DNA of 64,000 nucleotides from Friedmanniella luteola. GTDB taxonomy: Bacteria; Actinomycetota; Actinomycetes; Propionibacteriales; Propionibacteriaceae. Below the pieces are notes generated by a model. It was not told the DNA's origin, made no database searches, and saw only the letters and a list, made by a program, of their open reading frames with translations. This document shows, one piece after another, positions 1 through 64,000 of the stretch; positions within the stretch are counted from its first letter, which is position 1; each line of letters opens with the position of its first letter. The stretch is from assembly GCF_900105065.1 (NCBI RefSeq), contig NZ_LT629749.1, forward strand, positions 1,364,001-1,428,000. Direction: 5' to 3'. The translations under genes were made by a program, and so were the position numbers.

Positions 1-570
1 CGGCGTCTTCCGCGGAGGTGCTGCGACCGGTTCGCGCCGCGCGAGCACGGCCAGCAGGACGACGGCGAGGGCGACGGCGACGGCCACCGCCCAGCCGGCG
101 GGGGTCGACCGCCAGGGAGCGTCCCAGGTGCCCAGGGTGAGCTGGAGACCCACCGAGCCGCTCGCACCGGCCAGGACGGCCGCGGCCGCCGCCCGGCCGC
201 CGCCGTCGCCGTCGGACAGCTCCGCGACGGCCAGCGTCAGCACGGTCACCGCGACCGCGACGGCCAGCAGCCCGACGACGACGCGGGCGTCGCCGGCGAG
301 TTGCTGGACGACCAGCCGGAACAGGGCCAGCAGCACGGCGCCGCCGAGCAGCGCCGCCGTCCACGGCCGGGCGACCCGGCGGGTCCCGGCCAGCAGCAGG
401 GCGGTCAGGGGCGCCGGCGCGACGTAGGTCAGACCGGCGGCGAGGGCCGCCGCCGGCGCCCCGCCGCGGACGAAGGTCGTGTCCAGCAGGGGGCCGCTGC
501 ACCGGACCAGCTCCAGGGTGGCCAGGGTCAGCACGGCGACGAGGGCGGGGAGCGGCCGCAGGGCCGTCAC
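1..570 (-). CDS. polytopic membrane protein, 3' end outside window
   Basis: 190 codons are visible and the frame is still open at base 1, so the C-terminus is missing. I start it at GTG 570, the first start after the uvrA-like stop only 25 bases upstream, so the two genes are probably cotranscribed. The product is almost wholly hydrophobic: leucine/alanine/valine-rich segments lie near residues 7-22, 40-62, 70-90, 98-115 and 155-175, separated by short Arg-rich loops, as in an inner-membrane protein. I recognise no family motif. Such N-terminal helix bundles can precede a soluble enzyme domain, but that part would lie outside the window. Confidence 0.6.
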   Translation of the reverse strand, partial: MTALRPLPALVAVLTLATLELVRCSGPLLDTTFVRGGAPAAALAAGLTYVAPAPLTALLLAGTRRVARPWTAALLGGAVLLALFRLVVQQLAGDARVVVGLLAVAVAVTVLTLAVAELSDGDGGGRAAAAAVLAGASGSVGLQLTLGTWDAPWRSTPAGWAVAVAVALAVVLLAVLARREPVAAPPRKTP

Positions 571-595
571 CGCGGCGCCGCCCCCCGGCCGCTCC

Positions 596-2986
<2,391 letters not shown>

Positions 2987-3092
2987 CGTGTCTCCTCCAG
3001 AGGGGCGCGCAGGGTCCGCGCTCGTCGACGTCGCCAGATCGGTCCGGCGGGTCCATCCTGGCCGGGTTCGGGCCCGCCGTCAGGCCCCGGCC

Positions 3093-3545
3093 CTAGACCA
3101 GCCACCGGCCGTCACGCATCAGCTCGCGGCCGGCCAACTCGTCGACCTCCCGCCAGGCCTGGATCCGGCGGGGTCGGACGCGGAACCACCGGTAGGTGGG
3201 CCCCGACGTCCGCGGGTCGAAGCCGGTGCGGGCCGCGAACCGGTCGCCCTGGTCGGACCCGAGCGCGTCCAGGGCCAGCACCTCCACCGCGCCGTCGACC
3301 AGCGTCACGTCGCGGGTGAGGCCGAGGGCGAGGCGGACGACGCCCGTGGCCGCCAGGTTGCGGCCGGTGGGGCTGGTGAGCGGGGTCGAGAGCAGGACGG
3401 CCTCGCCGTCCCAGTCGAAGGACAGCGGCACCAGGTACGGCGCGCCGTCGGCCGAGGCGCTGCCCACCCACAGGTCGACGTCGTGGTCCAGCCGGTGCTC
3501 GGTGTCGCGCCGACGCTCGGCCCCGGTGCGGGGTCCGCCGCTCAT
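3093..3545 (-). CDS. pyridoxamine 5'-phosphate oxidase-like split-barrel protein
   Basis: 150 aa, ATG start. The pattern of an N-terminal helix, then VDLWVGSASADGAPYLVPLSF, then a strand with LLSTP and a later RNLAATGVVRLALG segment is typical of the FMN/F420-binding split-barrel family (PPOX class). The C-terminus has WFRVRPRRIQAW, the usual last strand. These small actinobacterial proteins bind a flavin or deazaflavin and reduce small substrates; the substrate cannot be told from sequence. It is separated from the uvrA-like gene by about 100 bases and read in the same direction, so it could share its transcript. Confidence 0.75.
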   Translation of the reverse strand: MSGGPRTGAERRRDTEHRLDHDVDLWVGSASADGAPYLVPLSFDWDGEAVLLSTPLTSPTGRNLAATGVVRLALGLTRDVTLVDGAVEVLALDALGSDQGDRFAARTGFDPRTSGPTYRWFRVRPRRIQAWREVDELAGRELMRDGRWLV

Positions 3546-3872
3546 CGGCGCCCGCTCCGCTCGTCGGCCGTCCGGTGCTGCTGTGCGGTCATGGTTCCCC
3601 TCGAAACGATGAGGTCCGGCTCTGGTCGGCGCCCGGATCTACCGTAGGGCCGCCCAGCCGGCTGCGGGGCCACGACGGCGGGTCCGGCCGCCGGGTCAGG
3701 GCCGCCGTCCACAGGTGCTCCGCCCGCGGCGTCCACAGACCCGGTCGGCGGACGTCGGGTGGGCGCCGTCGTCCTGATGGTCCCCCTCGGAGGTGGTCAT
3801 GACCGGTGGTGGGCAGGGCAGGACGCACGGGCGGGTCCTGGGCCCGCGGTGCGGTGGACGGGCGGCGGGCTG
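3546..3872. other. intergenic gap without a supported gene
   Basis: About 330 bases between the divergent split-barrel gene and yifB. Only short frames that mirror one another are open here. I see no tRNA, clear promoter hexamers or strong hairpin. It presumably holds both divergent promoters. Confidence 0.5.
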
Positions 3873-5324
3873 ATGCAGGCGTGCGCGTGGAGCGTCGCCC
3901 TGGTGGGGCTCGAGGGCAGGATCGTGGAGGTGGAGGCCGACATCGGCGCCGGGCTGCCGAGGACGGTGCTGGTGGGTCTGGCCGACACCGCCCTGTCCGA
4001 GGCCCGTGACCGGTGCAAGGCGGCGGTCGGCAACACCGGGCACACCTGGCCGGCGTCGTTGCTGACCATCAACCTGAGCCCCGCGACGCTTCCCAAGACG
4101 GGCAGCCACTACGACCTGGCCATCGTCGCGGCGGTGCTGGCCGCGGCCGAGGTGATCCCGCGGCACGAGCTCGCGGGCACGGTCCTGCTGGGCGAGCTGG
4201 GCCTCGACGGCCGGGTACGACCGGTGCGGGGGATCCTCCCGGCGGTGCTGGCGGCCGCCCAGGCCGGCTTCACCCGGGTGGTCGTGCCCGTGCGGCAGGC
4301 CGGGGAGGCGGCGCTGGTCGACGGGGTGGACGTGCTGGGCGTCGGGTCGCTCGCCCAGCTGGTCGCGCTGCTGCGCGGCGAGCCCGTGCCCGAGGCCGAA
4401 CCGGTCGAGGTGCTGGGCGAGGCACCGGCCGACCCGCGGGCGCGGCCGCTGGACCTCGCCGACGTGGTCGGGCAGGTCGAGGCGAAGTGGGCGGTCGAGG
4501 TGGCGGCCGCCGGGCGCCACCACCTGATGTTCTCGGGGCCGCCCGGGGTGGGCAAGACGATGGTCGCGGAGCGGATCCCGGGTCTGCTGCCCGACCTGAC
4601 GCTGCCCGAGGCGCTGGAGGTGTCCGCCGTGCACTCGCTGGCCGGGTTCAACCTGGCCGACGGCCTGATCACCCGGCCGCCCTACAGCGACCCGCACCAC
4701 TCCGCGTCGGTCGCCAGCATCGTCGGCGGCGGGACGCGGATGGCCAAGCCGGGCGCCATCTCCTGCGCCCACCGCGGCATCTTGTTCCTCGACGAGGCGC
4801 CGGAGTTCCCGACGCGGGTGATCGACGCCCTCCGGACGCCCCTGGAGTCGGGGACGGTGACGCTCGGCCGCAGCGAGGTGCAGGCCCGCTACCCGGCCCG
4901 GTTCCAGCTGGTGATGGCGTCGAACCCCTGCCCGTGCGGGCAGGCGGCGACCCCGGGGGCGCACTGCTCGTGCCCCCCGCAGGCGGTGCGGCGCTACGCC
5001 GAGCGGATCTCCGGGCCGATCAAGGACCGGATCGACATCTCGTGCCTGTTCCTGCCCCTCCGCAGGGCCTACCTGGCGGCAGCACTGCAGCGGACCGAGT
5101 CCTCGGCGGTGGTCGGCGAGCGGGTCCGGCAGGCGCGGGAGCGGCAGGAGCGGCGGCTGCGGGGGACGGGCTGGCAGACCAACGGTGAGGTGTCGGGGCC
5201 GTTCCTGCGGCGGCAGCTGCCGCTGCCGGAGGGCCTGCAGGTGGTCGAGAACGCGGTGAGCCGGGGGCGGCTGAGCCCGCGGGGCGTGGACAAGGTGCTG
5301 CGGGTAGCGTGGGCTGTAAAGTAG
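3873..5324 (+). CDS. yifB: YifB/ComM-type AAA+ ATPase, 5' portion truncated by element insertion
   Basis: The family start, MQACAWSVALVGLEG, fixes ATG 3873. An N-terminal Lon-like fold is followed by a Mg-chelatase AAA+ domain with Walker A GPPGVGKTM near residue 225, Walker B ILFLDEAPEF near 305, and a C-rich loop CPCGQ...HCSCPP near 355-370. ComM/YifB proteins are hexameric helicases that act with DprA and RecA in strand exchange during natural transformation. Here residues 1-477 are host sequence. At 5304 the reading frame enters the integrated element and ends after six residues, VAWAVK, instead of the native 37-residue tail found at 15285. The first three foreign residues, VAW, copy the native ones. 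The product (483 aa) lacks its last C-terminal helices and may be impaired. Confidence 0.93.
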   Translation: MQACAWSVALVGLEGRIVEVEADIGAGLPRTVLVGLADTALSEARDRCKAAVGNTGHTWPASLLTINLSPATLPKTGSHYDLAIVAAVLAAAEVIPRHELAGTVLLGELGLDGRVRPVRGILPAVLAAAQAGFTRVVVPVRQAGEAALVDGVDVLGVGSLAQLVALLRGEPVPEAEPVEVLGEAPADPRARPLDLADVVGQVEAKWAVEVAAAGRHHLMFSGPPGVGKTMVAERIPGLLPDLTLPEALEVSAVHSLAGFNLADGLITRPPYSDPHHSASVASIVGGGTRMAKPGAISCAHRGILFLDEAPEFPTRVIDALRTPLESGTVTLGRSEVQARYPARFQLVMASNPCPCGQAATPGAHCSCPPQAVRRYAERISGPIKDRIDISCLFLPLRRAYLAAALQRTESSAVVGERVRQARERQERRLRGTGWQTNGEVSGPFLRRQLPLPEGLQVVENAVSRGRLSPRGVDKVLRVAWAVK

Positions 5325-5327
5325 CAC
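5282..5327 (+). other. attL (left junction of the element)
   Basis: The left half (to 5303) is the yifB coding sequence and the right half, from GT 5304-5305, is the element arm AGCGTGGG followed by spacer and TAGC. The arm mirrors the element side of attR. Confidence 0.8.
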
Positions 5328-5329
5328 AT

Positions 5330-6715
5330 GTGCAGAGCATCATCTACGCCCGAATCAGCAAGGACCGCGACGGCGAAGGTCTTGGGGTCGCTCGGCAAGA
5401 AGCGGACGCTCGGGCCCTTGCCCAGCAGCGCGGATGGGAGGTGCTGGACACTGTCGTGGACAACGACACCTCTGCCGCTGGCCGCCGGCCGCGCGCCGGG
5501 TTCGAGTTGGTACTGGAAGCGATCGAGTCGGGCAGAGCTCAGGTTGTGATCGCCTGGGCCCTTGACCGGCTTACGAGGAACCGTCGAGACACGGTGCGTC
5601 TCATCGAGGCTTGTCAGCGCCACGGAGCGACGATCGCCCTCGTCCGGGGTTCGGATCTGGACATGGCAACGCCGGCAGGGCGCTTGACGGCTGACTTGCT
5701 TGCCGCTGTGGCCCGTTCGGAGATCGAGGTGAAGTCTGATCGACAGGCCCGAGCCGCACTCCAGGCCGCCGAGCAGGGCCGGTGGGTTGGTGGCCGCCGG
5801 CCCTTCGGCTACGAGGCGGACGGCATGACCGTCCGCGAAGCTGAGGCGAAGTGCGTCCGAGACGCCTACACAAGCCTCCTCGATGGAATCAGCCTTCGCC
5901 AGATCGCTTACCGGTGGAACGAGGCTGGCATGTTGCCGCCGCAGGGCTCCCGCGATGGCAGCACATCGCGCTGGACAGGATCGGTCGTGTCGCGCTGCCT
6001 CAGGAAGCCGCGCTACGCCGGGCTCTCATCGCGGCGCGGCGAGGTGCTGGGCGTGGCTCAGTGGCCCGCCCTGGTCGACGCAGACACCTGGCACGCCGCC
6101 CAGGCAATGATGCGGAACCCGAGTCGCACGCCCACGCGAGGTGATCAGCGGATGCTCAGTGGACTTGCCCTGTGCGGCACTTGCGGAGCGACCGTGCACG
6201 CTGGCGGCGGCGCCACGGGGCGCGGCGTGTACCGGTGCAGCGTGGGCTCGCACGTCGTGCGGCGGCGAGCACCGATCGACGAGCTGATCAGCGCTGTGGT
6301 GGTTGAGCGCTTGGGCCGCCCAGACGCTGGCAGGATCTTCGCGGCCCGTGCGGCGGGCGTCGGCGCCGCGGAGCTGCTACGGGAGGCCGAGGAGCTTCGG
6401 CAGCGCCTTGACGGGCTCAGCGAGGGCTACGCAGACGGCGCGCTCACCTTGAGTCAGCTGCGGAAGGGCACCGACCGTCTTCGTGGCCGCCTGGAGGAGG
6501 TTGAAAAGCGGATCGCGGCGACTGGGAGCGGCCCGAGCGCCGATCTTCGGAACCTCCTCACCGCGACCGAGGTGGGCGAGGTGTGGGACTCGCTCGACGT
6601 CGCCGGGAGGCGATCGGTGATCGAACAGCTGATGACGATCACGCTGTACCCGCCAGGCCGCGGTGTCACTGTCTTGCGGCCGGAGCATGTACGGATCGAC
6701 TGGAGAACGTCCTGA
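5330..6715 (+). CDS. int: large serine recombinase (integrase)
   Basis: 461 aa from GTG 5330. The N-terminal resolvase domain has YARISKD with the catalytic Ser at about residue 10, the arginine-rich DRLTRNRRD near 80, and the helix-E-like ARSEIEVKSDRQARA near 125. A recombinase domain begins with GRRPFGYE near 157. A zinc ribbon follows (CGTCG near 287, then YRCSVGSH near 305), then a coiled coil (about 340-395). This is the phiC31/Bxb1 type, which integrates between short non-identical attP and attB sites without host factors. The frame is open upstream to GTG 5309, inside the att arm, but 5330 puts the first strand at the usual distance. It begins just after the truncated yifB stop, so host transcription may drive it in the integrated state. 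Confidence 0.93.
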   Translation: MQSIIYARISKDRDGEGLGVARQEADARALAQQRGWEVLDTVVDNDTSAAGRRPRAGFELVLEAIESGRAQVVIAWALDRLTRNRRDTVRLIEACQRHGATIALVRGSDLDMATPAGRLTADLLAAVARSEIEVKSDRQARAALQAAEQGRWVGGRRPFGYEADGMTVREAEAKCVRDAYTSLLDGISLRQIAYRWNEAGMLPPQGSRDGSTSRWTGSVVSRCLRKPRYAGLSSRRGEVLGVAQWPALVDADTWHAAQAMMRNPSRTPTRGDQRMLSGLALCGTCGATVHAGGGATGRGVYRCSVGSHVVRRRAPIDELISAVVVERLGRPDAGRIFAARAAGVGAAELLREAEELRQRLDGLSEGYADGALTLSQLRKGTDRLRGRLEEVEKRIAATGSGPSADLRNLLTATEVGEVWDSLDVAGRRSVIEQLMTITLYPPGRGVTVLRPEHVRIDWRTS

Positions 6716-6744
6716 GGCCGGCCGGCCGCCCGATCCAGAGACAG

Positions 6745-6760
6745 GTAACAAGTTTGTTAC
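6745..6760. promoter_or_regulatory. perfect palindrome, candidate operator
   Basis: GTAACAA-GT-TTGTTAC has two perfect 7-base arms around GT. It lies 30 bases after the integrase stop and about 170 bases before the excisionase-like gene, in the A+T-richest part of the gap. The arms are too close together for a hairpin terminator, so a dimeric repressor site is more likely. The binding protein is unknown; the HTH proteins at 6928 or 14283 are candidates. Confidence 0.45.
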
Positions 6761-6927
6761 AGACTGCGGTCGAGATTGGGCTGAGTTAAGGCACAGTTTG
6801 GCATCAATAGACCCCATAACGCTACCTGCTGAGCGTCACTGCCTAAACATGCACACCTGAGATCCGTCAGAAGTGCACTTAGCCTTTCTTTCGTCGAGGT
6901 CATGGGACCTCTCGGGAGGAAGCTGGC

Positions 6928-7119
6928 ATGTCAGACCGCAGATTGGACTCCATCCAGGCCGCCGCAGAGGCGGCGAAGGTTTCGCCGATCACCATTCGCC
7001 GCCGCATCGCGAGCGGCGACCTCGCGGCTTATCGATTCGGGCCACGCATTATCCGGGTTGACCTGAATCAAGTGGACGCGCTATTCACGCAGATTCCGAC
7101 CGGCGGGAATGCTGCGTGA
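6928..7119 (+). CDS. excisionase-like helix-turn-helix protein
   Basis: 63 aa, ATG with a good ribosome site (GGGAGGAAG). The sequence SIQAAAEAAKVSPITIRRRIASGDLAAYRFGPRIIRVDLNQVDALF is a complete winged-helix of the excisionase/MerR-like type: helix-turn-helix with ITIRRRI as recognition helix, then the wing RFGPRIIRV. Such small proteins act as recombination directionality factors or repressors in actinobacterial integrative elements. Position after the integrase supports that role; serine-integrase directionality factors are diverse, so the assignment is inference. It is the first gene of a rightward run with stop/start overlaps. Confidence 0.75.
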   Translation: MSDRRLDSIQAAAEAAKVSPITIRRRIASGDLAAYRFGPRIIRVDLNQVDALFTQIPTGGNAA

Positions 7120-7298
7120 ACCCGAACAGGGGCCGCGCGACGCGCCTGCCATCCAGGCGTGAAGCAGAAGTCGACGCCATCGCGCTCGTCGTCGAGAAGG
7201 TTCTCAGCACCGCGCCGCTGCTCACGGACGAGCAGTGCGACCGGATCGCAGCTGCGCTTCGGTCAGGCGACGCTGAGCACAGGCGGGCAGCCGCATGA
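7116..7298 (+). CDS. small hypothetical protein
   Basis: 60 aa. GTG 7116 overlaps the stop of the HTH gene (GTGA), which supports translation by coupling. Residues 17-55 form one amphipathic, charged helical region (EAEVDAIALVVEKVLSTAPLL onwards, with DEQCDRIAAAL). Similar short proteins are common near replication genes of actinophages, but I recognise no domain. Its frame is kept by GTGA and ATGA overlaps at both ends. Confidence 0.6.
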   Translation: MNPNRGRATRLPSRREAEVDAIALVVEKVLSTAPLLTDEQCDRIAAALRSGDAEHRRAAA

Positions 7299-7588
7299 GC
7301 CGGAGAACGCGAAGAGGACGCCCCAGCCAGGTAGCACCCTCCGTCAAGCTCGCAGCAGCGAGCCTTGCGCCCATCGACCCTCGGGACGAGGTCGCCCAGC
7401 ACGTCGATGGCACCTTCGTGATCGTCGTAGAGATCTCTGCCGGCCGCTTCCGTCGGCGCTGCTTCCTGACCGCGGCCGCCGCAGAGCGGGCCGTCAATCG
7501 AGCGCATTGTGCCGGTCAGAGCAGCACCGTCTACCTCGCTGAGCTCAAGCCCTTATGGCGCATGAACGCAGGCCAGGCGGCGTCGTGA
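7295..7588 (+). CDS. small hypothetical protein
   Basis: 97 aa, ATG overlapping the previous stop by four bases. The N-terminus is Arg-rich (MSRRTRRGRPSQ). A compact alpha/beta body follows: GTFVIVVEISAGRFRRRCFLTAAAAERAVNRAHCAGQSSTVYLAELKPLWRM is strand-strand-helix-strand in appearance. There are no catalytic motifs. It is bounded by overlaps on both sides, so it belongs to the same operon as the zinc-binding and replication-like genes that follow. Confidence 0.6.
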   Translation: MSRRTRRGRPSQVAPSVKLAAASLAPIDPRDEVAQHVDGTFVIVVEISAGRFRRRCFLTAAAAERAVNRAHCAGQSSTVYLAELKPLWRMNAGQAAS

Positions 7589-7791
7589 TGGCCAGCGCGT
7601 GGCACGGCAAGGAATGCACACCGCGTTGCGAAGAACTTGCCGTCCAAGTGACTCTGACCGGTCCGCGGGCTGTCCCGTGCCCGTACTGCTCCGCAACGCC
7701 TGGTCGGGGATGCAAGATCGTCGGGCCCGCCCCGGTTCCCCTGGTGCGCTTCGGGCAGTATCACCCCTCACGCCTTGAGTCAGCCGCGTGA
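7588..7791 (+). CDS. phage-type small zinc-binding protein
   Basis: 67 aa, ATG 7588 overlapping the previous stop. It has CPYC (Cys31, Cys34), then GRGC (Cys42) and FGQYHPSR (His59), a C-x2-C-x7-C...H-x2-R arrangement seen in small zinc-binding proteins of actinobacteriophages; Cys10 and Cys14 may add to the site. Probable role is nucleic-acid or protein binding in an element replication operon. An upstream start (7555) in the same frame would overlap its neighbour further and has no better ribosome site. Confidence 0.6.
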   Translation: MASAWHGKECTPRCEELAVQVTLTGPRAVPCPYCSATPGRGCKIVGPAPVPLVRFGQYHPSRLESAA

Positions 7792-8468
7792 GCTACATCA
7801 AGTTCGAGGCCCGGCACCTCGAGGACGACCGGTGGCTTGACGTGTCGCCGGCGGCGTTCGTGGTGCACGTCTGGGCACTGTCGTACTGCAACGAACAAGC
7901 CACCGACGGGGCAATCAGTCGAGCTCGTGCGAGCCGCCTGGTCTGTCCCGTAGACCCTGCTCAGATCGCCCCGGCGTGGTCCGAGCTGGTCGACTCTGGC
8001 CTCTGGCGAGTCACCGACGACGGGTACCACTGCGACACCTTCACGGCACACGGCATCGCTGCGGACGAGCAGCACAAGACTCGCGCGCGGTGGTCGGAAG
8101 ACAAGCGGCGGCAACGGCTGCACCGCAACGGAAACCACTCAATCTGCTCTGAGAGAACCTGTCCCGTAGCGCCAATGTCCACTGAGGACTCCGCAGGAGA
8201 CTCCACTGCAGACAAGTGGACGACTAGACCCGACCCGACTAGACCCGACCCGACCCAACCCGAAGGGTTGGGGAAGGGGTCGGGGGCAGGGCGGTCATCG
8301 TCCTCCGCTGGAGCTCCGGGCGATGCCGCGCCCCCGGTGACGGACAAGCACCACCATCGCCCCGGTTGCTGCCTATTCGCCGACTTCCCGCACAACCGCC
8401 ATCACTACAAGCCGGACGAGTGCCCAGGTTGCGCTGAGCCTCAGCACCAGGTCTCGGGCGCCGCCTGA
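7788..8468 (+). CDS. replication-initiation-like protein
   Basis: 226 aa, GTG 7788 overlapping the previous stop. Residues 1-110 read as a winged-helix of the kind at the N-terminus of DnaD-like phage replisome organisers: LDVSPAAFVVHVWALSYCNEQATDGAIS, then IAPAWSELVDSGLWRVTDDGYHC. A basic stretch follows (KTRARWSEDKRRQRLHR). Residues about 146-158 are a Pro-Asp-Pro-Thr-Arg repeat coded by a GACCC-rich microsatellite (8222-8264), then a Gly/Ser linker, then a His/Cys-rich tail (HHHRPGCCLF...CPGCAEP). It probably binds the element's origin and recruits host helicase; no helicase or primase is encoded nearby. Confidence 0.55.
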   Translation: MSYIKFEARHLEDDRWLDVSPAAFVVHVWALSYCNEQATDGAISRARASRLVCPVDPAQIAPAWSELVDSGLWRVTDDGYHCDTFTAHGIAADEQHKTRARWSEDKRRQRLHRNGNHSICSERTCPVAPMSTEDSAGDSTADKWTTRPDPTRPDPTQPEGLGKGSGAGRSSSSAGAPGDAAPPVTDKHHHRPGCCLFADFPHNRHHYKPDECPGCAEPQHQVSGAA

Positions 8469-8734
8469 TGGACGCCCTCGAAAAGCTGACCCGCGCTCTT
8501 GTCCAGCTCGCAAGCAGAGGGGATCGGCCGCGGTGCGGGGACCCGGTGACCCGCGACTACTGGACCTCCGACAACAACCAGGAGCGCAAGCACGCCGCCG
8601 CTTGGTGTGCGGGCTGCCCCGTGTTGAACCTGTGTTCAGCAGCCGCCGACGAGACCTCAGAGCGCTTCGGAGTTTGGGCCGGCGTCGATCGGACTCCGCG
8701 GCCGCGACCCGAGAGTCGGAAGGCATCAGCGTGA
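8468..8734 (+). CDS. WhiB-like iron-sulfur regulator
   Basis: 88 aa, ATG 8468 sharing one base with the previous stop. It has the Wbl cysteine pattern: Cys23, then Cys47-x2-Cys50-x5-Cys56, followed by the turn GVWAG at 68-72 (family consensus G[VI]WGG) and a basic tail (RTPRPRPESRK). Wbl proteins carry a [4Fe-4S] cluster and bind sigma-A region 4 to change promoter choice; phage and plasmid versions can interfere with host Wbl proteins. Its place in a replication-type operon, ahead of the phosphatase-domain gene it overlaps, suggests control of element or host transcription. Confidence 0.82.
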   Translation: MDALEKLTRALVQLASRGDRPRCGDPVTRDYWTSDNNQERKHAAAWCAGCPVLNLCSAAADETSERFGVWAGVDRTPRPRPESRKASA

Positions 8735-10146
8735 CCCCGGATGTCACCGCCTACCGCATCGAGGGCAACCTCCCGGCTGGCTACACCCCGACCGGCCGCT
8801 TCTCGGTCCCTCTGATGAGTCACGTGGCCGACGGCCTCTGGATCGGCGGGTTCGTCGCCGGAGCCAAGCTGCCCGAGGACTTCGACCTCGTCATCTCGTT
8901 CCACCGGCAGCGGCAGTACGTCCTGGGCGCCAGCACGGAACTGGTCGAGATGCCGGCCGAAGACTCGCTGTCACAAGACCCGCAGGTCTTCCGAGACGCC
9001 GCCGCCCTCGTGGCGCAACGTGTCGCCCAAGGCCAGAAGGTGCTCGTCCACTGCCACGCCGGTCTCAACCGGTCCGGGCTCACTGCAGCACTCGCCCTGG
9101 TCGAGCTCGGCCACACCGCGCCGGCCGCCCTCCAGCTGCTGCGCGAGAAGCGGAGCCCCTACGTCCTTTGCAATCCGGCTTTCAAGGCGGCACTCCTCCT
9201 CGGTGACCGTGCCCCCGAGCCGAAGGCGCCGGCAGCCAAGCGGCCAGACACCGCCGGCGATCCATCGAACGCTGACCTGCTCGACTTCGCTTTCGCCGTG
9301 CGTCAAGCAGATGCCCCGCTGCGGGAGTCCAAGACTGAGCGCGCCGGGCAGGTCGATCTGTGGCGTCTCTACTGGCTCCATCGCGGACGCCTCGCCTCCC
9401 CCTTCGTCGGAGCCCTCGAGCCCCTCCCAACGCACGCGCAGGCCGGCTGCAGCTATGACCGGATGCCCGGACGAGGAGGAACCCTGGCGGTGCACCCAGA
9501 CGCCGACATCCCCGCGCTGAACTGCCAGTGCGGCTGGCGCGGAGCGGACAACGTCGAGGCGCTCGCAGCTGCAGGCGAACACATGCGCACCTCCCCGCAC
9601 GCCTTCCTGCCGATCGTCAACCACATCCAGGACAACTTCGACAGCGTCGACGACTTCAACGACCGCCGAGACGCGCTGTTGGCTGGCGGCGAGCGGCACG
9701 GCTACCACATCCTCCCGGTGCCAGCGCTCGTCCGAGTCACCGCACACGACGCCATCCGCGACGACAGAATCAGCCGCCGCACAGCCTTCCTCGCCACGCC
9801 AGCCGGACAGAGAGTCACCGCCCACTTCCGAGCCCTCGGCACCGCACCAGCCGAGCTGTTCAACGGCGTTCCGGAGGGGCCCGGCATGTGGCGCGCACGC
9901 TCGCTCACCATCACCGGCCCGGTCATCACCGGCCCCACCGAGTACGCACTCCCGAACCCGCGAGACCTGGCCCGTCACTACGGGGTGAAGTACGTCGACG
10001 TCTCGGCCAGCCTTAAAGGCGCCAACTTCAGCGACGCTCTCGCGATTGCCGCCGCCGGCGCACTTCCGGCGGTCGCGATGAACCCGCGCTCCCCACACCA
10101 CCACCTCACGAAGAACGCAGCGCGACCCGGGGCCCGACCCCCTTGA
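8731..10146 (+). CDS. dual-specificity-phosphatase-domain fusion protein
   Basis: 471 aa from GTG 8731, which overlaps the whiB-like stop (GTGA). Residues about 27-145 resemble a dual-specificity/tyrosine phosphatase: VADGLWIGGFVAG, LVISFHR, then Asp79 (EDSLSQD) as possible general acid and the P-loop VLVHCHAGLNRSG with nucleophile Cys108 and Arg114 (C-x5-R). The remaining 300 residues match nothing I know. They include RLYWLHRGRL (about 215), a Cys pair in NCQCGWRG (about 268) and an acidic helix-rich region. The substrate could be a host phosphoprotein, a nucleotide or RNA end; the C-terminal part would give the specificity. An open frame continues upstream, but it is antisense-like in composition and overlaps whiB fully. 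Confidence 0.72.
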   Translation: MTPDVTAYRIEGNLPAGYTPTGRFSVPLMSHVADGLWIGGFVAGAKLPEDFDLVISFHRQRQYVLGASTELVEMPAEDSLSQDPQVFRDAAALVAQRVAQGQKVLVHCHAGLNRSGLTAALALVELGHTAPAALQLLREKRSPYVLCNPAFKAALLLGDRAPEPKAPAAKRPDTAGDPSNADLLDFAFAVRQADAPLRESKTERAGQVDLWRLYWLHRGRLASPFVGALEPLPTHAQAGCSYDRMPGRGGTLAVHPDADIPALNCQCGWRGADNVEALAAAGEHMRTSPHAFLPIVNHIQDNFDSVDDFNDRRDALLAGGERHGYHILPVPALVRVTAHDAIRDDRISRRTAFLATPAGQRVTAHFRALGTAPAELFNGVPEGPGMWRARSLTITGPVITGPTEYALPNPRDLARHYGVKYVDVSASLKGANFSDALAIAAAGALPAVAMNPRSPHHHLTKNAARPGARPP

Positions 10147-10171
10147 GGTCGCCCGCCGGACCCGCCAGTGA
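10125..10171 (+). repeat. 47-bp intergenic repeat, copy 1
   Basis: Copy 1 of three. It opens with ACCCGGGGCCC, passes a C5 run and ends in CCCGCCAGTGA at 10161-10171. It overlaps the end of the phosphatase-domain gene and lies just before the gene at 10215. Confidence 0.65.
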
Positions 10172-10214
10172 CGCCCACATACTCACCAACCTAAGAGCCC
10201 AAGAAGAGGACCTC

Positions 10215-10463
10215 ATGCCCAACTTCGACAGCCCGACCAATCGCACCATGAAGGAGCGCCTCGCCCGTGGCGGGCCCTTCCGCCGAAGCGAGGAAAAGGA
10301 GGCGCTCCTGCAGATGCGAGAGGAGCGACCGACCGAGTTTGCTGCCCTGCCACCCGGCGTGCACATCGCTGTTGGCCTGTACGAGGCCGACCTCGCTACC
10401 CACCAGCAGCTCCACCAGACCGACCCCACCAGCTACGAGCAGATCACCGGAGGAGCACCGTGA
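10215..10463 (+). CDS. small hypothetical protein
   Basis: 82 aa, ATG 10215 after an AAGAAGAGGA ribosome site. Sequence is hydrophilic: MPNFDSPTNRTMKERLARG, then a charged helix (RRSEEKEALLQMREERPTEF), then VHIAVGLYEADLATHQQL. No family is recognised. The stop is overlapped by the next gene (GTGA). It is preceded by repeat copy 1, which may carry its promoter. Confidence 0.6.
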   Translation: MPNFDSPTNRTMKERLARGGPFRRSEEKEALLQMREERPTEFAALPPGVHIAVGLYEADLATHQQLHQTDPTSYEQITGGAP

Positions 10464-10927
10464 CCACCACCGACCTCACCGACCTCGAGGCCAAGGCAGC
10501 CCGGCTGCTGGCCCAGCACGAGAAGGCCCAGGCCGCCGCTCAGGCCGCGCGCGACGAGGAGCTGCAGCGCCAGACCGAGCGCGCCAGGCAGCTCGACCAG
10601 GACACGGTCAACGCCTACTCCGAGACCGACCACGCCGGCGCCATCACCGCGGCCGGACAACAGCTGGTCCAAGCCGTCGCCGGCAGTGACATCGGGCAGG
10701 CCTGGGTCGCCTACCAGGCGGCTCAGCTGCGACAGGCGCACGCCGCCGCCGACGCCAGCGGCGCAGCATCACGCCTCGGCCTCGCGCCCATCCCCTCTCG
10801 GCCTGCCAACAACGCGGCCGCGACAGTGCTGGCCAAAGCCGTCGACCAGCTCGCACGCAACCTCGTCGCTGACGAGCTCGATCAGCGAGACCAGGACCGA
10901 GCAGCCCGCATCGAGGCCAAGGGCTGA
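10460..10927 (+). CDS. alanine/glutamine-rich coiled-coil protein
   Basis: 155 aa, GTG overlapping the previous stop. Residues 8-50 (LEAKAARLLAQHEKAQAAAQ and on through DEELQRQTERARQLDQDT) are a strongly predicted coiled coil, and residues 55-100 continue as Ala/Gln-rich helices. The C-terminus is charged (DELDQRDQDRAARIEAKG). It has no cysteines, signal peptide or membrane segment. Function unknown; such proteins in mobile elements may be scaffold-like or partition partners, but nothing here proves it. Confidence 0.6.
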   Translation: MTTTDLTDLEAKAARLLAQHEKAQAAAQAARDEELQRQTERARQLDQDTVNAYSETDHAGAITAAGQQLVQAVAGSDIGQAWVAYQAAQLRQAHAAADASGAASRLGLAPIPSRPANNAAATVLAKAVDQLARNLVADELDQRDQDRAARIEAKG

Positions 10928-11075
10928 CCCCAAGACCGAGGCGACGTTCCGGCGTTAACGTCACCGGCCCCGAGTCCATAGCGGGCGGGAAACCGGATCG
11001 AAGGGGGGAGCGAGTCGAGACATCATCCTCGCGTTGATCCTTCTGCGTCGGACGTCGCCTCACTTCGCAGCGCGC

Positions 11076-11122
11076 CCCCGGGTCCCAACCCCCTCAGGTC
11101 CACGCGTCTCACCCGCCAGTGA
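11076..11122 (+). repeat. 47-bp intergenic repeat, copy 2
   Basis: Copy 2 ends with CCCGCCAGTGA at 11112-11122 and aligns to copies 1 and 3 without gaps. It is followed within a few bases by a T7 run. Confidence 0.65.
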
Positions 11123-11244
11123 TTCCTTTTTTTCAGACGGGCGTAGGGGGGTTCCTGTGATTGGCGGCGGACGCCTCCTCGGCCAACCCGTCCTAGTTTC
11201 TGCTCGCACACTCGATGGCGCCTCGTGCCTGACCCCGTTCGGTC

Positions 11245-11291
11245 ACCCGGGGCCCCACCCCCAAGGCGCCGCGCAGCTCACCCGCCAGTGA
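11245..11291 (+). repeat. 47-bp intergenic repeat, copy 3
   Basis: Copy 3 ends with CCCGCCAGTGA at 11281-11291. It shares ACCCGGGGCCC at its left end with copy 1 and CTCACCCGCCAGTGA at its right end with copy 2. Its final GTG (11288) is in frame with the gene ending at 11884. Confidence 0.65.
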
Positions 11292-11404
11292 CGCTCATCT
11301 CTCTGAAACTTTTCTCCACGAGGGCGCTTTGGGCTACCGGATCCCTCTGTGGCCGGCGGGCGGAATCGCCATGCTGGGCGCAGGCGCGTCGGGGACGTTG
11401 GGTT

Positions 11405-11884
11405 GTGCTGCTGTCGGAGTCGCTCGAGCACGCGGAGGCTGCCGGCGTCCGGGCAACCATCCATCAGCATCTTGGACGGCCGCCGACGCGTGCCGAGATG
11501 AACGCCGCCCGCCGGGCTGCCTACCAGTTGGTGGAGGAGGGTGCGGCGGAGGTGGCCCACAGCAAGGTGGGATCAGAAGGACTGCACGTCGCCAACTACC
11601 TGATCCTCGTCCGGCCCGGCCTTCACGTCGACGACGAAGCGCTGCGCCTGGCGGCGATCGGCCGGACCTCGTTCCCTGGTGCGCTTGAGGAGCAGCGCCA
11701 TCAGAGCGTTGGGCGAACCGAGGGAACGGTGGTTCTTGCAGCGGAGGCGGCCGAGCTCGCCCGCCAGGTGCAGGTCGAGCTTCTGAGACCCGACCAAGCC
11801 GCCGCTGCCGAGCAACGGTTGACCGTCGCCCTTGAGGAGCTTCGCCTGCTGCGCAGCCGGCTTAGGCGTCAGAAGGGCACCTAG
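11405..11884 (+). CDS. hypothetical helical protein
   Basis: 159 aa from GTG 11405, preceded by GGGGACG. The same frame is open to GTG 11288 inside repeat copy 3, so a longer form is possible. Residues 1-60 (LSESLEHAEAAGVRATIHQHLG, PPTRAEMNAARRAAYQLVEEG) look like helix-turn-helix-type helices followed by strands (GLHVANYLILVRPGLHV). Residues 105-155 are a coiled coil (AEAAELARQVQVELL to LEELRLLRSRLRR). No known family; possibly DNA-binding. It ends before a run of separately expressed small genes. Confidence 0.5.
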   Translation: MLLSESLEHAEAAGVRATIHQHLGRPPTRAEMNAARRAAYQLVEEGAAEVAHSKVGSEGLHVANYLILVRPGLHVDDEALRLAAIGRTSFPGALEEQRHQSVGRTEGTVVLAAEAAELARQVQVELLRPDQAAAAEQRLTVALEELRLLRSRLRRQKGT

Positions 11885-11939
11885 CGTGTTAGTCGCTCAT
11901 GCCCTGACCAGACATCGAACACCTGTTCTAATCTGAGCC

Positions 11940-12203
11940 GTGGGTCAGAACCGGAAGGATCGAGAGTGGCCGCGGCCTCGCTCGACCCGGTTTGTTTGGG
12001 TGGCTCAATCCGGGCCTCAAGTGCCGCCGCTCCAAGGGCTCGTCCTCGACTGGCGCCGCAGCTCCTACCGCTGGTCCGCGCTGGTCGCCACGGTGCGTCT
12101 GGACGAGGAAGGTCGGCCGCTCGTGCAACACGAGTGGGTGCCGGCGGAACGTCTGCGGCCAGTGCGGGCGGATCCGAACGGTCGGAAGCTAGGCGACTAC
12201 TGA
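11940..12203 (+). CDS. small basic hypothetical protein
   Basis: 87 aa from GTG 11940. A -10-like TAATCT (11929-11934) lies so close to the start that the message may be leaderless. The product is Arg-rich, with a strand-forming middle (TRFVWVAQSG, GLVLDWRRSSYRWSALVATVRL) and HEWVPAERLRPVRADPNGR at the end. The pattern resembles short phage-type proteins with one small beta sheet; no domain is recognised. The call rests on codon use and start context only. Confidence 0.4.
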   Translation: MGQNRKDREWPRPRSTRFVWVAQSGPQVPPLQGLVLDWRRSSYRWSALVATVRLDEEGRPLVQHEWVPAERLRPVRADPNGRKLGDY

Positions 12204-12313
12204 GCCCGGGGACCACGGACGCGCGTGCTAGGGGGCATGCGCATACGCGATAAGCGCGCCAAGAGCGACAGCGCTACGCAGCAACCGACCCTAGTTTGGC
12301 CACTCCGGGCAAT

Positions 12314-12356
12314 CTGTCTATCCCACTTGACTTGATACTGTCTATCACACTAGACT
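12314..12356 (+). promoter_or_regulatory. hicAB promoter with two 19-bp direct repeats
   Basis: CTGTCTATC-C-CACT-T-GACT (12314-12332) and CTGTCTATC-A-CACT-A-GACT (12338-12356) differ at two positions and repeat every 24 bases. TTGACT (12327-12332) and TAGACT (12351-12356), 18 bases apart, are plausible -35 and -10 hexamers, one inside each repeat. The ATG of hicA follows six bases later, so the transcript would be leaderless or nearly so. The repeats are the obvious binding sites for HicB. Confidence 0.65.
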
Positions 12357-12362
12357 AAAATC

Positions 12363-12554
12363 ATGGTCAGTGAGCAGCCCACCCGGACGGTCCTCAAGTT
12401 GCTCCGCAGCGAGGGCTTCGAGCCGCAGCGCACGGTGGGCAGCCACACGTGGTGGACCAAGGGCAACGTCGGGGTGCCGGTGCCGGACGGGCACCGGACC
12501 ATCTCGCCGGGTGTCTACCGCAAGATCCTGAAGGCGATCGAGGAGGCGAAGTGA
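12363..12554 (+). CDS. hicA: HicA-type mRNA interferase toxin
   Basis: 63 aa. The sequence TVLKLLRSEGFEPQRTVGSHTWWTKGNVGVPVPDGHRTISPGVYRKILKAI is the compact double-stranded-RNA-binding fold of HicA, with the catalytic histidine at about residue 28 in GSHTWW and the conserved end GVYRKILKAIE. HicA cleaves mRNA and tmRNA and is neutralised by HicB. Gene order toxin-antitoxin and a four-base overlap (GTGA) with hicB are typical. In a mobile element it would stabilise inheritance or act against phage. Confidence 0.88.
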   Translation: MVSEQPTRTVLKLLRSEGFEPQRTVGSHTWWTKGNVGVPVPDGHRTISPGVYRKILKAIEEAK

Positions 12555-12925
12555 AGTACCAGGTGAACGTCACCCGCGACGGGCGCTGGTGGATGCTCGA
12601 GGTCCCTGACCTCGACGTGACCAGCCAGGCCCGCCGGCTCGGCGAGGTCGAGCAAATGGCCCGCGAGGCGATCGCTGTCACCACCGACGCTCCGGTCGAC
12701 GGCGTGCAAGTGGAGCTACGCCTCCCAGACCTCGGGCTCGTGAAGGCATCGCGCTTGGCCGACCTGTACCGCGAGCGAGCCGAGATCGCCGAGCGTGAGG
12801 TCCGCCTCGCTGCCGAGACCCGCGATGTCGCTGTGGGCCTGGTCGACGCCGGCGTGCCACTCCGCGATGTCGGTGAGATCCTCGGCGTCTCGCACCAGCG
12901 GGTGCACCAGCTGGTCAACCAGTGA
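12551..12925 (+). CDS. hicB: HicB-type antitoxin
   Basis: 124 aa from GTG 12551, overlapping the hicA stop. The N-terminal half (MKYQVNVTRDGRWWMLEVPD, then LGEVEQMAREAIAV) is the partly degraded RNase H-like fold of HicB. The C-terminal part has a helix-turn-helix (AGVPLRDVGEILGVSHQRVHQL, about 97-122) for autoregulation. The stretch between (LADLYRERAEIAEREVRLAAE) is a helical linker. It should bind HicA and, as a complex, the paired repeats upstream of hicA. Confidence 0.85.
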   Translation: MKYQVNVTRDGRWWMLEVPDLDVTSQARRLGEVEQMAREAIAVTTDAPVDGVQVELRLPDLGLVKASRLADLYRERAEIAEREVRLAAETRDVAVGLVDAGVPLRDVGEILGVSHQRVHQLVNQ

Positions 12926-12927
12926 AT

Positions 12928-13134
12928 CTACCTGCTGCGCAATGCTTCGCGCTTGGTGAGGTGAGTGGCGCCGATGTAGGAAGCGATGACAGACGGGACC
13001 AGGATCAGGGCGTTCAGCCCGCGGTCTGCGATCAGCCAGTACGCGAACACCCCCGAGGCGAGGCCGATCAGCAGGAGGACGAGGCCCGCTGCGTCCAGGC
13101 GGCGCTGTGAGCGCTGACTATGCGTCATCGTCAT
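12928..13134 (-). CDS. small two-helix membrane protein
   Basis: 68 aa from ATG 13134, overlapping the end of the 300-aa gene by 17 bases in another frame, so translation is probably coupled. After a basic start (MTMTHSQRSQRRLD), TM1 covers about residues 15-37 (AAGLVLLLIGLASGVFAYWL) and TM2 about 41-60 (LNALILVPSVIASYIGATHL), and the tail is basic (TKREALRSR). Both ends are probably cytoplasmic. Small proteins like this next to a larger soluble partner are often membrane effectors or anchors. No family is recognised. It converges on hicB with a two-base gap. Confidence 0.65.
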   Translation of the reverse strand: MTMTHSQRSQRRLDAAGLVLLLIGLASGVFAYWLIADRGLNALILVPSVIASYIGATHLTKREALRSR

Positions 13135-14020
13135 GTGCAGCCCTCCTGAAGCTCTCGACCTTGAGGACCGTCCAGGTTCGTGTGGTCCGCCCGTTCTTCT
13201 CGACCGTGTCCTCGCGCACCTGCAGTCGGAAGATGTCAGTCTTGCGGATCGCCAAGCCGTTCGCGACACGCGCGAGGAAGTCCTCGTCCTCGACGATAGC
13301 CGCCCGGCTAGCCTCCTTGGTTCTGACTCTCCACTTCCTGGGGTTGTCGAAGTCGATGGCCGCCATCTGGGCCTCCGTCTCGAAGATGTTCTGCTGCTCG
13401 GTGACCTCTTCGTCCGCCCGTGTGGCGTCGTAGTCGGGCTTCGTCAGCTCGAAGGGTTCAGGCTGGTCGCTGGTGTCTGCGTCTGCGTCTGCCGGGGGGT
13501 TTTCGATCGCCACTGATGCCACGCGCGGGTCGCTCAACGGGGCCAGGATCTTCCGAAGGTGCCGCTTCCGGGGCTTGTCCCGCTTCTGCAGCTCGACCCA
13601 GGCTGCCTGCGGGATCTCCGCGGCCGTGTTGTCCTGCCAGGTGACCTTGACGTTGCCGTTCTCGAGGTAATCGAAGTCGGCGACACCGGCCCGGACTGAC
13701 TTCGTCGACCACCAGATGATGGAGCTCAGCGAGGGCACGCCGACGGCTCCGCCCGCTGCTTCGGGGTTCTCCTGCACGATCCTCAGGACCTCGATCAGGA
13801 AGGAGCCTTCGCGCGCTGGCCTGACCAGGACCTCCGAGCCGGCCGCCCCTTCTCCGAAGACGCCGGCCTTCGCGAACTCGCCGTTCAGTCCGACGAGGCC
13901 CTGCAGCACTTCGGCGACGTGAGAGGCTCGGAGCTCCTGCACCTCGGAGCCGTCCTCCTCCTTGCCCTCGAAGCGGAGGGTAAGGGTCTCTACAACGCCG
14001 GTAGCCGGCTCCGTTGCCAT
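13118..14020 (-). CDS. 300-aa protein of unknown function, partner of the membrane protein
   Basis: 300 aa from ATG 14020. The N-terminal domain (about 5-110) reads ETLTLRFEGKEEDGSEVQ, ELRASHVAEVLQGLVGLNGEF, then VLVRPAREGSFLIEVLRIVQ: strand, helix, and a strand pair around GSF. I have seen this layout in uncharacterised bacterial proteins found near defence or mobile genes. A short hydrophobic segment follows (SSIIWWSTKSVRAGVADF, about 103-120). The C-terminal domain (about 175-295), after an acidic linker, is strand-rich with RKWRVRTKEASRAAIVEDEDFLARVANG and ends RTWTVLKVESF. No catalytic triad, nuclease or NTPase motif is visible. The frame is open further upstream across an HTH remnant, but this ATG begins the recognisable domain. 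Confidence 0.65.
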   Translation of the reverse strand: MATEPATGVVETLTLRFEGKEEDGSEVQELRASHVAEVLQGLVGLNGEFAKAGVFGEGAAGSEVLVRPAREGSFLIEVLRIVQENPEAAGGAVGVPSLSSIIWWSTKSVRAGVADFDYLENGNVKVTWQDNTAAEIPQAAWVELQKRDKPRKRHLRKILAPLSDPRVASVAIENPPADADADTSDQPEPFELTKPDYDATRADEEVTEQQNIFETEAQMAAIDFDNPRKWRVRTKEASRAAIVEDEDFLARVANGLAIRKTDIFRLQVREDTVEKNGRTTRTWTVLKVESFRRAAHDDDA

Positions 14021-14080
14021 GGTCGAGGAACCTACATGACGGCACCGACGGTGCTCAGGCGGTGCGGGTCTTCTCCCGTG

Positions 14081-14227
14081 GTCGACCTCGTACAGCTTCC
14101 CGGCGCGGGCTGTTGCGCCGGACGGGCATGAACGGGCCCTCGGCCCCCAGTTGTAAAGGGCGCGGAACGGGATGGCGAGGAGCCAGTGGAGCTGGCGGAG
14201 GGTGAGGGGCGGCTGGGTCAGGGCCAT
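14081..14227 (-). pseudogene. remnant of an excisionase-type HTH gene
   Basis: From ATG 14227 the frame reads ALTQPPLTLRQLHWLLAIPFRALYNW, a clear start of an excisionase-like helix-turn-helix. The expected wing (EGPFMPVRR) appears next, but in another frame, and the first frame resumes with KLYEVDHGRRP. Two small indels therefore seem to have broken the gene. It runs without a stop into the 300-aa gene. It could instead be a rebuilt N-terminal extension of that gene. Confidence 0.35.
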
Positions 14228-14282
14228 GCGGCGGAACTCGGCTTCCTGGACGGTGTTGCCGCGCGGTCCTTGTCGTGGTCGC

Positions 14283-14795
14283 TTAGCCGGTCACCCTTCG
14301 TGGTGGCCGGCCAGCGCCGGGAGCGCTCTTTCTGCGCTGTCGCATGCACGATCCGCACGCGGGGAGCATCCGCAGCTGGTCCTCCGTGGCTGCCTCAAAC
14401 TGGTGGGTCGTCTGCCGATCCCACCGCTTGAAGTGCAGGCAGTCGAGATCATGACGAATCAGCGGGGGCTGGTCGAGCATTCTGGTCCCGTCGTCGCGCA
14501 GGCGCCAGACCACGTGGGAGATCTCCGGATATGCGCCAGGCTCGGAGACGAGGCGCTTCGATGGGCGTTGCACTGCACTACCCCGTAGCGGAGTGCCGAC
14601 CGGCTCAGACCAGGTGAGTCGGGACTGCTCAAACTCCTCCACGTCTCGTCGCGAGACGCGGTACCGGGGCTTGCGACTGCTGCCGAAGTTCACCGCCCTG
14701 AGCTCGCCGCGCCTGATGAGCGTCCGCACGAACCTCGGCGGAACTTGCCAGGACTGAGCGACGTCCTCAGTTGTGAACCACTGCTCCGCCGGCAC
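14283..14795 (-). CDS. helix-turn-helix DNA-binding protein
   Basis: 170 aa from GTG 14795, ten bases after the upstream stop with GAGCGGTGAGG as ribosome site. Residues 4-60 (QWFTTEDVAQSWQVPPRFVRTLIRRGELRAVNFG then RKPRYRVSRRDVEEFEQ) are a winged helix of the excisionase type. The other 110 residues contain a His/Cys-rich part (IRHDLDCLHFKRWDR, then LPACGSCMRQRRK) that could bind zinc. It may be the element's repressor or directionality factor; position at the right end and leftward direction, opposite to the replication operon, suit a repressor. Confidence 0.65.
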   Translation of the reverse strand: MPAEQWFTTEDVAQSWQVPPRFVRTLIRRGELRAVNFGSSRKPRYRVSRRDVEEFEQSRLTWSEPVGTPLRGSAVQRPSKRLVSEPGAYPEISHVVWRLRDDGTRMLDQPPLIRHDLDCLHFKRWDRQTTHQFEAATEDQLRMLPACGSCMRQRRKSAPGAGRPPRRVTG

Positions 14796-14805
14796 CGCTA
14801 CCGCC

Positions 14806-15159
14806 TCACCGCTCGGGCTCGCTGGGCACCTCAAAGCCGTCCAGCAGCTTCTCCAGCTGGCGCGCACTGCGCCTGGCCCACCGGCGCAGCGGCTCTTCGA
14901 TCGGACTGTCGTCTGCCTCGCCATCACCGGGCTCCAAGGCGGCAGGGTTGGCGGTCTTCGCCGCTACAGCGTAGGCGACGTCGAAGAGGAGTCCGGTGAG
15001 GTACTTCTCCCGGGAGCGGTCGCGCACGTGGGAGCCGATGTGCGGATCGCGGATGATCCCGGCCCCGCGGGCGATGCTCTCCGCCCCGTCGGCGTCGATC
15101 CACCGGGTTTCCAGCTTGGCGCCGAGTTCGAACAGGGCGCGGAACATAGTCTCGTCCAT
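14806..15159 (-). CDS. hypothetical protein at right end of element
   Basis: 117 aa, ATG 15159 with an AAGGAG-like site (CAAAACAAGGAGTC). Mostly helical and acidic: DETMFRALFELGAKLETRWID, then GIIRDPHIGSHVRDRSREKYLTGLLFDVAYAVA, then an acidic linker (EPGDGEADDSPIEE) and RRWARRSARQLEKLLDGF. No domain recognised. It starts the leftward operon that includes the HTH gene, and its promoter must lie in the 120 bases before attR. Confidence 0.6.
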   Translation of the reverse strand: MDETMFRALFELGAKLETRWIDADGAESIARGAGIIRDPHIGSHVRDRSREKYLTGLLFDVAYAVAAKTANPAALEPGDGEADDSPIEEPLRRWARRSARQLEKLLDGFEVPSEPER

Positions 15160-15260
15160 GGGTCTGACTCCTTGTTTTGGAAGGGGTGGGATCTAGGCCT
15201 CGGTCGGTGCTCCAACACCGCCCGAGGCCGTTCTGTCTCTAGCCGCAGGACGGTAGACCT

Positions 15261-15304
15261 ACGCTAGTTCGTTTCCCACGCTGTGGCCTGGACGCTGGCC
15301 GACC
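15261..15304 (+). other. attR (right junction of the element)
   Basis: The element arm GCTA...CCCACGCT (15263-15282) precedes GT 15283-15284, after which the yifB reading frame resumes with GTG-GCC-TGG. Joining this arm to the attL arm gives CCCACGCT-GT-AGCGTGGG, a perfect palindrome. Confidence 0.8.
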
Positions 15305-15396
15305 TGGCCGGCCGCGACCGGCCGGGGAGCGACGAGGTGGCGGTCGCGCTGGCGATGCGTCGGGGCGAGCAGCTGGACCGGACGGAGGCGGGCTGA
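15285..15396 (+). pseudogene. yifB: yifB 3' fragment separated by the element
   Basis: From GT 15283 the frame reads VAWTLADLAGRDRPGSDEVAVA and ends at TGA 15394-15396. This is the family's C-terminal tail (AWTLADL.G...), the last helices of the Mg-chelatase C-terminal domain. With codons 1-477 from the left side it makes a 514-residue protein of normal length. It has no start of its own. The stop shares one base with the dprA start, the arrangement of an intact yifB-dprA operon. Confidence 0.9.
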
Positions 15397-16529
15397 TGTG
15401 GTCGGAGAAGCGGGCGCGGATGGCGCTCTCGTGCGCCGTGGACGGCGGCGAGCCGGAGGCGGCCCGGCTGCTGGCCCGGGTCGGGGCCCAGGGCGCCTGG
15501 GCGAAGATCGCCGAGGGCGCGCTGGGCGAGCCGCTGGCCCGCCGGGCCGCCGCGACGGACGTCGACGTGGTCGAGCGGCTGGGCGCCCGGGTGGGAGCAC
15601 GGTTCGTCGTCCCGGGGGAGGAGGAGTGGGTCCCGGGGCTGGACGACCTGGCGCACGTCGACCCGATCCAGCGACGGGGCGGGGTGCCGTTCGGGCTGTG
15701 GCTCCGCGGGCCGGGTCACCTGCCCGCGCTGGCGGCCCGCTCGGTGGCGGTGGTCGGCTCGCGGGCGGCGACGGCCTACGGCTCGGGGATCGCGACCGAC
15801 CTGGCGGCCGAGCTGGCCGAGCACGGCGTGACGGTGGTGTCGGGGATGGCGTTCGGGATCGACGCCGCCGCCCACCGCGGGGCCCTGGCGGCGGACGGCC
15901 CGACGGTGGCGGTGGTCGCCAACGGTGTCGACGTCGTCTACCCGCCCGGGAACACCGCGCTGTTCGAGGCGGTCGCGAAGGAGCACCTCGTGGCGTCGGA
16001 GCTGCCCCCGGGTGCCCACCCGACCCGGGTCCGCTTCCTCGCCCGGAACCGGCTCATCGCCGCGCTCGCGGGCGGCACCGTCGTCGTGGAGGCGGCGTTG
16101 CGCTCTGGGGCCCGGAACACGGCCGGCTGGGCGCTGGAGTGCGGTCGTCCGCTGATGGCGGTGCCCGGGCCGGTCCACTCCCGGGCCTCGACGGCACCGC
16201 ACCTGATGATCCGCAACGGCCAGGCGACCCTGGTCACCTGCGCCGCGGAGGTGCTGGAGCTGGTCACCGGGCTCGGGGAGCACCCGGTCTCGCCCGGGGT
16301 GACGCCGCAACGGGCGACCGATGCGCTGACCGAGGATCAGCTGGCGGTCTTCGAGGCCACCCCGGCCCGGCGCCGGGTGTCGTCCGGTGAGATCGCGCTG
16401 GCCGCGGGCGTCCCCGTGCCGTCCTGCCTCGCCGCGCTGCACGTGCTCGAGGGCCTCGGCCTGGTCGAGGCGGGCGACCAGGGCTGGCGGGCCGTCCCGC
16501 ACCGGGCGATGCTGCCGGCACCGGCGTGA
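15396..16529 (+). CDS. dprA: DNA-processing protein DprA
   Basis: 377 aa from ATG 15396, overlapping the yifB stop by one base. The Rossmann-like DprA domain has SVAVVGSRAATAYGSGIATDL near residue 112, GMAFGIDAAAHRGAL near 151, GVDVVYPPGN near 178, and FLARNRLIAALAGGTVVVEA near 212. A winged-helix tail lies near 320-365 (VSSGEIALAAGVPVPSCLAALHVLEGLGLV). DprA binds single-stranded DNA and loads RecA during transformation. Element insertion puts about 10 kb between it and the yifB promoter, so its transcription may now depend on promoters inside the element, whose right-end genes run the other way. Confidence 0.95.
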   Translation: MWSEKRARMALSCAVDGGEPEAARLLARVGAQGAWAKIAEGALGEPLARRAAATDVDVVERLGARVGARFVVPGEEEWVPGLDDLAHVDPIQRRGGVPFGLWLRGPGHLPALAARSVAVVGSRAATAYGSGIATDLAAELAEHGVTVVSGMAFGIDAAAHRGALAADGPTVAVVANGVDVVYPPGNTALFEAVAKEHLVASELPPGAHPTRVRFLARNRLIAALAGGTVVVEAALRSGARNTAGWALECGRPLMAVPGPVHSRASTAPHLMIRNGQATLVTCAAEVLELVTGLGEHPVSPGVTPQRATDALTEDQLAVFEATPARRRVSSGEIALAAGVPVPSCLAALHVLEGLGLVEAGDQGWRAVPHRAMLPAPA

Positions 16530-16702
16530 ACCGTCAGCGGGTGGCCGAGGGACGGGACCGGCCCGCCCCCCTCATATGGGTGGTTCCCACCCCCTTCGAT
16601 GAGGCCTCACACGCGGGGGCGTTCTCAGCAGAGTGGTGTGTGGCCGACGGAGGCCGCACGGGGGTCTGGCAGCGGACTCCTCCACTACTCAGGGGGGACA
16701 CC

Positions 16703-18751
16703 TTGAACGGAACAGCAGCAAGGCCGACGACGAGGTCGTCGGCGAGGCGAGGCAGCCGAGCGGGGCGCGGTGCAGCCCTGGCTGTGGCGGCCCTGATGGG
16801 CGCCGGCGGCCTCACCGCTCTCGCCACGGGCTCGGCCTCCGCGGCCGTGCCCGAATTCCCGGACAACGTGGTCGTCTTCCCCGACCGCGACTTCGTCACC
16901 ATCGAGGGCTATCAGGACCACATCGGGGAGCAGGCCACCGTCACCGTGACGCGCGGCAGCCAGGTCGTCGGTTCCGCCGTGGGCACGGTCGCCGAGGGCG
17001 ACGTCGCCTTCGAGATCAACCACCCCGGCGGCTACTGCTGGGGCGCCGGCACCGGCCTCAACGTCACGCCGGACATCCAGAAGGGCGACAAGGTCTCGAT
17101 CAAGTTCGCCGACGGCGCGAGCGGTGACACCACCACCAGCACCGGCACCGCCACCACCCACGCGGCCCTCAGCGGCAGCACCGTGACCGTCGAGGGCACC
17201 TACGGCTCCGACGTCATCGCCGGGCAGGCCGAGGTCCGGATCGTCAACCCCGACCTCACCGCCGAGGTCGGTCGCCGCGACGTGCGCGCGGTGACCGGGG
17301 GCCTGACCGTCGCGCCCAAGGGCGGCTACTCCTCGAACCTGGAGATGGCTGGCGGCAAGTTCACCGCCACCTTCAACTTCGACACCCTCAAGGCGGCGCA
17401 GATCGCCGCCGCGACCCAGGTCGAGCGCTTCATGTCCTGGCAGGTCGAGGACGCGGACGCGAACCGCCAGGGCCTCACCATCTCGGAGTTCGGCGAGTTC
17501 GGCGGCCCCGGCATGGGTGGTTGCCCGGCGGGCCCCGCCGACGTGGCCCCGCCGAAGGGCAGCTACTCGGCCACCCGCTCCGCGGACAAGACCAAGCTGG
17601 CCGTCAAGTGGACGCCGGATGACGCCCCTGCGGGCACCCCTGCCGTCACGAACTACAACGTGGAGGCCTTCAAGGGCGACGGCACGTTCGTCGGCGCCCG
17701 GGTGGCTGCCTCCGCCACCGGTGCGACCCTGACGGTCGACCCGGCGGTGACGAGCTACACCGTCGAGGTCCGCTCCATGGCGGGCGTCAAGATGGGTGAC
17801 CCCTTCGACCTGGCTCCCCCCACGGGCACCGGTGAGCTGCCGGCCGACCAGACCGCGCCCAACCTGACCATCAACCCGGCAGCGTCGGGCAACACGGCCG
17901 ACACCGCGGTCGAAGCCTCCAGCGTCACCCTCGGCTCCGAGTCGGCGGCTGACGTGTACTTCACCACGGACGGCAGCGAGGCCGTCCTGGGCGACCTGCC
18001 CGGCGACACGGCTCAGCTCTACAAGTCCCCGATCGCCATCACTGCGCTCACCGAGGTGCACGCCGTGGCCATCGACCGGGCCGGCAACATCTCCAAGCAG
18101 GCTGTCGGCTTCTACAAGCCGGCCGGCGCCCAGGTGCTCAACGCACCGACCAGCCTCGCCGCCACCCCAGGCATCGGGCAGGTCGCGCTGAAGTGGGTCG
18201 CCCCCGCCGGGAGCAGCACCCCGGTCACCGGCTACCAGGTCGAGGCCTCGACCGTGGCCGCCGACGGCACGACGACGCCGCTCGCCACCCAGCCCGCGGT
18301 CACCACCGACACCAACCAGGTCGTCACGGGGCTGACGTCGAACACGAAGTACTCGTTCACCGTGAAGGCGCTCTACGGCACCGCGGCGAGCGCGCCGTCG
18401 GGTGCGGCTACGGCCACCACCCCGGTGGCCTCCGCGAAGGTGACCATCTCCACGGGACGCTGGAAGAACGCCGACACCCGGATCCAGGGCACGACCGACC
18501 AGCCGGCCCTGACCTCGAGCGTCGTCCGGTTCTTCCGCAAGTCGGCCGACGGGACCTTCACCACCCAGTACGCCGGTCCGACCCCGCTGGTCGCCGCAGT
18601 GGCCCCGGCCACGGGCTCCACCTTCGACGGGCGGTTCCGCACCACCGCCCTGACCGGGACCGCGAACCCCGGTCAGATCGTCGCCAAGCTGTTCGACGGC
18701 AGCGGGAAGGAGCTGGGAGCCAGCGCTCCGTTCACCCTGACGAACGGCTGA
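16703..18751 (+). CDS. secreted multidomain protein with FN3 domain
   Basis: 682 aa from TTG 16703 after a strong ribosome site (AGGGGGGAC). A long Arg-rich N-region and hydrophobic core (GAALAVAALMGAGGLTALA) ending ATGSASAA is a Sec signal peptide. Residues about 50-350 are a beta-rich extracellular part with GGYCWGAGTG and a second Cys near 273. Residues about 386-472 resemble a chitobiase C-terminal-like Ig fold (DVYFTTDGSEA...ITALTEVHAVAIDRAGN). Residues about 480-577 are a fibronectin type III domain (PTSLAATPGIGQVALKWVAP...GYQVEA...TKYSFTVKALY). There is no sortase motif or catalytic residue that I can see; it is probably a surface or matrix-binding protein. Confidence 0.8.
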   Translation: MNGTAARPTTRSSARRGSRAGRGAALAVAALMGAGGLTALATGSASAAVPEFPDNVVVFPDRDFVTIEGYQDHIGEQATVTVTRGSQVVGSAVGTVAEGDVAFEINHPGGYCWGAGTGLNVTPDIQKGDKVSIKFADGASGDTTTSTGTATTHAALSGSTVTVEGTYGSDVIAGQAEVRIVNPDLTAEVGRRDVRAVTGGLTVAPKGGYSSNLEMAGGKFTATFNFDTLKAAQIAAATQVERFMSWQVEDADANRQGLTISEFGEFGGPGMGGCPAGPADVAPPKGSYSATRSADKTKLAVKWTPDDAPAGTPAVTNYNVEAFKGDGTFVGARVAASATGATLTVDPAVTSYTVEVRSMAGVKMGDPFDLAPPTGTGELPADQTAPNLTINPAASGNTADTAVEASSVTLGSESAADVYFTTDGSEAVLGDLPGDTAQLYKSPIAITALTEVHAVAIDRAGNISKQAVGFYKPAGAQVLNAPTSLAATPGIGQVALKWVAPAGSSTPVTGYQVEASTVAADGTTTPLATQPAVTTDTNQVVTGLTSNTKYSFTVKALYGTAASAPSGAATATTPVASAKVTISTGRWKNADTRIQGTTDQPALTSSVVRFFRKSADGTFTTQYAGPTPLVAAVAPATGSTFDGRFRTTALTGTANPGQIVAKLFDGSGKELGASAPFTLTNG

Positions 18752-18772
18752 CCGCAGGCATCACCACCCCGG

Positions 18773-18799
18773 AAGGCGGGCTCCTCGGAGCCCGCCTTT
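18773..18799 (+). terminator. intrinsic terminator after the FN3 protein gene
   Basis: GGCGGGCTC (18775-18783), loop CTCG, GAGCCCGCC (18788-18796) and then TTT: a perfect 9-bp stem, flanked by AA on the left. It lies 22 bases after the stop. Confidence 0.85.
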
Positions 18800-18867
18800 C
18801 GGCGCGCTCGGAGCGCAGGTGCCGCAGGAGGGGACCCGCGCGACGACGCTGATCCACACCGATGGCG

Positions 18868-19824
18868 TCAGGCGTGCGTGGCGTGCTCGTGGTCGACGTG
18901 GCTCAGCGGCTCGAACTGGAAGGTCGAGTGCTCGATGCTGACGGGGAAGTGGTCGGCGACGCACCGCTGGACGGCGTCGAGCATCGACGGCAGGTGCCCG
19001 TCGTTGAAGCAGGAGTCGTCGACGACGACGTGGGCGCTGAGCACCGGCAGCCCGGTGGCGATCTGCGAGGCGTGCAGGTCGTGGACGTCGTGCACGTGCG
19101 GGGTCTCGAGGAGGTGCCGGCGGACCTCGTCGAGGTCGAGGCCGCGGGGGGTGGACTCCAGCAGCACGGCCGCCGCCTCGCGCAGCAGCAGCACGGCCCG
19201 GGGCAGGATCAGCAGGCCGACCAGCAGCGAGACCACCGCGTCCGCCCGCAGCCAGCCGGTGGTGGCGATGACCACGGCGGCGACGATGACGGCCACCGAG
19301 CCCAGGGCGTCGTTGACCACCTCGAGGAAGGCCGCCCGCAGGTTGAGGTTGGCGGTCCGGCTGCGGGTCAGCAGCGCGATGGCCACCGCGTTCCCGACCA
19401 GGCCGACGACGCCGAACGCCAGCATCGCACCGGTGGCCACCGGCGGGGGTTCCAGCAGCCGGCGGACGCCCTCGACGAGGACGTAGACCGCCACCGCGCT
19501 CAGCACCAGGGCCTGGACCGCCGCCGAGAGCACCTCGGCACGGACGAAGCCCCAGGTCCGCCGGGTCGACGCCGCCCGGGTCATCAGGCCGGCCGCCACC
19601 AGGGCGAGGGTCAGGCCCATCACGTCGGTCAGCATGTGCCCGGCGTCGGCGAGCAGGGCCAGGCTGCCGGACAGTGCCGCCCCGACCACCTGGGCGACGA
19701 AGTTGGCCGCGGTGATCCCGAGGACCAGGCCGAGCACCCGCCCGGAGTCGCCGGCCCCCGACGGCCCGTGCGCGTGCGCCCCGTGGCCCTGCGACCCGTG
19801 CCCGTGGCTGCCGCCCACCGTCAC
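18868..19824 (-). CDS. cation diffusion facilitator metal exporter
   Basis: 318 aa, GTG start. The N-terminus is His-rich (GSHGHGSQGHGAHAHG), as in zinc-type CDF proteins. Six membrane helices follow. TM2 carries LADAGHMLTDV, with the metal-site Asp and His; in TM5 the usual His-x3-Asp is Glu-x3-Asp (FLEVVNDALGS). The cytoplasmic C-terminal domain has HVHDVHDLHASQI and SAHVVVDDSC. These proteins export Zn or related divalent ions in exchange for protons. The His to Glu change could affect metal choice. It is a single gene, converging with the FN3 gene terminator. Confidence 0.9.
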   Translation of the reverse strand: MTVGGSHGHGSQGHGAHAHGPSGAGDSGRVLGLVLGITAANFVAQVVGAALSGSLALLADAGHMLTDVMGLTLALVAAGLMTRAASTRRTWGFVRAEVLSAAVQALVLSAVAVYVLVEGVRRLLEPPPVATGAMLAFGVVGLVGNAVAIALLTRSRTANLNLRAAFLEVVNDALGSVAVIVAAVVIATTGWLRADAVVSLLVGLLILPRAVLLLREAAAVLLESTPRGLDLDEVRRHLLETPHVHDVHDLHASQIATGLPVLSAHVVVDDSCFNDGHLPSMLDAVQRCVADHFPVSIEHSTFQFEPLSHVDHEHATHA

Positions 19825-19930
19825 CTCATCCCGCTCGCACGGACCCGCGCGACCAGGCCCACCCCGACCGTCCGGGCCGGGAGGCCAGCCTAGTCAGCGT
19901 CGGCGCGGCAGTCGTCGGACGACGACCCGG

Positions 19931-21949
19931 TCAGCGGGACTCGCGGAGGAAGTCGGCCAGCAGGGGTCCGGCGGTCCGGGAGCCGGAGGCGCCGTCGGCG
20001 ACGAACACCGCAACGGCGAGGTCGCCCTGGGCCGCGATCATCCAGGCGTGGGTCCTGCGCGGCTCGTCGTCGCCGTACTCGGCGGTGCCGGTCTTGGCGA
20101 TCACGGCGGGACCGCCCAGGTCGCCGAGGACGCCGCCGGCGCTGCCCTGGGTGACGACGCGACGCATCATCGCCTTCAGCTGCTCCGCCTCGTCCCCGGT
20201 CAGCGGGGCGCCCTCCGGCTCTGCCACCGTGCCGGTGAGCAGGTGCGGGACGACGGTCTCCCCGGCCTGCACCGACGCGGCGACCGCGGCCATCGCCAGC
20301 GGCGAGGCCTGGTCCTTCGCCTGCCCGATCATCGCGGCACCGCGACCGGTCTCGGTCTTCTCCTCGGGCACCGCCCCGAAGAAGGCGGGGAAGCCGACGT
20401 CGTAGTCGGTGCCCAGCCCGAGCGACGCGGCGGCTCCGGCCAGGTCGCCCGGGCCGAGCTCGTCCCGCTCGCCGATGAACGCGGTGTTGCACGACTGGGC
20501 CAGCGCGGTCTGCAGGTCGATCCGGCCCTGGCTGCTGCTCGGGTAGTCGTCGTAGTTCTTGAAGCGGAAGCCGTCGACCTCGAGCGTCGCCGGGCAGCGC
20601 ACCGGCGAGGTCGGCGTCAGCCCCGCCCGCAGGAGGGCGAGGGCCGAGGCGACCTTGAAGGTCGAGCCGGGCGGGAACTGGCCGGTGGTCGCCACGGCCT
20701 GGTCCCCGGCCCCGGGGCCGTTGGCGGCCGCGAGCACCGCCCCGGTCGACGGCCGGACGGCCACCAGCGCGCTGGCCGGCTCGGTCCCCACCAGCACCGA
20801 CTCGGCGAGGTCCTGCAGGCTCTGGTTGAGGGTCAGCTCCAGCGGCTTCCCGGCGGTGGGGGCCGCCCGGAACAGGTTGGCGGCCGGGGTCGGGCCCGCC
20901 GTCGGCGAGGGGCTGGCCGACGGGCTCGGCGAGGGGCTCGCGCCGGCCGCGGTCAGCTCGGCGCGGACGACCTGCACGCCGGGCACCCCGCGCAGCTGCT
21001 GGTCGTAGCGCCGCTGCACCCCCGAGCGCCCCACCTGGTCACCGGCGACCACCGCGCCCTCCGCGGCGTCGACGTCCTCCTTCGTCGCCTCACCGACGGT
21101 CCCGAGGATGCTGCGGGCGAAGGTGCGGCTGGGCGCCAGCATCTGGCGGTCCTCGACGGGCAGCGCGCCCTTGATCGCGAGGACGTCCTCGTCGTCGGGC
21201 CGGTCCTCTGACTCCGCCCGCAGCGTGATCGCCTCGACGAACGCGGCCGGACCCGCCTTCACGACCTTCGCGACGTAGGCGTCGGCGTCGACGTCCACCA
21301 GGTCCGCCAGCTCGCGCGCGGACCTCGACGCCGCCGCACCGCTGACCGCGGTCTTGTCGATCCCGATCCGCACGACCGTCCGCAGGGTGACCAGCGGGTC
21401 GCCGTCCTCGCCGAGGATCTCCCCGCGCTCGGGGTAGAGCCGGCGCTGCGACAGCCGGTGGGTGGCGTCCAGCGACGGTTCGAGGAGGGTCGGCTGCCAG
21501 CGCGCCTTCCAGGCGCCCGCCTCCCGCACCAGCTCGGCCGGGGCCTCGTAGGTCCACGGGGTCGGCACCCCGGGGAAGGTCCAGCGGTAGCTGAGCGTGC
21601 TGCGGGCCGTGTCCCCGTCCGTGCTGACCGGACCGGCCGTCACGGCCGGGGCCAGCGGACCCATGCCGGCGACCAGCGGGTCCAGCTGCGCCTCGACGTC
21701 GGCGCCGGTCCCCCCGGCGAAGGCCACCGGGGTGACGTCCTTGGCCGCCAGCCCGGCGGCGAGGGCGTCGGCGGCGGCCTGGGCGCCGTCGCTGCCGGTG
21801 TCCGGGTCCGGACCGGGACCGGCGGTGCAGCCGGCCAGCAGCAGCACGGCCACCCCCAGCGGCGCACCACGACGGACCGGACGTGCGCGCCGGGCAGCTG
21901 GGCGGGGGCGGGCCGGCACGGGGGGAGGGACGTCGGGGAGCGGACGCAT
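19931..21949 (-). CDS. class B penicillin-binding protein (MecA-N/NTF2-like type)
   Basis: 672 aa. A signal sequence ending LLLAGC (lipobox Cys about 41) suggests a lipoprotein. Residues about 55-165 are an NTF2-like domain (MecA-N type), followed by the dimerisation region with RGEILGEDGDPLV near 178. The transpeptidase domain has GSTFK (about 425, catalytic Ser), SCN (about 483) and KTGT (about 622). A Pro/Ser linker (SPSPSPSASPSPTAG) precedes it. It crosslinks peptidoglycan outside the membrane; actinobacterial members of this subclass often show low beta-lactam affinity. Stop lies 106 bases from the CDF start; both run leftward. Confidence 0.92.
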   Translation of the reverse strand: MRPLPDVPPPVPARPRPAARRARPVRRGAPLGVAVLLLAGCTAGPGPDPDTGSDGAQAAADALAAGLAAKDVTPVAFAGGTGADVEAQLDPLVAGMGPLAPAVTAGPVSTDGDTARSTLSYRWTFPGVPTPWTYEAPAELVREAGAWKARWQPTLLEPSLDATHRLSQRRLYPERGEILGEDGDPLVTLRTVVRIGIDKTAVSGAAASRSARELADLVDVDADAYVAKVVKAGPAAFVEAITLRAESEDRPDDEDVLAIKGALPVEDRQMLAPSRTFARSILGTVGEATKEDVDAAEGAVVAGDQVGRSGVQRRYDQQLRGVPGVQVVRAELTAAGASPSPSPSASPSPTAGPTPAANLFRAAPTAGKPLELTLNQSLQDLAESVLVGTEPASALVAVRPSTGAVLAAANGPGAGDQAVATTGQFPPGSTFKVASALALLRAGLTPTSPVRCPATLEVDGFRFKNYDDYPSSSQGRIDLQTALAQSCNTAFIGERDELGPGDLAGAAASLGLGTDYDVGFPAFFGAVPEEKTETGRGAAMIGQAKDQASPLAMAAVAASVQAGETVVPHLLTGTVAEPEGAPLTGDEAEQLKAMMRRVVTQGSAGGVLGDLGGPAVIAKTGTAEYGDDEPRRTHAWMIAAQGDLAVAVFVADGASGSRTAGPLLADFLRESR

Positions 21950-22025
21950 CGGCTCATCGTGCCACCGCCGCAGCGGCTGGCGGTGCTCCCCGGGCTCGTC
22001 GGGGCGTCACTTGTAGGGTCCGGTC

Positions 22026-22667
22026 ATGGGCATCTACGCGTCTCGGCCGGGACGACGGGCCGGCCAGCTGCTCGGGGACGGGCTGGTGCTGGCGTGGGTG
22101 GTCCTGTGGGCCGTCGTCGGCGTGGTGGTGGACCGCACGGTGTCGCTGCTGGCGGGGCCGGCGCGGGAGACTGCCCGCACCGCCGAGCGGATCGCCGGCA
22201 CCTTCTCCGACGCCGCCGGCGAGGCCGGGCAGGTGCCCGGCCTGGGCGAGCAGCTGCGCCGGCCCTTCGACTCCGCCTCCGGCTCGTTGGGTGACCTGAT
22301 CGCCTCGGCGGAGCGGACGGTCGTCGTGGTCGAGCGCATCGCGGCGCTCACCGGCTGGCTGACCTTCCTGGTTCCCGTCGCCGTCGTGCTCGCGCTCTGG
22401 CTGCCGCGGCGGATCCGGTTCCACCGCCGGGCCCGGGCCGCGCAGGCCTTCCTCGACTCCAGCGCCGACCTCGACCTGTTCGCGCTCCGGGCCCTGGCCG
22501 CCCAGCCGGTGCACGTGCTCGCCCGCATCAGCCCGGACCCGGTCGCCGCCTGGCGGGCCGGGGACCGCGCGGTCATCACCCGGCTCGCGGAGGTGGAGCT
22601 GCACCGCAGCGGCCTGGACCTGCCCGCCGAGCTGCGAGTCCCGACCCCGGCCGGGCGGGCCGGATGA
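22026..22667 (+). CDS. membrane protein of unknown function
   Basis: 213 aa, ATG start. TM1 is about residues 17-40 (LGDGLVLAWVVLWAVVGVVVD) and TM2 about 105-127 (IAALTGWLTFLVPVAVVLALWLP). Between them is a 60-residue segment (TARTAERIAGTFSDAAGEAG...LRRPFDSASGSLGDLIASAE) likely outside the membrane and helical. After TM2 comes a basic RRIRFHRRARAAQ and a soluble tail with SADLDLFALRALAAQPVHVLARI. This layout is frequent in actinobacteria, but no function is known. It is divergent from the PBP gene with about 75 bases between starts. Confidence 0.7.
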   Translation: MGIYASRPGRRAGQLLGDGLVLAWVVLWAVVGVVVDRTVSLLAGPARETARTAERIAGTFSDAAGEAGQVPGLGEQLRRPFDSASGSLGDLIASAERTVVVVERIAALTGWLTFLVPVAVVLALWLPRRIRFHRRARAAQAFLDSSADLDLFALRALAAQPVHVLARISPDPVAAWRAGDRAVITRLAEVELHRSGLDLPAELRVPTPAGRAG

Positions 22668-22731
22668 CCAGTCTGCGGAACGCCCGCCGCCGCCCCACGA
22701 CGGCGCGGCCGGGGGCCGCCAGGATGGCACC

Positions 22732-23481
22732 GTGAACCGGCACCAGTTCGAGCTGCCGCTGGGCAGCGGCGTCGACCGCGGGATGACCGTCATCCGCTAC
22801 GGCCACTACGGCCGCCCGGTCGTGGCCTTCCCCAGCGAGGCCGGGCGGGCCTGGGACTTCGAGCAGAACGGCATGGTGGACGCGGTCGGGCCGCTGCTGC
22901 AGGCGGGCCGGGTCAAGCTGTTCTGCGTCGACTCGATCGACGCGGACACGTGGTCGGACCAGAGCCTGCCGACCGAGGAGCGCGCCCGCCGGCACAGCCT
23001 CTACACCCGGTGGCTGATCGACGCCCTCGTCCCGGCCGTGCACGACGACACGGCCCCGGGCGCGGAGCTGATCACCACGGGTTGCAGCCTCGGCGCCTAC
23101 CACGCCGTCCACTTCGCCCTGCAGCGCGCGGACCTCGCACCGCTGGCCATCGGGCTCTCCGGCAACTACGACGTCACCACCTGGCGGGCCTGGGGCGAGC
23201 GGGGCGACGCCACCTACTTCGCCAACCCGGCCGACTACGTGCCCAACCTGGAGGGGGACCACCTGGCGTGGCTGCGCAGCCGGCTGTCGGTGCTGCTCGT
23301 CGTCGGTCAGGGCGCCTGGGAGACCCACCCGACCGGAGCGCTCCCCTCGACCCTGCGGACCGCCGACCTGCTGCAGGAGCGGGGGATCCGCTGCGAGCTC
23401 GACGTGTGGGGGCACGACGTCAGCCACGACTGGGTGTGGTGGCAGCGCCAGCTCGCCCACCACCTGCCACGGTTCTGCTGA
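22732..23481 (+). CDS. alpha/beta-hydrolase esterase paired with ATP-grasp protein
   Basis: 249 aa, GTG start. Esterase-D-like fold: MTVIRYGHYGRPVVAFPSEAGRAWDFE at the start, nucleophile Ser in TTGCSLGAYHA (about 121), and a final His in WGHDVSHDWVWW (about 227). The glycine after TTG is followed by Cys before the Ser (G-C-S-L-G), still a valid nucleophile elbow. It is 48 bases ahead of the ATP-grasp gene, and this pairing is frequent in actinobacterial genomes. The ATP-grasp enzyme would form an amide or ester and the hydrolase would remove or trim the product; the substrate is unknown. There is no signal peptide, so both act in the cytoplasm. Confidence 0.75.
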   Translation: MNRHQFELPLGSGVDRGMTVIRYGHYGRPVVAFPSEAGRAWDFEQNGMVDAVGPLLQAGRVKLFCVDSIDADTWSDQSLPTEERARRHSLYTRWLIDALVPAVHDDTAPGAELITTGCSLGAYHAVHFALQRADLAPLAIGLSGNYDVTTWRAWGERGDATYFANPADYVPNLEGDHLAWLRSRLSVLLVVGQGAWETHPTGALPSTLRTADLLQERGIRCELDVWGHDVSHDWVWWQRQLAHHLPRFC

Positions 23482-23528
23482 GCGCGGGACCGAGGAGCCA
23501 TCCGACCGGAGAGACGAAGGGGGACGAG

Positions 23529-24788
23529 ATGACCGCACAGCGCCACCTGGTGGGTCTGCTGCTGGGTGCCGAGGAGGACTGGCCGCAGGCCTTCGAGGCG
23601 ATCACCCGCGCCGTCGGGACCTTCTCCCACGCCGGCGCCGAGCACGTGCTCGACACCGAGCGCGTCCACATCGCCCCGTTCAACCTCCGCGACCGCGCCC
23701 GGCACGAGATCGTCATCGACCGGCTCGCCTACTGGTACTACCACCCACGGGAGTGGCTGAAGAAGGTCGCCCTGATGGACGACGTCTACCTGCTCAACTC
23801 GCCCTTCACGTTCCAGTCCATGGAGAAGCACGCCGCCTACTGCGCACTGATCCGGCTGGGGATGAAGGTGCCGGACACCGTCCTGGTCCCCTACAAGCAC
23901 CCCGTCGACAACGTCCGCTGGGCCTACACCTCCCGCAACTACAACGACCCCTTCGACCTGGCCCAGGTCGCCGAGCAGATGGGCTACCCGCTGTTCATGA
24001 AGCCGTTCGACGGCGGCGGCTGGCGCGGGGTGTCCCGGGTCGAGGACGAGGCAGCGCTCCGCGCGGCCTACGACGACTCCGGGGAGATGCTGATGCACCT
24101 GCAGAAGGCCGTCGAGCCCTTCGACGTCTTCGCGCGGGCGCTCACCATCGGTCCCGAGTCGATGGTGATGCACTTCCGGCCCGACCAGCCGATGCACGAC
24201 CGGTACGCCGTCGACCACGACTTCCTCACCCCGGAGACCGGGCAGGAGGCCATCACGATCGCCCAGACCGTCAACGCCTTCTTCCGCTGGGAGTTCAACT
24301 CCTGCGAGATGCTGGTGCAGGGCGACCAGGTGCTGCCGATCGACTACGCCAACGCCTGCCCCGACGTCGCCGTCACCTCGCTGCACTACTACTTCCCCTG
24401 GGCCATGCGGGCGCTCGTCCGCTGGACCGCCTTCTGCGCCGCGACGAGCCGACGGTCCCGGCTGCACGTCGACACGGCCCCCTGGTTCGCCGTCGCCGAC
24501 GACCCGGGGCTGGACTACCAGGCCAAGCTCGGTCGCTACCAGGCCCTGGCCGACGCCCACTTCGAGCGCGACCGGTACGAGGAGTTCTGCGCGGAGGCGC
24601 TGCCGGACCTCGACGAGCGGGTGCTGGCCTGGGTCTCCTCGGCCGACTTCGACCGCGTCCTGGTGGAGACGGTCCGCGCGACCTACCCGCCCGCCGAGCA
24701 CGAGCGCTTCCTGGCCCACTTCCGGGGCCTCGTGGGCCTGTGGGTGAGCGACGAGACGACGCTGCTGGGCGCCCGCGCGAGCGCCTGA
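23529..24788 (+). CDS. ATP-grasp family ligase
   Basis: 419 aa from ATG 23529 with GGGGGACGAG upstream. The ATP-grasp signs are GYPLFMKPFDGGGWRGVSRVEDEAAL (about 155-180, the nucleotide-binding lysine and glycine-rich loop), LMHLQKAV (about 195), and FNSCEMLVQGDQVLPIDYANACPD (about 257-280, the metal-binding acidic and Asn residues). The N-terminus (residues 1-90) with WYYHPREWLKKVALMDDVYLLNSPFTFQSMEKHAAY is the pre-ATP-grasp domain. It should join a carboxylate to an amine or thiol using ATP. The partner esterase lies just upstream in the same operon. Confidence 0.82.
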   Translation: MTAQRHLVGLLLGAEEDWPQAFEAITRAVGTFSHAGAEHVLDTERVHIAPFNLRDRARHEIVIDRLAYWYYHPREWLKKVALMDDVYLLNSPFTFQSMEKHAAYCALIRLGMKVPDTVLVPYKHPVDNVRWAYTSRNYNDPFDLAQVAEQMGYPLFMKPFDGGGWRGVSRVEDEAALRAAYDDSGEMLMHLQKAVEPFDVFARALTIGPESMVMHFRPDQPMHDRYAVDHDFLTPETGQEAITIAQTVNAFFRWEFNSCEMLVQGDQVLPIDYANACPDVAVTSLHYYFPWAMRALVRWTAFCAATSRRSRLHVDTAPWFAVADDPGLDYQAKLGRYQALADAHFERDRYEEFCAEALPDLDERVLAWVSSADFDRVLVETVRATYPPAEHERFLAHFRGLVGLWVSDETTLLGARASA

Positions 24789-24830
24789 CCCCCCGCTCCC
24801 GTCCCGGCACTGGCCGCCGGCCCGGAGCGC

Positions 24831-25136
24831 TCAGGCCAGCAGGTCGGCGACCTCGGGGTGCTCGGCGACGTAGCGGACCGTGAACGAGCAGACCGGCTGG
24901 ACCGCCAGCCCGGCGGCCCGGACGTCCTCGAACGCCTGCCGGGTGGTCTCGCCGGCCAGTCCCCGGCCCCGGAACCGGGGCGCGGTCCCGGTGTGGGTGA
25001 AGGCCAGCACGTCGCCGCGACGGTGGAAGTCGATGACGGTGACCACCTCGCCGTCCAGCCGGCCCTCGTAGCGTCCCCGGTCGTCGTCCCGGGTCACCCG
25101 GACCGCGGGCCGGCCGTCCTGGTCCTGCGTGCTCAT
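24831..25136 (-). CDS. small GNAT-like acetyltransferase (YjdJ type)
   Basis: 101 aa from ATG 25136; the frame is open further upstream, but the conserved domain starts here. GRYEGRLDGEVVTVIDFHRRGDVLAFTHTGTAPRFRGRGLAGETTRQAFEDVRA is the short GNAT core with the acetyl-CoA loop RGRGLA, and the end PVCSFTVRYVAEHPEVADLLA matches this family of single-domain acetyltransferase-like proteins. The substrate is unknown. It converges on the ATP-grasp gene. Confidence 0.85.
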   Translation of the reverse strand: MSTQDQDGRPAVRVTRDDDRGRYEGRLDGEVVTVIDFHRRGDVLAFTHTGTAPRFRGRGLAGETTRQAFEDVRAAGLAVQPVCSFTVRYVAEHPEVADLLA

Positions 25137-25357
25137 CGCGCTCCTGCCCGGCCGGGCGCCCTCGTGCTCCGGCCCGGGCAGCGTACGTCGGAGCCGGCGG
25201 CCGCCGACAGGCGAGCCGACGACCCATCCGTCCGCCCCCCGGCACCGAACCTCCCCCACGACCGTTCCCGCGGTGCCGACGTCTCGTGGGAGCGCTGCCA
25301 TCAGGGGATCGGCGGCCGGGAACGCTCCGGCCGGCCGGAGATTTCGGGGGACTTCTC

Positions 25358-25525
25358 ATGCTGCTCAAGACGACGCTGCGCGCTGCCCGCAGCCGGCCCA
25401 CCTGGGTCCGGCGACGGTGGTGCGACGTCAGCGGTCACGTGGCCGCGGTCCGCTCCGGCGGTCCGTACACCGCGGGGTACGCCCGCTGCGGGCGCTGCGA
25501 CCGGGTCCTGGGGCCGGGCGCGTGA
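25358..25525 (+). CDS. small basic protein with CxxC motif
   Basis: 55 aa from ATG 25358, with TCGGGGGAC as ribosome site. It is Arg-rich (MLLKTTLRAARSRPTWVRRRWCD) and ends with RCGRCDRVLGPGA, where Cys residues 22, 44 and 47 could hold a zinc ion together with His 27. The stop overlaps the next start (GTGA). No family recognised; the good ribosome site and the overlap are the main support. Confidence 0.45.
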   Translation: MLLKTTLRAARSRPTWVRRRWCDVSGHVAAVRSGGPYTAGYARCGRCDRVLGPGA

Positions 25526-25701
25526 ACGACGTCGCGGCCTGGGGTGTCATCGCCGGCATGGCCGGTTACGGCTTCGCGGTGCTGGGTCTGGCCGGGCTCG
25601 CCGTGCGCCGGCGTGCCCGCGCGGAGGGCGCGGCGCCCGTCGCGGCCCCCGCCCGGCCGGCGCCCGTCGTCGATCCCGGGGCGGCACCCGCCGCCGGGTG
25701 A
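25522..25701 (+). CDS. small single-pass membrane protein
   Basis: 59 aa from GTG 25522, overlapping the previous stop. One membrane helix (AAWGVIAGMAGYGFAVLGLAGLAV, about 4-29) is followed by a positive RRRARAEG and an Ala/Pro-rich tail. Together with the preceding 55-aa frame it forms a two-gene small-protein operon. Function unknown. Confidence 0.45.
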   Translation: MNDVAAWGVIAGMAGYGFAVLGLAGLAVRRRARAEGAAPVAAPARPAPVVDPGAAPAAG

Positions 25702-25735
25702 GCCGGGCTGGCCCCGGCGGCCCGCCGTGCCGTCC

Positions 25736-26344
25736 TCAGCGGGCGGCGGCGAGGGCGGTCCGCAGCCGGGCGCGGGCGTCCGGCCACTCCGCCGCGATCA
25801 TCGCGAACTGGACGGTGTCGCGCCAGCTGCCGTCGGGCCGCGTGCGGTGGTGGCGGAGCACGCCCTCCCGCTCGGCGCCCAGCCGTTCGATCGCCGCCTG
25901 CGACCGGGTGTTGCGGATGTCGGTGTGCCACACCACCCGCTCCGCGCGGAGGGTGCTGAACGCGTGCTCCAGCAGCAGCAGCTTGGACTCGGTGTTCAGA
26001 CCGGTCCGCCAGTGCCGTCGGGCCAGCCAGGTGTTCCCGATGGCCAGGCTGCGGCGGACGGGGTCGACCTCGTAGCAGGAGGTGGTGCCGACCAGCTCGC
26101 CCGTGCCGACCAGCCGCTGCGCGAAGGGCTGCTGACCGGGCGTGGTCAGCAGGGTGGCGACGACCCGCCGGGCGGCGGCGAGGTCGGGCACCCGGTAGGA
26201 CAGGTGCGCCGTCACCTCCGCCGACTCCTCGGCCGTGCCGAGCGCGGCCAGGAAGGCGACCGTGTCGGACAGCCGCAGCGGGGTCAGCTCCAGCCGCTCG
26301 CCGCGCAGGGTGACCGGCGCGCCCCACGACCCGCTCCCGCTCAC
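25736..26344 (-). CDS. GNAT-family acetyltransferase (RimJ/RimL-like)
   Basis: 202 aa from GTG 26344, overlapping the stop of the methyltransferase gene (GTGA). The domain runs VTLRGERLELTPLRLSDTVAFLAAL, then LAIGNTWLARRHWRTGLNTESKLLLLEHAFSTLRAERVVWHTDIRNTRSQAAIERLGAEREGVLRHHRTRPDGSWRDTVQFAMI: the GNAT_3 pattern used for N-terminal amino groups or small-molecule amines. The usual R/Q-x-x-G-x-G/A loop is seen as RRHWRTGLN. The substrate cannot be told. Translation is coupled to tam. Confidence 0.88.
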   Translation of the reverse strand: MSGSGSWGAPVTLRGERLELTPLRLSDTVAFLAALGTAEESAEVTAHLSYRVPDLAAARRVVATLLTTPGQQPFAQRLVGTGELVGTTSCYEVDPVRRSLAIGNTWLARRHWRTGLNTESKLLLLEHAFSTLRAERVVWHTDIRNTRSQAAIERLGAEREGVLRHHRTRPDGSWRDTVQFAMIAAEWPDARARLRTALAAAR

Positions 26345-27120
26345 CGGCCCGCCACAACTCGCTGCGCCACCACGAAGACGCGGCGGAACGGCAGCACGGT
26401 GCCGCCAGCGCGCTCCGGGTACGCCGCCGTGAGCCGGGACCGGTACTCGGCCTCGAACGCCGGCCGCTGCTCGTCGTCCAGCGCCTGCAGCACCGGGCGG
26501 GCCCCGGTGCCCGAGATCCAGCGGAACACCGCGTCGGGGCCCGCGAGCACGTGCAGGTAGGTGGTCTCCCAGGCGTCGACGGTGCAGCCGAGCGCGGTCA
26601 GGTCGTCCAGGTAGTCGGCCGGGTCCGCGGCGGCCGGCCGGGCGACGCCCCGGGTCGCGTCGGCGTACCGCGGGTCGGCGGCCAGGGCGTGCAGGAGGGC
26701 GTGGCTCGGCTCGGCGAAGTTCCCCGGGACCTGGAAGGCCAGCCACCCACCCGGTCGGACCGCGGCCAGCAGCCGGGGCAGCAGCACCCGGTGCCCGGGC
26801 ACCCACTGCAGGGTCGCGTTGCTCACCAGCACGTCCACCGGGGCCGCCGGCGTCCACGTGCGCAGGTCGCCCAGGACGAACCGGACCCGCCCGTCGGCGT
26901 GCTCCTGGGCCTGCGCGACCATCTCCGGGGAGGAGTCGACGCCGAGCACCGAGGCCGAGGGCCAGCGCCGGGCCAGGGTCGCCGTGAGCTGACCGGGCCC
27001 GCAGCCGAGGTCGACGACGGTGGCGGGGTCCTCCGCGCCGACGCGGGCGAGCAGGTCCACGAAGGGCCGGCCCCGTTCGTCGGCGAACTGCAGGTACGTG
27101 CTCGGGCTCCAGACCACCAT
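26341..27120 (-). CDS. tam: trans-aconitate 2-methyltransferase-like protein
   Basis: 259 aa from ATG 27120, which follows GGAGGAA; an upstream start at 27159 exists but lacks the ribosome site. It starts MVVWSPSTYLQFADERGRPFVDLLARV, typical of Tam. The SAM-binding motif is VVDLGCGPGQLTATLARRWP (about 35-54), then VLGVDSSPEM and VSNATLQWVPGHR. Late residues LHVLAGPDAVFRWISGTGARPVL match the substrate region. Tam methylates trans-aconitate, an inhibitor of aconitase. It overlaps the GNAT gene downstream. Confidence 0.85.
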   Translation of the reverse strand: MVVWSPSTYLQFADERGRPFVDLLARVGAEDPATVVDLGCGPGQLTATLARRWPSASVLGVDSSPEMVAQAQEHADGRVRFVLGDLRTWTPAAPVDVLVSNATLQWVPGHRVLLPRLLAAVRPGGWLAFQVPGNFAEPSHALLHALAADPRYADATRGVARPAAADPADYLDDLTALGCTVDAWETTYLHVLAGPDAVFRWISGTGARPVLQALDDEQRPAFEAEYRSRLTAAYPERAGGTVLPFRRVFVVAQRVVAGR

Positions 27121-27205
27121 GTCGCGTTCCTCCAGCTCTCTTGACGTCAAGACAACCACGGCGCAGCTGCGCGGGGAAGCCGGGCCGGCGGGCTACCGTG
27201 GCGCC

Positions 27206-27973
27206 ATGACGGCCGACACACCCCTCGCACCGCTGCAGGACGCCGAGGTCCCCACCGCCGACGGCCCCATGCCCGCCCTCGTCGTCCGACCGCCGTCGGG
27301 CAGCGGTCCCGGGCTGGTGCTGGTCCAGGAGATCTTCGGCGTCACCGGCTACATCCGGCAGCGCGCCGCGGACCTCGCCGCCCTCGGCTACCTGGTCGTG
27401 GTGCCCGAGGTCTACTGGCGGCTGCCGGACCACACCCTGCCGGAGGCGGCGGACGACCTGCTGCCGCGGGCGATGGCCCTCGTGCAGCAGCTGGACTGGC
27501 CGGCGGCCGTGCAGGACGTCGCCACCGCGGTCCGGTTCACCCGGGACCTCGACGGCGTCGACGGGCGGGTGGGACTGGTCGGCTTCTGCTTCGGCGGCGG
27601 GCTCGCGTTCAACGTGGCGGCCGTCGAGCCGGTGGAGGCGCTGGTCAGCTACTACGGGTCGGCCCTCGGGGACCTGCTGGCGCTGGCCGAGCAGGTGAGG
27701 ACGCCCAGCCTCCACCACTTCGGCACCGACGACGCGTACGTGCCGCCGTCCACCCAGGACGCCATCCGCCGCGCGGTCACCCCCACCGGCGCCCGGTTCG
27801 TCAGCCACCCCGGTGCCGGGCACGCGTTCGACAACCCGGCACCCGCGTTCCACCACGCCGAGGCGTCGCGCGAGGCCTGGGCGGTGACGGCGGCCTTCCT
27901 CGCCGAGCACCTCCCGCCCCGGGCGGCGGGGGAGTCTTCCGCGGTCCGCACGCCGGCCGGTCCCGGACAGTAG
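27206..27973 (+). CDS. dienelactone hydrolase family protein
   Basis: 255 aa from ATG 27206. Alpha/beta-hydrolase with the family triad: Cys in GLVGFCFGGGLAF (about 126), Asp in FGTDDAYVP (about 175) and His in GAGHAFDNP (about 209), with the supporting Glu in VLVQEIFGVTGYIR (about 41). DLH proteins open lactones in aromatic ring degradation, but many paralogues act on other esters; no ring-cleavage genes are near. Divergent from tam with 85 bases between starts. The Pro-rich C-terminal tail is longer than usual. Confidence 0.85.
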   Translation: MTADTPLAPLQDAEVPTADGPMPALVVRPPSGSGPGLVLVQEIFGVTGYIRQRAADLAALGYLVVVPEVYWRLPDHTLPEAADDLLPRAMALVQQLDWPAAVQDVATAVRFTRDLDGVDGRVGLVGFCFGGGLAFNVAAVEPVEALVSYYGSALGDLLALAEQVRTPSLHHFGTDDAYVPPSTQDAIRRAVTPTGARFVSHPGAGHAFDNPAPAFHHAEASREAWAVTAAFLAEHLPPRAAGESSAVRTPAGPGQ

Positions 27974-28009
27974 GCTCGCGCACATCCGCAGCGGGGGGAA
28001 CGAGGTCGG

Positions 28010-28972
28010 ATGAGCACGTCGGAGAGCACGGGCGCGGCCGGGGCGGCTCCGTCCGCCAACGGGACGGCGCCACGACCGACGCTGTCCATCCTGATCCGCG
28101 TCCGGGGTGCGCTCCCGAACCTGCGCCCGGCCGAGCGCCGGGTGGCCGAGGCCGTGCTGGCCGACCCGGCGAAGGTGTCGGAGAGCTCGATCACCACCGT
28201 CGCCCGGCAGTGCCAGACCTCGGAGACGACGGTGCTGCGGTTCTGCCGCGCCCTCGGCCTGGCCGGCTACCCCGAGCTGCGGATCGCGCTGGCCCGCGCC
28301 GCGCAGTGGGAGGAGACCGACCACGCCGCCGGCGGCCCCGTCACCGGGGTGATCACCAAGACCGACACGCTCGCCGAGGTGGTGGCGAAGGTGACCCACG
28401 CCGACGCGCGCTCCATCGAGGACACGGGCGCGGCGCTCGACGTCGACGTGCTGGAGGCCGCGGTCTCCGCCGTGGCGGCCGCGCGCCGGGTGGACGTCTA
28501 CGGGACCGGGGCGAGCGCCCTGGTCGGGCAGGACCTGCAGCTCAAGCTGCACCGGATCGGCCTGGTGTCCTTCCTCTGGTCCCAGCACCACCAGGCGCTG
28601 GCCTCGGCCGCGCTGCTGGGAGCCGGCGACGTGGCGATCGGCATCTCCCACACGGGGACGACCGCCGAGGTGGTCGACGCCCTCCGGGTGGCCCGGGAGC
28701 GCGGCGCCACGACCATCGGCGTCACCAACTTCGCCGGCTCGGCCATCGCCGAGCACGCCGCGCTCGTGCTCACCACGGCGGCCCGCGAGACCACCTTCCG
28801 CTCCGGCGCCATGTCCAGCCGGATCGCCCAGCTCGCCGTCGTCGACTGCCTGTTCACCGGCGTCGCCCAGCGCTCCTACGACTCGGCGGTCGAGGCCCTG
28901 GAGAACACCTACGTCGTGGTGCAGGCCCGCCGATCGGCGCGGTCGGGGGCGGTCGTCCGGCCGCTCGACTGA
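28010..28972 (+). CDS. RpiR/MurR-type sugar-phosphate regulator
   Basis: 320 aa, ATG start 36 bases after the hydrolase stop. The N-terminal HTH_6 domain is LRPAERRVAEAVLADPAKVSESSITTVARQCQTSETTVLRFCRALGLAGYPELRIALA (about 38-100). The C-terminal SIS domain (about 150-290) has VDVYGTGASALVGQDLQLKLHRIGL, DVAIGISHTGTTAEVVDAL and GATTIGVTNF. Such regulators bind phosphorylated sugars; N-acetylmuramate-6-phosphate is one example. No sugar gene is adjacent, so its target may be the carbohydrate region near 39-50 kb or elsewhere. Confidence 0.88.
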   Translation: MSTSESTGAAGAAPSANGTAPRPTLSILIRVRGALPNLRPAERRVAEAVLADPAKVSESSITTVARQCQTSETTVLRFCRALGLAGYPELRIALARAAQWEETDHAAGGPVTGVITKTDTLAEVVAKVTHADARSIEDTGAALDVDVLEAAVSAVAAARRVDVYGTGASALVGQDLQLKLHRIGLVSFLWSQHHQALASAALLGAGDVAIGISHTGTTAEVVDALRVARERGATTIGVTNFAGSAIAEHAALVLTTAARETTFRSGAMSSRIAQLAVVDCLFTGVAQRSYDSAVEALENTYVVVQARRSARSGAVVRPLD

Positions 28973-29039
28973 GCGGCCCGTCCGCCGGGCCGTCTCGCCT
29001 GGGGGTCCGTGGACCTCCGGGGCGGGACCGGCTGCCACA

Positions 29040-30281
29040 GTGGCGGGCGTGTCCCGCGACCCCGCCGCCCCGGCCCTGCGCTCCGTCGTCGTGCTGGGGC
29101 TGCTGTCGACCTTCGGCCCGCTGTCGCTCGACCTCTACCTGCCCGCCCTGCCCGAGCTGGCCGACGACCTCGCCAGCACCCCCTCCGCCGCCCAGCTGAC
29201 CATCACGGCGTGCCTGGTGGGGCTCGCGCTCGGCCAGCTGGTGGCCGGCCCGCTCTCGGACCGGTTCGGCCGCCGTCGCCCGCTGCTGGTCGGCCTCGTG
29301 GCCTACCTGCTCACCTCCCTGGCCTGCGCGTTCGCGCCGTCGGTGGCGGTGCTCGTCGTCCTCCGGCTGGTGCAGGGCCTGGCCGGCGCCGCCGGGCTGG
29401 TGATCGCGCGCGCGGTGGCCCGCGACCTCTACGAGGGCCGGCGGCTGGTGCTGTTCTTCTCCCGGCTGACCCTGATCTCCGGCCTCGCCCCGGTCGTCGC
29501 GCCGGTCCTCGGCGGCCAGCTGAGCCGGGTGATGAGCTGGCGCGGGATCTTCGTCGTGCTGGCCGGCTTCGGCGCGCTGCTGCTGGTGGCGGGCCTGCTG
29601 CAGCGCGAGACCCTGCCCGCCGAGCGGCGCAGCACCGGCGGGCTGACCACGACGCTGCGCGGCTTCCGGGTGCTGCTGCACGACCGGTTCTTCGTCGGCG
29701 CGGCCCTCTCCGCCGGCCTCGCCGGGGCGTCCATGTTCGCCTACATCTCCGGCGCGACCTTCGTCCTGCAGCGCATCTACGGGTTGTCCGCCCAGGGCTT
29801 CTCGCTCGTGTTCGGGCTGAACTCCGTCGGCATCATGGTGATGAGCCAGGTGGGCGCCCGGCTCAGCCGGCGGCGCTCGCCCGTCGCGGTGCTCGCCCTC
29901 GGGCTGGCGCTCAACCTGCTCGGGGCCTCCGCCCTCGCCGTCACCGTGCTGCTCGACCTGGGGCTCACCTTCCTCGTCCCCTCGCTCTTCGTCATGGTCA
30001 GCGCGCTGGGCCTGGTGTTCCCGACCGCGACGGCACTGGCCATGTCGGACTACCCGGAGCAGGCCGGGACGGCGTCCTCGCTGCTGGGCCTCGGCCAGTT
30101 CGTCTTCGGGGCGGTCGTGGCCCCGCTGGTGGGGATCGCGGGGGAGGGGACGGCGGTGCCGCTCGGCGTCGTCGCCGTGGTGGTCAGCTCGCTGGCCACG
30201 CTGGCCTTCCTGACCCTGGTCCGGCCGGCGGTCCGGGCCCGGTCCGAGGAGGTCCTGCCCAGCACTCCGCCGCCCGCCTGA
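29040..30281 (+). CDS. Bcr/CflA-family multidrug efflux transporter (MFS)
   Basis: 413 aa from GTG 29040 (GTG 29049 also possible; no clear ribosome site, so a leaderless message may start here). Twelve membrane helices. The first loop has the subfamily signature FGPLSLDLYLPALPELA and motif A follows as GPLSDRFGRRRPLLVG (about 82). It ends TLVRPAVRARSEEVLP. Bcr/CflA pumps exchange protons for drugs such as bicyclomycin or chloramphenicol. It stands alone in this direction; the next gene converges. Confidence 0.9.
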   Translation: MAGVSRDPAAPALRSVVVLGLLSTFGPLSLDLYLPALPELADDLASTPSAAQLTITACLVGLALGQLVAGPLSDRFGRRRPLLVGLVAYLLTSLACAFAPSVAVLVVLRLVQGLAGAAGLVIARAVARDLYEGRRLVLFFSRLTLISGLAPVVAPVLGGQLSRVMSWRGIFVVLAGFGALLLVAGLLQRETLPAERRSTGGLTTTLRGFRVLLHDRFFVGAALSAGLAGASMFAYISGATFVLQRIYGLSAQGFSLVFGLNSVGIMVMSQVGARLSRRRSPVAVLALGLALNLLGASALAVTVLLDLGLTFLVPSLFVMVSALGLVFPTATALAMSDYPEQAGTASSLLGLGQFVFGAVVAPLVGIAGEGTAVPLGVVAVVVSSLATLAFLTLVRPAVRARSEEVLPSTPPPA

Positions 30282-30287
30282 TCCGGC

Positions 30288-31094
30288 TCAGGCCTGGGCG
30301 GCGCGGCGGCGCGACTGCCGGACCGTGGTCACGACCACCCCGACCAGCAGGGCGATCGACAGGTACCAGGAGTACTGGGCGACGACCTCGAGGACGTGCA
30401 CCGCGGGCTCGCCGATGCTCCAGCCCAGCCAGATGAGCAGCCCGCGCGTGACGGCGGCGCTCAGCACGTCCACGACCAGGAACTTCCGCAGGCTCATCCC
30501 GGCCGCCGCGACCGTGGCGTAGACGATCGCTCCCGGCAGGAACGGGATGACGTAGCCGAGGGCGATGGCCGCCACGCCGAACCGCTGGGCCAGCCGCTCG
30601 GCCCGGTCCGCGTTGCGGGCGGCGCGGGCGGAGCGGCCGGAGGCCATCTCCAGCATCCCCCGGCCCCACAGCCGGCCCGCCCACCAGTAGATCCAGTCGA
30701 ACTTCACCGCGCCGAACGTGCCCAGCAGCAGGCCGAGCGGCCAGAAGCCGACCCCGGTCGCGGCCAGTGCCCCGATGGTGACGGCGGAGACCCGGGAGCC
30801 GCCGAGGGCGGCGAGCAGGTAGGGGTTGGCGCCCAGCAGCACCGGGCGCAGGGGCAGCAGCACGAGCGCGTAGACCCCGGTCAGGGAGAAGGCGGCCCAG
30901 CAGGCGATGTCCTGGCGGCCCGGGCGGCCCTTCCACGGCATCCGCGGGTCGTCCCACCACTCGCGCGGTGCGTCGGGATCGTCCTGCTCGCGCCCGGTCG
31001 GGCCCGACCCGTCCGACGGGCGCGGGGTGGCGGCGTCGACGTCGGGTGCCGCGTCGGGCTCCGGGGACGGCGAGGCGGGCTCGGGCTCGGGCAC
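30288..31094 (-). CDS. DedA/VTT-domain membrane protein
   Basis: 268 aa from GTG 31094. The N-terminal 65 residues are acidic and Pro-rich, probably disordered in the cytoplasm. The DedA core (about 80-255) has re-entrant and membrane helices: AAFSLTGVYALVLLPLRPVLL, then FGAVKFDWIYWWAGRLWGRG, ERLAQRFGVAAIALGYVIPFLPGAIVYATVAAAGMSLRKFLVVDVLSA. DedA proteins are proposed phospholipid flippases such as the undecaprenyl-phosphate carriers. Conserved proline and glycine residues are present, and arginine in LLPLRPVLLG. Single gene, converging on the efflux pump with a six-base gap. Confidence 0.82.
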   Translation of the reverse strand: MPEPEPASPSPEPDAAPDVDAATPRPSDGSGPTGREQDDPDAPREWWDDPRMPWKGRPGRQDIACWAAFSLTGVYALVLLPLRPVLLGANPYLLAALGGSRVSAVTIGALAATGVGFWPLGLLLGTFGAVKFDWIYWWAGRLWGRGMLEMASGRSARAARNADRAERLAQRFGVAAIALGYVIPFLPGAIVYATVAAAGMSLRKFLVVDVLSAAVTRGLLIWLGWSIGEPAVHVLEVVAQYSWYLSIALLVGVVVTTVRQSRRRAAQA

Positions 31095-31137
31095 GCGCCC
31101 ACGGTAGCGACCCGCACCAGGGTGGGCGGGACGTGAC

Positions 31138-31587
31138 TCAGCTGCGCCGGTGGTAGGCCTCACGCCAGGACGGCACGGTGGGCCGCCACGAGAGCAGCAT
31201 GCGGGCCTCGGCGGGCGTCCGGTCGGCCTTGACGTTGTTGCAGCGGGTGCAGGCGGCGACGGTGTTGAGCCAGGTGTTCTGCCCGCCGCGGGACTGGGGG
31301 AGCAGGTGGTCGACGGTGTCGGCGCTGCCGCCGCAGTAGGCGCAGCGGTGCAGGTCACGCCGCAGCACGCCGCGCTTGGACCAGGCCGGGTTGCGGGCGT
31401 AGAGGAACGTGGTCCGCACGTAGCGGATCAGCCGCAGCACCACCGGCCACGGGTAGGGGCCGATCGAGTGGCCGTCGCGGGCCTCCTCGACGATGGCCAC
31501 CTCGCGGACCAGCATCTTGATCGCGTGCTGGACCGAGACGGTGTGCAGCGCGGTGTTGTCGGTGTTCAGCACGATGACCCCGGACAC
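31138..31587 (-). CDS. HNH endonuclease
   Basis: 149 aa from GTG 31587 after GGAGGTGCGGA. The HNH centre is RDLHRCAYCGGSADTVDHLLPQSRGGQNTWLNTVAACTRCNNVKADRTP (about 79-128): two CxxC zinc knuckles, the DH pair and the Asn. The N-terminus VLNTDNTALHTVSVQHAIKMLVREVAIVEE is conserved in the small actinobacterial HNH family that is present in most genomes as a lone gene. Target unknown; it may act in repair. It lies divergent to the SOS mutasome with its start about 200 bases from imuA'. Confidence 0.9.
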   Translation of the reverse strand: MSGVIVLNTDNTALHTVSVQHAIKMLVREVAIVEEARDGHSIGPYPWPVVLRLIRYVRTTFLYARNPAWSKRGVLRRDLHRCAYCGGSADTVDHLLPQSRGGQNTWLNTVAACTRCNNVKADRTPAEARMLLSWRPTVPSWREAYHRRS

Positions 31588-31753
31588 TCCGCACCTCCTC
31601 CGATCCTCGCGGCCTGGGCCGGTCGTCCGACCGGCCTGACCAGGGTCCACGAGGACGATGATGTCGTCACCAGGATTATGGCGGGCCGGTCAAGGCTCCC
31701 CGTACCCTGTCCCGGTGGGTCGCGTCGCCCTCCACCTCAGGGTGAGACCGCGG

Positions 31754-31782
31754 TTGACGCAATCGAACACGTGTTCGATTAT
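31754..31782 (+). promoter_or_regulatory. LexA (SOS) box inside the mutasome promoter
   Basis: AATCGAACACGTGTTCGATT (31761-31780) is a perfect 20-bp palindrome and contains the actinobacterial LexA consensus TCGAAC-N4-GTTCGA. It sits between a -35 TTGACG (31754-31759) and a -10-like GATTAT (31777-31782), 17 bases apart, so LexA would block RNA polymerase directly. The imuA' start is seven bases beyond. Confidence 0.93.
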
Positions 31783-31788
31783 GGACAG

Positions 31789-32454
31789 GTGACCGCCCTC
31801 CCCTCCGCCGACCGCATCCAGGAGCTGCAGCAGCGCGTCCAGCGGATGCAGGGAGCCGGCGTCACCCGAACGCTCGACAGCCTGCCGGCGCTCGGTGAGG
31901 TGCTGCGGCTGCGGACCGGCGGCGCCTACGCGGTGGACAGCCCCAGCCTGGCCATGGCCCTGATGGCCGGGCCGTCGCAGGCCGGGGAGTGGTGCGCCGT
32001 CGTCGGGGTGCCCGAGCTGGGGCTGGAGGCCGCCGCCGGCTTCGGCGTGGCGCTGGAGCGCACCATCGTGGTGCCGGCTCCGGGCGAGCACTGGCTCAGC
32101 GTCACCGCCGGCCTCGCCGACGTCGTCTCGGTGGTGCTGGTCAAGCCGTCCTCGCCGGTCAGCGAGCACCAGGCCGAGCGGCTGCGCGCCCGGCTCCGCC
32201 AGAAGGACGCCGCGCTGATCTGCTGGGGCCGCTGGCCGCGCTCCGACGCCTCCGTCTCGGTGCTCACCTCCTCCTGGACCGGTCTGGGGCAGGGCCACGG
32301 GCACCTCCAGGGCCGGTCCGTGGAGGTCGGCGTCCGCCGCGGCGGGGCGCCGGAGCGACGGACCTCGCTGTGGCTGCCCGGCGTCGACGCGCGGGTCAGC
32401 CCGGCCGGGCCGGCCGTCCAGCGGGTCCCGCTGACCGCGGTCCGGGCGGGCTGA
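31789..32454 (+). CDS. imuA': ImuA'-type mutasome accessory protein
   Basis: 221 aa from GTG 31789. It is a short RecA/SulA-like protein without a proper Walker A: LQQRVQRMQGAGVTRTLDSLPALGEVLRLRTGGAYAVDSPSLAMALMAGPSQAGEWCAVVGVPELGLEAAAGFGVALERTIVVPAPGEHWLSVTAGLADVVSVVLVK shows the RecA-core outline. ImuA' works with ImuB and DnaE2 in damage-induced mutagenesis, linking RecA to the complex. It is the first gene of the SOS operon, followed by imuB after one base. Confidence 0.9.
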   Translation: MTALPSADRIQELQQRVQRMQGAGVTRTLDSLPALGEVLRLRTGGAYAVDSPSLAMALMAGPSQAGEWCAVVGVPELGLEAAAGFGVALERTIVVPAPGEHWLSVTAGLADVVSVVLVKPSSPVSEHQAERLRARLRQKDAALICWGRWPRSDASVSVLTSSWTGLGQGHGHLQGRSVEVGVRRGGAPERRTSLWLPGVDARVSPAGPAVQRVPLTAVRAG

Positions 32455-32455
32455 G

Positions 32456-34048
32456 GTGGCGGCACTGGTCGAGCGGGGCCCGGTGGCCGCTCCCGCGGAC
32501 CCCACGCCGGCGGGCCGGTCGGAGGCCGGCGGTCGCCGGGTGATGGTCGTCTGGTGCCCGGACTGGCCGGTGGTGGCCGCGGCCCTGCAGCACGAGCTGT
32601 CGCTGGACGCCCCGCTGGCCGTCGTGGAGCGCGGGGAGGTCTTCGCCTGCTCCGCCGCCGCGCGGGCCGAGGGGGTCAAGCGCGGGATGCGCCGCCGCGA
32701 CGCCTCCGCCCGCTGCCCGGAGCTGGTGGTGGTGGACCGCGTGCCGGAGGTGGAGACCCGCAGCTTCGACGCCGTGCTGGCCGCGGTCGAGGAGGTCAGC
32801 GCCGGCGTCGCCCCGGTCAAGCCCGGGCTGTGCGCGCTGACGGTGCCCAGCCGCTTCTACGGCGGTGAGGCGGCCGCGGCCGCGGCCGTGGCCGAGCACC
32901 TCGTCGCGCTCGGCGTCTGGGACTGCCGCACGGGCGTCGCCGACGGCATCTTCGCCGCCGAGCAGGCCGCGCGCCGGGCCGCCACCCAGGACTGCACCGT
33001 GGTGCCGGCGGGCGGCTCGGCGGCCTTCCTCGCCCCGCTGCCGGTCGGGGCGCTCGAGGACGCCGAGCTGGTCAGCCTGCTCCGCCGGTTGGGGCTGCGG
33101 ACGCTCGGGGACTTCGCCGCCCTGCCCGCGCGGGACGTGCTGACCCGGTTCGGCTCGTCCGGTGCCTGGCTGCACCGGCTGGCCCGCGGGGTCGACGACC
33201 GGACGGCGGTCTCCCGGCAGGTGCCGCCGGAGCTGGAGCAGCGGGTGGCCTTCGAGCCGCCGCTGGAGACCATCGAGCCGATCGTCTTCTCCAGCCGGCG
33301 GACCGCCGAGCGGACGGTGACCGAGCTGGCCCGGCACGGCCTGGTCTGCACCGAGGTGCGCGTCGTCGTCACCACCGAGGGTGGCTGGAGCGGCTCCCGG
33401 GTCTGGCTGCACGCGCGCTGGTTCAGCACGGCCGACCTGGTCGACCGGCTCTACTGGCAGCTGCAGGGCGACCCGGCGCCCGACCCGGTGTGCGAGGTGC
33501 GGTTCGTCCCCGAGGCGGTCGAGTCGATGGCCGACCACGGCGAGGGGCTGTGGGGCAGCGCGGCGGACGAGCGGGTGGAGCGCGGCGTCGCCCGGCTGCA
33601 GGGGATGCTCGGCCCCGAGGAGGTGCTGGCGCCCGCCGTCCAGGGCGGCCGCGGCCCGCGGGAGCGGCAGTCGCTGACGCCGTGGGGGGAGCGGGCGGTC
33701 TCGTCCCGGCCGGCGGGGCTGCCCTGGCCGGGCTCCATCCCGCCGCCCGCCCCGGCCCGGGTGTTCCGCGAGCCGCAGTCCGCGCTCGTCACCGGCGTCG
33801 ACGGCCGGCCGGTCGCGGTGACCGAGCGCGGGCTGGTCACCGGGGAGCCGACGCTGTTCACCGTCGACCGGATGGCCCCGCCCACCCAGGTGCAGGCCTG
33901 GGCCGGGCCCTGGCCGATCGACGAGCTGTGGTGGGACCCCGCCCAGGCCCGGCGGGTGGCCCGGTTCCAGGTCGTCGGGGTGGACGGCAGCGCCTGGCTG
34001 CTGGTCGTGGAGGACGGCCGCTGGTGGTGCGAGGCGCGCTATGACTAG
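32456..34048 (+). CDS. imuB: ImuB, catalytically inactive Y-family polymerase homologue
   Basis: 530 aa, GTG start one base after the imuA' stop. The Y-family fold is visible (VVWCPDWPVVAAALQHEL near 27, AEGVKRGMRRRDASARCPELVV near 75, SAGVAPVKPGLCALTV near 115), but the catalytic acidic residues are absent: the first motif is WCPDWPVVAA instead of DMDAFFAS. RQSLTPWGER near 404 is a likely beta-clamp-binding motif, comparable with QLPLWG of the mycobacterial protein. The C-terminal 110 residues (PARVFREPQSALV...WWCEARYD) bind the partners. ImuB acts as the hub that holds DnaE2 at the clamp. Confidence 0.93.
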   Translation: MAALVERGPVAAPADPTPAGRSEAGGRRVMVVWCPDWPVVAAALQHELSLDAPLAVVERGEVFACSAAARAEGVKRGMRRRDASARCPELVVVDRVPEVETRSFDAVLAAVEEVSAGVAPVKPGLCALTVPSRFYGGEAAAAAAVAEHLVALGVWDCRTGVADGIFAAEQAARRAATQDCTVVPAGGSAAFLAPLPVGALEDAELVSLLRRLGLRTLGDFAALPARDVLTRFGSSGAWLHRLARGVDDRTAVSRQVPPELEQRVAFEPPLETIEPIVFSSRRTAERTVTELARHGLVCTEVRVVVTTEGGWSGSRVWLHARWFSTADLVDRLYWQLQGDPAPDPVCEVRFVPEAVESMADHGEGLWGSAADERVERGVARLQGMLGPEEVLAPAVQGGRGPRERQSLTPWGERAVSSRPAGLPWPGSIPPPAPARVFREPQSALVTGVDGRPVAVTERGLVTGEPTLFTVDRMAPPTQVQAWAGPWPIDELWWDPAQARRVARFQVVGVDGSAWLLVVEDGRWWCEARYD

Positions 34049-34072
34049 GCCGTCTGCTCCGCTCCCCGACCC

Positions 34073-34097
34073 CCCTTCGACGAGCTCAGGACAGCGG
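34073..34097 (-). repeat. dispersed short repeat between imuB and dnaE2
   Basis: On the minus strand it reads CTGTCCTGAGCTCGTCGAAG; the same family appears at 52978-53029 (CCCTGAGCCCGTCGAAGGG). It fills most of the 60-base imuB-dnaE2 gap. Confidence 0.55.
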
Positions 34098-34108
34098 GAG
34101 GTGGCGCC

Positions 34109-37570
<3,462 letters not shown>

Positions 37571-37588
37571 CGGTCCCGGCCGGCCCGG

Positions 37589-38347
37589 TCAGCCTGCCCG
37601 GGCCTGGAGGACGGCGGCCAGCGCCAGCCCGGCCACCGCGACCCCGATCCGCAGCGGGGTCTCCGGGAGCCGGCGGACCAGCGGCGGGCCGAGCGTGGAC
37701 CCGATCACCGCCCCGACGACCAGGGGCGGCACGGCCCACCAGTCGACGGTGCCGGTGACGGCGAAGATCACGGCCGCGGTGGTGTTGGCGGCACCGACGA
37801 CGACGCTGCGCAGGGCGGCCAGCCGGGCCAGCGGGTCCGACAGCACCGCCCCGAAGGTGGCCAGCAGCAGCACGCCGGCGGCGGCGCCGAAGTAGCCGCA
37901 GTAGACGGTCACCGCGCCGACGACGACGAGCACCACCGGGTGCCGCTCGTGCAGCCGGCCGGCGTGCCAGCGGCGCAGCAAGGGGCGCGCCAGCAGCACC
38001 AGCGAGCCGAACGCCACCAGCCACGGCACCACCCGCTCGAACACCCCCGGCGGCAGCCGGAGCAGCAGCAGGGCGCCGGCCGCCCCGCCGACCACGGCCA
38101 GCCCGCCGAAGGTGAGGATGCGCCGGCGCTGGCCCACCAGCTCCGGGCGGGCGGCGGCGACCCCGCCCAGGGTCACCCCCGTCAGCGCCACCGAGTTGGT
38201 GACGTTGGCCGTCAGCGGCGGCACCCCCAGGGCCAGCAGCACGGGGAACGAGACCAGGGAGGCCAGTCCCGCGGCGTACCCGACGATCCCCGAGCCGACG
38301 CCGGCCAGCAGCAGCAGGGCGGCGCGCAGCAGGTCGTCGGAGCTCAC
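37589..38347 (-). CDS. TauE/SafE-family (TSUP) anion transporter
   Basis: 252 aa from GTG 38347. About eight membrane helices in two repeats. The family pattern is GVGSGIVGYAAGLASLVSFPVLLALGVPPLTANVTNSVALTGVTLGG near residues 15-60, repeated as GYFGAAAGVLLLATFGAVLSDPLARLAALRSVVVGAANTTAAVIF near 145-190. TSUP proteins move sulfite, sulfonates or similar anions. No sulfur gene is close. It converges on dnaE2 with an 18-base gap and is divergent from the next small membrane gene. Confidence 0.9.
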   Translation of the reverse strand: MSSDDLLRAALLLLAGVGSGIVGYAAGLASLVSFPVLLALGVPPLTANVTNSVALTGVTLGGVAAARPELVGQRRRILTFGGLAVVGGAAGALLLLRLPPGVFERVVPWLVAFGSLVLLARPLLRRWHAGRLHERHPVVLVVVGAVTVYCGYFGAAAGVLLLATFGAVLSDPLARLAALRSVVVGAANTTAAVIFAVTGTVDWWAVPPLVVGAVIGSTLGPPLVRRLPETPLRIGVAVAGLALAAVLQARAG

Positions 38348-38468
38348 CGGTGGACGCCCTCCTCGGCGGTCGGGCCGACGGCGGTCGGCGGGGCGACGGG
38401 GCCGGCCGCCGGTCCATCCTCGGCCACGACGCGGCCGCCGCCCGTCCGCGGGCGGCAGAGTGGGACAC

Positions 38469-38828
38469 GTGACCGACGTCCTGCTGATCGCCCTGTACGT
38501 CTCCGCGGGGATCGCCGCGGCCTGGGAGGCGCGGCGCAAGGGCTACGACGACCGGCTGTTCCTGGTGGTGGGCCTCGTGCTGGGCCCGGTCGCCCTGCTG
38601 CTGATGCTGCTCCTCCCGCCGCGGGCGCTGCAGGTGGGCACCGTCGTGCGGCCCGCCGCCCCGATCGCCCTCGAGGACGGCCGTCGCCTCCGCCCCTCCC
38701 ACGTGTCCGTGGTGCGCGAGGTCGCGGTGCTCGACGGGGCGGTCCTCTGCCGGATCACCGGACCCGACGCCGCCCCGCACTGGGTCGCCCAGGAGGCCCT
38801 CACCCGGGTCCGCGGCCGCTCGGTCTGA
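38469..38828 (+). CDS. small membrane protein
   Basis: 119 aa from GTG 38469. TM1 about 3-20 (DVLLIALYVSAGIAAAWEA) and TM2 about 31-51 (LFLVVGLVLGPVALLLMLLL). A soluble beta-rich C-terminal part follows: PAAPIALEDGRRLRPSHVSVVREVAVLDGAVLCRITGPDAAPHWVAQEALTRV, which reads as a small strand-rich sensor or anchor domain. No recognised family. About 120 bases separate it from the divergent TSUP gene. Confidence 0.6.
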   Translation: MTDVLLIALYVSAGIAAAWEARRKGYDDRLFLVVGLVLGPVALLLMLLLPPRALQVGTVVRPAAPIALEDGRRLRPSHVSVVREVAVLDGAVLCRITGPDAAPHWVAQEALTRVRGRSV

Positions 38829-38968
38829 ACGTGGCGCAGAAGGGTACTGGTGCTTCTCACGTTCGGCGCCGAGTCGTTCTCGGATGCACGTGGAGCACTT
38901 CTCCCGCCCTGGTCAGGGCCCGGTTGACCACCCTCCCAGGCTGACCCGGCGACACGGGCCCGCGCGGC

Positions 38969-38997
38969 TTGTCACTTCTCGGGAGCTCGACTACGTT
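38969..38997 (+). promoter_or_regulatory. probable promoter of the sugar-binding lipoprotein
   Basis: TTGTCA (38969-38974), 17 bases, then TACGTT (38992-38997), about 86 bases before the ATG. The rest of the 255-base gap from 38829 has no other supported feature. Confidence 0.45.
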
Positions 38998-39083
38998 CCC
39001 CCTGGGACCGGTGCCCCCCGACCGGGGGGCGCGGTCCCGCGCGGTCACGACGGAGCGACCGCGTCCACTGGAGAGGAACCGCG

Positions 39084-40463
39084 GTGAAGAACAGCCACAA
39101 GACCCTGCTCGCTCTCGGTCTGGCCACGAGCCTGGGCCTGATGAGCGCATGCGGTGGGGGTGGGGAGGCCGGCTCGGAGGAGTCGGCGGACACGGGTCCC
39201 GCTTTCACGACCAACGCCACCGGCAACCTGAGCGCCTGGGGCTTCGAGAACGCCGACGAGGTGGGCACCTCCCGCCTCGACTACGCGAAGGAGAAGCTCA
39301 CCGGCGTCACGATCAAGATCGACGCCACGGCCTTCGACGCGCAGAAGTTCACCACCCGCGCCGCCAGCGGTGAGGTGCCCGACGTGGTCCAGATGGACCG
39401 CGGCCTGGTCGCCACCTACGCCGCCCAGGACCTGATCCTGCCGCTGGACAGCTGCTTCTCGGCGCACACGGTCGACGTGAAGTCGCAGTACTACCCGTCC
39501 GTCGTCGACGACGTCAGCTACGACGGCCACGTGTGGGCGGTGCCGCAGTTCTACCAGCCGCCCGCGATCATCCTGAACAAGCGGGTGATGGACGCCGCCG
39601 GGGTGACCGAGGCCGACATCGACACCTCGAAGCCGGACGTGCTGCTGCCGGCGGTGGAGAAGATGTACAAGGCCAACGGCAACAACCCGACGACGATGGG
39701 CTTCGACCCGGTCGCCACCGGGCAGTCGGCGCTGTGGATCCTCGGCCTGGGAGGTCAGCTGATCGACGCCGAGGGCGTGCCGACGCTCGACAACCCGGGG
39801 AACACCAAGGCGCTCGCGTTCCTCAAGCAGCTGCTGGACGCCCAGGGCGGCTACGCGAAGGTGAAGAGCTTCACCGACTCCTTCGACACCTTCGGCGCGA
39901 AGAACCAGTACGTGAAGGACCAGGTCGGCGCGCAGGTCAACGCCCAGTGGTACGTCAACGTGCTCACGCCCTACGTCAAGGACGTCGACATCGCGGCGGT
40001 GCCGTTCAAGGGTGTCGACGGCCAGCCCTTCACCGTGGCCGGCGGCTCGTCGTTCGTGATCCCGAAGGCCGCCAAGAACCCGGACGCCGCCTGCGCCTGG
40101 GCGATCAACCTGACGGCCCAGGACGCGTGGATGGCCGCCGGGGCAGCCCGGGCCAAGACCATCGCCAAGACGCCGGGGGCCATCAACACCGGCCTGTTCA
40201 CCGGGTCGCCGGCCGCCGACGAGGCCATCCGGACCAAGTACGTCAAGACCAGCGACAACCCGGGCTTCAACCAGACGATCTCGACCTACTACGACGTCGT
40301 GGCCACCGGGAAGTCGAACGGCGCCTCGCCGGCGGGCCAGCAGATCAGCACGGAGCTGCAGAACGCCATCACCTCCTCGCTGCTGGGCACCAAGAGCCCC
40401 GAGGAGGCGCTCAAGGACGCCCAGACGGCGGCCATGCGCGCCTACAACCAGGTCGCGGGCTGA
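39084..40463 (+). CDS. ABC transporter sugar-binding lipoprotein
   Basis: 459 aa, ATG with GGAGAGGAACC upstream. Signal peptide MKNSHKTLLALGLATSLGLMSAC with lipobox Cys23. Family-1 extracellular solute-binding fold: ITIKIDATAF-like strand (TGVTIKIDATAFDAQKF), SGEVPDVVQMDRGLVATYAAQDLILPLD, then GHVWAVPQFYQPPAIILNKRVMDAAGV, and late GGSSFVIPKAAKNPDAACAWAINL. It captures a sugar or oligosaccharide at the outer membrane face and passes it to permeases; the two permease genes at 42916-44852 are the likely partners, though they sit on the other strand behind a hydrolase gene. The nearby alpha-mannosidase suggests mannose-containing glycans, by inference. Confidence 0.9.
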   Translation: MKNSHKTLLALGLATSLGLMSACGGGGEAGSEESADTGPAFTTNATGNLSAWGFENADEVGTSRLDYAKEKLTGVTIKIDATAFDAQKFTTRAASGEVPDVVQMDRGLVATYAAQDLILPLDSCFSAHTVDVKSQYYPSVVDDVSYDGHVWAVPQFYQPPAIILNKRVMDAAGVTEADIDTSKPDVLLPAVEKMYKANGNNPTTMGFDPVATGQSALWILGLGGQLIDAEGVPTLDNPGNTKALAFLKQLLDAQGGYAKVKSFTDSFDTFGAKNQYVKDQVGAQVNAQWYVNVLTPYVKDVDIAAVPFKGVDGQPFTVAGGSSFVIPKAAKNPDAACAWAINLTAQDAWMAAGAARAKTIAKTPGAINTGLFTGSPAADEAIRTKYVKTSDNPGFNQTISTYYDVVATGKSNGASPAGQQISTELQNAITSSLLGTKSPEEALKDAQTAAMRAYNQVAG

Positions 40464-40496
40464 CGTACGGCTCCCAGCACGGCACCAGCACGGCGG

Positions 40497-40524
40497 ACGG
40501 CCCCGGACCTCGGTCCGGGGCCGT
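40497..40524 (+). terminator. GC-rich hairpin after the binding-protein gene
   Basis: ACGGCCCCGGACC - TC - GGTCCGGGGCCGT pairs along 13 bases (a realistic loop opens two pairs). No T run follows, as often in high-GC actinobacteria. It could serve both converging genes. Confidence 0.7.
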
Positions 40525-40574
40525 GCGTGCGTCTCGGGCAGCCGGCGCGGGGTTCCCCTGGACGCTGCGCCGGC

Positions 40575-42338
40575 TCAGCGGAGGGCTGGTGACCGACCGC
40601 TGCTGGCCTCCAGCGGCTGGGCCAGCCTCTGCCGGAGCTGCGCCTGCTGGTGCTGGACGCTCTCCACCTCGAACGGATCGGACTCGAACGGCTGCAGGTC
40701 ACCACGGCAGACCGGGTAGCTGGCCGCCACCTCGCCGGTCAGCAGGTAGGTGTCGACGGCCTGCGTGGCGCACGCGGAGCTCCCGTAGGCGGTGTGGCCC
40801 CAGGAGTCGCTGGAGAGCAGGCGGCTGTTGGGCAGCAGCCGAGCACTCGTCACGGCCCCTTGGTAGTTGGTGATGGGGTCCCAGTAGTTGCCGACGACGA
40901 GGACGGGCGCCGCGGTGCGGGTGGTGAAGGGGCCGCGGTAGGCGTCCTCGTCGTTCCCGCGGAAGGCGTCCGCAGCACAGGAGGACCAGTTCCAGGTCAC
41001 CAGGCGCCCGAAGTAGGGGGCGCGCCCGTCCGCCCGCGCCGCGCGGGCGGGGTAGTCGGCCGCCCGGGTGCCCTCGACCGAGTCGGTGCAGCTGACCGCG
41101 GCGAAGGCGTCGAAGTCGTTGTCGTACGGGAACCCGGCACGGGGGTGCTCCCGCAGCGTCTCGGTCTGCCGCCGCACCTCCACCAGCGACTGCACCGCCG
41201 TGCTGCGGGCCGCCGCGGTGCGCTGCTGGGCCGGCGGCTCGGTCAGCAGTTGCAGGGCTGCGAGGGTCTCGATGATGTAGGCGTAGCCGGCCTGGTCGTA
41301 GAGATAGCTGAACAGGTCACCGACCAGGTCGGAGTAGCGATAGGTGAACGTCTCGCCCGTGAACGGGTCGGTCTCGGTCAACGGCGCGGTCTTGAGCCGT
41401 TCGGCGATCACGTCGAGGTTCGCCACCGGGTCCCCCAACGCGAAGCTGCACCGAGCCCCTCCGGCCCGGTCGCACGCGACCAGGATCTTCCGGAGGGCTT
41501 GCCAGGCCCCGTCCGCGGCGAGCAGACGGTCGCCCAGCGGCGCACCGGCGTTCGCGCGGGTGCCGGCCCAGCGTTGCGGGTCGAGCACCCCGTCCACGGC
41601 CAGCGCCCGGAAGCGGTCGGGGAACATGTTGGCGTAGACCTGCCCGAGATAGCTGCCGTAGGACCAGCCGAAGTAGGAGAGCCTGCTGTCGCCGACGCTG
41701 CGGCGCATCAGCTCCATGTCTCGCGCCACCTCGGCCGTGGACATGGACAGGGCCAGCCCCCCGCGGTTGGTGCAGGCCTTGCCGTTGGCCCTGTTGGCTG
41801 CGGTCCAGGCCGCCTCCTCGGCTGGCGTGGTGGGGAAGTAGGCGTCGTAGGCGTCCAGCACGGGCATCTGCTGCCGTGCGCCGTCGAAGCACTCGACGTT
41901 CTGGCTGACCCCGACACCGCGCGGCTCCATGCCCACGATGTCGAACCTGTCGAGGATGTCCGCGGAGTAGACGTAGGGGGCGTTGAGCGCCAGTCCGGCG
42001 GCCGATCCGCCCGGGCCTCCCGGGTTGACGAACAGGCTCCCGATGCGCCGCTGCGGGTCGCGGGCTCTGACCCGGACGAGGCTCAGCTCGACCTTGGCTC
42101 CGGTGGGCCGGTCGTAGTCGAGCGGGACCTTCACGGCCGCGCAGTCGGCTCCGCCGTAGCAGGACCACCAGTCCAGCGCTGGTGCGGGAACGGCATCCAT
42201 CTTCCGGGCCTCCGCGACCGCCGAGAACGCACCGACGCGGGCCGTCGCGGGGCCCGCCCCTCCCAGTTGCAGCACGGCTCCGGCCAGTGCGGCCGTGGTC
42301 ACGGCGCAGATCATCTTCCTGCCGACTCGTGTGGACAA
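40575..42338 (-). CDS. secreted tripeptidyl-aminopeptidase-like hydrolase
   Basis: 587 aa from TTG 42338, which follows AAGGGGGGCGAC; ATG 42311 is the alternative. A signal peptide covers about residues 1-33. Alpha/beta-hydrolase: RIGSLFVNPGGPGGSAAGLAL near 75, nucleophile Ser in SYFGWSYGSYLGQVYANMFP near 190, Asp in VVGNYWDPITNYQGA near 490, and His in SWGHTAYGSSACATQAVDTYL near 520. Cysteine pairs (WWSCYGGADC) fit an exported protein. The C-terminal TAP-like domain is present. Family members cut tripeptides from extracellular proteins. It lies between the sugar-binding and permease genes, but nothing ties it to sugars. Confidence 0.88.
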   Translation of the reverse strand: MSTRVGRKMICAVTTAALAGAVLQLGGAGPATARVGAFSAVAEARKMDAVPAPALDWWSCYGGADCAAVKVPLDYDRPTGAKVELSLVRVRARDPQRRIGSLFVNPGGPGGSAAGLALNAPYVYSADILDRFDIVGMEPRGVGVSQNVECFDGARQQMPVLDAYDAYFPTTPAEEAAWTAANRANGKACTNRGGLALSMSTAEVARDMELMRRSVGDSRLSYFGWSYGSYLGQVYANMFPDRFRALAVDGVLDPQRWAGTRANAGAPLGDRLLAADGAWQALRKILVACDRAGGARCSFALGDPVANLDVIAERLKTAPLTETDPFTGETFTYRYSDLVGDLFSYLYDQAGYAYIIETLAALQLLTEPPAQQRTAAARSTAVQSLVEVRRQTETLREHPRAGFPYDNDFDAFAAVSCTDSVEGTRAADYPARAARADGRAPYFGRLVTWNWSSCAADAFRGNDEDAYRGPFTTRTAAPVLVVGNYWDPITNYQGAVTSARLLPNSRLLSSDSWGHTAYGSSACATQAVDTYLLTGEVAASYPVCRGDLQPFESDPFEVESVQHQQAQLRQRLAQPLEASSGRSPALR

Positions 42339-42612
42339 GTCGCCCCCCTTGGCTCCTGCGACGCCTCGTCGCGTCGCTCGGTCGACGCTAGTGGGAGGCG
42401 GCGGAGAAACGCCAGGAAAATCCGCGCTGGATCGTTCAACAATGCGAGGGGATGACGTCATGAATAGGTCCGGAATGGCCCCGGGGTGATGCAGGTCTGA
42501 CGCGAATACCGGACATCTCGACGTCCGTGGGCAGCGGACCGGCTCGAGGCGGCCGGGGTGACCTCGGGCGGATCGGGTAGACCTGGGACGACACCACGAC
42601 AGGAGGCAGCAC

Positions 42613-42816
42613 GTGACCGAACCCGAGATGGACGACCCGCGCGCGATGGACGACGAGGAGCTGGCGGAGGTGGACCTGCCGCCGGCGCCCACCGACCCGA
42701 CGCTGGGCGACGAGGCCGTCACCGAGGACGGGTACGCCGAGGGCCGCACCAACGACCCGGACGGCGCGCACCGCGACGAGCCGGCCGGTGAGGACTACGC
42801 GGGCAGCGGCTTCTGA
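42613..42816 (+). CDS. small acidic protein
   Basis: 67 aa from GTG 42613 with CAGGAGGCAGC as ribosome site. It is almost wholly acidic and Pro/Gly-rich (TEPEMDDPRAMDDEELAEVDLPPAP, GDEAVTEDGYAEGRTNDPDG), with no hydrophobic core, so it is probably disordered. Good ribosome site and a downstream terminator support expression. Function unknown. Confidence 0.6.
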   Translation: MTEPEMDDPRAMDDEELAEVDLPPAPTDPTLGDEAVTEDGYAEGRTNDPDGAHRDEPAGEDYAGSGF

Positions 42817-42836
42817 GCGCTGCCGCTCGTGCTGAC

Positions 42837-42867
42837 CGACCGCCCCGTGGGAACCGCGGGGCGGTCG
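42837..42867 (+). terminator. bidirectional hairpin after the small acidic gene
   Basis: CGACCGCCCCG (42837-42847) and CGGGGCGGTCG (42857-42867) pair over 11 bases around a nine-base loop, followed by TCGT. It separates the acidic-protein gene from the leftward permease gene. Confidence 0.78.
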
Positions 42868-42915
42868 TCGTGCCTCCGGGCCGGTGGAGCCCCTAGCGCT
42901 GCTCCGCCGCCGGGC

Positions 42916-43872
42916 TCAGCCCTTGCGCCCCGTCGTGGCGACACCCTCGATGAAGTAGCGCTGGCCGAAGGCGAACAGCACCAGCATCGGCAGGGTCACC
43001 AGCAGCGAGGCGACCATCACGTACTGGTAGTCGCCCTGGCCACCGTTGGTGGGGCTGTACTTCGTCATGGCGTAGGCGATGCCCAGCGGGACGGTGAAGC
43101 CCTCGACACTGCCGGCGTTCAGGTAGATCAGCGCCGCCTGCAGGTTGTTCCAGCTGGACTGGAACTCGAACAGGAAGACGATGATGAACGACGGGATGGC
43201 CAGCGGCATGGCGATCCGGCGGAACAGCCCGAAGTAGCTGGCACCGTCGACGCGGGCGGCCTCGAACAGCTCCCGCGGCAGGCCCAGGAAGAACTGGCGC
43301 TGCAGGAAGATGTAGAAGGCCGAGCCGAACAGGTTGGCCCCCCACAGCGGGACGTTGGTGCCCAGGAACCCGAGGTTCTTCCAGATCAGGTACTGCGGGA
43401 TCAGGGTGACCGCCCCGGGCAGCATCATCGTCGCGAGCACCAGGCCGAAGAGGAAGTTCCGCAGCGGGAACTTGAAGTAGGCGAACCCGAAGGCGACGGC
43501 CGAGCTGGAGAGGGCCACGAACAGCGCGGCGAGCACGGCGATCAGGACGCTGTTGCCCATCCAGCTGAGCAGCGGCAGCTGGTCGAAGACCTCGACGTAG
43601 TTGCCGGGCAGCACGGTGTCGGGGATCAGCTTGTTGTCGAACACCTCGCCGCGCGGCTTGAAGCTCGCCGAGAGCAGCCACACGAAGGGGTAGAGGAACA
43701 GCAGCGAGAAGGCGGTCAGGGCGATCCAGAGCAGGACCTTCCCGACGACCCGCTTCGGGCGGTACCAGCGGTTGGGCGGCCGGCGCTCCGCCACGGACTC
43801 CCCGGCGAGGGCCTGGCCGGCGGCCTGGGCGGCGACCGGCATGGTGCCGGAGGTGGGCTGGGTGGCCGTCAT
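42916..43872 (-). CDS. carbohydrate ABC permease, MalG type
   Basis: 318 aa; ATG 43872 overlaps the stop of the partner permease (ATGA). Six membrane helices after a 40-residue cytoplasmic leader. The EAA loop for ATPase docking is ELFEAARVDGASYFGLFRRIAMPLAIPSFIIVF (about 208-240). FLYPFVWLLSASFKPRGEVF in TM1 and LPQ-like IPQYLIWKNLGFLGTNVPL are typical for CUT1 MalG permeases. It ends FGQRYFIEGVATTGRKG, the usual MalG tail. It forms the membrane channel with the next gene. No ATPase gene is present in the window; a shared MsiK-like ATPase elsewhere is expected. Confidence 0.93.
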   Translation of the reverse strand: MTATQPTSGTMPVAAQAAGQALAGESVAERRPPNRWYRPKRVVGKVLLWIALTAFSLLFLYPFVWLLSASFKPRGEVFDNKLIPDTVLPGNYVEVFDQLPLLSWMGNSVLIAVLAALFVALSSSAVAFGFAYFKFPLRNFLFGLVLATMMLPGAVTLIPQYLIWKNLGFLGTNVPLWGANLFGSAFYIFLQRQFFLGLPRELFEAARVDGASYFGLFRRIAMPLAIPSFIIVFLFEFQSSWNNLQAALIYLNAGSVEGFTVPLGIAYAMTKYSPTNGGQGDYQYVMVASLLVTLPMLVLFAFGQRYFIEGVATTGRKG

Positions 43873-44852
43873 CAGTCCCGGTCTCCCTCGTAGTAGACGA
43901 AGCGGTTGCCGAAGCGCACCTGGACGAGGGTGATCAGCAGGATGATCACGAAGAGCAGCCACGCCATGGCGGCGGCGAACCCGAAGTCGAAGGTGCGGAA
44001 CGCCTGCTGGAAGAGGTAGACGCCGTAGAACAGCGACGACTCCGGTGAGGCGTTGCTCTGGTCGCGCCAGAACAGCAGGAAGGCCTGGTCGAACACCTGC
44101 AGGGCGGCGATCGTCAGCACGATGACGTTGAAGAAGATCGCGCTGGAGATCATCGGCACGGTGATGGTGAAGAACGTGCGCACCGGACCCGCGCCGTCGA
44201 GCGAGGCCACCTCGTACAGCTCGCGCGGCACGTTCTTCAGCGCCGCCAGGAAGATCACCATCGTCCCGCTGACCCCCCACAGCGTCATCAGCACGATCGA
44301 CGGCTTGACCCACGCGGGGTCGATCAGCCACTGCGGCCCTTCGATGCCGAGCGCGGCGAGACCCTGGTTGATCGCCCCGGTGTTGCCGTTCAGCAGCAGG
44401 AAGAACACCGCGGCCGTCGCCACCGACGGCGTCATCTTCGGCAGGTAGTACAGGGTGCGGAAGACTCCGGCACCCCGGCCCACCTTGTTGAGCAGCGCGG
44501 CCAGCAGCAGCGCGAAGCAGATCTCCAGCGGCACCGCCATCACGGCGTAGAACAGCGTGTTCTTGAGCGAGAGGGCGACCTTCGGGTCCTCGATCAGCGC
44601 CTGGTAGTTCGCGAGACCGGCCGGCCGGGTCGTGTTCTTGGCCAGGTTGTAGTAGCTGAAGGAGATGTAGAGGCTGTAGGCCATCGCGCCGAGGGTGAAG
44701 ACCAGGAAGCCGACGATCCAGGGCGCGATGAACAGGTAGCCCGCGACCGCCTCGCGCTTGTTGTACTTGCGGCCCTTCGGGACGCTCGGGTCCCGCGGCG
44801 GGCGGCCCTTGCCCCGGTCGCCGGTGCGCGGCTCGCGGGTGAGGACGGCCAT
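43872..44852 (-). CDS. carbohydrate ABC permease, MalF type
   Basis: 326 aa, ATG start. Six membrane helices: YLFIAPWIVGFLVFTLGAMAYSLYISFSYY first, and the EAA loop NVPRELYEVASLDGAGPVRTFFTITVPMISSAIFF (about 208-242). FGNRFVYYEGD at the end. CUT1 family partner of the MalG-type protein, with which it overlaps. A promoter and a 17-bp palindrome lie about 100 bases upstream (44947-44990), so the two permeases have their own control besides any readthrough from the dehydrogenase gene. Confidence 0.93.
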   Translation of the reverse strand: MAVLTREPRTGDRGKGRPPRDPSVPKGRKYNKREAVAGYLFIAPWIVGFLVFTLGAMAYSLYISFSYYNLAKNTTRPAGLANYQALIEDPKVALSLKNTLFYAVMAVPLEICFALLLAALLNKVGRGAGVFRTLYYLPKMTPSVATAAVFFLLLNGNTGAINQGLAALGIEGPQWLIDPAWVKPSIVLMTLWGVSGTMVIFLAALKNVPRELYEVASLDGAGPVRTFFTITVPMISSAIFFNVIVLTIAALQVFDQAFLLFWRDQSNASPESSLFYGVYLFQQAFRTFDFGFAAAMAWLLFVIILLITLVQVRFGNRFVYYEGDRD

Positions 44853-44946
44853 CAGAGCCCACCCTGGCCGCGTCGCGGCCCCTGCTCACGCCGTCCGGCT
44901 CTGACGCTCGACACCTCGGGCCTCCACCTCTGCGACGGGCGGCATC

Positions 44947-44990
44947 GTCACCGCGACGGTGACTCTAGGTGGTCCCCCAGGGGGAAGCAA
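44947..44990 (-). promoter_or_regulatory. permease promoter with palindromic operator
   Basis: On the minus strand TTGCTT (44990-44985), 17 bases, TAGAGT (44967-44962), then the perfect inverted repeat GTCACCG-TCG-CGGTGAC (44963-44947) overlapping the -10 by two bases. A LacI-type or GntR-type repressor bound there would block transcription of the permease pair. Confidence 0.55.
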
Positions 44991-45049
44991 GGACGGCGCA
45001 GGTGTCGCCGTCAGGAGTGCGGAGGCCCGAGCCGTCGACCTCCGGGCCC

Positions 45050-46180
45050 TCAGGGCGCGGCAGCGGGCAGGCCGACCCGGGCGGCGGCGGAGGGCCAGGA
45101 CTCGAGCACGGCGCGGACCTCGGGACGCCGCTCGTCCGCGACCGCCTGCCCGTGCGCCTGCTCGAGGAGGTCGGCGATCCGCACCCAGCGGCCCTGCTCG
45201 GCCGACGCGGTCGCGGCGTCGACCATGGCGACGCTGAGGACGTTCCGGTGCACCTCCCCCGACGGCGTGCCGCCATGCCGGAGCACCCGGACGAACTCGG
45301 CGAGCGACCCGGCGATCTGCTCCGGGGCGTCCGAGGCGGTGCCCGGGACGGGCGTGCCGTCCGCGCGTTCGGCGAGCGGTGCGCCGTCGCCGTCCCAGAC
45401 CGCGGAGCCCTCGGCGGTGGCCAACCGCCAGTGACCGTTCCAGGACGTCTCCAGTCCGGGGCTGCACCAGGAGCCGTCGAAGGTGAAGCGGGCGCCGTCG
45501 GCGAAGCGGAAGACCGCGGTGGCGGCGGCGTCGCCGGCGTACCAGGACCACGGCGGGTTGGAGGAGGCGCAGAACGCCTCGACGGGCTCGCTGCCCACCA
45601 GGTCGCGGGCGAGGTCGAACTGGTGGATGGCCATGTCGACCAGCAGCGGGTGGGGCATCGCGTCGCGGAAGCCGCCGAAGTGCGGCCCGCGCGCGAACGT
45701 GCAGGTCGCCAGCCCGACGGGTCCGAGCTCGACGAGCTGGGAGCGCAGCCGGTCGAGGTGCCGCCAGTAGCGCCGGGACTGCGACACCATCAGCAGCTGA
45801 CCGGTGAGCTCGGAGACGGCCACCATCGACAGGCACTCGGCGAGGGACTCCGCGAGCGGCTTCTCGCACAGCACGGGCAGGCCGGCCAGCAGCGCCTCGG
45901 TGTTGACGGCGTGGTGCGCGCGCGGCACGGTGACGTCCACGACGGCCTGCGCCCGCGTCGGACCGGCGAGCTCGGCCAGCGCGCGGCCCACCGGCAGGTC
46001 GGGGACCCCGGCCCCCGCCGCGGCCTCCCGGGCGGTCTCGAGGTCGAGGTCGACCAGCCCCACCAGCTCGACGTCCGGGTTGTCCGCGATGGTGGCCAGC
46101 CAGGCCCGGCCCATCCCGCCGGCGCCGACCTGCAGCAGCCGCAGGGGCCCGTCCGCGGGCACCGTCGCAGGCTCAGCCAT
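45050..46180 (-). CDS. Gfo/Idh/MocA-family sugar dehydrogenase
   Basis: 376 aa, ATG 46180 overlapping the end of the ThuA-like gene by eight bases. NAD(P)-binding [28 protein letters not shown] near 17-44; the EKP motif is [13 protein letters not shown] near 105; then [14 protein letters not shown] and [30 protein letters not shown] with the catalytic-site residues (about 170-195). Such enzymes oxidise or reduce sugars and inositols. Together with ThuA and the ABC permeases it forms a sugar-catabolic operon; the exact sugar is unknown. Confidence 0.92.
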
Positions 46181-46970
46181 CGGCGTCCGCGATCGCGCCC
46201 GGGTAGCCGTGCCCGCGGTAGAAGTCGCCGGTCTCGTAGCGCAGCAGCGTCGGCACGGCGCGCTCGGGACGGACGGTCCGCGCCCAGGTGACGCCGTTGG
46301 CGATCACCCGCCGGACGTCGTGGTGGTGGTAGACGGGGTAGTCCTGGTCGCCGGGGGAGAAGAAGAAGATCCGGCCGTGCCCGCGCCGGAAGGTGCAGCC
46401 GGAGCGGAACACCTCGCCGCCGCTGAACGAGGAGATGAAGACGAGCTCGTCCGGGGTGGGGATGTCGAAGGTCTCGCCGTACATCTCCTGCTGGTCGATG
46501 ACGATCGGGTTCGGCACGCCCTGGGCGATCGGGTGCGTCGGGTCGACGGTCCAGACCAGCTCGCGGTCCTGCTCGCTGCGCCACCGCAGCGTGCAGCTGG
46601 TCCCCATCAGGCGGCCGAAGATCTTGGACCAGTGGCCGGAGTGCAGCACCAGCAGACCCATCCCCGCCAGCACGTGCTGGTGCACCCGGTCGACGACCGC
46701 GTCGGCCACCTCCCCGTGCGCGGCGTGGCCCCACCAGACGAGGACGTCGGTGGTGGCCAGCACCTCCTCGGTCAGCCCGTGCTCGGGCGCGTCCAGGGTG
46801 GTGGTGCGGACCAGCGCCCCGTCCCCGAGGTGCTCCCGGATGCCGTCGGCGATGGTGGCGTGCATGCCGTCGGGGTAGAGGGCGGCGACGTGCGGTTCGA
46901 CCTGCTCGTGGCGGTTCTCCCCCCAGACCAGGACCTGCAGGGCGGGGGCGGGGGTGGTGGGGGTGCTCAT
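46173..46970 (-). CDS. ThuA-like (trehalose utilisation family) protein
   Basis: 265 aa from ATG 46970. ThuA domain: [13 protein letters not shown]...[85 protein letters not shown], and late [45 protein letters not shown]. The class-I-amidotransferase-like fold here is used on sugars: ThuA proteins are linked to disaccharide 3-keto derivatives and work with Gfo/Idh/MocA partners such as ThuB. The next gene is such a partner. First gene of the leftward operon; tandem 19-bp repeats lie just upstream. Confidence 0.9.
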
Positions 46971-46993
46971 GGCGCATCGAGTCTTCGGGTCGC

Positions 46994-47040
46994 CCTCCGC
47001 CGGTGTCAAGGTCCTCCGCCGGTGTCAAGGTCCTCCGCCG
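46994..47040 (-). repeat. tandem 19-bp repeats between divergent sugar operons
   Basis: CCTCCGCCGGTGTCAAGGT occurs at 46994-47012 and 47013-47031, followed by a partial third unit (47032-47040). On the minus strand each unit holds TTGACA, and the proximal one has AAGACT 18 bases downstream, 10 bases before the thuA-like ATG. It may be a doubled promoter element or operator. Confidence 0.6.
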
Positions 47041-47197
47041 CTGGAGGAGGTGCGCGATGATGGCGACGGGAGCGGCCCCACGCGTCCGCCGCTCCCGGAC
47101 GACGTGACCGGGTTCTCCCGTGGGGTGAGTGCCGCGCGCCGGGGTAAGGCCGTCGGGGAGGTGGGGCGCCCCGACCTCGAGCCGACGGGGAGCCCGC

Positions 47198-47812
47198 ATG
47201 CCTGAGCCGATGAGCGACGACCTGACCGAGCACGTCCGGACGGCCGAGGCCACGGCCGCCCTGCTGCCGGCCGTCCGGGCGGTCGCCGAGCTGCTCTGCA
47301 CCCGGTTCGCCGCCGGCGGCTTCCTCTACACCCTGGGCAACGGCGGCAGCGCGGCCGACGCCCAGCACCTGACCGGGGAGATGGTGGGCCGGTTCAAGCG
47401 GGAGCGGCGGCCGCTGCCCGCGGTCACGCTCAGCACCGACCCGACGGTGCTGACCTGCATCGCCAACGACTACCGCTTCGACGACGTGTTCTCCCGCCAG
47501 CTGCGCGCCCTGGCCCGGCCCGGCGACGTCGTCGTCGCCTTCACCACCAGCGGCCGGTCGCCCGACGTCGTCGACGCGCTCCGGGTGGCGCGCGAGCGCG
47601 GGGCGGCCACCGTGCTGTTCGGGGGTGGCGACGGCGGGCCGGCGGCCGCGCACGCCGACCACCCGCTGCTGGTGCCCAGCACCGTCACCTGCCGCATCCA
47701 GGAGATGCACACCTTCCTGCTGCACGCGGTCTCCGAGGTCGTCGACCGCTGGGCCGCCGGCACCGAGGTGGTCGCGGGCGCGGCGGCGCACGGCGCGCGC
47801 GTGCCCGCGTGA
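47198..47812 (+). CDS. SIS-domain phosphoheptose isomerase-like protein (GmhA type)
   Basis: 204 aa from ATG 47198. It carries FLYTLGNGGSAADAQHLTGEMVGRFKRERRPLPAVTLSTDPTVLTCIANDYRFDDVFSRQLRALARPGDVVVAFTTSGRSPDVVDALRVARERG, the GmhA/DiaA SIS pattern, and the catalytic region CRIQEMHTFLLHAVSEVVD near 168-186. GmhA isomerises sedoheptulose-7-phosphate; close relatives act on other sugar phosphates. It is coupled by GTGA to the alpha-mannosidase gene, so the substrate is probably linked to glycan catabolism, not to LPS heptose, which actinobacteria lack. Confidence 0.85.
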   Translation: MPEPMSDDLTEHVRTAEATAALLPAVRAVAELLCTRFAAGGFLYTLGNGGSAADAQHLTGEMVGRFKRERRPLPAVTLSTDPTVLTCIANDYRFDDVFSRQLRALARPGDVVVAFTTSGRSPDVVDALRVARERGAATVLFGGGDGGPAAAHADHPLLVPSTVTCRIQEMHTFLLHAVSEVVDRWAAGTEVVAGAAAHGARVPA

Positions 47813-50425
47813 GCCCCGCCCCCCCTGGCGAACGCGCCGGGCGGCCCGCAGCCCGAGCCCGTCGGCCGGGGCGAGCGGCCGCTCGCGACCCCGGACCGGA
47901 CGCTGTACCTGGTCGGCAACGCCCACCTCGACCCGGTCTGGCTGTGGCCGTGGCAGGAGGGTTACGCCGAGGCCCGCGCCACCTTCGCCTCCGCCATCGC
48001 CCGGATGGAGGAGTACCCGGACTTCGTCTTCACCTGCGACCAGGTGGTGCTGCTCAGCTGGGTGGAGGAGTCCGACCCGGCGCTGTTCGCGGCGATCCAG
48101 GCGCGGGCGGCGGAGGGGCGCTGGGTCAACGCGGGCGGCTGGTGGGTGGAGCCCGACGGCAACCTGGGGATGGGGGAGTCCTTCGTCCGGCAGGGACTGC
48201 TCGGCCAGCGCTACCTCGTCTCGCGCTTCGGCCGGCCCGCCACGGTGGGGATGAACGTCGACCCCTTCGGGCACCACGCGATGCTGCCGCAGATCCTCCG
48301 GGGCCAGGGCCTGGACTCCTACCTGTTCCTGCGACCGGGCCCGCACGAGGGTGACCTGGAGCCCACGCTGTTCTGGTGGGAGTCGCCCGACGGCTCGCGG
48401 GTGCTGGCCTACCGCATCCCCCACGAGTACGGCAGCCCGCCGGGGCCGGTCGACGGGCAGCTGGAGAAGGCCCTGGCGTCGATGGACCGCGGGCTCGGCG
48501 ACGGGATGGTCTTCTACGGCGTCGGCAACCACGGGGGCGGCCCGACCCGGGCCAACCTCGACTCCGTCCACCGGTTCGACCGGATGGGCTCCTTCGGCCG
48601 GCTGCGGATGGCCTCGCCGCGGGAGTACCTCGACGCGGCCCTGGCCCGCCCCGGGCTCGCGGACCGGCTCGTCGTCCGCCGCGACGACCTGCAGCACCAC
48701 GCGCCCGGCTGCTACTCCGCGCACTCGGGCGTCAAGGCCTGGCAGCGCCGCGCCCAGCACGCCGTGCTCGCCGCCGAGCGGTGGGCCGCGGTGGTCGCCG
48801 TGCGCGACGGGCTGCCCTACCCGCGAGCGGACCTCGAGCGCGCCTGGCAGCAGGTGCTGTTCAACCAGTTCCACGACGTCCTGCCCGGCTCGGCCATCGA
48901 GACCGCCTACGACGACGCTCGGGACCAGCTGGGGGAGGCGACCGCGATCGCCAAGCGGCTGGTCGTCCGGGCGCACAACGTGCTGGCCCGGCAGGTGGAC
49001 GTCCCGTTCGTGGCCGGCAGCCAGCCCGTGCTGGTCTTCAACCCGCACCCCTGGGCCGTCAGCACCGACGTGGTGATGACCTACGCGGCCCAGCCGTCCG
49101 GCGTCCGGGTGGTCGACGAGGCCGACCGCGCGGTGGTGAGCCAGCCGACCGCGTCCACCTCCGTCACCGCCGACCTCACCCGCGGCGCCGTCGTCTTCCG
49201 CGCGGACGTGCCGGCGCTGGGGCACCGGCTCTACCGGCTGCTGCCCGGGTTCCCCGCGCCGGACCGGCCGGCCTGGAGCGCCGGGCCGCCGCAGCCGCTG
49301 CGGGTCGAGGCCGCCGGTCGTCCCGGCGGCCCCCTGGCGCCCGGCGGTGCCGTGCTCGAGAACGACCACGTCCGGATCGAGCTGGACCCGGCCACCGGGT
49401 GGCTCTGCTCCTACCGCGACCGCGTCACCGGCGTCGACGTGCTGGCCGGGGTCGACGGCCGCACCCACACCCAGGTCTGCGCGGACCCGACGGACACCTG
49501 GGGTCACCGGGTCGTCTCCTACGCCTGGCCGGGGGAGACCATGGAGCTGCGCCGGGTCGTCGTCCGGGAGACGGGGCCGCTGCGCGCCCGGGTCCGGGTC
49601 GAGCGCGGCTGGGGGGCCTCGACGCTGGTCGAGGAGCTGGTCCTGGACCACGACAGCCCGGTCCTGCGGGTCGACGTGACGCTGGACTGGCGGGAGCCCG
49701 CGCACCTGCTGAAGCTGCGGTTCCCGACGGTGCTCAGCGACCCGCGCGCCACCTTCGAGATCCCCTTCGGCCACCTGGAGCGCCCGGTCGACGGGGCCGA
49801 GGAGCCGGCCCAGGCCTGGGTGGACGTGACGGGGACGGTCGACGGCCGCCCCGCCGGGCTGACCCTCGTCACCACGGACAAGCACGGCTACGACGTCTCG
49901 CCGGGGGAGCAGCCGAGCATCGGCGTGACCGCCGTCCGCAGCCCGGTCTACGCCTGGCACGACCCGCAGCTGCTCGACCCCGACGGCTTCCACGCCTACC
50001 AGGACCAAGGTGTGCAGCGGTTCCGCTACGAGCTGGTGCCGCACGCCGGCGACCACCGGGTCGCCGCCCCGACCCGTCGCGCCGCCGTCCTGGCCACGGG
50101 TGTCCGGGCCATGGTCGAGTCGTCCCACCCGGGCTCCCTGCCACCCGTCGTGTCCTGGGTCGACGACGGCGGAGGTGCGGTCCTGGTCACCGCGGTCAAG
50201 GGCTCGGAGGACCCGGCCGAGCGCGGCGGCGGCGCCGACCTCGTCGTCCGCGCGGTCGAGACCACCGGCCGGCCCGCCCGCGCCCGGATCCTGCTCGGCC
50301 TGCTGGACCGGGTGCTGGAGGAGGACTTCGGCCCGCACCAGATCCGCACGTTCCGGGTCCCGGCGGACCCGGCCGCGCGCGTGCAGGAGGTGGACCTGGT
50401 CGAGTGGCCGGTGGACGGCAGCTGA
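47809..50425 (+). CDS. GH38 alpha-mannosidase, N-terminus apparently frameshifted
   Basis: Conserved sequence starts LYLVGNAHLDPVWLWPWQEGY (about 47908), but that frame has no ATG, GTG or TTG between the upstream stop (47810) and ATG 48005, which lies past the catalytic motif. GTG 47809 has the coupled GTGA start but is in another frame. Removing one C from the C7 run at 47819-47825 joins both frames and gives about 871 aa. CTG 47825 is the only other start. Further marks: the nucleophile Asp in GMNVDPFGHHAMLPQIL, NHGGGPTRANL, and NQFHDVLPGSAIETAYDDA. Without the motif the enzyme would be inactive. GH38 enzymes release alpha-mannose from glycans; no signal peptide, so imported oligosaccharides are the likely substrate. 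Confidence 0.85.
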
Positions 50426-50556
50426 GCCGGTCGACCCACCGCGCCCTGAGCCCGCCGGAGGGCGTGCCCCGTGGGCCCCCTTGACGATCGGGGTGAGACG
50501 TGGGACACACTCGGACCGCACCAGCACCCCGCCCCCACCCTCGACGAGGAGACGAC

Positions 50557-51960
50557 ATGGCCACCGAGCCCCCCGTCGGTGCCGCCACCGACGCGCCCCA
50601 GCGCACGGACCGCACCCACTACCTCTACATCGCGGTGATCGCCGCGGTCGTCCTCGGCATCGCCGTCGGCTTCGCGGCCCCCGACTTCGCCGTGCAGCTC
50701 AAGCCGATCGGCGACGGGTTCGTCGCCCTCATCCGGATGATGATCGCCCCGGTGATCTTCTGCACCATCGTGCTCGGCATCGGATCGCTGCGGAGCGCCG
50801 CCCAGGTGGGCAAGGTCGGCAGCCTCGCGCTGGCCTACTTCCTCGTGATGTCGACGGTGGCGCTGATCATCGGCCTCGTCGTCGGCAACATCATCCACCC
50901 CGGCGAGGGCCTGCGGCTCACCGACGAGCTGGCCGGCAAGGGCGCGGGACTGGCGCCCAAGGAGGCCACGACGACCGCCGAGTTCATCCTCAACATCATC
51001 CCGGACACGCTGTTCTCGGCCCTCACCACCGAGACCGTGCTGCAGACGCTGCTGGTGGCCCTGCTGGTCGGCTTCGCCATCCAGGCGATGGGGCGCGCGG
51101 GCAAGCCGATCCTCGTGGGCATCGGGCACCTGCAGCGGCTCGTCTTCCGGATCCTGTCGATGATCATGTGGGTCGCGCCGATCGGTGCCTTCGGGGCCAT
51201 GGCCGCCGTCGTCGGGGCCACCGGTCTGGACGCGCTGAAGGCGCTGGCGGTGATCATGATCGGCTTCTACACCACCTGCGCGATCTTCGTGTTCGGCGTG
51301 CTCGGCCTGCTGCTCAAGGCCTTCACGGGCATCAACATCTTCAAGCTGCTGCGCTACCTCGGCCGGGAGTTCCTGCTGATCGTCTCGACCTCCTCCTCGG
51401 AGTCGGCGCTGCCGCGGCTGATCGCCAAGATGGAGCACCTCGGGGTGGCCAAGCCCACGGTCGGGGTCGTCGTGCCCACGGGCTACTCGTTCAACCTCGA
51501 CGGCACCGCGATCTACCTGACCATGTCGTCGCTCTTCATCGCGGCCGCGCTGGGCGACCCGCTGACCATCCCGGAGCAGATCTCGCTGCTCATCTTCATG
51601 ATGATCGCCTCGAAGGGGGCGGCGGGCGTCACCGGCGCCGGCCTCGCCACCCTGGCCGGCGGCCTGGCCTCGCACCGGCCCGACCTGGTGGACGGCGTCG
51701 GCCTGATCGTCGGCATCGACCGGTTCATGTCCGAGGCCCGCGCCGTCACCAACTTCGCCGGCAACGCCGTGGCCACGGTCCTGGTGGGGTCCTGGACCCG
51801 GTCCCTGGACCGGGAGCAGCTCGACGCGGTGCTCGCCGGGCAGCGGCCCTTCGACGAGACGACGATGACCGACGACCACGGCGACGAGCCCGAGCCCGAG
51901 CCGCAGGCGGTGCCGGCCTCGGAGGTGACGACCGCCGGTGCCCGCTCCACGGCCCGCTGA
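50557..51960 (+). CDS. C4-dicarboxylate:cation symporter, DctA-like
   Basis: 467 aa from ATG 50557 with GAGGAGACGAC upstream. DAACS family: FVALIRMMIAPVIFCTIVLGIGS near 46, the serine-rich re-entrant loop STSSSESALPRLIAKME near 276, and the substrate site PTGYSFNLDGTAIYLTM near 307, with SKGAAGVTGAGLATLAGGL near 350. The tail is acidic (GDEPEPEPQ) and cytoplasmic. It imports succinate, fumarate or malate with protons or sodium. TTGACG (50481-50486) could be part of its promoter. It is a separate unit from the mannosidase, with 131 bases between. Confidence 0.93.
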   Translation: MATEPPVGAATDAPQRTDRTHYLYIAVIAAVVLGIAVGFAAPDFAVQLKPIGDGFVALIRMMIAPVIFCTIVLGIGSLRSAAQVGKVGSLALAYFLVMSTVALIIGLVVGNIIHPGEGLRLTDELAGKGAGLAPKEATTTAEFILNIIPDTLFSALTTETVLQTLLVALLVGFAIQAMGRAGKPILVGIGHLQRLVFRILSMIMWVAPIGAFGAMAAVVGATGLDALKALAVIMIGFYTTCAIFVFGVLGLLLKAFTGINIFKLLRYLGREFLLIVSTSSSESALPRLIAKMEHLGVAKPTVGVVVPTGYSFNLDGTAIYLTMSSLFIAAALGDPLTIPEQISLLIFMMIASKGAAGVTGAGLATLAGGLASHRPDLVDGVGLIVGIDRFMSEARAVTNFAGNAVATVLVGSWTRSLDREQLDAVLAGQRPFDETTMTDDHGDEPEPEPQAVPASEVTTAGARSTAR

Positions 51961-51987
51961 CCCGGCGGGCGGCGGGCAGGACTGGCC

Positions 51988-52968
51988 ATGGAGCTGCTGG
52001 TGCTCGGTGGGACGCGGTTCGTCGGCCGTGCCGTGGTGGCCGACGCGCTGGCGCGGGGCTGGTCCGTCACCGCGCTCCACCGGGGCGTCACGCCCGGCCT
52101 GCCCGACGCGGTCCGCGCGCTGCACGCCGACCGCACGGACGAGGCGGCGCTGGCCGCGGCGCTCGGGGACCGACGGTTCGACGCCGTGGTGGACACCTGG
52201 GCCGGCGCCCCGGTCGTGGCCACGACGGCTGCACGGCTGCTGCAGGGCCGTGCCGAACGCTTCGGCTACGTCTCCAGCAGCTCCGTCTACGTCTGGGGCG
52301 AGCACGTGGACGAGGACTCCCCCCTCGTCGAGGCCGACCCGAGCTCCGCGGGGACGGACTACGCGGCCGACAAGCGCGGTGCCGAGCTGGGCGTCCTGGA
52401 CACCTTCCCCGACGCCCTGCTGGCCCGGGCGGGCCTCATCCTCGGCCCCTTCGAGGACATCGGCCGGCTGCCCTGGTGGCTGACCCGGATCGCCGCCGGC
52501 GGCCGGGTCGTCGCGCCGGGGCGTCCGGAGCGCCCGCTGCAGCACGTCGACGTCCGCGACCTGGCGCACTGGCTGCTCGACGGGCTCGCGTCGGGGCGGG
52601 CGGGACCGTTCGACACCATCAGCCGCTCCGGGCACGCCACCACGGCCAGCCTCCTGGAGGCCTGCGTGGCGGTGACCGGCGCGGACGCCGAGCTGGTCTG
52701 GGTCGGGGAGGAGCAGCTCGCGGCCGCCGGGGTCGAGCCGTGGACGCAGCTGCCGTGCTGGGTCCCCGAGACGGGGGAGTACGCCGGCTTCCTGGAGTCC
52801 GACACCGCGCGGGCGGCCGCGGCCGGGCTCGTCTGCCGCCCGGTGCGGGACACCGTCGCCGACACCTGGGCCTGGCTGCAGGAGCGCGGCCCGACGGCGC
52901 AGCGGCCGGACCGCCCGGTGCACGGCCTGCCCGCCGAGCTCGAGCAGCAGCTGCTCGCCGCTCCCTGA
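51988..52968 (+). CDS. NAD-dependent epimerase/dehydratase-like reductase
   Basis: 326 aa, ATG start. Extended SDR fold: MELLVLGGTRFVGRAVVADALARGWSVTALHRG with the glycine-rich dinucleotide site G-G-T-x-F-x-G, then FGYVSSSSVYVWG and the catalytic Tyr-x3-Lys in GTDYAADKRGAE (about 131). C-terminal QHVDVRDLAHWLLDGL and GPFDTISRSGHATTASLLEACV are shared with actinobacterial reductases of this subgroup. The substrate is unknown. The stop lies inside the first unit of a short repeat cluster. Confidence 0.85.
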   Translation: MELLVLGGTRFVGRAVVADALARGWSVTALHRGVTPGLPDAVRALHADRTDEAALAAALGDRRFDAVVDTWAGAPVVATTAARLLQGRAERFGYVSSSSVYVWGEHVDEDSPLVEADPSSAGTDYAADKRGAELGVLDTFPDALLARAGLILGPFEDIGRLPWWLTRIAAGGRVVAPGRPERPLQHVDVRDLAHWLLDGLASGRAGPFDTISRSGHATTASLLEACVAVTGADAELVWVGEEQLAAAGVEPWTQLPCWVPETGEYAGFLESDTARAAAAGLVCRPVRDTVADTWAWLQERGPTAQRPDRPVHGLPAELEQQLLAAP

Positions 52969-53033
52969 GCCGCCCACGCTCCCTGAGCCCGTCGAAGGGC
53001 GCCCCGCTCCCTGAGCCCGTCGACGTGCCTCAG
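52959..53033 (+). repeat. cluster of three short dispersed repeats
   Basis: CGCTCCCTGAGCC occurs three times: at the epimerase stop (52959-52973), at 52977-53000 with the fuller form CCCTGAGCCCGTCGAAGGG, and at 53005-53026 as CCCTGAGCCCGTCGACGTG. The last overlaps the end of the thioesterase gene. Same family as 34073-34097. Confidence 0.6.
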
Positions 53034-53440
53034 CCGAGCTCTCGCTCGATCCGGCTCCGCAGGTCCGCCGGGACGGGTACCGGCCGCAGCGTCGAGGGGT
53101 CGACGAAGACGTGGGTGAAGCTGCCCGTGGCGGCGGGCTCGGGGTCGCCCTCGACGAACAGGCCGAGCTCCCAGGTGATGCTCGTGGTGCCCACCCGGCC
53201 GGCCCGCAGGCCCACCTCGAGGGTGTCGGGGTAGGAGACGGGGCGCAGGTAGCGGCAGGAGGACGCGGCGCAGACCGCCATGTGCGTCCCGCCCCGCGGG
53301 TCGAGCCCGGCCTCCTGGATCAACCAGCGGTTGATGGTGGTGTCCATGGCCTCGTAGTGGACGACGTTGTTGACGTGGCCGTACTGGTCGTTGTCGTTCC
53401 AGCGGGTGCCGAAGGTGTGGCGGTAGCGGTAGTCCGGCAT
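53030..53440 (-). CDS. acyl-CoA thioesterase (4HBT hot-dog fold)
   Basis: 136 aa from ATG 53440. RYRHTFGTRWNDNDQYGHVNNVVHYEAMDTTINRWLIQEAG has the 4HBT active-site pattern RWxDxDxxGHVNN. Later YLRPVSYPDTLEVGLRAGRVGTTSITWELGLF and FTHVFVDPSTLRPVPVPADLR match the family. It hydrolyses acyl-CoA thioesters. It is divergent from the acyl-CoA dehydrogenase gene and the 175-base gap holds a tandem operator near that gene, so the two are probably co-regulated in fatty-acid metabolism. Confidence 0.92.
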   Translation of the reverse strand: MPDYRYRHTFGTRWNDNDQYGHVNNVVHYEAMDTTINRWLIQEAGLDPRGGTHMAVCAASSCRYLRPVSYPDTLEVGLRAGRVGTTSITWELGLFVEGDPEPAATGSFTHVFVDPSTLRPVPVPADLRSRIERELG

Positions 53441-53557
53441 CGGTGGTCCTCGGGGTGGGGTCCTGGGGGGACGGGTGCGGGCCGCGCCCGCGGGCGGCGG
53501 TCGGCCCGGATCAGGCGTCGGCCGGGTGATGGCCTGCCGATCACCGCGAGCGCGGCC

Positions 53558-53591
53558 TATACTACTGGTGAGTAACCTACTGGTGAGTAAC
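53558..53591 (+). promoter_or_regulatory. acyl-CoA dehydrogenase promoter with tandem 15-bp operator
   Basis: TATACT (53558-53563) is a good -10 hexamer. Immediately overlapping are two perfect copies of CTACTGGTGAGTAAC (53562-53576, 53577-53591). On the other strand each reads GTTACTCACCAGTAG, a partly palindromic TTACT...AGTA site like those of TetR-type fatty-acid repressors. Start codon is 24 bases further. Confidence 0.7.
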
Positions 53592-53614
53592 TTAGGACCT
53601 GCGAGGGGAACGCC

Positions 53615-54844
53615 GTGACGCTGACCGAGATCACCCACCCGACCGCGGAGCCGGCGGCGACCGGTGGGTCGACGCCCCGGTTGGCCGCGGACTTCTTCGG
53701 CTTCCAGGGTCGGCTCAGCCCGGCCGAGCAGGAGGCGGCGCTCCGCGTCCGCACGTTCCTCGAGGCCGAGGTCCGGCCCGTCGCGGACGGGTTCTGGTCC
53801 CGGGCGGAGTTCCCGCGGCACCTGATCCCCTCGCTGGCCCGGCTGGGCCTGCTCGGGGCCTTCGTGCCCGAGGTCCGGCACTTCGAGAACAGCGCCGTCT
53901 ACCGCGGCTGGATCGCCCTGGAGCTCGCCCGGGTCGACGCCGGCGTCGCCACGTTCGTCGGCGTGCAGAGCGGGTTGGCCATGGGTGCGGTGCACGTGGG
54001 CGGGTCCCCGGAGCAGCAGGCGGCGTGGCTGCCCCGGATGGCGTCCGGTGAGGTGGTCGGCGCGTTCGGGCTGACCGAGCCGCTGTCGGGCTCGGACTCC
54101 GCTCGTGGCCTCCGGACCACCGCGCGGCGCGAGGGTGACCACTGGGTGCTGCGCGGGGAGAAGCGCTGGATCGGCAACGCGACCTTCGCCGACGTCGTCG
54201 TCGTCTTCGCCAAGGACGTCGCCGACGGCCAGGTCAAGGGCTTCCTGGTCGCCACCGACAGCCCGGGCTTCACCGCCAGCAAGATCGAGGACAAGATCAG
54301 CCTCCGCTCCGTGCAGAACGCCGACCTCGTGCTGGCCGACGTGGTCGTGGCCGAGGACCGGCGGCTGCCGGGCATCCGCTCGTTCCGGGACGTGGCGACG
54401 GTGCTGCGGCTGACCCGCTGCGACGTGGCGTGGCAGGCCATCGGCATCGCCATGGGAGCCTACGAGGCCGCGCTGGCCTACGCCCTGCAGCGGGAGCAGT
54501 TCGGCAAGCCCATCGCCGCTCACCAACTGGTCCAGGACCTGCTGTCGCGCTGCGTCGGCAACATCACCGCCAGCATCGCCCTGTGCCTGCAGGCGTCCAC
54601 GCTGCAGGACGAGGGCGTCCAGCGTGACGAGCACTCGGCGCTGGCCAAGTCCTTCGCGACCAGCCGGATGCGCGAGACGGTGGCCTGGGCCCGGGAGATC
54701 CTCGGCGGCAACGGCATCGTCCTCGAGCACGGCGTCGCCCGCTTCTTCGCCGACGCCGAGGCGATCTACTCCTACGAGGGCACCCGGGACATGAACTCCC
54801 TCATCGTCGGCCGGGCCATCACCGGTCACCAGGCCTTCGTCTGA
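53615..54844 (+). CDS. acyl-CoA dehydrogenase (glutaryl-CoA dehydrogenase-like)
   Basis: 409 aa, GTG start with GCGAGGGGAACGCC upstream. The flavin fold reads FVGVQSGLAMGAVHVGGSPEQQAAWLPRMASGEVVGAFGLTEPLSGSDSARGLRTTARREGDHWVLRGEKRWIGNATFADVVVVFAKD (about 110-205). The catalytic base region is at IYSYEGTRDMNSLIVGRAITGHQAFV (about 382-407), with Glu in YEGT as in glutaryl-CoA type enzymes. It oxidises acyl-CoA with FAD in beta-oxidation or amino-acid breakdown. No electron-transfer flavoprotein gene is adjacent. Tandem repeats overlap its promoter. Confidence 0.93.
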   Translation: MTLTEITHPTAEPAATGGSTPRLAADFFGFQGRLSPAEQEAALRVRTFLEAEVRPVADGFWSRAEFPRHLIPSLARLGLLGAFVPEVRHFENSAVYRGWIALELARVDAGVATFVGVQSGLAMGAVHVGGSPEQQAAWLPRMASGEVVGAFGLTEPLSGSDSARGLRTTARREGDHWVLRGEKRWIGNATFADVVVVFAKDVADGQVKGFLVATDSPGFTASKIEDKISLRSVQNADLVLADVVVAEDRRLPGIRSFRDVATVLRLTRCDVAWQAIGIAMGAYEAALAYALQREQFGKPIAAHQLVQDLLSRCVGNITASIALCLQASTLQDEGVQRDEHSALAKSFATSRMRETVAWAREILGGNGIVLEHGVARFFADAEAIYSYEGTRDMNSLIVGRAITGHQAFV

Positions 54845-54854
54845 CGGTCGCGGG

Positions 54855-55964
54855 TCAGCAGGTGACGACCTGGCGCAGCACCACGCCCAGCGCCAGGGCG
54901 TCCAGGGCCTCGTTCAGCCCGCCGAGCTCGAGCCGGTGCGAGACCAGCTGCTCGACCGGGAGCCGGCCCTGGCGCCACAGGTCCACGTAGCGCGGCACGT
55001 CGCGGGCGGGCACCGACGAGCCGAGGTAGCTGCCGACAATCGTGCGCGCCTCCGCGGTGAGCAGCAGCGGCGAGACCTCGGAGCGCGCCCCCGGGTGCGG
55101 CAGCCCCACCGTCACCGTGGTCCCGCCGGGGGCCGTCGCGGCCACGGCGGTCTCGAACGCTCGGGGGTGGCCGGCCGCCTCGACCACCGTCGGGGCCGTC
55201 ACCCCGCCCTCCAGCACCTCCGCCGGCGTCAGCGTCCGGACGGCCCCCAGCTCGGCGGCCGTGCCGAGCTTGCCGCGGACCGTGTCGACCGCCACGACCG
55301 GGTGCCCGAGCGCCTGCGCCACCAGCAGGGCCGCCATCCCGACCCCGCCGAGGCCGACGACCATGACCGGGCTGCCCGGCTGCGGCCGGGCGGCGTTCAG
55401 GACGGCGCCGCCGCCGGTCAGCACCGCACAGCCGAGCAGGGCGGCGACCTCGGCCGGCACGTCGGGCGGGACGGGGACCACCGAGCGGCGGTCGACGACC
55501 ACCTGCTCGGCGAAGGCCGACACCCCGAGGTGGTGGGCGAGGGGGACGCCGTCCCGGCTCAGCCGGCGGCCGCCGCCGAGCAGGTCGCCGGCCGTGTTGG
55601 CGGCCGAGCCCGGACCGCAGGGGAGCCGGCCGTCCGTGCCGCAGGAGGTGCAGCGGCCGCAGCGGGGCAGGAACGTCATCACCACCCGGTCGCCGACGGC
55701 GACGTCGACGACCCCCTCGCCCAGCTCCTCGATCAGCCCCGCGGCCTCGTGGCCCAGCACCATCGGGGTGGGCCGGGGCCGGCCGCCGTCGACGACGGAC
55801 AGATCGGAGTGGCAGAGCCCGGCCGCCTCCACCCGCACCCGCAGCTCACCCGGTCCCGGCCGGTCCAGGTCCACGGTGCTCAGCGTGAGCGGACGGGACG
55901 CCGCGAACGGGGCCGGCCGCCCGACCTCCTCCAGGACCGCTGCGGTGATGCGCATGCCGGCCAT
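54855..55964 (-). CDS. zinc-type alcohol dehydrogenase (class III-like MDR)
   Basis: 369 aa from ATG 55964. MDR fold with catalytic Cys in EAAGLCHSDLSVVDG (about 51), GHEAAG (about 72-77), structural zinc cysteines FLPRCGRCTSCGTDGRLPCG (about 102-120) and the NAD site VMVVGLGGVGMAALLVAQALGHPVVAVD (about 200-227). It oxidises alcohols, possibly with mycothiol or long-chain substrates. Divergent from a hydrolase gene with only 32 bases between starts, and converging on the acyl-CoA dehydrogenase. Confidence 0.92.
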   Translation of the reverse strand: MAGMRITAAVLEEVGRPAPFAASRPLTLSTVDLDRPGPGELRVRVEAAGLCHSDLSVVDGGRPRPTPMVLGHEAAGLIEELGEGVVDVAVGDRVVMTFLPRCGRCTSCGTDGRLPCGPGSAANTAGDLLGGGRRLSRDGVPLAHHLGVSAFAEQVVVDRRSVVPVPPDVPAEVAALLGCAVLTGGGAVLNAARPQPGSPVMVVGLGGVGMAALLVAQALGHPVVAVDTVRGKLGTAAELGAVRTLTPAEVLEGGVTAPTVVEAAGHPRAFETAVAATAPGGTTVTVGLPHPGARSEVSPLLLTAEARTIVGSYLGSSVPARDVPRYVDLWRQGRLPVEQLVSHRLELGGLNEALDALALGVVLRQVVTC

Positions 55965-55996
55965 TGTGGTCCGGCCCGTCCCGGTACGGTGACGGC

Positions 55997-56902
55997 GTGG
56001 GCGACGCAGGCGAGGTCCCGGCGGAGACGGCGGGCGGCATCGAGATCGTGTACGAGACGTTCGGCGACCGGGCGGAGCCACCGGTGCTGCTGGTGATGGG
56101 CCTGGGCACCCAGCTGCTGGGCTGGCGCGCGGCCTTCTGCGAGGCGCTGGTCGAGCGCGGGCACTTCGTCGTCCGCTACGACAACCGCGACATCGGCCTG
56201 TCCACCCACCTCGACGACGCGTCCCGCCCCGACTTCCCCGCCCTGCTGGCGGGGGACGCGTCGTCGGCGGCCTACGACCTCTCCGACATGGCGGACGACG
56301 CCGTCGCCCTCCTCGACCACCTCGGGCTGGACGCGGCGCACGTCGTCGGCGCCTCCCTGGGCGGGATGATCGCCCAGACGCTCGCCCTCGACCACCCCGA
56401 GCGGGTGCTCAGCCTCACCTCGATCATGTCGACGACGGGCGACCGGGGGGTCGGCTCCGCCACCGAGGCGGCGATGACCGTCCTGCTCGCCCCGCCGGCC
56501 CGGAGCCGGGAGGAGGCGCTGGAGCGGAGCGTCGCCTCGGCCCGCGTGCTGGGCTCGCCCGGCTACCCGGCCGACCCCGAGGACGTGCGCCGGCGGGCCG
56601 GCGAGGCCTGGGACCGCGACCACGACCCCGCGGGGGTCGGCCGTCAGCTGGCCGCCATCTACGCCTCCGGTGACCGGACCGCCCGGCTGGCCGGGCTGGA
56701 CGTGCCGACCCTGGTGCTGCACGGGGCCGACGACGCCCTGATCGACGTCTCCGGCGGCCGGGCCACGGCGGAGGTGGTCCCCGGCGCGGAGCTGCTCGTG
56801 CTGGAGGGCATGGGTCACGACCTCCCGGAGGCCCTGTGGCCGCCGGTGCTCGACGCGATCGCTGCGCTGGTGCGACGCGCCGACCAGGCCCGCGCGGCCT
56901 GA
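55997..56902 (+). CDS. alpha/beta hydrolase
   Basis: 301 aa from GTG 55997. Typical fold: IEIVYETFGDRAEPPVLLVMGLGTQLLGWRAAFCEALVERGHFVVRYDNRDIGLSTHLDD, nucleophile Ser in AAHVVGASLGGMIAQTLALDHPERV (about 121), Asp in LVLHGADDALIDVSGG (about 242) and His in EGMGHDLPEALWP (about 271). The family includes aclacinomycin methylesterase-like and proline-iminopeptidase-like enzymes; the substrate is unknown. No signal peptide. Confidence 0.88.
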   Translation: MGDAGEVPAETAGGIEIVYETFGDRAEPPVLLVMGLGTQLLGWRAAFCEALVERGHFVVRYDNRDIGLSTHLDDASRPDFPALLAGDASSAAYDLSDMADDAVALLDHLGLDAAHVVGASLGGMIAQTLALDHPERVLSLTSIMSTTGDRGVGSATEAAMTVLLAPPARSREEALERSVASARVLGSPGYPADPEDVRRRAGEAWDRDHDPAGVGRQLAAIYASGDRTARLAGLDVPTLVLHGADDALIDVSGGRATAEVVPGAELLVLEGMGHDLPEALWPPVLDAIAALVRRADQARAA

Positions 56903-56927
56903 GCGCTCCGCGTCCGCCGTCGCGGGG

Positions 56928-57782
56928 TCAGCCGCGTCCGCCCGCGAGCAGCTGGCGCAGGGTGAGCGGTCGCCGTCCGGTCAGCCGCTCCACGTCGTCG
57001 CTGACGCGGGCCAGCTCCCCGGTCGCGATCGCGGTGTAGGTGCTGACCCAGGCGTCGACCAGCCAGCGCGGGGCGCCGTAGGACGCGCGGGAGGCGTAGG
57101 CCTCCTCGAGGGTCTCGGCGTGGTAGCGCACCGGCCGGCCGCGGGCGGCCGAGACCTGCTCCGCCACGTCGGCGAAGGACAGCGCCTCCGGTCCGGTCAG
57201 CTCGTAGGTGGCCCCCCGGTGCGGCTCCGGGTCCAGCAGCACCGCGGTGGCCGCCCGGGCGACGTCGGCCCGGGCGACCGCGGCGACCCGGCCGTCGCCG
57301 GCCGGACCCCGGATGACGCCGTCCTCGCCCACCACCTCGGGCAGGAAGTCCAGGTAGAAGGAGTCGCGCAGGAAGGTGTGCGCCAACCCGGCGTCGACGA
57401 TCGCGCGCTCGGTCGCCCAGTGGTCGCGGCCGAGGGTGAACACCGCGTTCTCGGCCGCCGCGGCGAAGGAGGTGTAGACGACGTGCTGCACCCCCGCCTC
57501 GGCCGCGGCCGCCACGAAGGCCCGGTGCTGGCCCAGCCGGTCCTCGTCCTCGGCCGCAGACACCATCAGCAGGGTCGACACCCCGCGGAGGGCCGCGACG
57601 GAGGGGTCGCCGTCGCCGTAGCGGGACGGCAGCACGACGCAGCCGGGCAGCGGCGGCACCTTCGCCGGCGTCCGCGCCAGCAGCCGGAGCGGCACGCCAC
57701 GCTCGACCAGCCCCCGGGCGACGAGCCCGCCGACGGCTCCGGTGACGCCCGTGACGGCGATGGTGGGCAGGGCGGTGTCCAT
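56928..57782 (-). CDS. NmrA-like NAD(P)-binding protein
   Basis: 284 aa from ATG 57782. The atypical SDR/NmrA fold reads TIAVTGVTGAVGGLVARGLVERGVPLRLLARTPAKV with G-x-x-G-x-x-G, then LLMVSAAEDEDRLGQHRAFVAAAAEAGVQHVVYTSFAAAAENAVFTLGRDHWATERAI and a C-terminal GATYELTGPEALSFADVAEQVSAARGRPVRYH. The group includes QorB-like quinone reductases and redox sensors. It is likely cytoplasmic. The frame extends upstream but the domain starts here. Single gene, converging on the hydrolase. Confidence 0.88.
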   Translation of the reverse strand: MDTALPTIAVTGVTGAVGGLVARGLVERGVPLRLLARTPAKVPPLPGCVVLPSRYGDGDPSVAALRGVSTLLMVSAAEDEDRLGQHRAFVAAAAEAGVQHVVYTSFAAAAENAVFTLGRDHWATERAIVDAGLAHTFLRDSFYLDFLPEVVGEDGVIRGPAGDGRVAAVARADVARAATAVLLDPEPHRGATYELTGPEALSFADVAEQVSAARGRPVRYHAETLEEAYASRASYGAPRWLVDAWVSTYTAIATGELARVSDDVERLTGRRPLTLRQLLAGGRG

Positions 57783-57889
57783 GACGGGTCCTCTCGAGGG
57801 CGGCGGTGCCCCGATCCTGCCAGCGGCCGCGCAGTCGATCGCACCCGCCGCCACCCAGCCCGGGCCAGGGGTGCTCCCGGCGGCGGTCC

Positions 57890-59452
57890 TCAGGCGACGG
57901 TCGCGAAGGTCGCCATCATCCCCATGTCCTCGTGCTCCAGGTTGTGGCAGTGCACGAGGTAGCGGCCGGGGTGGGCCGGGAACCTCACCGCGACGTCGGC
58001 GTGCTCGCCCGGCCGCAGGTCCAAGGTGTCCTTCCAGCCGACGTCGAACGCGCCCGGGTCCCGGCCGCCCCGGCTCAGCACCTGGAACGGCGCGAGGTGG
58101 ACGTGCACCGGGTGGTGCAGGTCGCTGGCGAAGCGCCACACCTCGATGTCACCGAGCCGCACCGTCGCGTCGGTCCGCGCCGGGTCGAAGAGTGCGTCGT
58201 TGATCAGCCAGTGCCCCGTGCCGGTCCGCCCCCGGGCGAACCGCCAGGTGCGTCGGGGCGCGTCCCTCCGGGGCCGCAGCGTCGGGACGGCGGCGAGCCG
58301 GGCCGGCACGGTGCTGTCCTCGCGGGCCCGCCTGACGACCCGGAACCGCATCACGGCGTCCGTGGGGCCGGTGCCCAGCGCGTTGGTCAGGGTGACCTCG
58401 GTGCCCACCGGGTAGGCGCCGAAGTCGACGAGCACCTCGTAGCGCTCGGCCGGGGCCAGCGGGACGTGGTCGTGCGCCACCGGGGCCGCCAGCAGCCCGC
58501 CGTCGGAGGCGACCTGGACGAAGGCCGGACCCTGCGGCGGGACCGGGTCCAGCGCCAGGTCGTAGCGGCGGGCGTTGGACGCGTTGAGCAGCCGCAGGCG
58601 GTACCGGGCCGCGGCCACCGCCAGCACCGGCCAGGGCCGCCCGTTCACCAGGAGCACGTCGCCGAGCACGCCGGAGGTGTGGTCGGCCGACACCCCGGGC
58701 GGACCAGCCAGGCTGGCGTCCAGCGAGGGGTAGCGGAGCTCACCGTCGGCGCCGAAGGAGCGGTCCATGATCATCAGCGGGACGTCCCGCTCCCCGTGCG
58801 GCAGCGGGAGGGCGTCCTCGACGTCGTCGGAGACGAGGTGGAACCCGGCCAGCCCGCGCCACACCTGCGGCGCGGTGAAGTCCATCCGGTGGTCGTGGTA
58901 CCAGAGCGTGGCCGCCGGCTGGTCGCCCGGGTAGACGTGCTCGCGGGTGCCGCGGCGGACGTCGCCAGCCCCGTGCGGCATCCCGCCGTGGCCGGTCCGG
59001 GAGGTGGCCGCCGGTCCCGCGGGCAGCACGAGGTCGGTCGGGAACCCGTCGCTGGCCGCCGGGGTGTGGCCGCCGTGCAGGTGGACGACGGTGGGCACCG
59101 GCAGGTCGTTGTGGTGGGTCACGACCACCCGCTCGCCGCGCCGGGCGCGGAGGGTCGGGCCCGGGAACAGGCCGTCGTAGCCCCACACGTCGGTGAGGAC
59201 GCCCGGCAGGATCTCGACCTGCGCGGGCCGCTGGACGACGGTGTACCGCGTCGCGGTGCCGTCGCGGGCGGTCGGCCGCTTGACCGGCGGCGTCGTCAAG
59301 GGGACGACGAAGCGCTCGGGCAGCGGCCGGTCGCTCCGGAACACCCGTGCGGTCTGGCCGGCGGGGTCGTCGGCGCAGCCGGCCGTCCCGAGCACGGCCC
59401 CTCCCGCGAGCCCCAGCCCTGCCCCCAGCAGGGCCCGGCGGCTCACCCTCAC
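57890..59452 (-). CDS. Tat-exported multicopper oxidase
   Basis: 520 aa from GTG 59452, overlapping the membrane gene stop (GTGA). The start VRVSRRALLGAGLGLAGGAVLGTAGCADD is a Tat signal (SRRALLG) with a possible lipobox Cys. Copper motifs: HLHGGH (about 122), WYHDHRMD (about 184), HPVHVHLAPF (about 449) and HCHNLEHEDMGMM (about 500), together the T1, T2 and T3 ligands. Such CueO/CotA-like laccases oxidise Cu(I), metals or phenols outside the membrane. Copper would be inserted before export. It is translationally coupled to the upstream membrane protein. Confidence 0.93.
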   Translation of the reverse strand: MRVSRRALLGAGLGLAGGAVLGTAGCADDPAGQTARVFRSDRPLPERFVVPLTTPPVKRPTARDGTATRYTVVQRPAQVEILPGVLTDVWGYDGLFPGPTLRARRGERVVVTHHNDLPVPTVVHLHGGHTPAASDGFPTDLVLPAGPAATSRTGHGGMPHGAGDVRRGTREHVYPGDQPAATLWYHDHRMDFTAPQVWRGLAGFHLVSDDVEDALPLPHGERDVPLMIMDRSFGADGELRYPSLDASLAGPPGVSADHTSGVLGDVLLVNGRPWPVLAVAAARYRLRLLNASNARRYDLALDPVPPQGPAFVQVASDGGLLAAPVAHDHVPLAPAERYEVLVDFGAYPVGTEVTLTNALGTGPTDAVMRFRVVRRAREDSTVPARLAAVPTLRPRRDAPRRTWRFARGRTGTGHWLINDALFDPARTDATVRLGDIEVWRFASDLHHPVHVHLAPFQVLSRGGRDPGAFDVGWKDTLDLRPGEHADVAVRFPAHPGRYLVHCHNLEHEDMGMMATFATVA

Positions 59453-59931
59453 GCCACCGCTCCGTCGCCTGCAGCCGTCCGGTGGGTCCGCCGGGGAGCG
59501 CGCGGGCGGGCGGCCGCGGGCGCCCAGCTGAGGACCGCGACGGCGACGGCCAGCGCGACCAGGGCCACCCCGAGGGGGATGTGGACGCCCAGCGCGCGGT
59601 TGTAGCCCAGACCGGTCTGGACGCCCGCGAGCAGGAAGAGCAGCGGGCAGCCGAGGGCCCACAGCCGGCCGCCGGCCAGCACGTAGCCGACGCCGACGAG
59701 CGCCAGGACGAGCGCGGTCAGGACCAGCAGGCCGGCGGCGGTCTGGTGCAACCGCAGCAGCCCGTACCGCCCGTCGAGGTACTGGCCGATGGAGATCGGC
59801 TGGACGAGGGCGAGGCCGAGGTGCGCCGTGGTGAGGACCCGGAACAGGACGAGGAGGGCGACGAAGAGCGGCCGTCGAGCCGGCGGTGGGTGCTCGGTCA
59901 CGACCGCCGGGGCGGGCAGGGTGCTGGTCAT
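59449..59931 (-). CDS. four-helix membrane protein coupled to the multicopper oxidase
   Basis: 160 aa from ATG 59931. Four membrane helices: FVALLVLFRVLTTAHLGLALVQPIS, HQTAAGLLVLTALVLALVGVGYVLAGG, WALGCPLLFLLAGVQTGLGY and HIPLGVALVALAVAVAVLSWA. Histidines 48, 78 and 130, one near each helix end, could bind heme or copper. Operon position suggests a role in electron or copper delivery to the oxidase. An A+T-rich stretch (59940-59965, with TATAAGT and GTAG-N5-CTAC) just upstream may be its promoter and operator. Confidence 0.75.
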   Translation of the reverse strand: MTSTLPAPAVVTEHPPPARRPLFVALLVLFRVLTTAHLGLALVQPISIGQYLDGRYGLLRLHQTAAGLLVLTALVLALVGVGYVLAGGRLWALGCPLLFLLAGVQTGLGYNRALGVHIPLGVALVALAVAVAVLSWAPAAARPRAPRRTHRTAAGDGAVA

Positions 59932-60050
59932 GACGGCGACGCTATAAGTAGCGTTCCTACGCAACAAGAGGCGACGACCCTGACCTGACCCTGATCCGGC
60001 GGGCGGCGCGGGCTGCCGCCGACGGCCCGGCTGGCGTAGGCTCCCAAGGT

Positions 60051-60410
60051 ATGGGGCAGGAACGGCTGAAGGGCCACCTCGACGGGCTGCTGCTCGCGGT
60101 GCTGGAGTCCGGGCCGCTGCACGGCTACGCCGTCATCGAGGCGCTGCAGGCCCGCTCCGGCGGTGAGCTGCGGCTGCCGACCGGCACCGTCTACCCGGCG
60201 CTCCGCCGCCTCGAGGAGGCCGGGCTCACCGTGGGGGACTGGTCCACCGTCGGCGGTCGACGGCGGCGGACCTACGCCCTGACCGCGGCCGGCCGACGCG
60301 AGCTGCAGGGCGAGCGCGCGGAGTGGCTCCGGTTCTCGGGCACTATCGGCAGCGTCCTCGGCGGCCTGCGGGCGCCCGTACCCGTCGACGACGAGAGCGC
60401 GTCGGCATGA
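60051..60410 (+). CDS. PadR-family transcriptional regulator
   Basis: 119 aa, ATG start. Winged helix: RLKGHLDGLLLAVLESGPLHGYAVIEALQARSGGELRLPTGTVYPALRRLEEAGLTVGDWSTVGGRRRRTYALTAAGRRELQGE. PadR proteins bind phenolic acids or drugs and repress stress genes. The downstream gene overlaps by four bases and codes a membrane partner, a very common pair (PadR plus permease-prefix protein). Divergent from the oxidase operon, so that operon may also be a target. Confidence 0.93.
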   Translation: MGQERLKGHLDGLLLAVLESGPLHGYAVIEALQARSGGELRLPTGTVYPALRRLEEAGLTVGDWSTVGGRRRRTYALTAAGRRELQGERAEWLRFSGTIGSVLGGLRAPVPVDDESASA

Positions 60411-61099
60411 ACCGCCGGTCCCGGCCCCCGGTCGACCCGATCGACGCGGTGCTCGCGGACCTCGCGGCCCGGCTGCCGGCCGGTGCCGGAGGTGGACGTC
60501 GGGGGCTGCTGCAGGAGGCGGAGGACGGGCTGCGCGACGCGGCCGAGGCCTACGAGCAGCAGGGCTGCACGCATCGGGAGGCGGCCCACCGCGCCGCGGG
60601 CGAGTTCGGCGAGCCCGCGGCGCTGGCGCCCTGGTACGCCGACGACGTGCTGCGCCTGGAGGCCCGGCGCACCAGCGGGGTGCTGGCCCTGGGGTACCTG
60701 CTGGTCCTCACCGCCTGGGCGCTGCTGGGGAGGACGGCCGGGCACCCGGAGCCGCGGGACCACCGCTGGGTCACGTCCAGCTTCGCGGTCCTCGGCGTGC
60801 TGGCCGCCGCGGTCGCCGCCGCGGTGTTCGTGGCCTGCCGGCGACAGGCCCGGTCGGGCCGGACGGGCGGGGCCGTCGCCTGGGCGGCCGGCGTCGCCGG
60901 GCTGCTCTGCGGGGGCGCCACGCTGCTCGCCTCCTACCTGGTGGAGCCGTGGGGCAGCCGCGGCAGCGCGCTGCCGGCCTCGCCCTGGACGGGTCCGGTG
61001 GAGGTGCTGAGCGCCCTGGTGGTCGCCGTCATCCTGCTGCTGTCGCTGCGGTGCCTGGGCGCCGCCTGGCGGGTGCGGCACCCGGCTCGCCGGGGCTGA
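60407..61099 (+). CDS. permease-prefix-domain membrane protein
   Basis: 230 aa from ATG 60407, overlapping the padR stop. The N-terminal soluble domain (about 1-85: DPIDAVLADLAARLPA...LLQEAEDGLRDAAEAYEQQGCTHREAAHRAAGEFGEPAALAPWYADDV) is the permease-prefix domain found with PadR regulators. Four membrane helices follow near 98-115, 127-147, 158-178 and 195-215. It probably acts as a sensor or transporter part controlled by the PadR protein. No ATPase is nearby. Confidence 0.85.
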   Translation: MNRRSRPPVDPIDAVLADLAARLPAGAGGGRRGLLQEAEDGLRDAAEAYEQQGCTHREAAHRAAGEFGEPAALAPWYADDVLRLEARRTSGVLALGYLLVLTAWALLGRTAGHPEPRDHRWVTSSFAVLGVLAAAVAAAVFVACRRQARSGRTGGAVAWAAGVAGLLCGGATLLASYLVEPWGSRGSALPASPWTGPVEVLSALVVAVILLLSLRCLGAAWRVRHPARRG

Positions 61100-61114
61100 T
61101 CGGTCCGACAACGG

Positions 61115-61152
61115 CACGAGCCCCCGCCCACCGCAGTGGGAAGGGGCTCGTG
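61115..61152. terminator. bidirectional two-part hairpin
   Basis: CACGAGCCCC (61115-61124) pairs with GGGGCTCGTG (61143-61152); inside it CCCAC pairs with GTGGG (61127-61139). It lies between the converging membrane gene and tRNA-Leu and can serve both. Confidence 0.75.
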
Positions 61153-61160
61153 GCCGTCGT

Positions 61161-61245
61161 GTCCGAGGGGGGACTTGAACCCCCATTCCCCGTCAAGGGA
61201 ACTAGCACCTCAAGCTAGCGCGTCTACCTATTCCGCCACCCGGAC
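61161..61245 (-). tRNA. tRNA-Leu (GAG)
   Basis: 85 nt on the minus strand. Acceptor arms GTCCGGG and CTCGGAC pair (one G-T). The anticodon stem CTAGC/GCTAG holds the loop TTGAGGT with anticodon GAG, the T-arm GGGGG-TTCAAGT-CCCCC is present, and a long variable arm (TTCCCTTGACGGGGAA) marks a class II leucine tRNA. CCA is not encoded. It is intact and shows no integration signs. Confidence 0.95.
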
Positions 61246-61309
61246 CTCGTTCAGCAGCAGTGAACTATAACAACAGGCGTCCCGCAGGACGAATCGGCGC
61301 CGCTCGCGG

Positions 61310-62623
61310 TCACCGTCGGGGCCGGTGGCGCCAGCGCCGGGCGATGGCGCGGGCCAGCGGGTCGATCGGGGCGCCGCCGTCCGCGCGCATGCCGGCCCGG
61401 GTGAGCCGGCGGCTGCTCCACAGCGACACGAAGCCGAACGCCCACAGCACGTACTGGAAGCAGAAGGCGATCTCGAAGTCCGCGAGGTCGAACGCGCCGG
61501 TCGGCGCCCGCCAGTCCAAGATCACCCCGATCGCGAAGATCGTGATCAACGACGCGGTGAAGCCGCCCATGTTGACGATGCCCGACGCCGCCCCCAGCCG
61601 CGTCGAGGGGTTGAACGAGCGGGCGAAGTCGAAGCCGACCGCGGACGCCGGTCCGTAGGCGGCCAGCACCACCAGCAGCAGGACCAGCAGCGGCAGGGGC
61701 ACGGTGCCCGGCCACAGCAGCACCAGGGTCCAGGTGGCGACCGTGGTGATCATGACCCCGAAGATCAGGTTCGACCGGCGCAGCGGGTACTGGGCCGTCA
61801 GCTGCCCCAGCACCGGCCCGATCACGGGCCCCGCCAGCACCATCAGGGTGAGCAGCCCGCCGGCCAGGCCGGGGCTGTAGCCGAGGCCGGCCGTCATGAA
61901 CGGGTAGCCCCAGAGCAGGACGAAGACCATCCCCGAGAACTGCGTGCTGAAGTGCGACCACAGCCCCAACCGCGTGCCGGGGTGGACGAACGAGCTGCGC
62001 AGGTCGGTCATCGCCTCCGCCCAGCCGACGGGGGCCGCGGCGGGGCTGCCGACCGGCCGGTCGCGGACCGCCAGCAGCACCAGGAGGGCGGCCAGCACCC
62101 CGACGGCGGCCGCCCCGAGGTAGGCCGGCGTCCACCCGGGACCGGCGAGGGCCGCGGCCAGCGGGATGGTGCTGGCCACCTGCCCCAGCTGGCCGACCTG
62201 CCCCGTCAGCTGGGTGACCATCGGCACCCGCCGGGCGGGGAACCAGGCCGGGATGATCCGCAGCACCGAGATGAAGGTCATGGCGTCGCCGGCGCCGACG
62301 ACCACCCGGGCCAGCACCGCCGTGCCCGGGTGGGTGGCCAGCGCCATCGTCGTCTGGCCGACGGCCATCAGCAGCGCACCCGCGACCAGCAGCAGCCGCG
62401 ACCCGAACCGGTCGACGAGGATGCCCACCGGGATCTGCATGGCGGCGTAGACGACGAGCTGGAGGACGACGAACGTCGACAGCACGGAGGCGCCGACACC
62501 GAACCGCTCCGTCGCCGGACCGGCGGCGACGCCGAGGGAGGTGCGCTGGAAGATGGCCACCGCGTAGGCCGCCACCGCCACACCCCAGACGAACCAGGAG
62601 CGGCGGCGGGCGGAGGTGGGCAC
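61310..62623 (-). CDS. MFS transporter
   Basis: 437 aa from GTG 62623. Twelve membrane helices. It begins SWFVWGVAVAAYAVAIFQRTSLGVAAGPATERFGVG; motif A is QIPVGILVDRFGSRLLLVAG (about 64-83). Other marks are VVGAGDAMTFISVLRIIPAWFPARRVPMVTQLTGQVGQLGQV and GFDFARSFNPSTRLGAASGIVNMGGFTASL. It resembles sugar-phosphate or nitrate-like exporters of the 12-helix class; the substrate is unknown. The frame is open far upstream but the helices begin here. Confidence 0.9.
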   Translation of the reverse strand: MPTSARRRSWFVWGVAVAAYAVAIFQRTSLGVAAGPATERFGVGASVLSTFVVLQLVVYAAMQIPVGILVDRFGSRLLLVAGALLMAVGQTTMALATHPGTAVLARVVVGAGDAMTFISVLRIIPAWFPARRVPMVTQLTGQVGQLGQVASTIPLAAALAGPGWTPAYLGAAAVGVLAALLVLLAVRDRPVGSPAAAPVGWAEAMTDLRSSFVHPGTRLGLWSHFSTQFSGMVFVLLWGYPFMTAGLGYSPGLAGGLLTLMVLAGPVIGPVLGQLTAQYPLRRSNLIFGVMITTVATWTLVLLWPGTVPLPLLVLLLVVLAAYGPASAVGFDFARSFNPSTRLGAASGIVNMGGFTASLITIFAIGVILDWRAPTGAFDLADFEIAFCFQYVLWAFGFVSLWSSRRLTRAGMRADGGAPIDPLARAIARRWRHRPRR

Positions 62624-62698
62624 GCCCCATCCTGGCCCACGCCGACCCGCGGCCCCCCGCGGCCGCGCGACGGCGGACCGGTGGGACAGGATGACGGT

Positions 62699-64000
62699 GT
62701 GACCCACGCCTACGCCGCCGACGCCGAGGTGGTGGCGCTGTGCCGCGACCTCATCCGGATCGACACCTCCAACTACGGCGACCAGCCGGGACCGGGGGAG
62801 CGGGCGGCCGCCGAGCACGTGGCCACCCTGCTGGACGAGGTGGGCATCGAGGCCGAGCTGCTCGAGCCGGAGCCCGGGCGGACCAGTGTCGTCGCGCGCT
62901 GGGAGCCGGAGGGCGTCGACCGCTCGCTGTCGCCGCTGCTGGTGCACGGCCACCTCGACGTGGTGCCGGCCAACGCCGACGACTGGTCGGTCCCGCCGTT
63001 CGCCGGCGAGGTGGTCGACGACTGCCTGTGGGGCCGCGGGGCCGTCGACATGAAGGACTTCGACGCCATGGTGCTGAGCGTGGTCCGGGCGCGGGCCCGG
63101 GCCGGCGCGGCCCCCCGCCGTCCGCTCCGGCTGGTGTTCACCGCCGACGAGGAGGCGGGCAGCGGGCTCGGGGCGCAGTGGCTGGTGGACGAGCACCGCG
63201 ACACCGTCGCCGACTGCGAGCTGGCCATCGGCGAGGTCGGCGGCTTCTCCCTGACCGTCCGCGACGACCTGCGGCTGTACCTCGTCCAGACCGCCGAGAA
63301 GGGGATGGCCTGGCTCGACCTCATCGCGGACGGCCGGGCGGGCCACGGCTCCTTCCGCAACGACGACAACGCGGTGACCGCGCTCAGCGCCGCCGTCGCC
63401 CGGGTCGGTGCTCACGCCTGGCCTCACCGGATCACCTCCGCGCAGCAGGCGTTCCTCGACGCGGTCGCCGAGGCGTTCGAGGTGGAGCTGGACCCCGGCA
63501 CGATCGAGGAGACGCTGGCCCGGCTGGGCAGCATCGCCCGGATGGTCGGCGCGACGATGTCGAACACGGCGAACCCGACGATGCTGGACGCCGGCTACAA
63601 GCACAACGTCATCCCCGGCCAGGCGCGGGCGGCGATCGACGGCCGCTTCGTCCCCGGGGGTGAGCAGGAGTTCTACGAGACCATCACCGAGCTGATCGGG
63701 GACCGCGTCCGCTACGAGGTGGTCACCCGCCAGGACGCCGTCGAGACCGCGTTCTCGGGCTCGCTGGTCGAGGCGATGCAGGCCTGCCTGGCCGCCGAGG
63801 ACCCCGGCGCGCGGGCCGTCCCGTTCCTGATGAGCGGCGGCACCGACGCCAAGGCGTGGGACCGGCTGGGCATCCGCTCCTTCGGCTTCGCGCCGTTGCG
63901 GCTGCCCCCGGAGCTCGACTTCGTCGGGATGTTCCACGGCGTCGACGAGCGGGTCCCGACGGCGTCGCTCGAGTTCGGGGCGCGCGTTCTCGACCGCTTC
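62699..64000 (+). CDS. M20-family peptidase, 3' end outside window
   Basis: 434 codons visible from GTG 62699; the frame is still open at base 64000. Zinc-binding motifs: LVHGHLDVVPANADDW (about 81), WGRGAVDMKDFDAM (about 111), and FTADEEAGSGLG (about 148), with a later His region (MFHGVDERVP, about 412). The dimerisation lid domain lies between about 190 and 310. Dipeptidases, acetylornithine deacetylases and succinyl-diaminopimelate desuccinylases share this layout; a dipeptidase-like hydrolase is the safest call. Divergent from the MFS gene with 75 bases between starts. Confidence 0.92.
   Translation, partial: MTHAYAADAEVVALCRDLIRIDTSNYGDQPGPGERAAAEHVATLLDEVGIEAELLEPEPGRTSVVARWEPEGVDRSLSPLLVHGHLDVVPANADDWSVPPFAGEVVDDCLWGRGAVDMKDFDAMVLSVVRARARAGAAPRRPLRLVFTADEEAGSGLGAQWLVDEHRDTVADCELAIGEVGGFSLTVRDDLRLYLVQTAEKGMAWLDLIADGRAGHGSFRNDDNAVTALSAAVARVGAHAWPHRITSAQQAFLDAVAEAFEVELDPGTIEETLARLGSIARMVGATMSNTANPTMLDAGYKHNVIPGQARAAIDGRFVPGGEQEFYETITELIGDRVRYEVVTRQDAVETAFSGSLVEAMQACLAAEDPGARAVPFLMSGGTDAKAWDRLGIRSFGFAPLRLPPELDFVGMFHGVDERVPTASLEFGARVLDRF

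What the first reader, a model, noticed from the sequence alone, without database searches (positions are those of the whole stretch)
5304..15284. A compact 10-kb serine-integrase island that splits yifB/comM next to dprA
Seen: the two yifB pieces rejoin to a normal 514-aa frame with the native one-base overlap to dprA. Known: YifB/ComM and DprA act in natural transformation and recombination, and comM-type genes are recurrent insertion sites for mobile elements. Inference: insertion trims YifB's last 37 residues and separates dprA from its operon promoter, so the element could lower the host's uptake of DNA that would remove it or bring rivals.
Basis: partly seen in the sequence, partly recalled or inferred. 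Interest (0 to 1): 0.72.

Follow-up and report, generated by a model that had tools for sequence, protein, structure and literature searches.

The report
Defence-carrying integrase island in yifB
A 10-kb mobile island has inserted itself near the end of a DNA-recombination gene (yifB/comM) in a probable actinobacterium and carries a likely anti-phage gene pair; the insertion is real, but this gene is already known as a frequent landing site for such islands.

Summary
A 9,979-bp island with one large serine integrase splits yifB (comM) just upstream of dprA. Congener G018 has the uninterrupted site: a 514-aa YifB, 96% identical, with the same one-base overlap to dprA. That comparison puts the junction at a shared TGG (5310-5312 / 15289-15291), so 34 residues are lost, not 37. 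All 19 other congeners searched are unsplit here; in the family sample 1 of 143 genomes with a match is split here, ours.

Seven of those elements were partly scanned; all seven have head, packaging or tail genes. Ours has no convincing one, but has HicAB and a homologue of the MichelleMyBell gp29-gp30 defence pair (55% and 50% identity). I read it as a satellite-like or reduced prophage-like island carrying defence.

Lowered DNA uptake is plausible (comEC and a comEA-like gene present; Acinetobacter precedent) but untested. Serine integrases in this gene and defence islands in comM are both published. Ordinary kind, useful new member.

The parts
3873..5324 (+). truncated yifB/comM (480 native residues + AVK, stop supplied by the island)
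   Evidence: Pfam ChlI, Mg_chelatase, Mg_chelatase_C (positions 2-73 of 94)
5310..5312 (.). TGG shared by attL and attR (attL side)
5313..15291 (.). integrated island, 9,979 bp
   Evidence: empty site in G018/L065
5330..6715 (+). large serine integrase, GTG start 5 nt after the yifB stop
   Evidence: (Resolvase 3.9e-29, Recombinase 9.4e-14, phrog_95 3e-97)
6928..7119 (+). small HTH_17 protein, candidate excision or regulatory factor (role inferred)
   Evidence: E about 3e-4, below the Pfam cut-off
7555..7791 (+). phage zinc-finger-like small protein
   Evidence: PF24623 1e-8
7788..8468 (+). replication-initiation-like protein
   Evidence: phrog_2447 1.9e-12, phrog_3926 2.8e-10
8468..8734 (+). 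WhiB-like regulator
   Evidence: PF02467 1.2e-10
8731..10146 (+). dual-specificity phosphatase domain with a tail of about 315 aa of unknown role
10215..10927 (+). two small ORFs without a significant family match
12363..12554 (+). HicA toxin
   Evidence: (PF07927 6.3e-10)
12551..12925 (+). HicB-like antitoxin with HTH
   Evidence: phrog_8245 5.1e-33
12928..13134 (-). gp30-like small membrane protein (31 of 62 aligned residues identical to MichelleMyBell gp30)
13118..14020 (-). gp29-like protein (167 of 302 aligned columns identical to MichelleMyBell gp29; start codon unsure), overlaps the gp30-like ORF by 17 nt
14283..14927 (-). HTH_17 regulator / excisionase-like
14806..15159 (-). ORF without match
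15289..15291 (.). TGG, attR side
15292..15396 (+). 3' remnant of yifB (34 residues and stop); an in-frame GTG at 15283 lies just inside the island
15396..16529 (+). dprA, open over its length, one-base overlap with the yifB stop

Best explanation
A compact phage-related integrative island. Shown by sequence: it lies between two TGG copies in yifB, a congener has the uninterrupted site, it has one open large serine integrase at its left end, and it carries a homologue of the MichelleMyBell gp29-gp30 defence pair plus HicAB. Inferred: the integrase recombined attP (right end joined to left end) with the attB in yifB; one of the small HTH proteins directs excision; the replication-initiator-like protein amplifies the excised form; spread depends on another phage's particles (satellite-like), because I found no convincing structural, packaging, conjugation or relaxase gene, while related yifB elements do have head or tail genes; and it persists through integration, toxin-antitoxin addiction and protection of its host from other phages. 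Loss of YifB's last 34 residues, and the distance between dprA and its old promoter, follow from site choice; whether they benefit the island is open.
For: Empty site and intact 514-aa YifB in G018; one integrase match at 1e-40 in the genome; family hits for integrase, Rep, WhiB, phosphatase, HicAB; gp29/gp30 homology, order and overlap, MichelleMyBell's system being described as typical of abortive infection (PMC6426606, passage) and MMB_gp29_gp30 as a defence pair (PMC11856565, passage); same-codon elements L025, L029, L107, L108 and other yifB positions in L109, L110, L111 and L075; head, packaging or tail genes in L025, L029, L107, L108, L109, L110, L075 (only part of their ORFs scanned).
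Against: No convincing capsid or packaging gene in our island (the one such PHROG match, terminase small subunit at E 0.059, falls on the HTH of the HicB-like protein), so 'satellite' rests on its relatives and on gaps; it may be a decayed prophage. Apart from the integrase, only one 39-aa match is shared with the other yifB elements. Own integrase groups most closely with one (L066) that has no yifB beside it. Excision, mobility and defence were not observed.
Confidence: 0.62

Rival explanations
1. Decayed prophage: a remnant of a former phage that kept integrase, early genes and accessory genes after losing its virion genes; no longer mobile.
For: No convincing structural gene among the 18 island ORFs scanned, while the related yifB elements scanned have some; WhiB, phosphatase and zinc-finger genes occur in actinophages.
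Against: Integrase frame open, ends exact, size close to the 8.7-10.9 kb of L025, L029, L109 and L075. Other frames were not tested for decay.
Confidence: 0.25
2. Anti-competence island: its site is selected because breaking YifB (and separating dprA) lowers recombination that would remove it.
For: Integrases from separate parts of the tree hit three different positions of one gene; host has comEC and a comEA-like gene; Acinetobacter precedent (PMC11472951, passages).
Against: The gene is a common serine-integrase target in general (12.4% of predicted site-specific integrases, PMC10083194, passage); transformation of this host is unknown; ComM loss has little effect on transformation with identical DNA in V. 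cholerae, according to PMC11472951.
Confidence: 0.2
3. Neutral site choice: yifB is hit only because its sequence is conserved and its loss is cheap; no effect on competence is selected.
For: In the family sample only 1 of 143 genomes with a match is split here; 24 of the 30 class loci with a related integrase show no yifB beside it in the stretch held.
Against: Does not by itself explain why several integrase groups use different positions in this same gene.
Confidence: 0.55

Closest known systems
Large serine recombinases that target the magnesium chelatase/ATP-dependent protease gene (PMC10083194; passages seen)
   Same: Same integrase class and same target gene
   Different: I did not map our codon onto their attB list; their genome set differs
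comM-interrupting islands of Acinetobacter baumannii, AbaR and defence-bearing elements (PMC11472951; passages seen)
   Same: Interrupted comM, in part with defence cargo
   Different: AbaR are Tn7-like and break the Mg-chelatase domain; ours is a serine-integrase island at the C-terminal end
Candidate PICIs and prophage-like elements of Mycobacterium, incl. phiRv1 (PMC10654092; passages seen; the ~10-kb size of phiRv1 is recalled)
   Same: Compact integrase elements; several yifB relatives here keep capsid genes
   Different: Their candidates were defined by integration genes plus a capsid gene; none recognised in ours
MichelleMyBell gp29-gp30 defence pair (PMC6426606, PMC11856565; passages seen)
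   Same: Gene pair, order, overlap, 55% and 50% identity, small membrane partner
   Different: Sits in a 10-kb island, not in a MichelleMyBell-type phage genome; reads opposite to the integrase
HicAB toxin-antitoxin
   Same: HicA domain and HicB-like partner adjacent
   Different: Not studied further

Membership tests
Large serine integrase element | Resolvase + Recombinase domain integrase next to an att end | tested here: met
Large serine integrase element | precise empty site in a relative and short core shared by both ends | tested here: met
Large serine integrase element | excised circle with attP | not testable with these tools
   no reads
yifB/comM insertion elements | gene interrupted in this genome, intact in relatives | tested here: met
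Capsid-forming satellite (candidate PICI as defined in PMC10654092) | integrase plus major capsid gene | tested here: not met
   18 island ORFs against PHROGs at E up to 1 and two longer reading frames at 0.001: no head or tail match; one weak terminase-small-subunit match (E 0.059) on the HicB-like HTH
PICI (helper-dependent, no own capsid) | induction and packaging by a helper phage | not testable with these tools
   experiment needed
Integrative conjugative/mobilizable element | relaxase or conjugation/FtsK-type transfer gene | tested here: not met
   no such Pfam match in the 18 island ORFs scanned
MMB gp29-gp30 defence system | gp29 homologue followed by overlapping small membrane gp30 homologue | tested here: met
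MMB gp29-gp30 defence system | protects against phage by abortive infection | not testable with these tools
   experiment needed
Competence-disrupting element | reduced transformation caused by the insertion | not testable with these tools
   only gene presence: comEC and comEA-like, dprA

The most novel reading that the evidence does not exclude
The island uses the yifB-dprA operon as a switch. In 8 of 8 yifB insertions whose left junction could be read (three positions in the gene), the integrase reads in the same direction as yifB and starts about -4 to +23 nt from a stop supplied by the element, so integrase and downstream genes could be made from the yifB promoter and coupled to its translation. 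Excision, which restores yifB and rejoins dprA, would then respond to the conditions that switch on the recombination genes: a reversible competence lock, as proposed for comK prophages (recalled).
Probability: 0.08. Interest if true: 0.75.

Novelty: new member of a known kind. Interest (0 to 1): 0.4.

Why it matters
It adds a case of comM/yifB interruption with defence cargo, known from Acinetobacter, in a probable actinobacterium with a different integration machinery, and shows related integrases entering this one gene at three positions in several families. If breaking YifB pays, a pair of strains with and without the island would make the intragenomic-conflict idea directly testable. The placement of the integrase behind the host gene is a concrete, cheap prediction to test.

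Tried and rejected
GCTGT as the att core: a 5-bp repeat near both junctions (a 6-bp match also listed lies elsewhere), rejected by the G018 empty site. Searches used queries joined there (12 nt / 4 aa too long); the ranges reported still cross or stop at the junction, so I kept their counts. Head, packaging, tail, relaxase in our island: nothing convincing in the 18 ORFs scanned; the weak terminase-small-subunit match of the HicB-like protein (E 0.059) I take for its HTH. PADLOC: the gp29-like protein hits candidate PDC-S42 (6.8e-14), one HTH protein weakly mad1 (0.032). Viral-contig relatives of the phosphatase and of the gp29-like protein: none by that method; of the integrase: one, L075. 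Integrase in phage records: 970 matches, all under 60% identity, best listed 39.9%. Consensus promoter or terminator in 14900-15450: none, so the idea that the island donates a promoter to dprA stays unproven. Co-directional integrase as a general rule: rejected, relatives beside other genes are mixed in a rough codon-composition call. Papers: one search found none; one search gave PMC10083194; the 10 papers listed of 376 have 0 occurrences of yifB. I make no claim that this site or this combination is absent from print.
Full report
Observation. The window lies in a 4.7-Mb single-contig genome; I infer an actinobacterium from its GC, its WhiB gene and its nearest named relatives, no call names it. 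YifB is open from 3873 to a stop at 5322-5324; its last 34 codons lie at 15292-15393, and the TGA at 15394-15396 overlaps the dprA ATG by one base. GC is 74-78% in the windows next to the island and 64-70% inside; some host stretches further out also reach 69%. No tRNA is near: the two tRNAs of the window are at 29 kb and 61 kb.

Exact ends. The repeat that I used first, GCTGT, gives a 518-aa rejoined protein. The same region of congener G018 (L065) is uninterrupted and reads VLRVAWTLADLAG; the alignment shows 12 nt too many in my first join and fits a join at TGG. G018 matches the window on both sides at 81-89% DNA identity, the blocks meeting at the junction, and has no integrase match at 1e-40.

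How common. Genus: 20 genomes searched with the joined site; 17 of 19 others align across the junction, and G107 and G144 show an uninterrupted protein end, so 19 of 19 others are unsplit at this point. Family: 143 of 148 genomes have a match to the YifB end and only ours is split here; five genomes without match (G005, G015, G096, G113, G145) were not looked into, and a few hits are partial or lie on two contigs. Class: 394 genomes, 377 with YifB at 1e-60, but the match list was cut, so I give no split count.

Recurrence. Loci with a related integrase were checked for yifB: 10 of 70 loci, some of which are overlapping copies of one place, hold it; two are our own locus, eight are others. YifB similarity ends at residue ~481, as in ours, in L025 (Arthrobacter), L029 (Mycolicibacterium), L077 and L078; at ~83-85 in L082 and L084; at ~300 in L102. 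L075 has the yifB remainder (from about residue 57) at its other end; its left flank is not held. In the class sample 6 of the 30 loci returned (36 matches in 30 of 393 genomes) are beside yifB, ours included. In the family sample (21 matches in 19 of 197 genomes, loci of 1.5 kb flank) only ours is. In a tree of 48 integrases (47 chosen loci and ours) the codon-481 cases fall in two places: L029/L077/L078, and ours with L025; the latter group also holds L066 and L081, which have no yifB in the stretch held, and ours is nearest L066. So the site is old or was adopted more than once; the tree does not decide.

Junction anatomy. In the 8 yifB insertions with a readable left junction (ours, L025, L029, L077, L078, L082, L084, L102) the integrase has the direction of yifB, and the element supplies an in-frame stop within about 10 codons of the end of YifB similarity; the integrase start is about -4 to +23 nt from that stop, depending on the start codon taken for L082 and L102. 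In ours: TAG at 5322, GTG at 5330. Among integrases beside other genes the best upstream frame is on either strand (rough). Translational coupling is an inference.

Content. Integrase; HTH_17 small protein; phage zinc finger; replication-initiation-like; WhiB; dual-specificity phosphatase; HicA and HicB-like; gp30-like and gp29-like; second HTH_17; several unmatched ORFs (18 ORFs scanned; two longer frames). Phosphatase homologues in the 8 listed of 40 phage records match only about the first 156 residues. Other yifB elements (for size; for content, only part of the ORFs scanned): L025 8.7 kb (major head protein, replication initiator), L029 10.9 kb (terminase, portal, head protein), L107 17 kb (terminase, portal, head protein, tape measure), L108 17 kb (tape measure, a transposase), L109 9.5 kb (head protein at 1.2e-11, helicase/primase), L110 14.5 kb (terminase subunits), L075 about 10 kb (head protease, head protein, primase); L111 is longer than the 18 kb held and was not scanned. 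Ours shares with these eight, at 1e-3 and apart from the integrase, one 39-aa match in L108.

Defence pair. The gp29-like ORF matches 37 phage records (33 Mycobacterium, 4 Gordonia), at best 54.9% over 99%, among them MichelleMyBell gene 29, followed there by gene 30. Direct alignment gives 55.3% over 302 columns and, for the small partner, 50.0% over 62. The two ORFs overlap by 17 nt here and by 41 nt in MichelleMyBell. Literature seen as passages: MichelleMyBell's system is typical of abortive infection (PMC6426606); MMB gp29-gp30 is a toxic protein with a putative membrane protein, mechanism unknown (PMC11856565); gp29-gp30 is enriched in Actinobacteria (PMC10482375, which calls it a predicted (p)ppGpp synthetase, a label that may belong to the Phrann pair of the same gene numbers: my recall). 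The gp29-like gene also occurs on an 8.4-kb mobilizable Arthrobacter plasmid.

Effect on the host. The truncated YifB keeps ChlI, the AAA+ domain and profile positions 2-73 of 94 of the C-terminal Pfam domain; solved ComM (8rxd, 509 aa) aligns to residues 9-479. In 17 intact congener loci (of 18 tried; L053 gave no hit) mean identity to our sequence is 62% for residues 381-440, 69% for 441-480, 73% for 481-495 and 52% for 496-514 (local alignments can end early). The lost part thus begins with a well conserved stretch, so loss of function is likely but not shown. A comEC match and an HHH_3 (comEA-like) match lie about 1 kb apart. The nearest long ORF upstream of yifB is on the other strand, so I take yifB as first in its operon and dprA as cut off from that promoter by 10 kb; one search found no consensus promoter at the right end. 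An in-frame GTG at 15283 could keep a short ORF coupled to dprA; by eye L025 and L029 lack it at that place, so it may be chance.

Prior knowledge. Homologues of this gene are targeted by 12.4% of predicted site-specific serine integrases (PMC10083194, passage). comM interruption by islands, some with defence systems, and its link to low transformation is published for A. baumannii (PMC11472951, passages); the conflict theory itself is older (PMC4774983, listing and start of abstract only). The finding is therefore a new member of a known kind.

Noticed in passing
L067 (G088, same genus), integrase at 14846-13461: A related integrase element shares two small ORFs with ours (54% and 49% identity); other ORFs there look like Fic/Doc, DUF4065 and, running into the integrase, a Tad/CpaF-type ATPase (all by eye, no family search).
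   Followed up: partly
window 15283-15285: The right junction creates an in-frame GTG for the yifB remnant whose stop overlaps dprA's start.
   Followed up: partly
window 8731-10146: Phosphatase domain followed by about 315 aa without any match; the listed phage homologues match only the phosphatase part.
   Followed up: partly
L112 5666-6574: The gp29-like gene sits on an 8.4-kb mobilizable Arthrobacter plasmid; no gp30-like gene is listed beside it, but that gene table is incomplete.
   Followed up: no
L107, L108: About 17-kb yifB elements with a tape measure gene: possibly very small prophages rather than satellites.
   Followed up: no
G005: Single-contig genome of the same family without a match to the YifB C-terminal query.
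   Followed up: no
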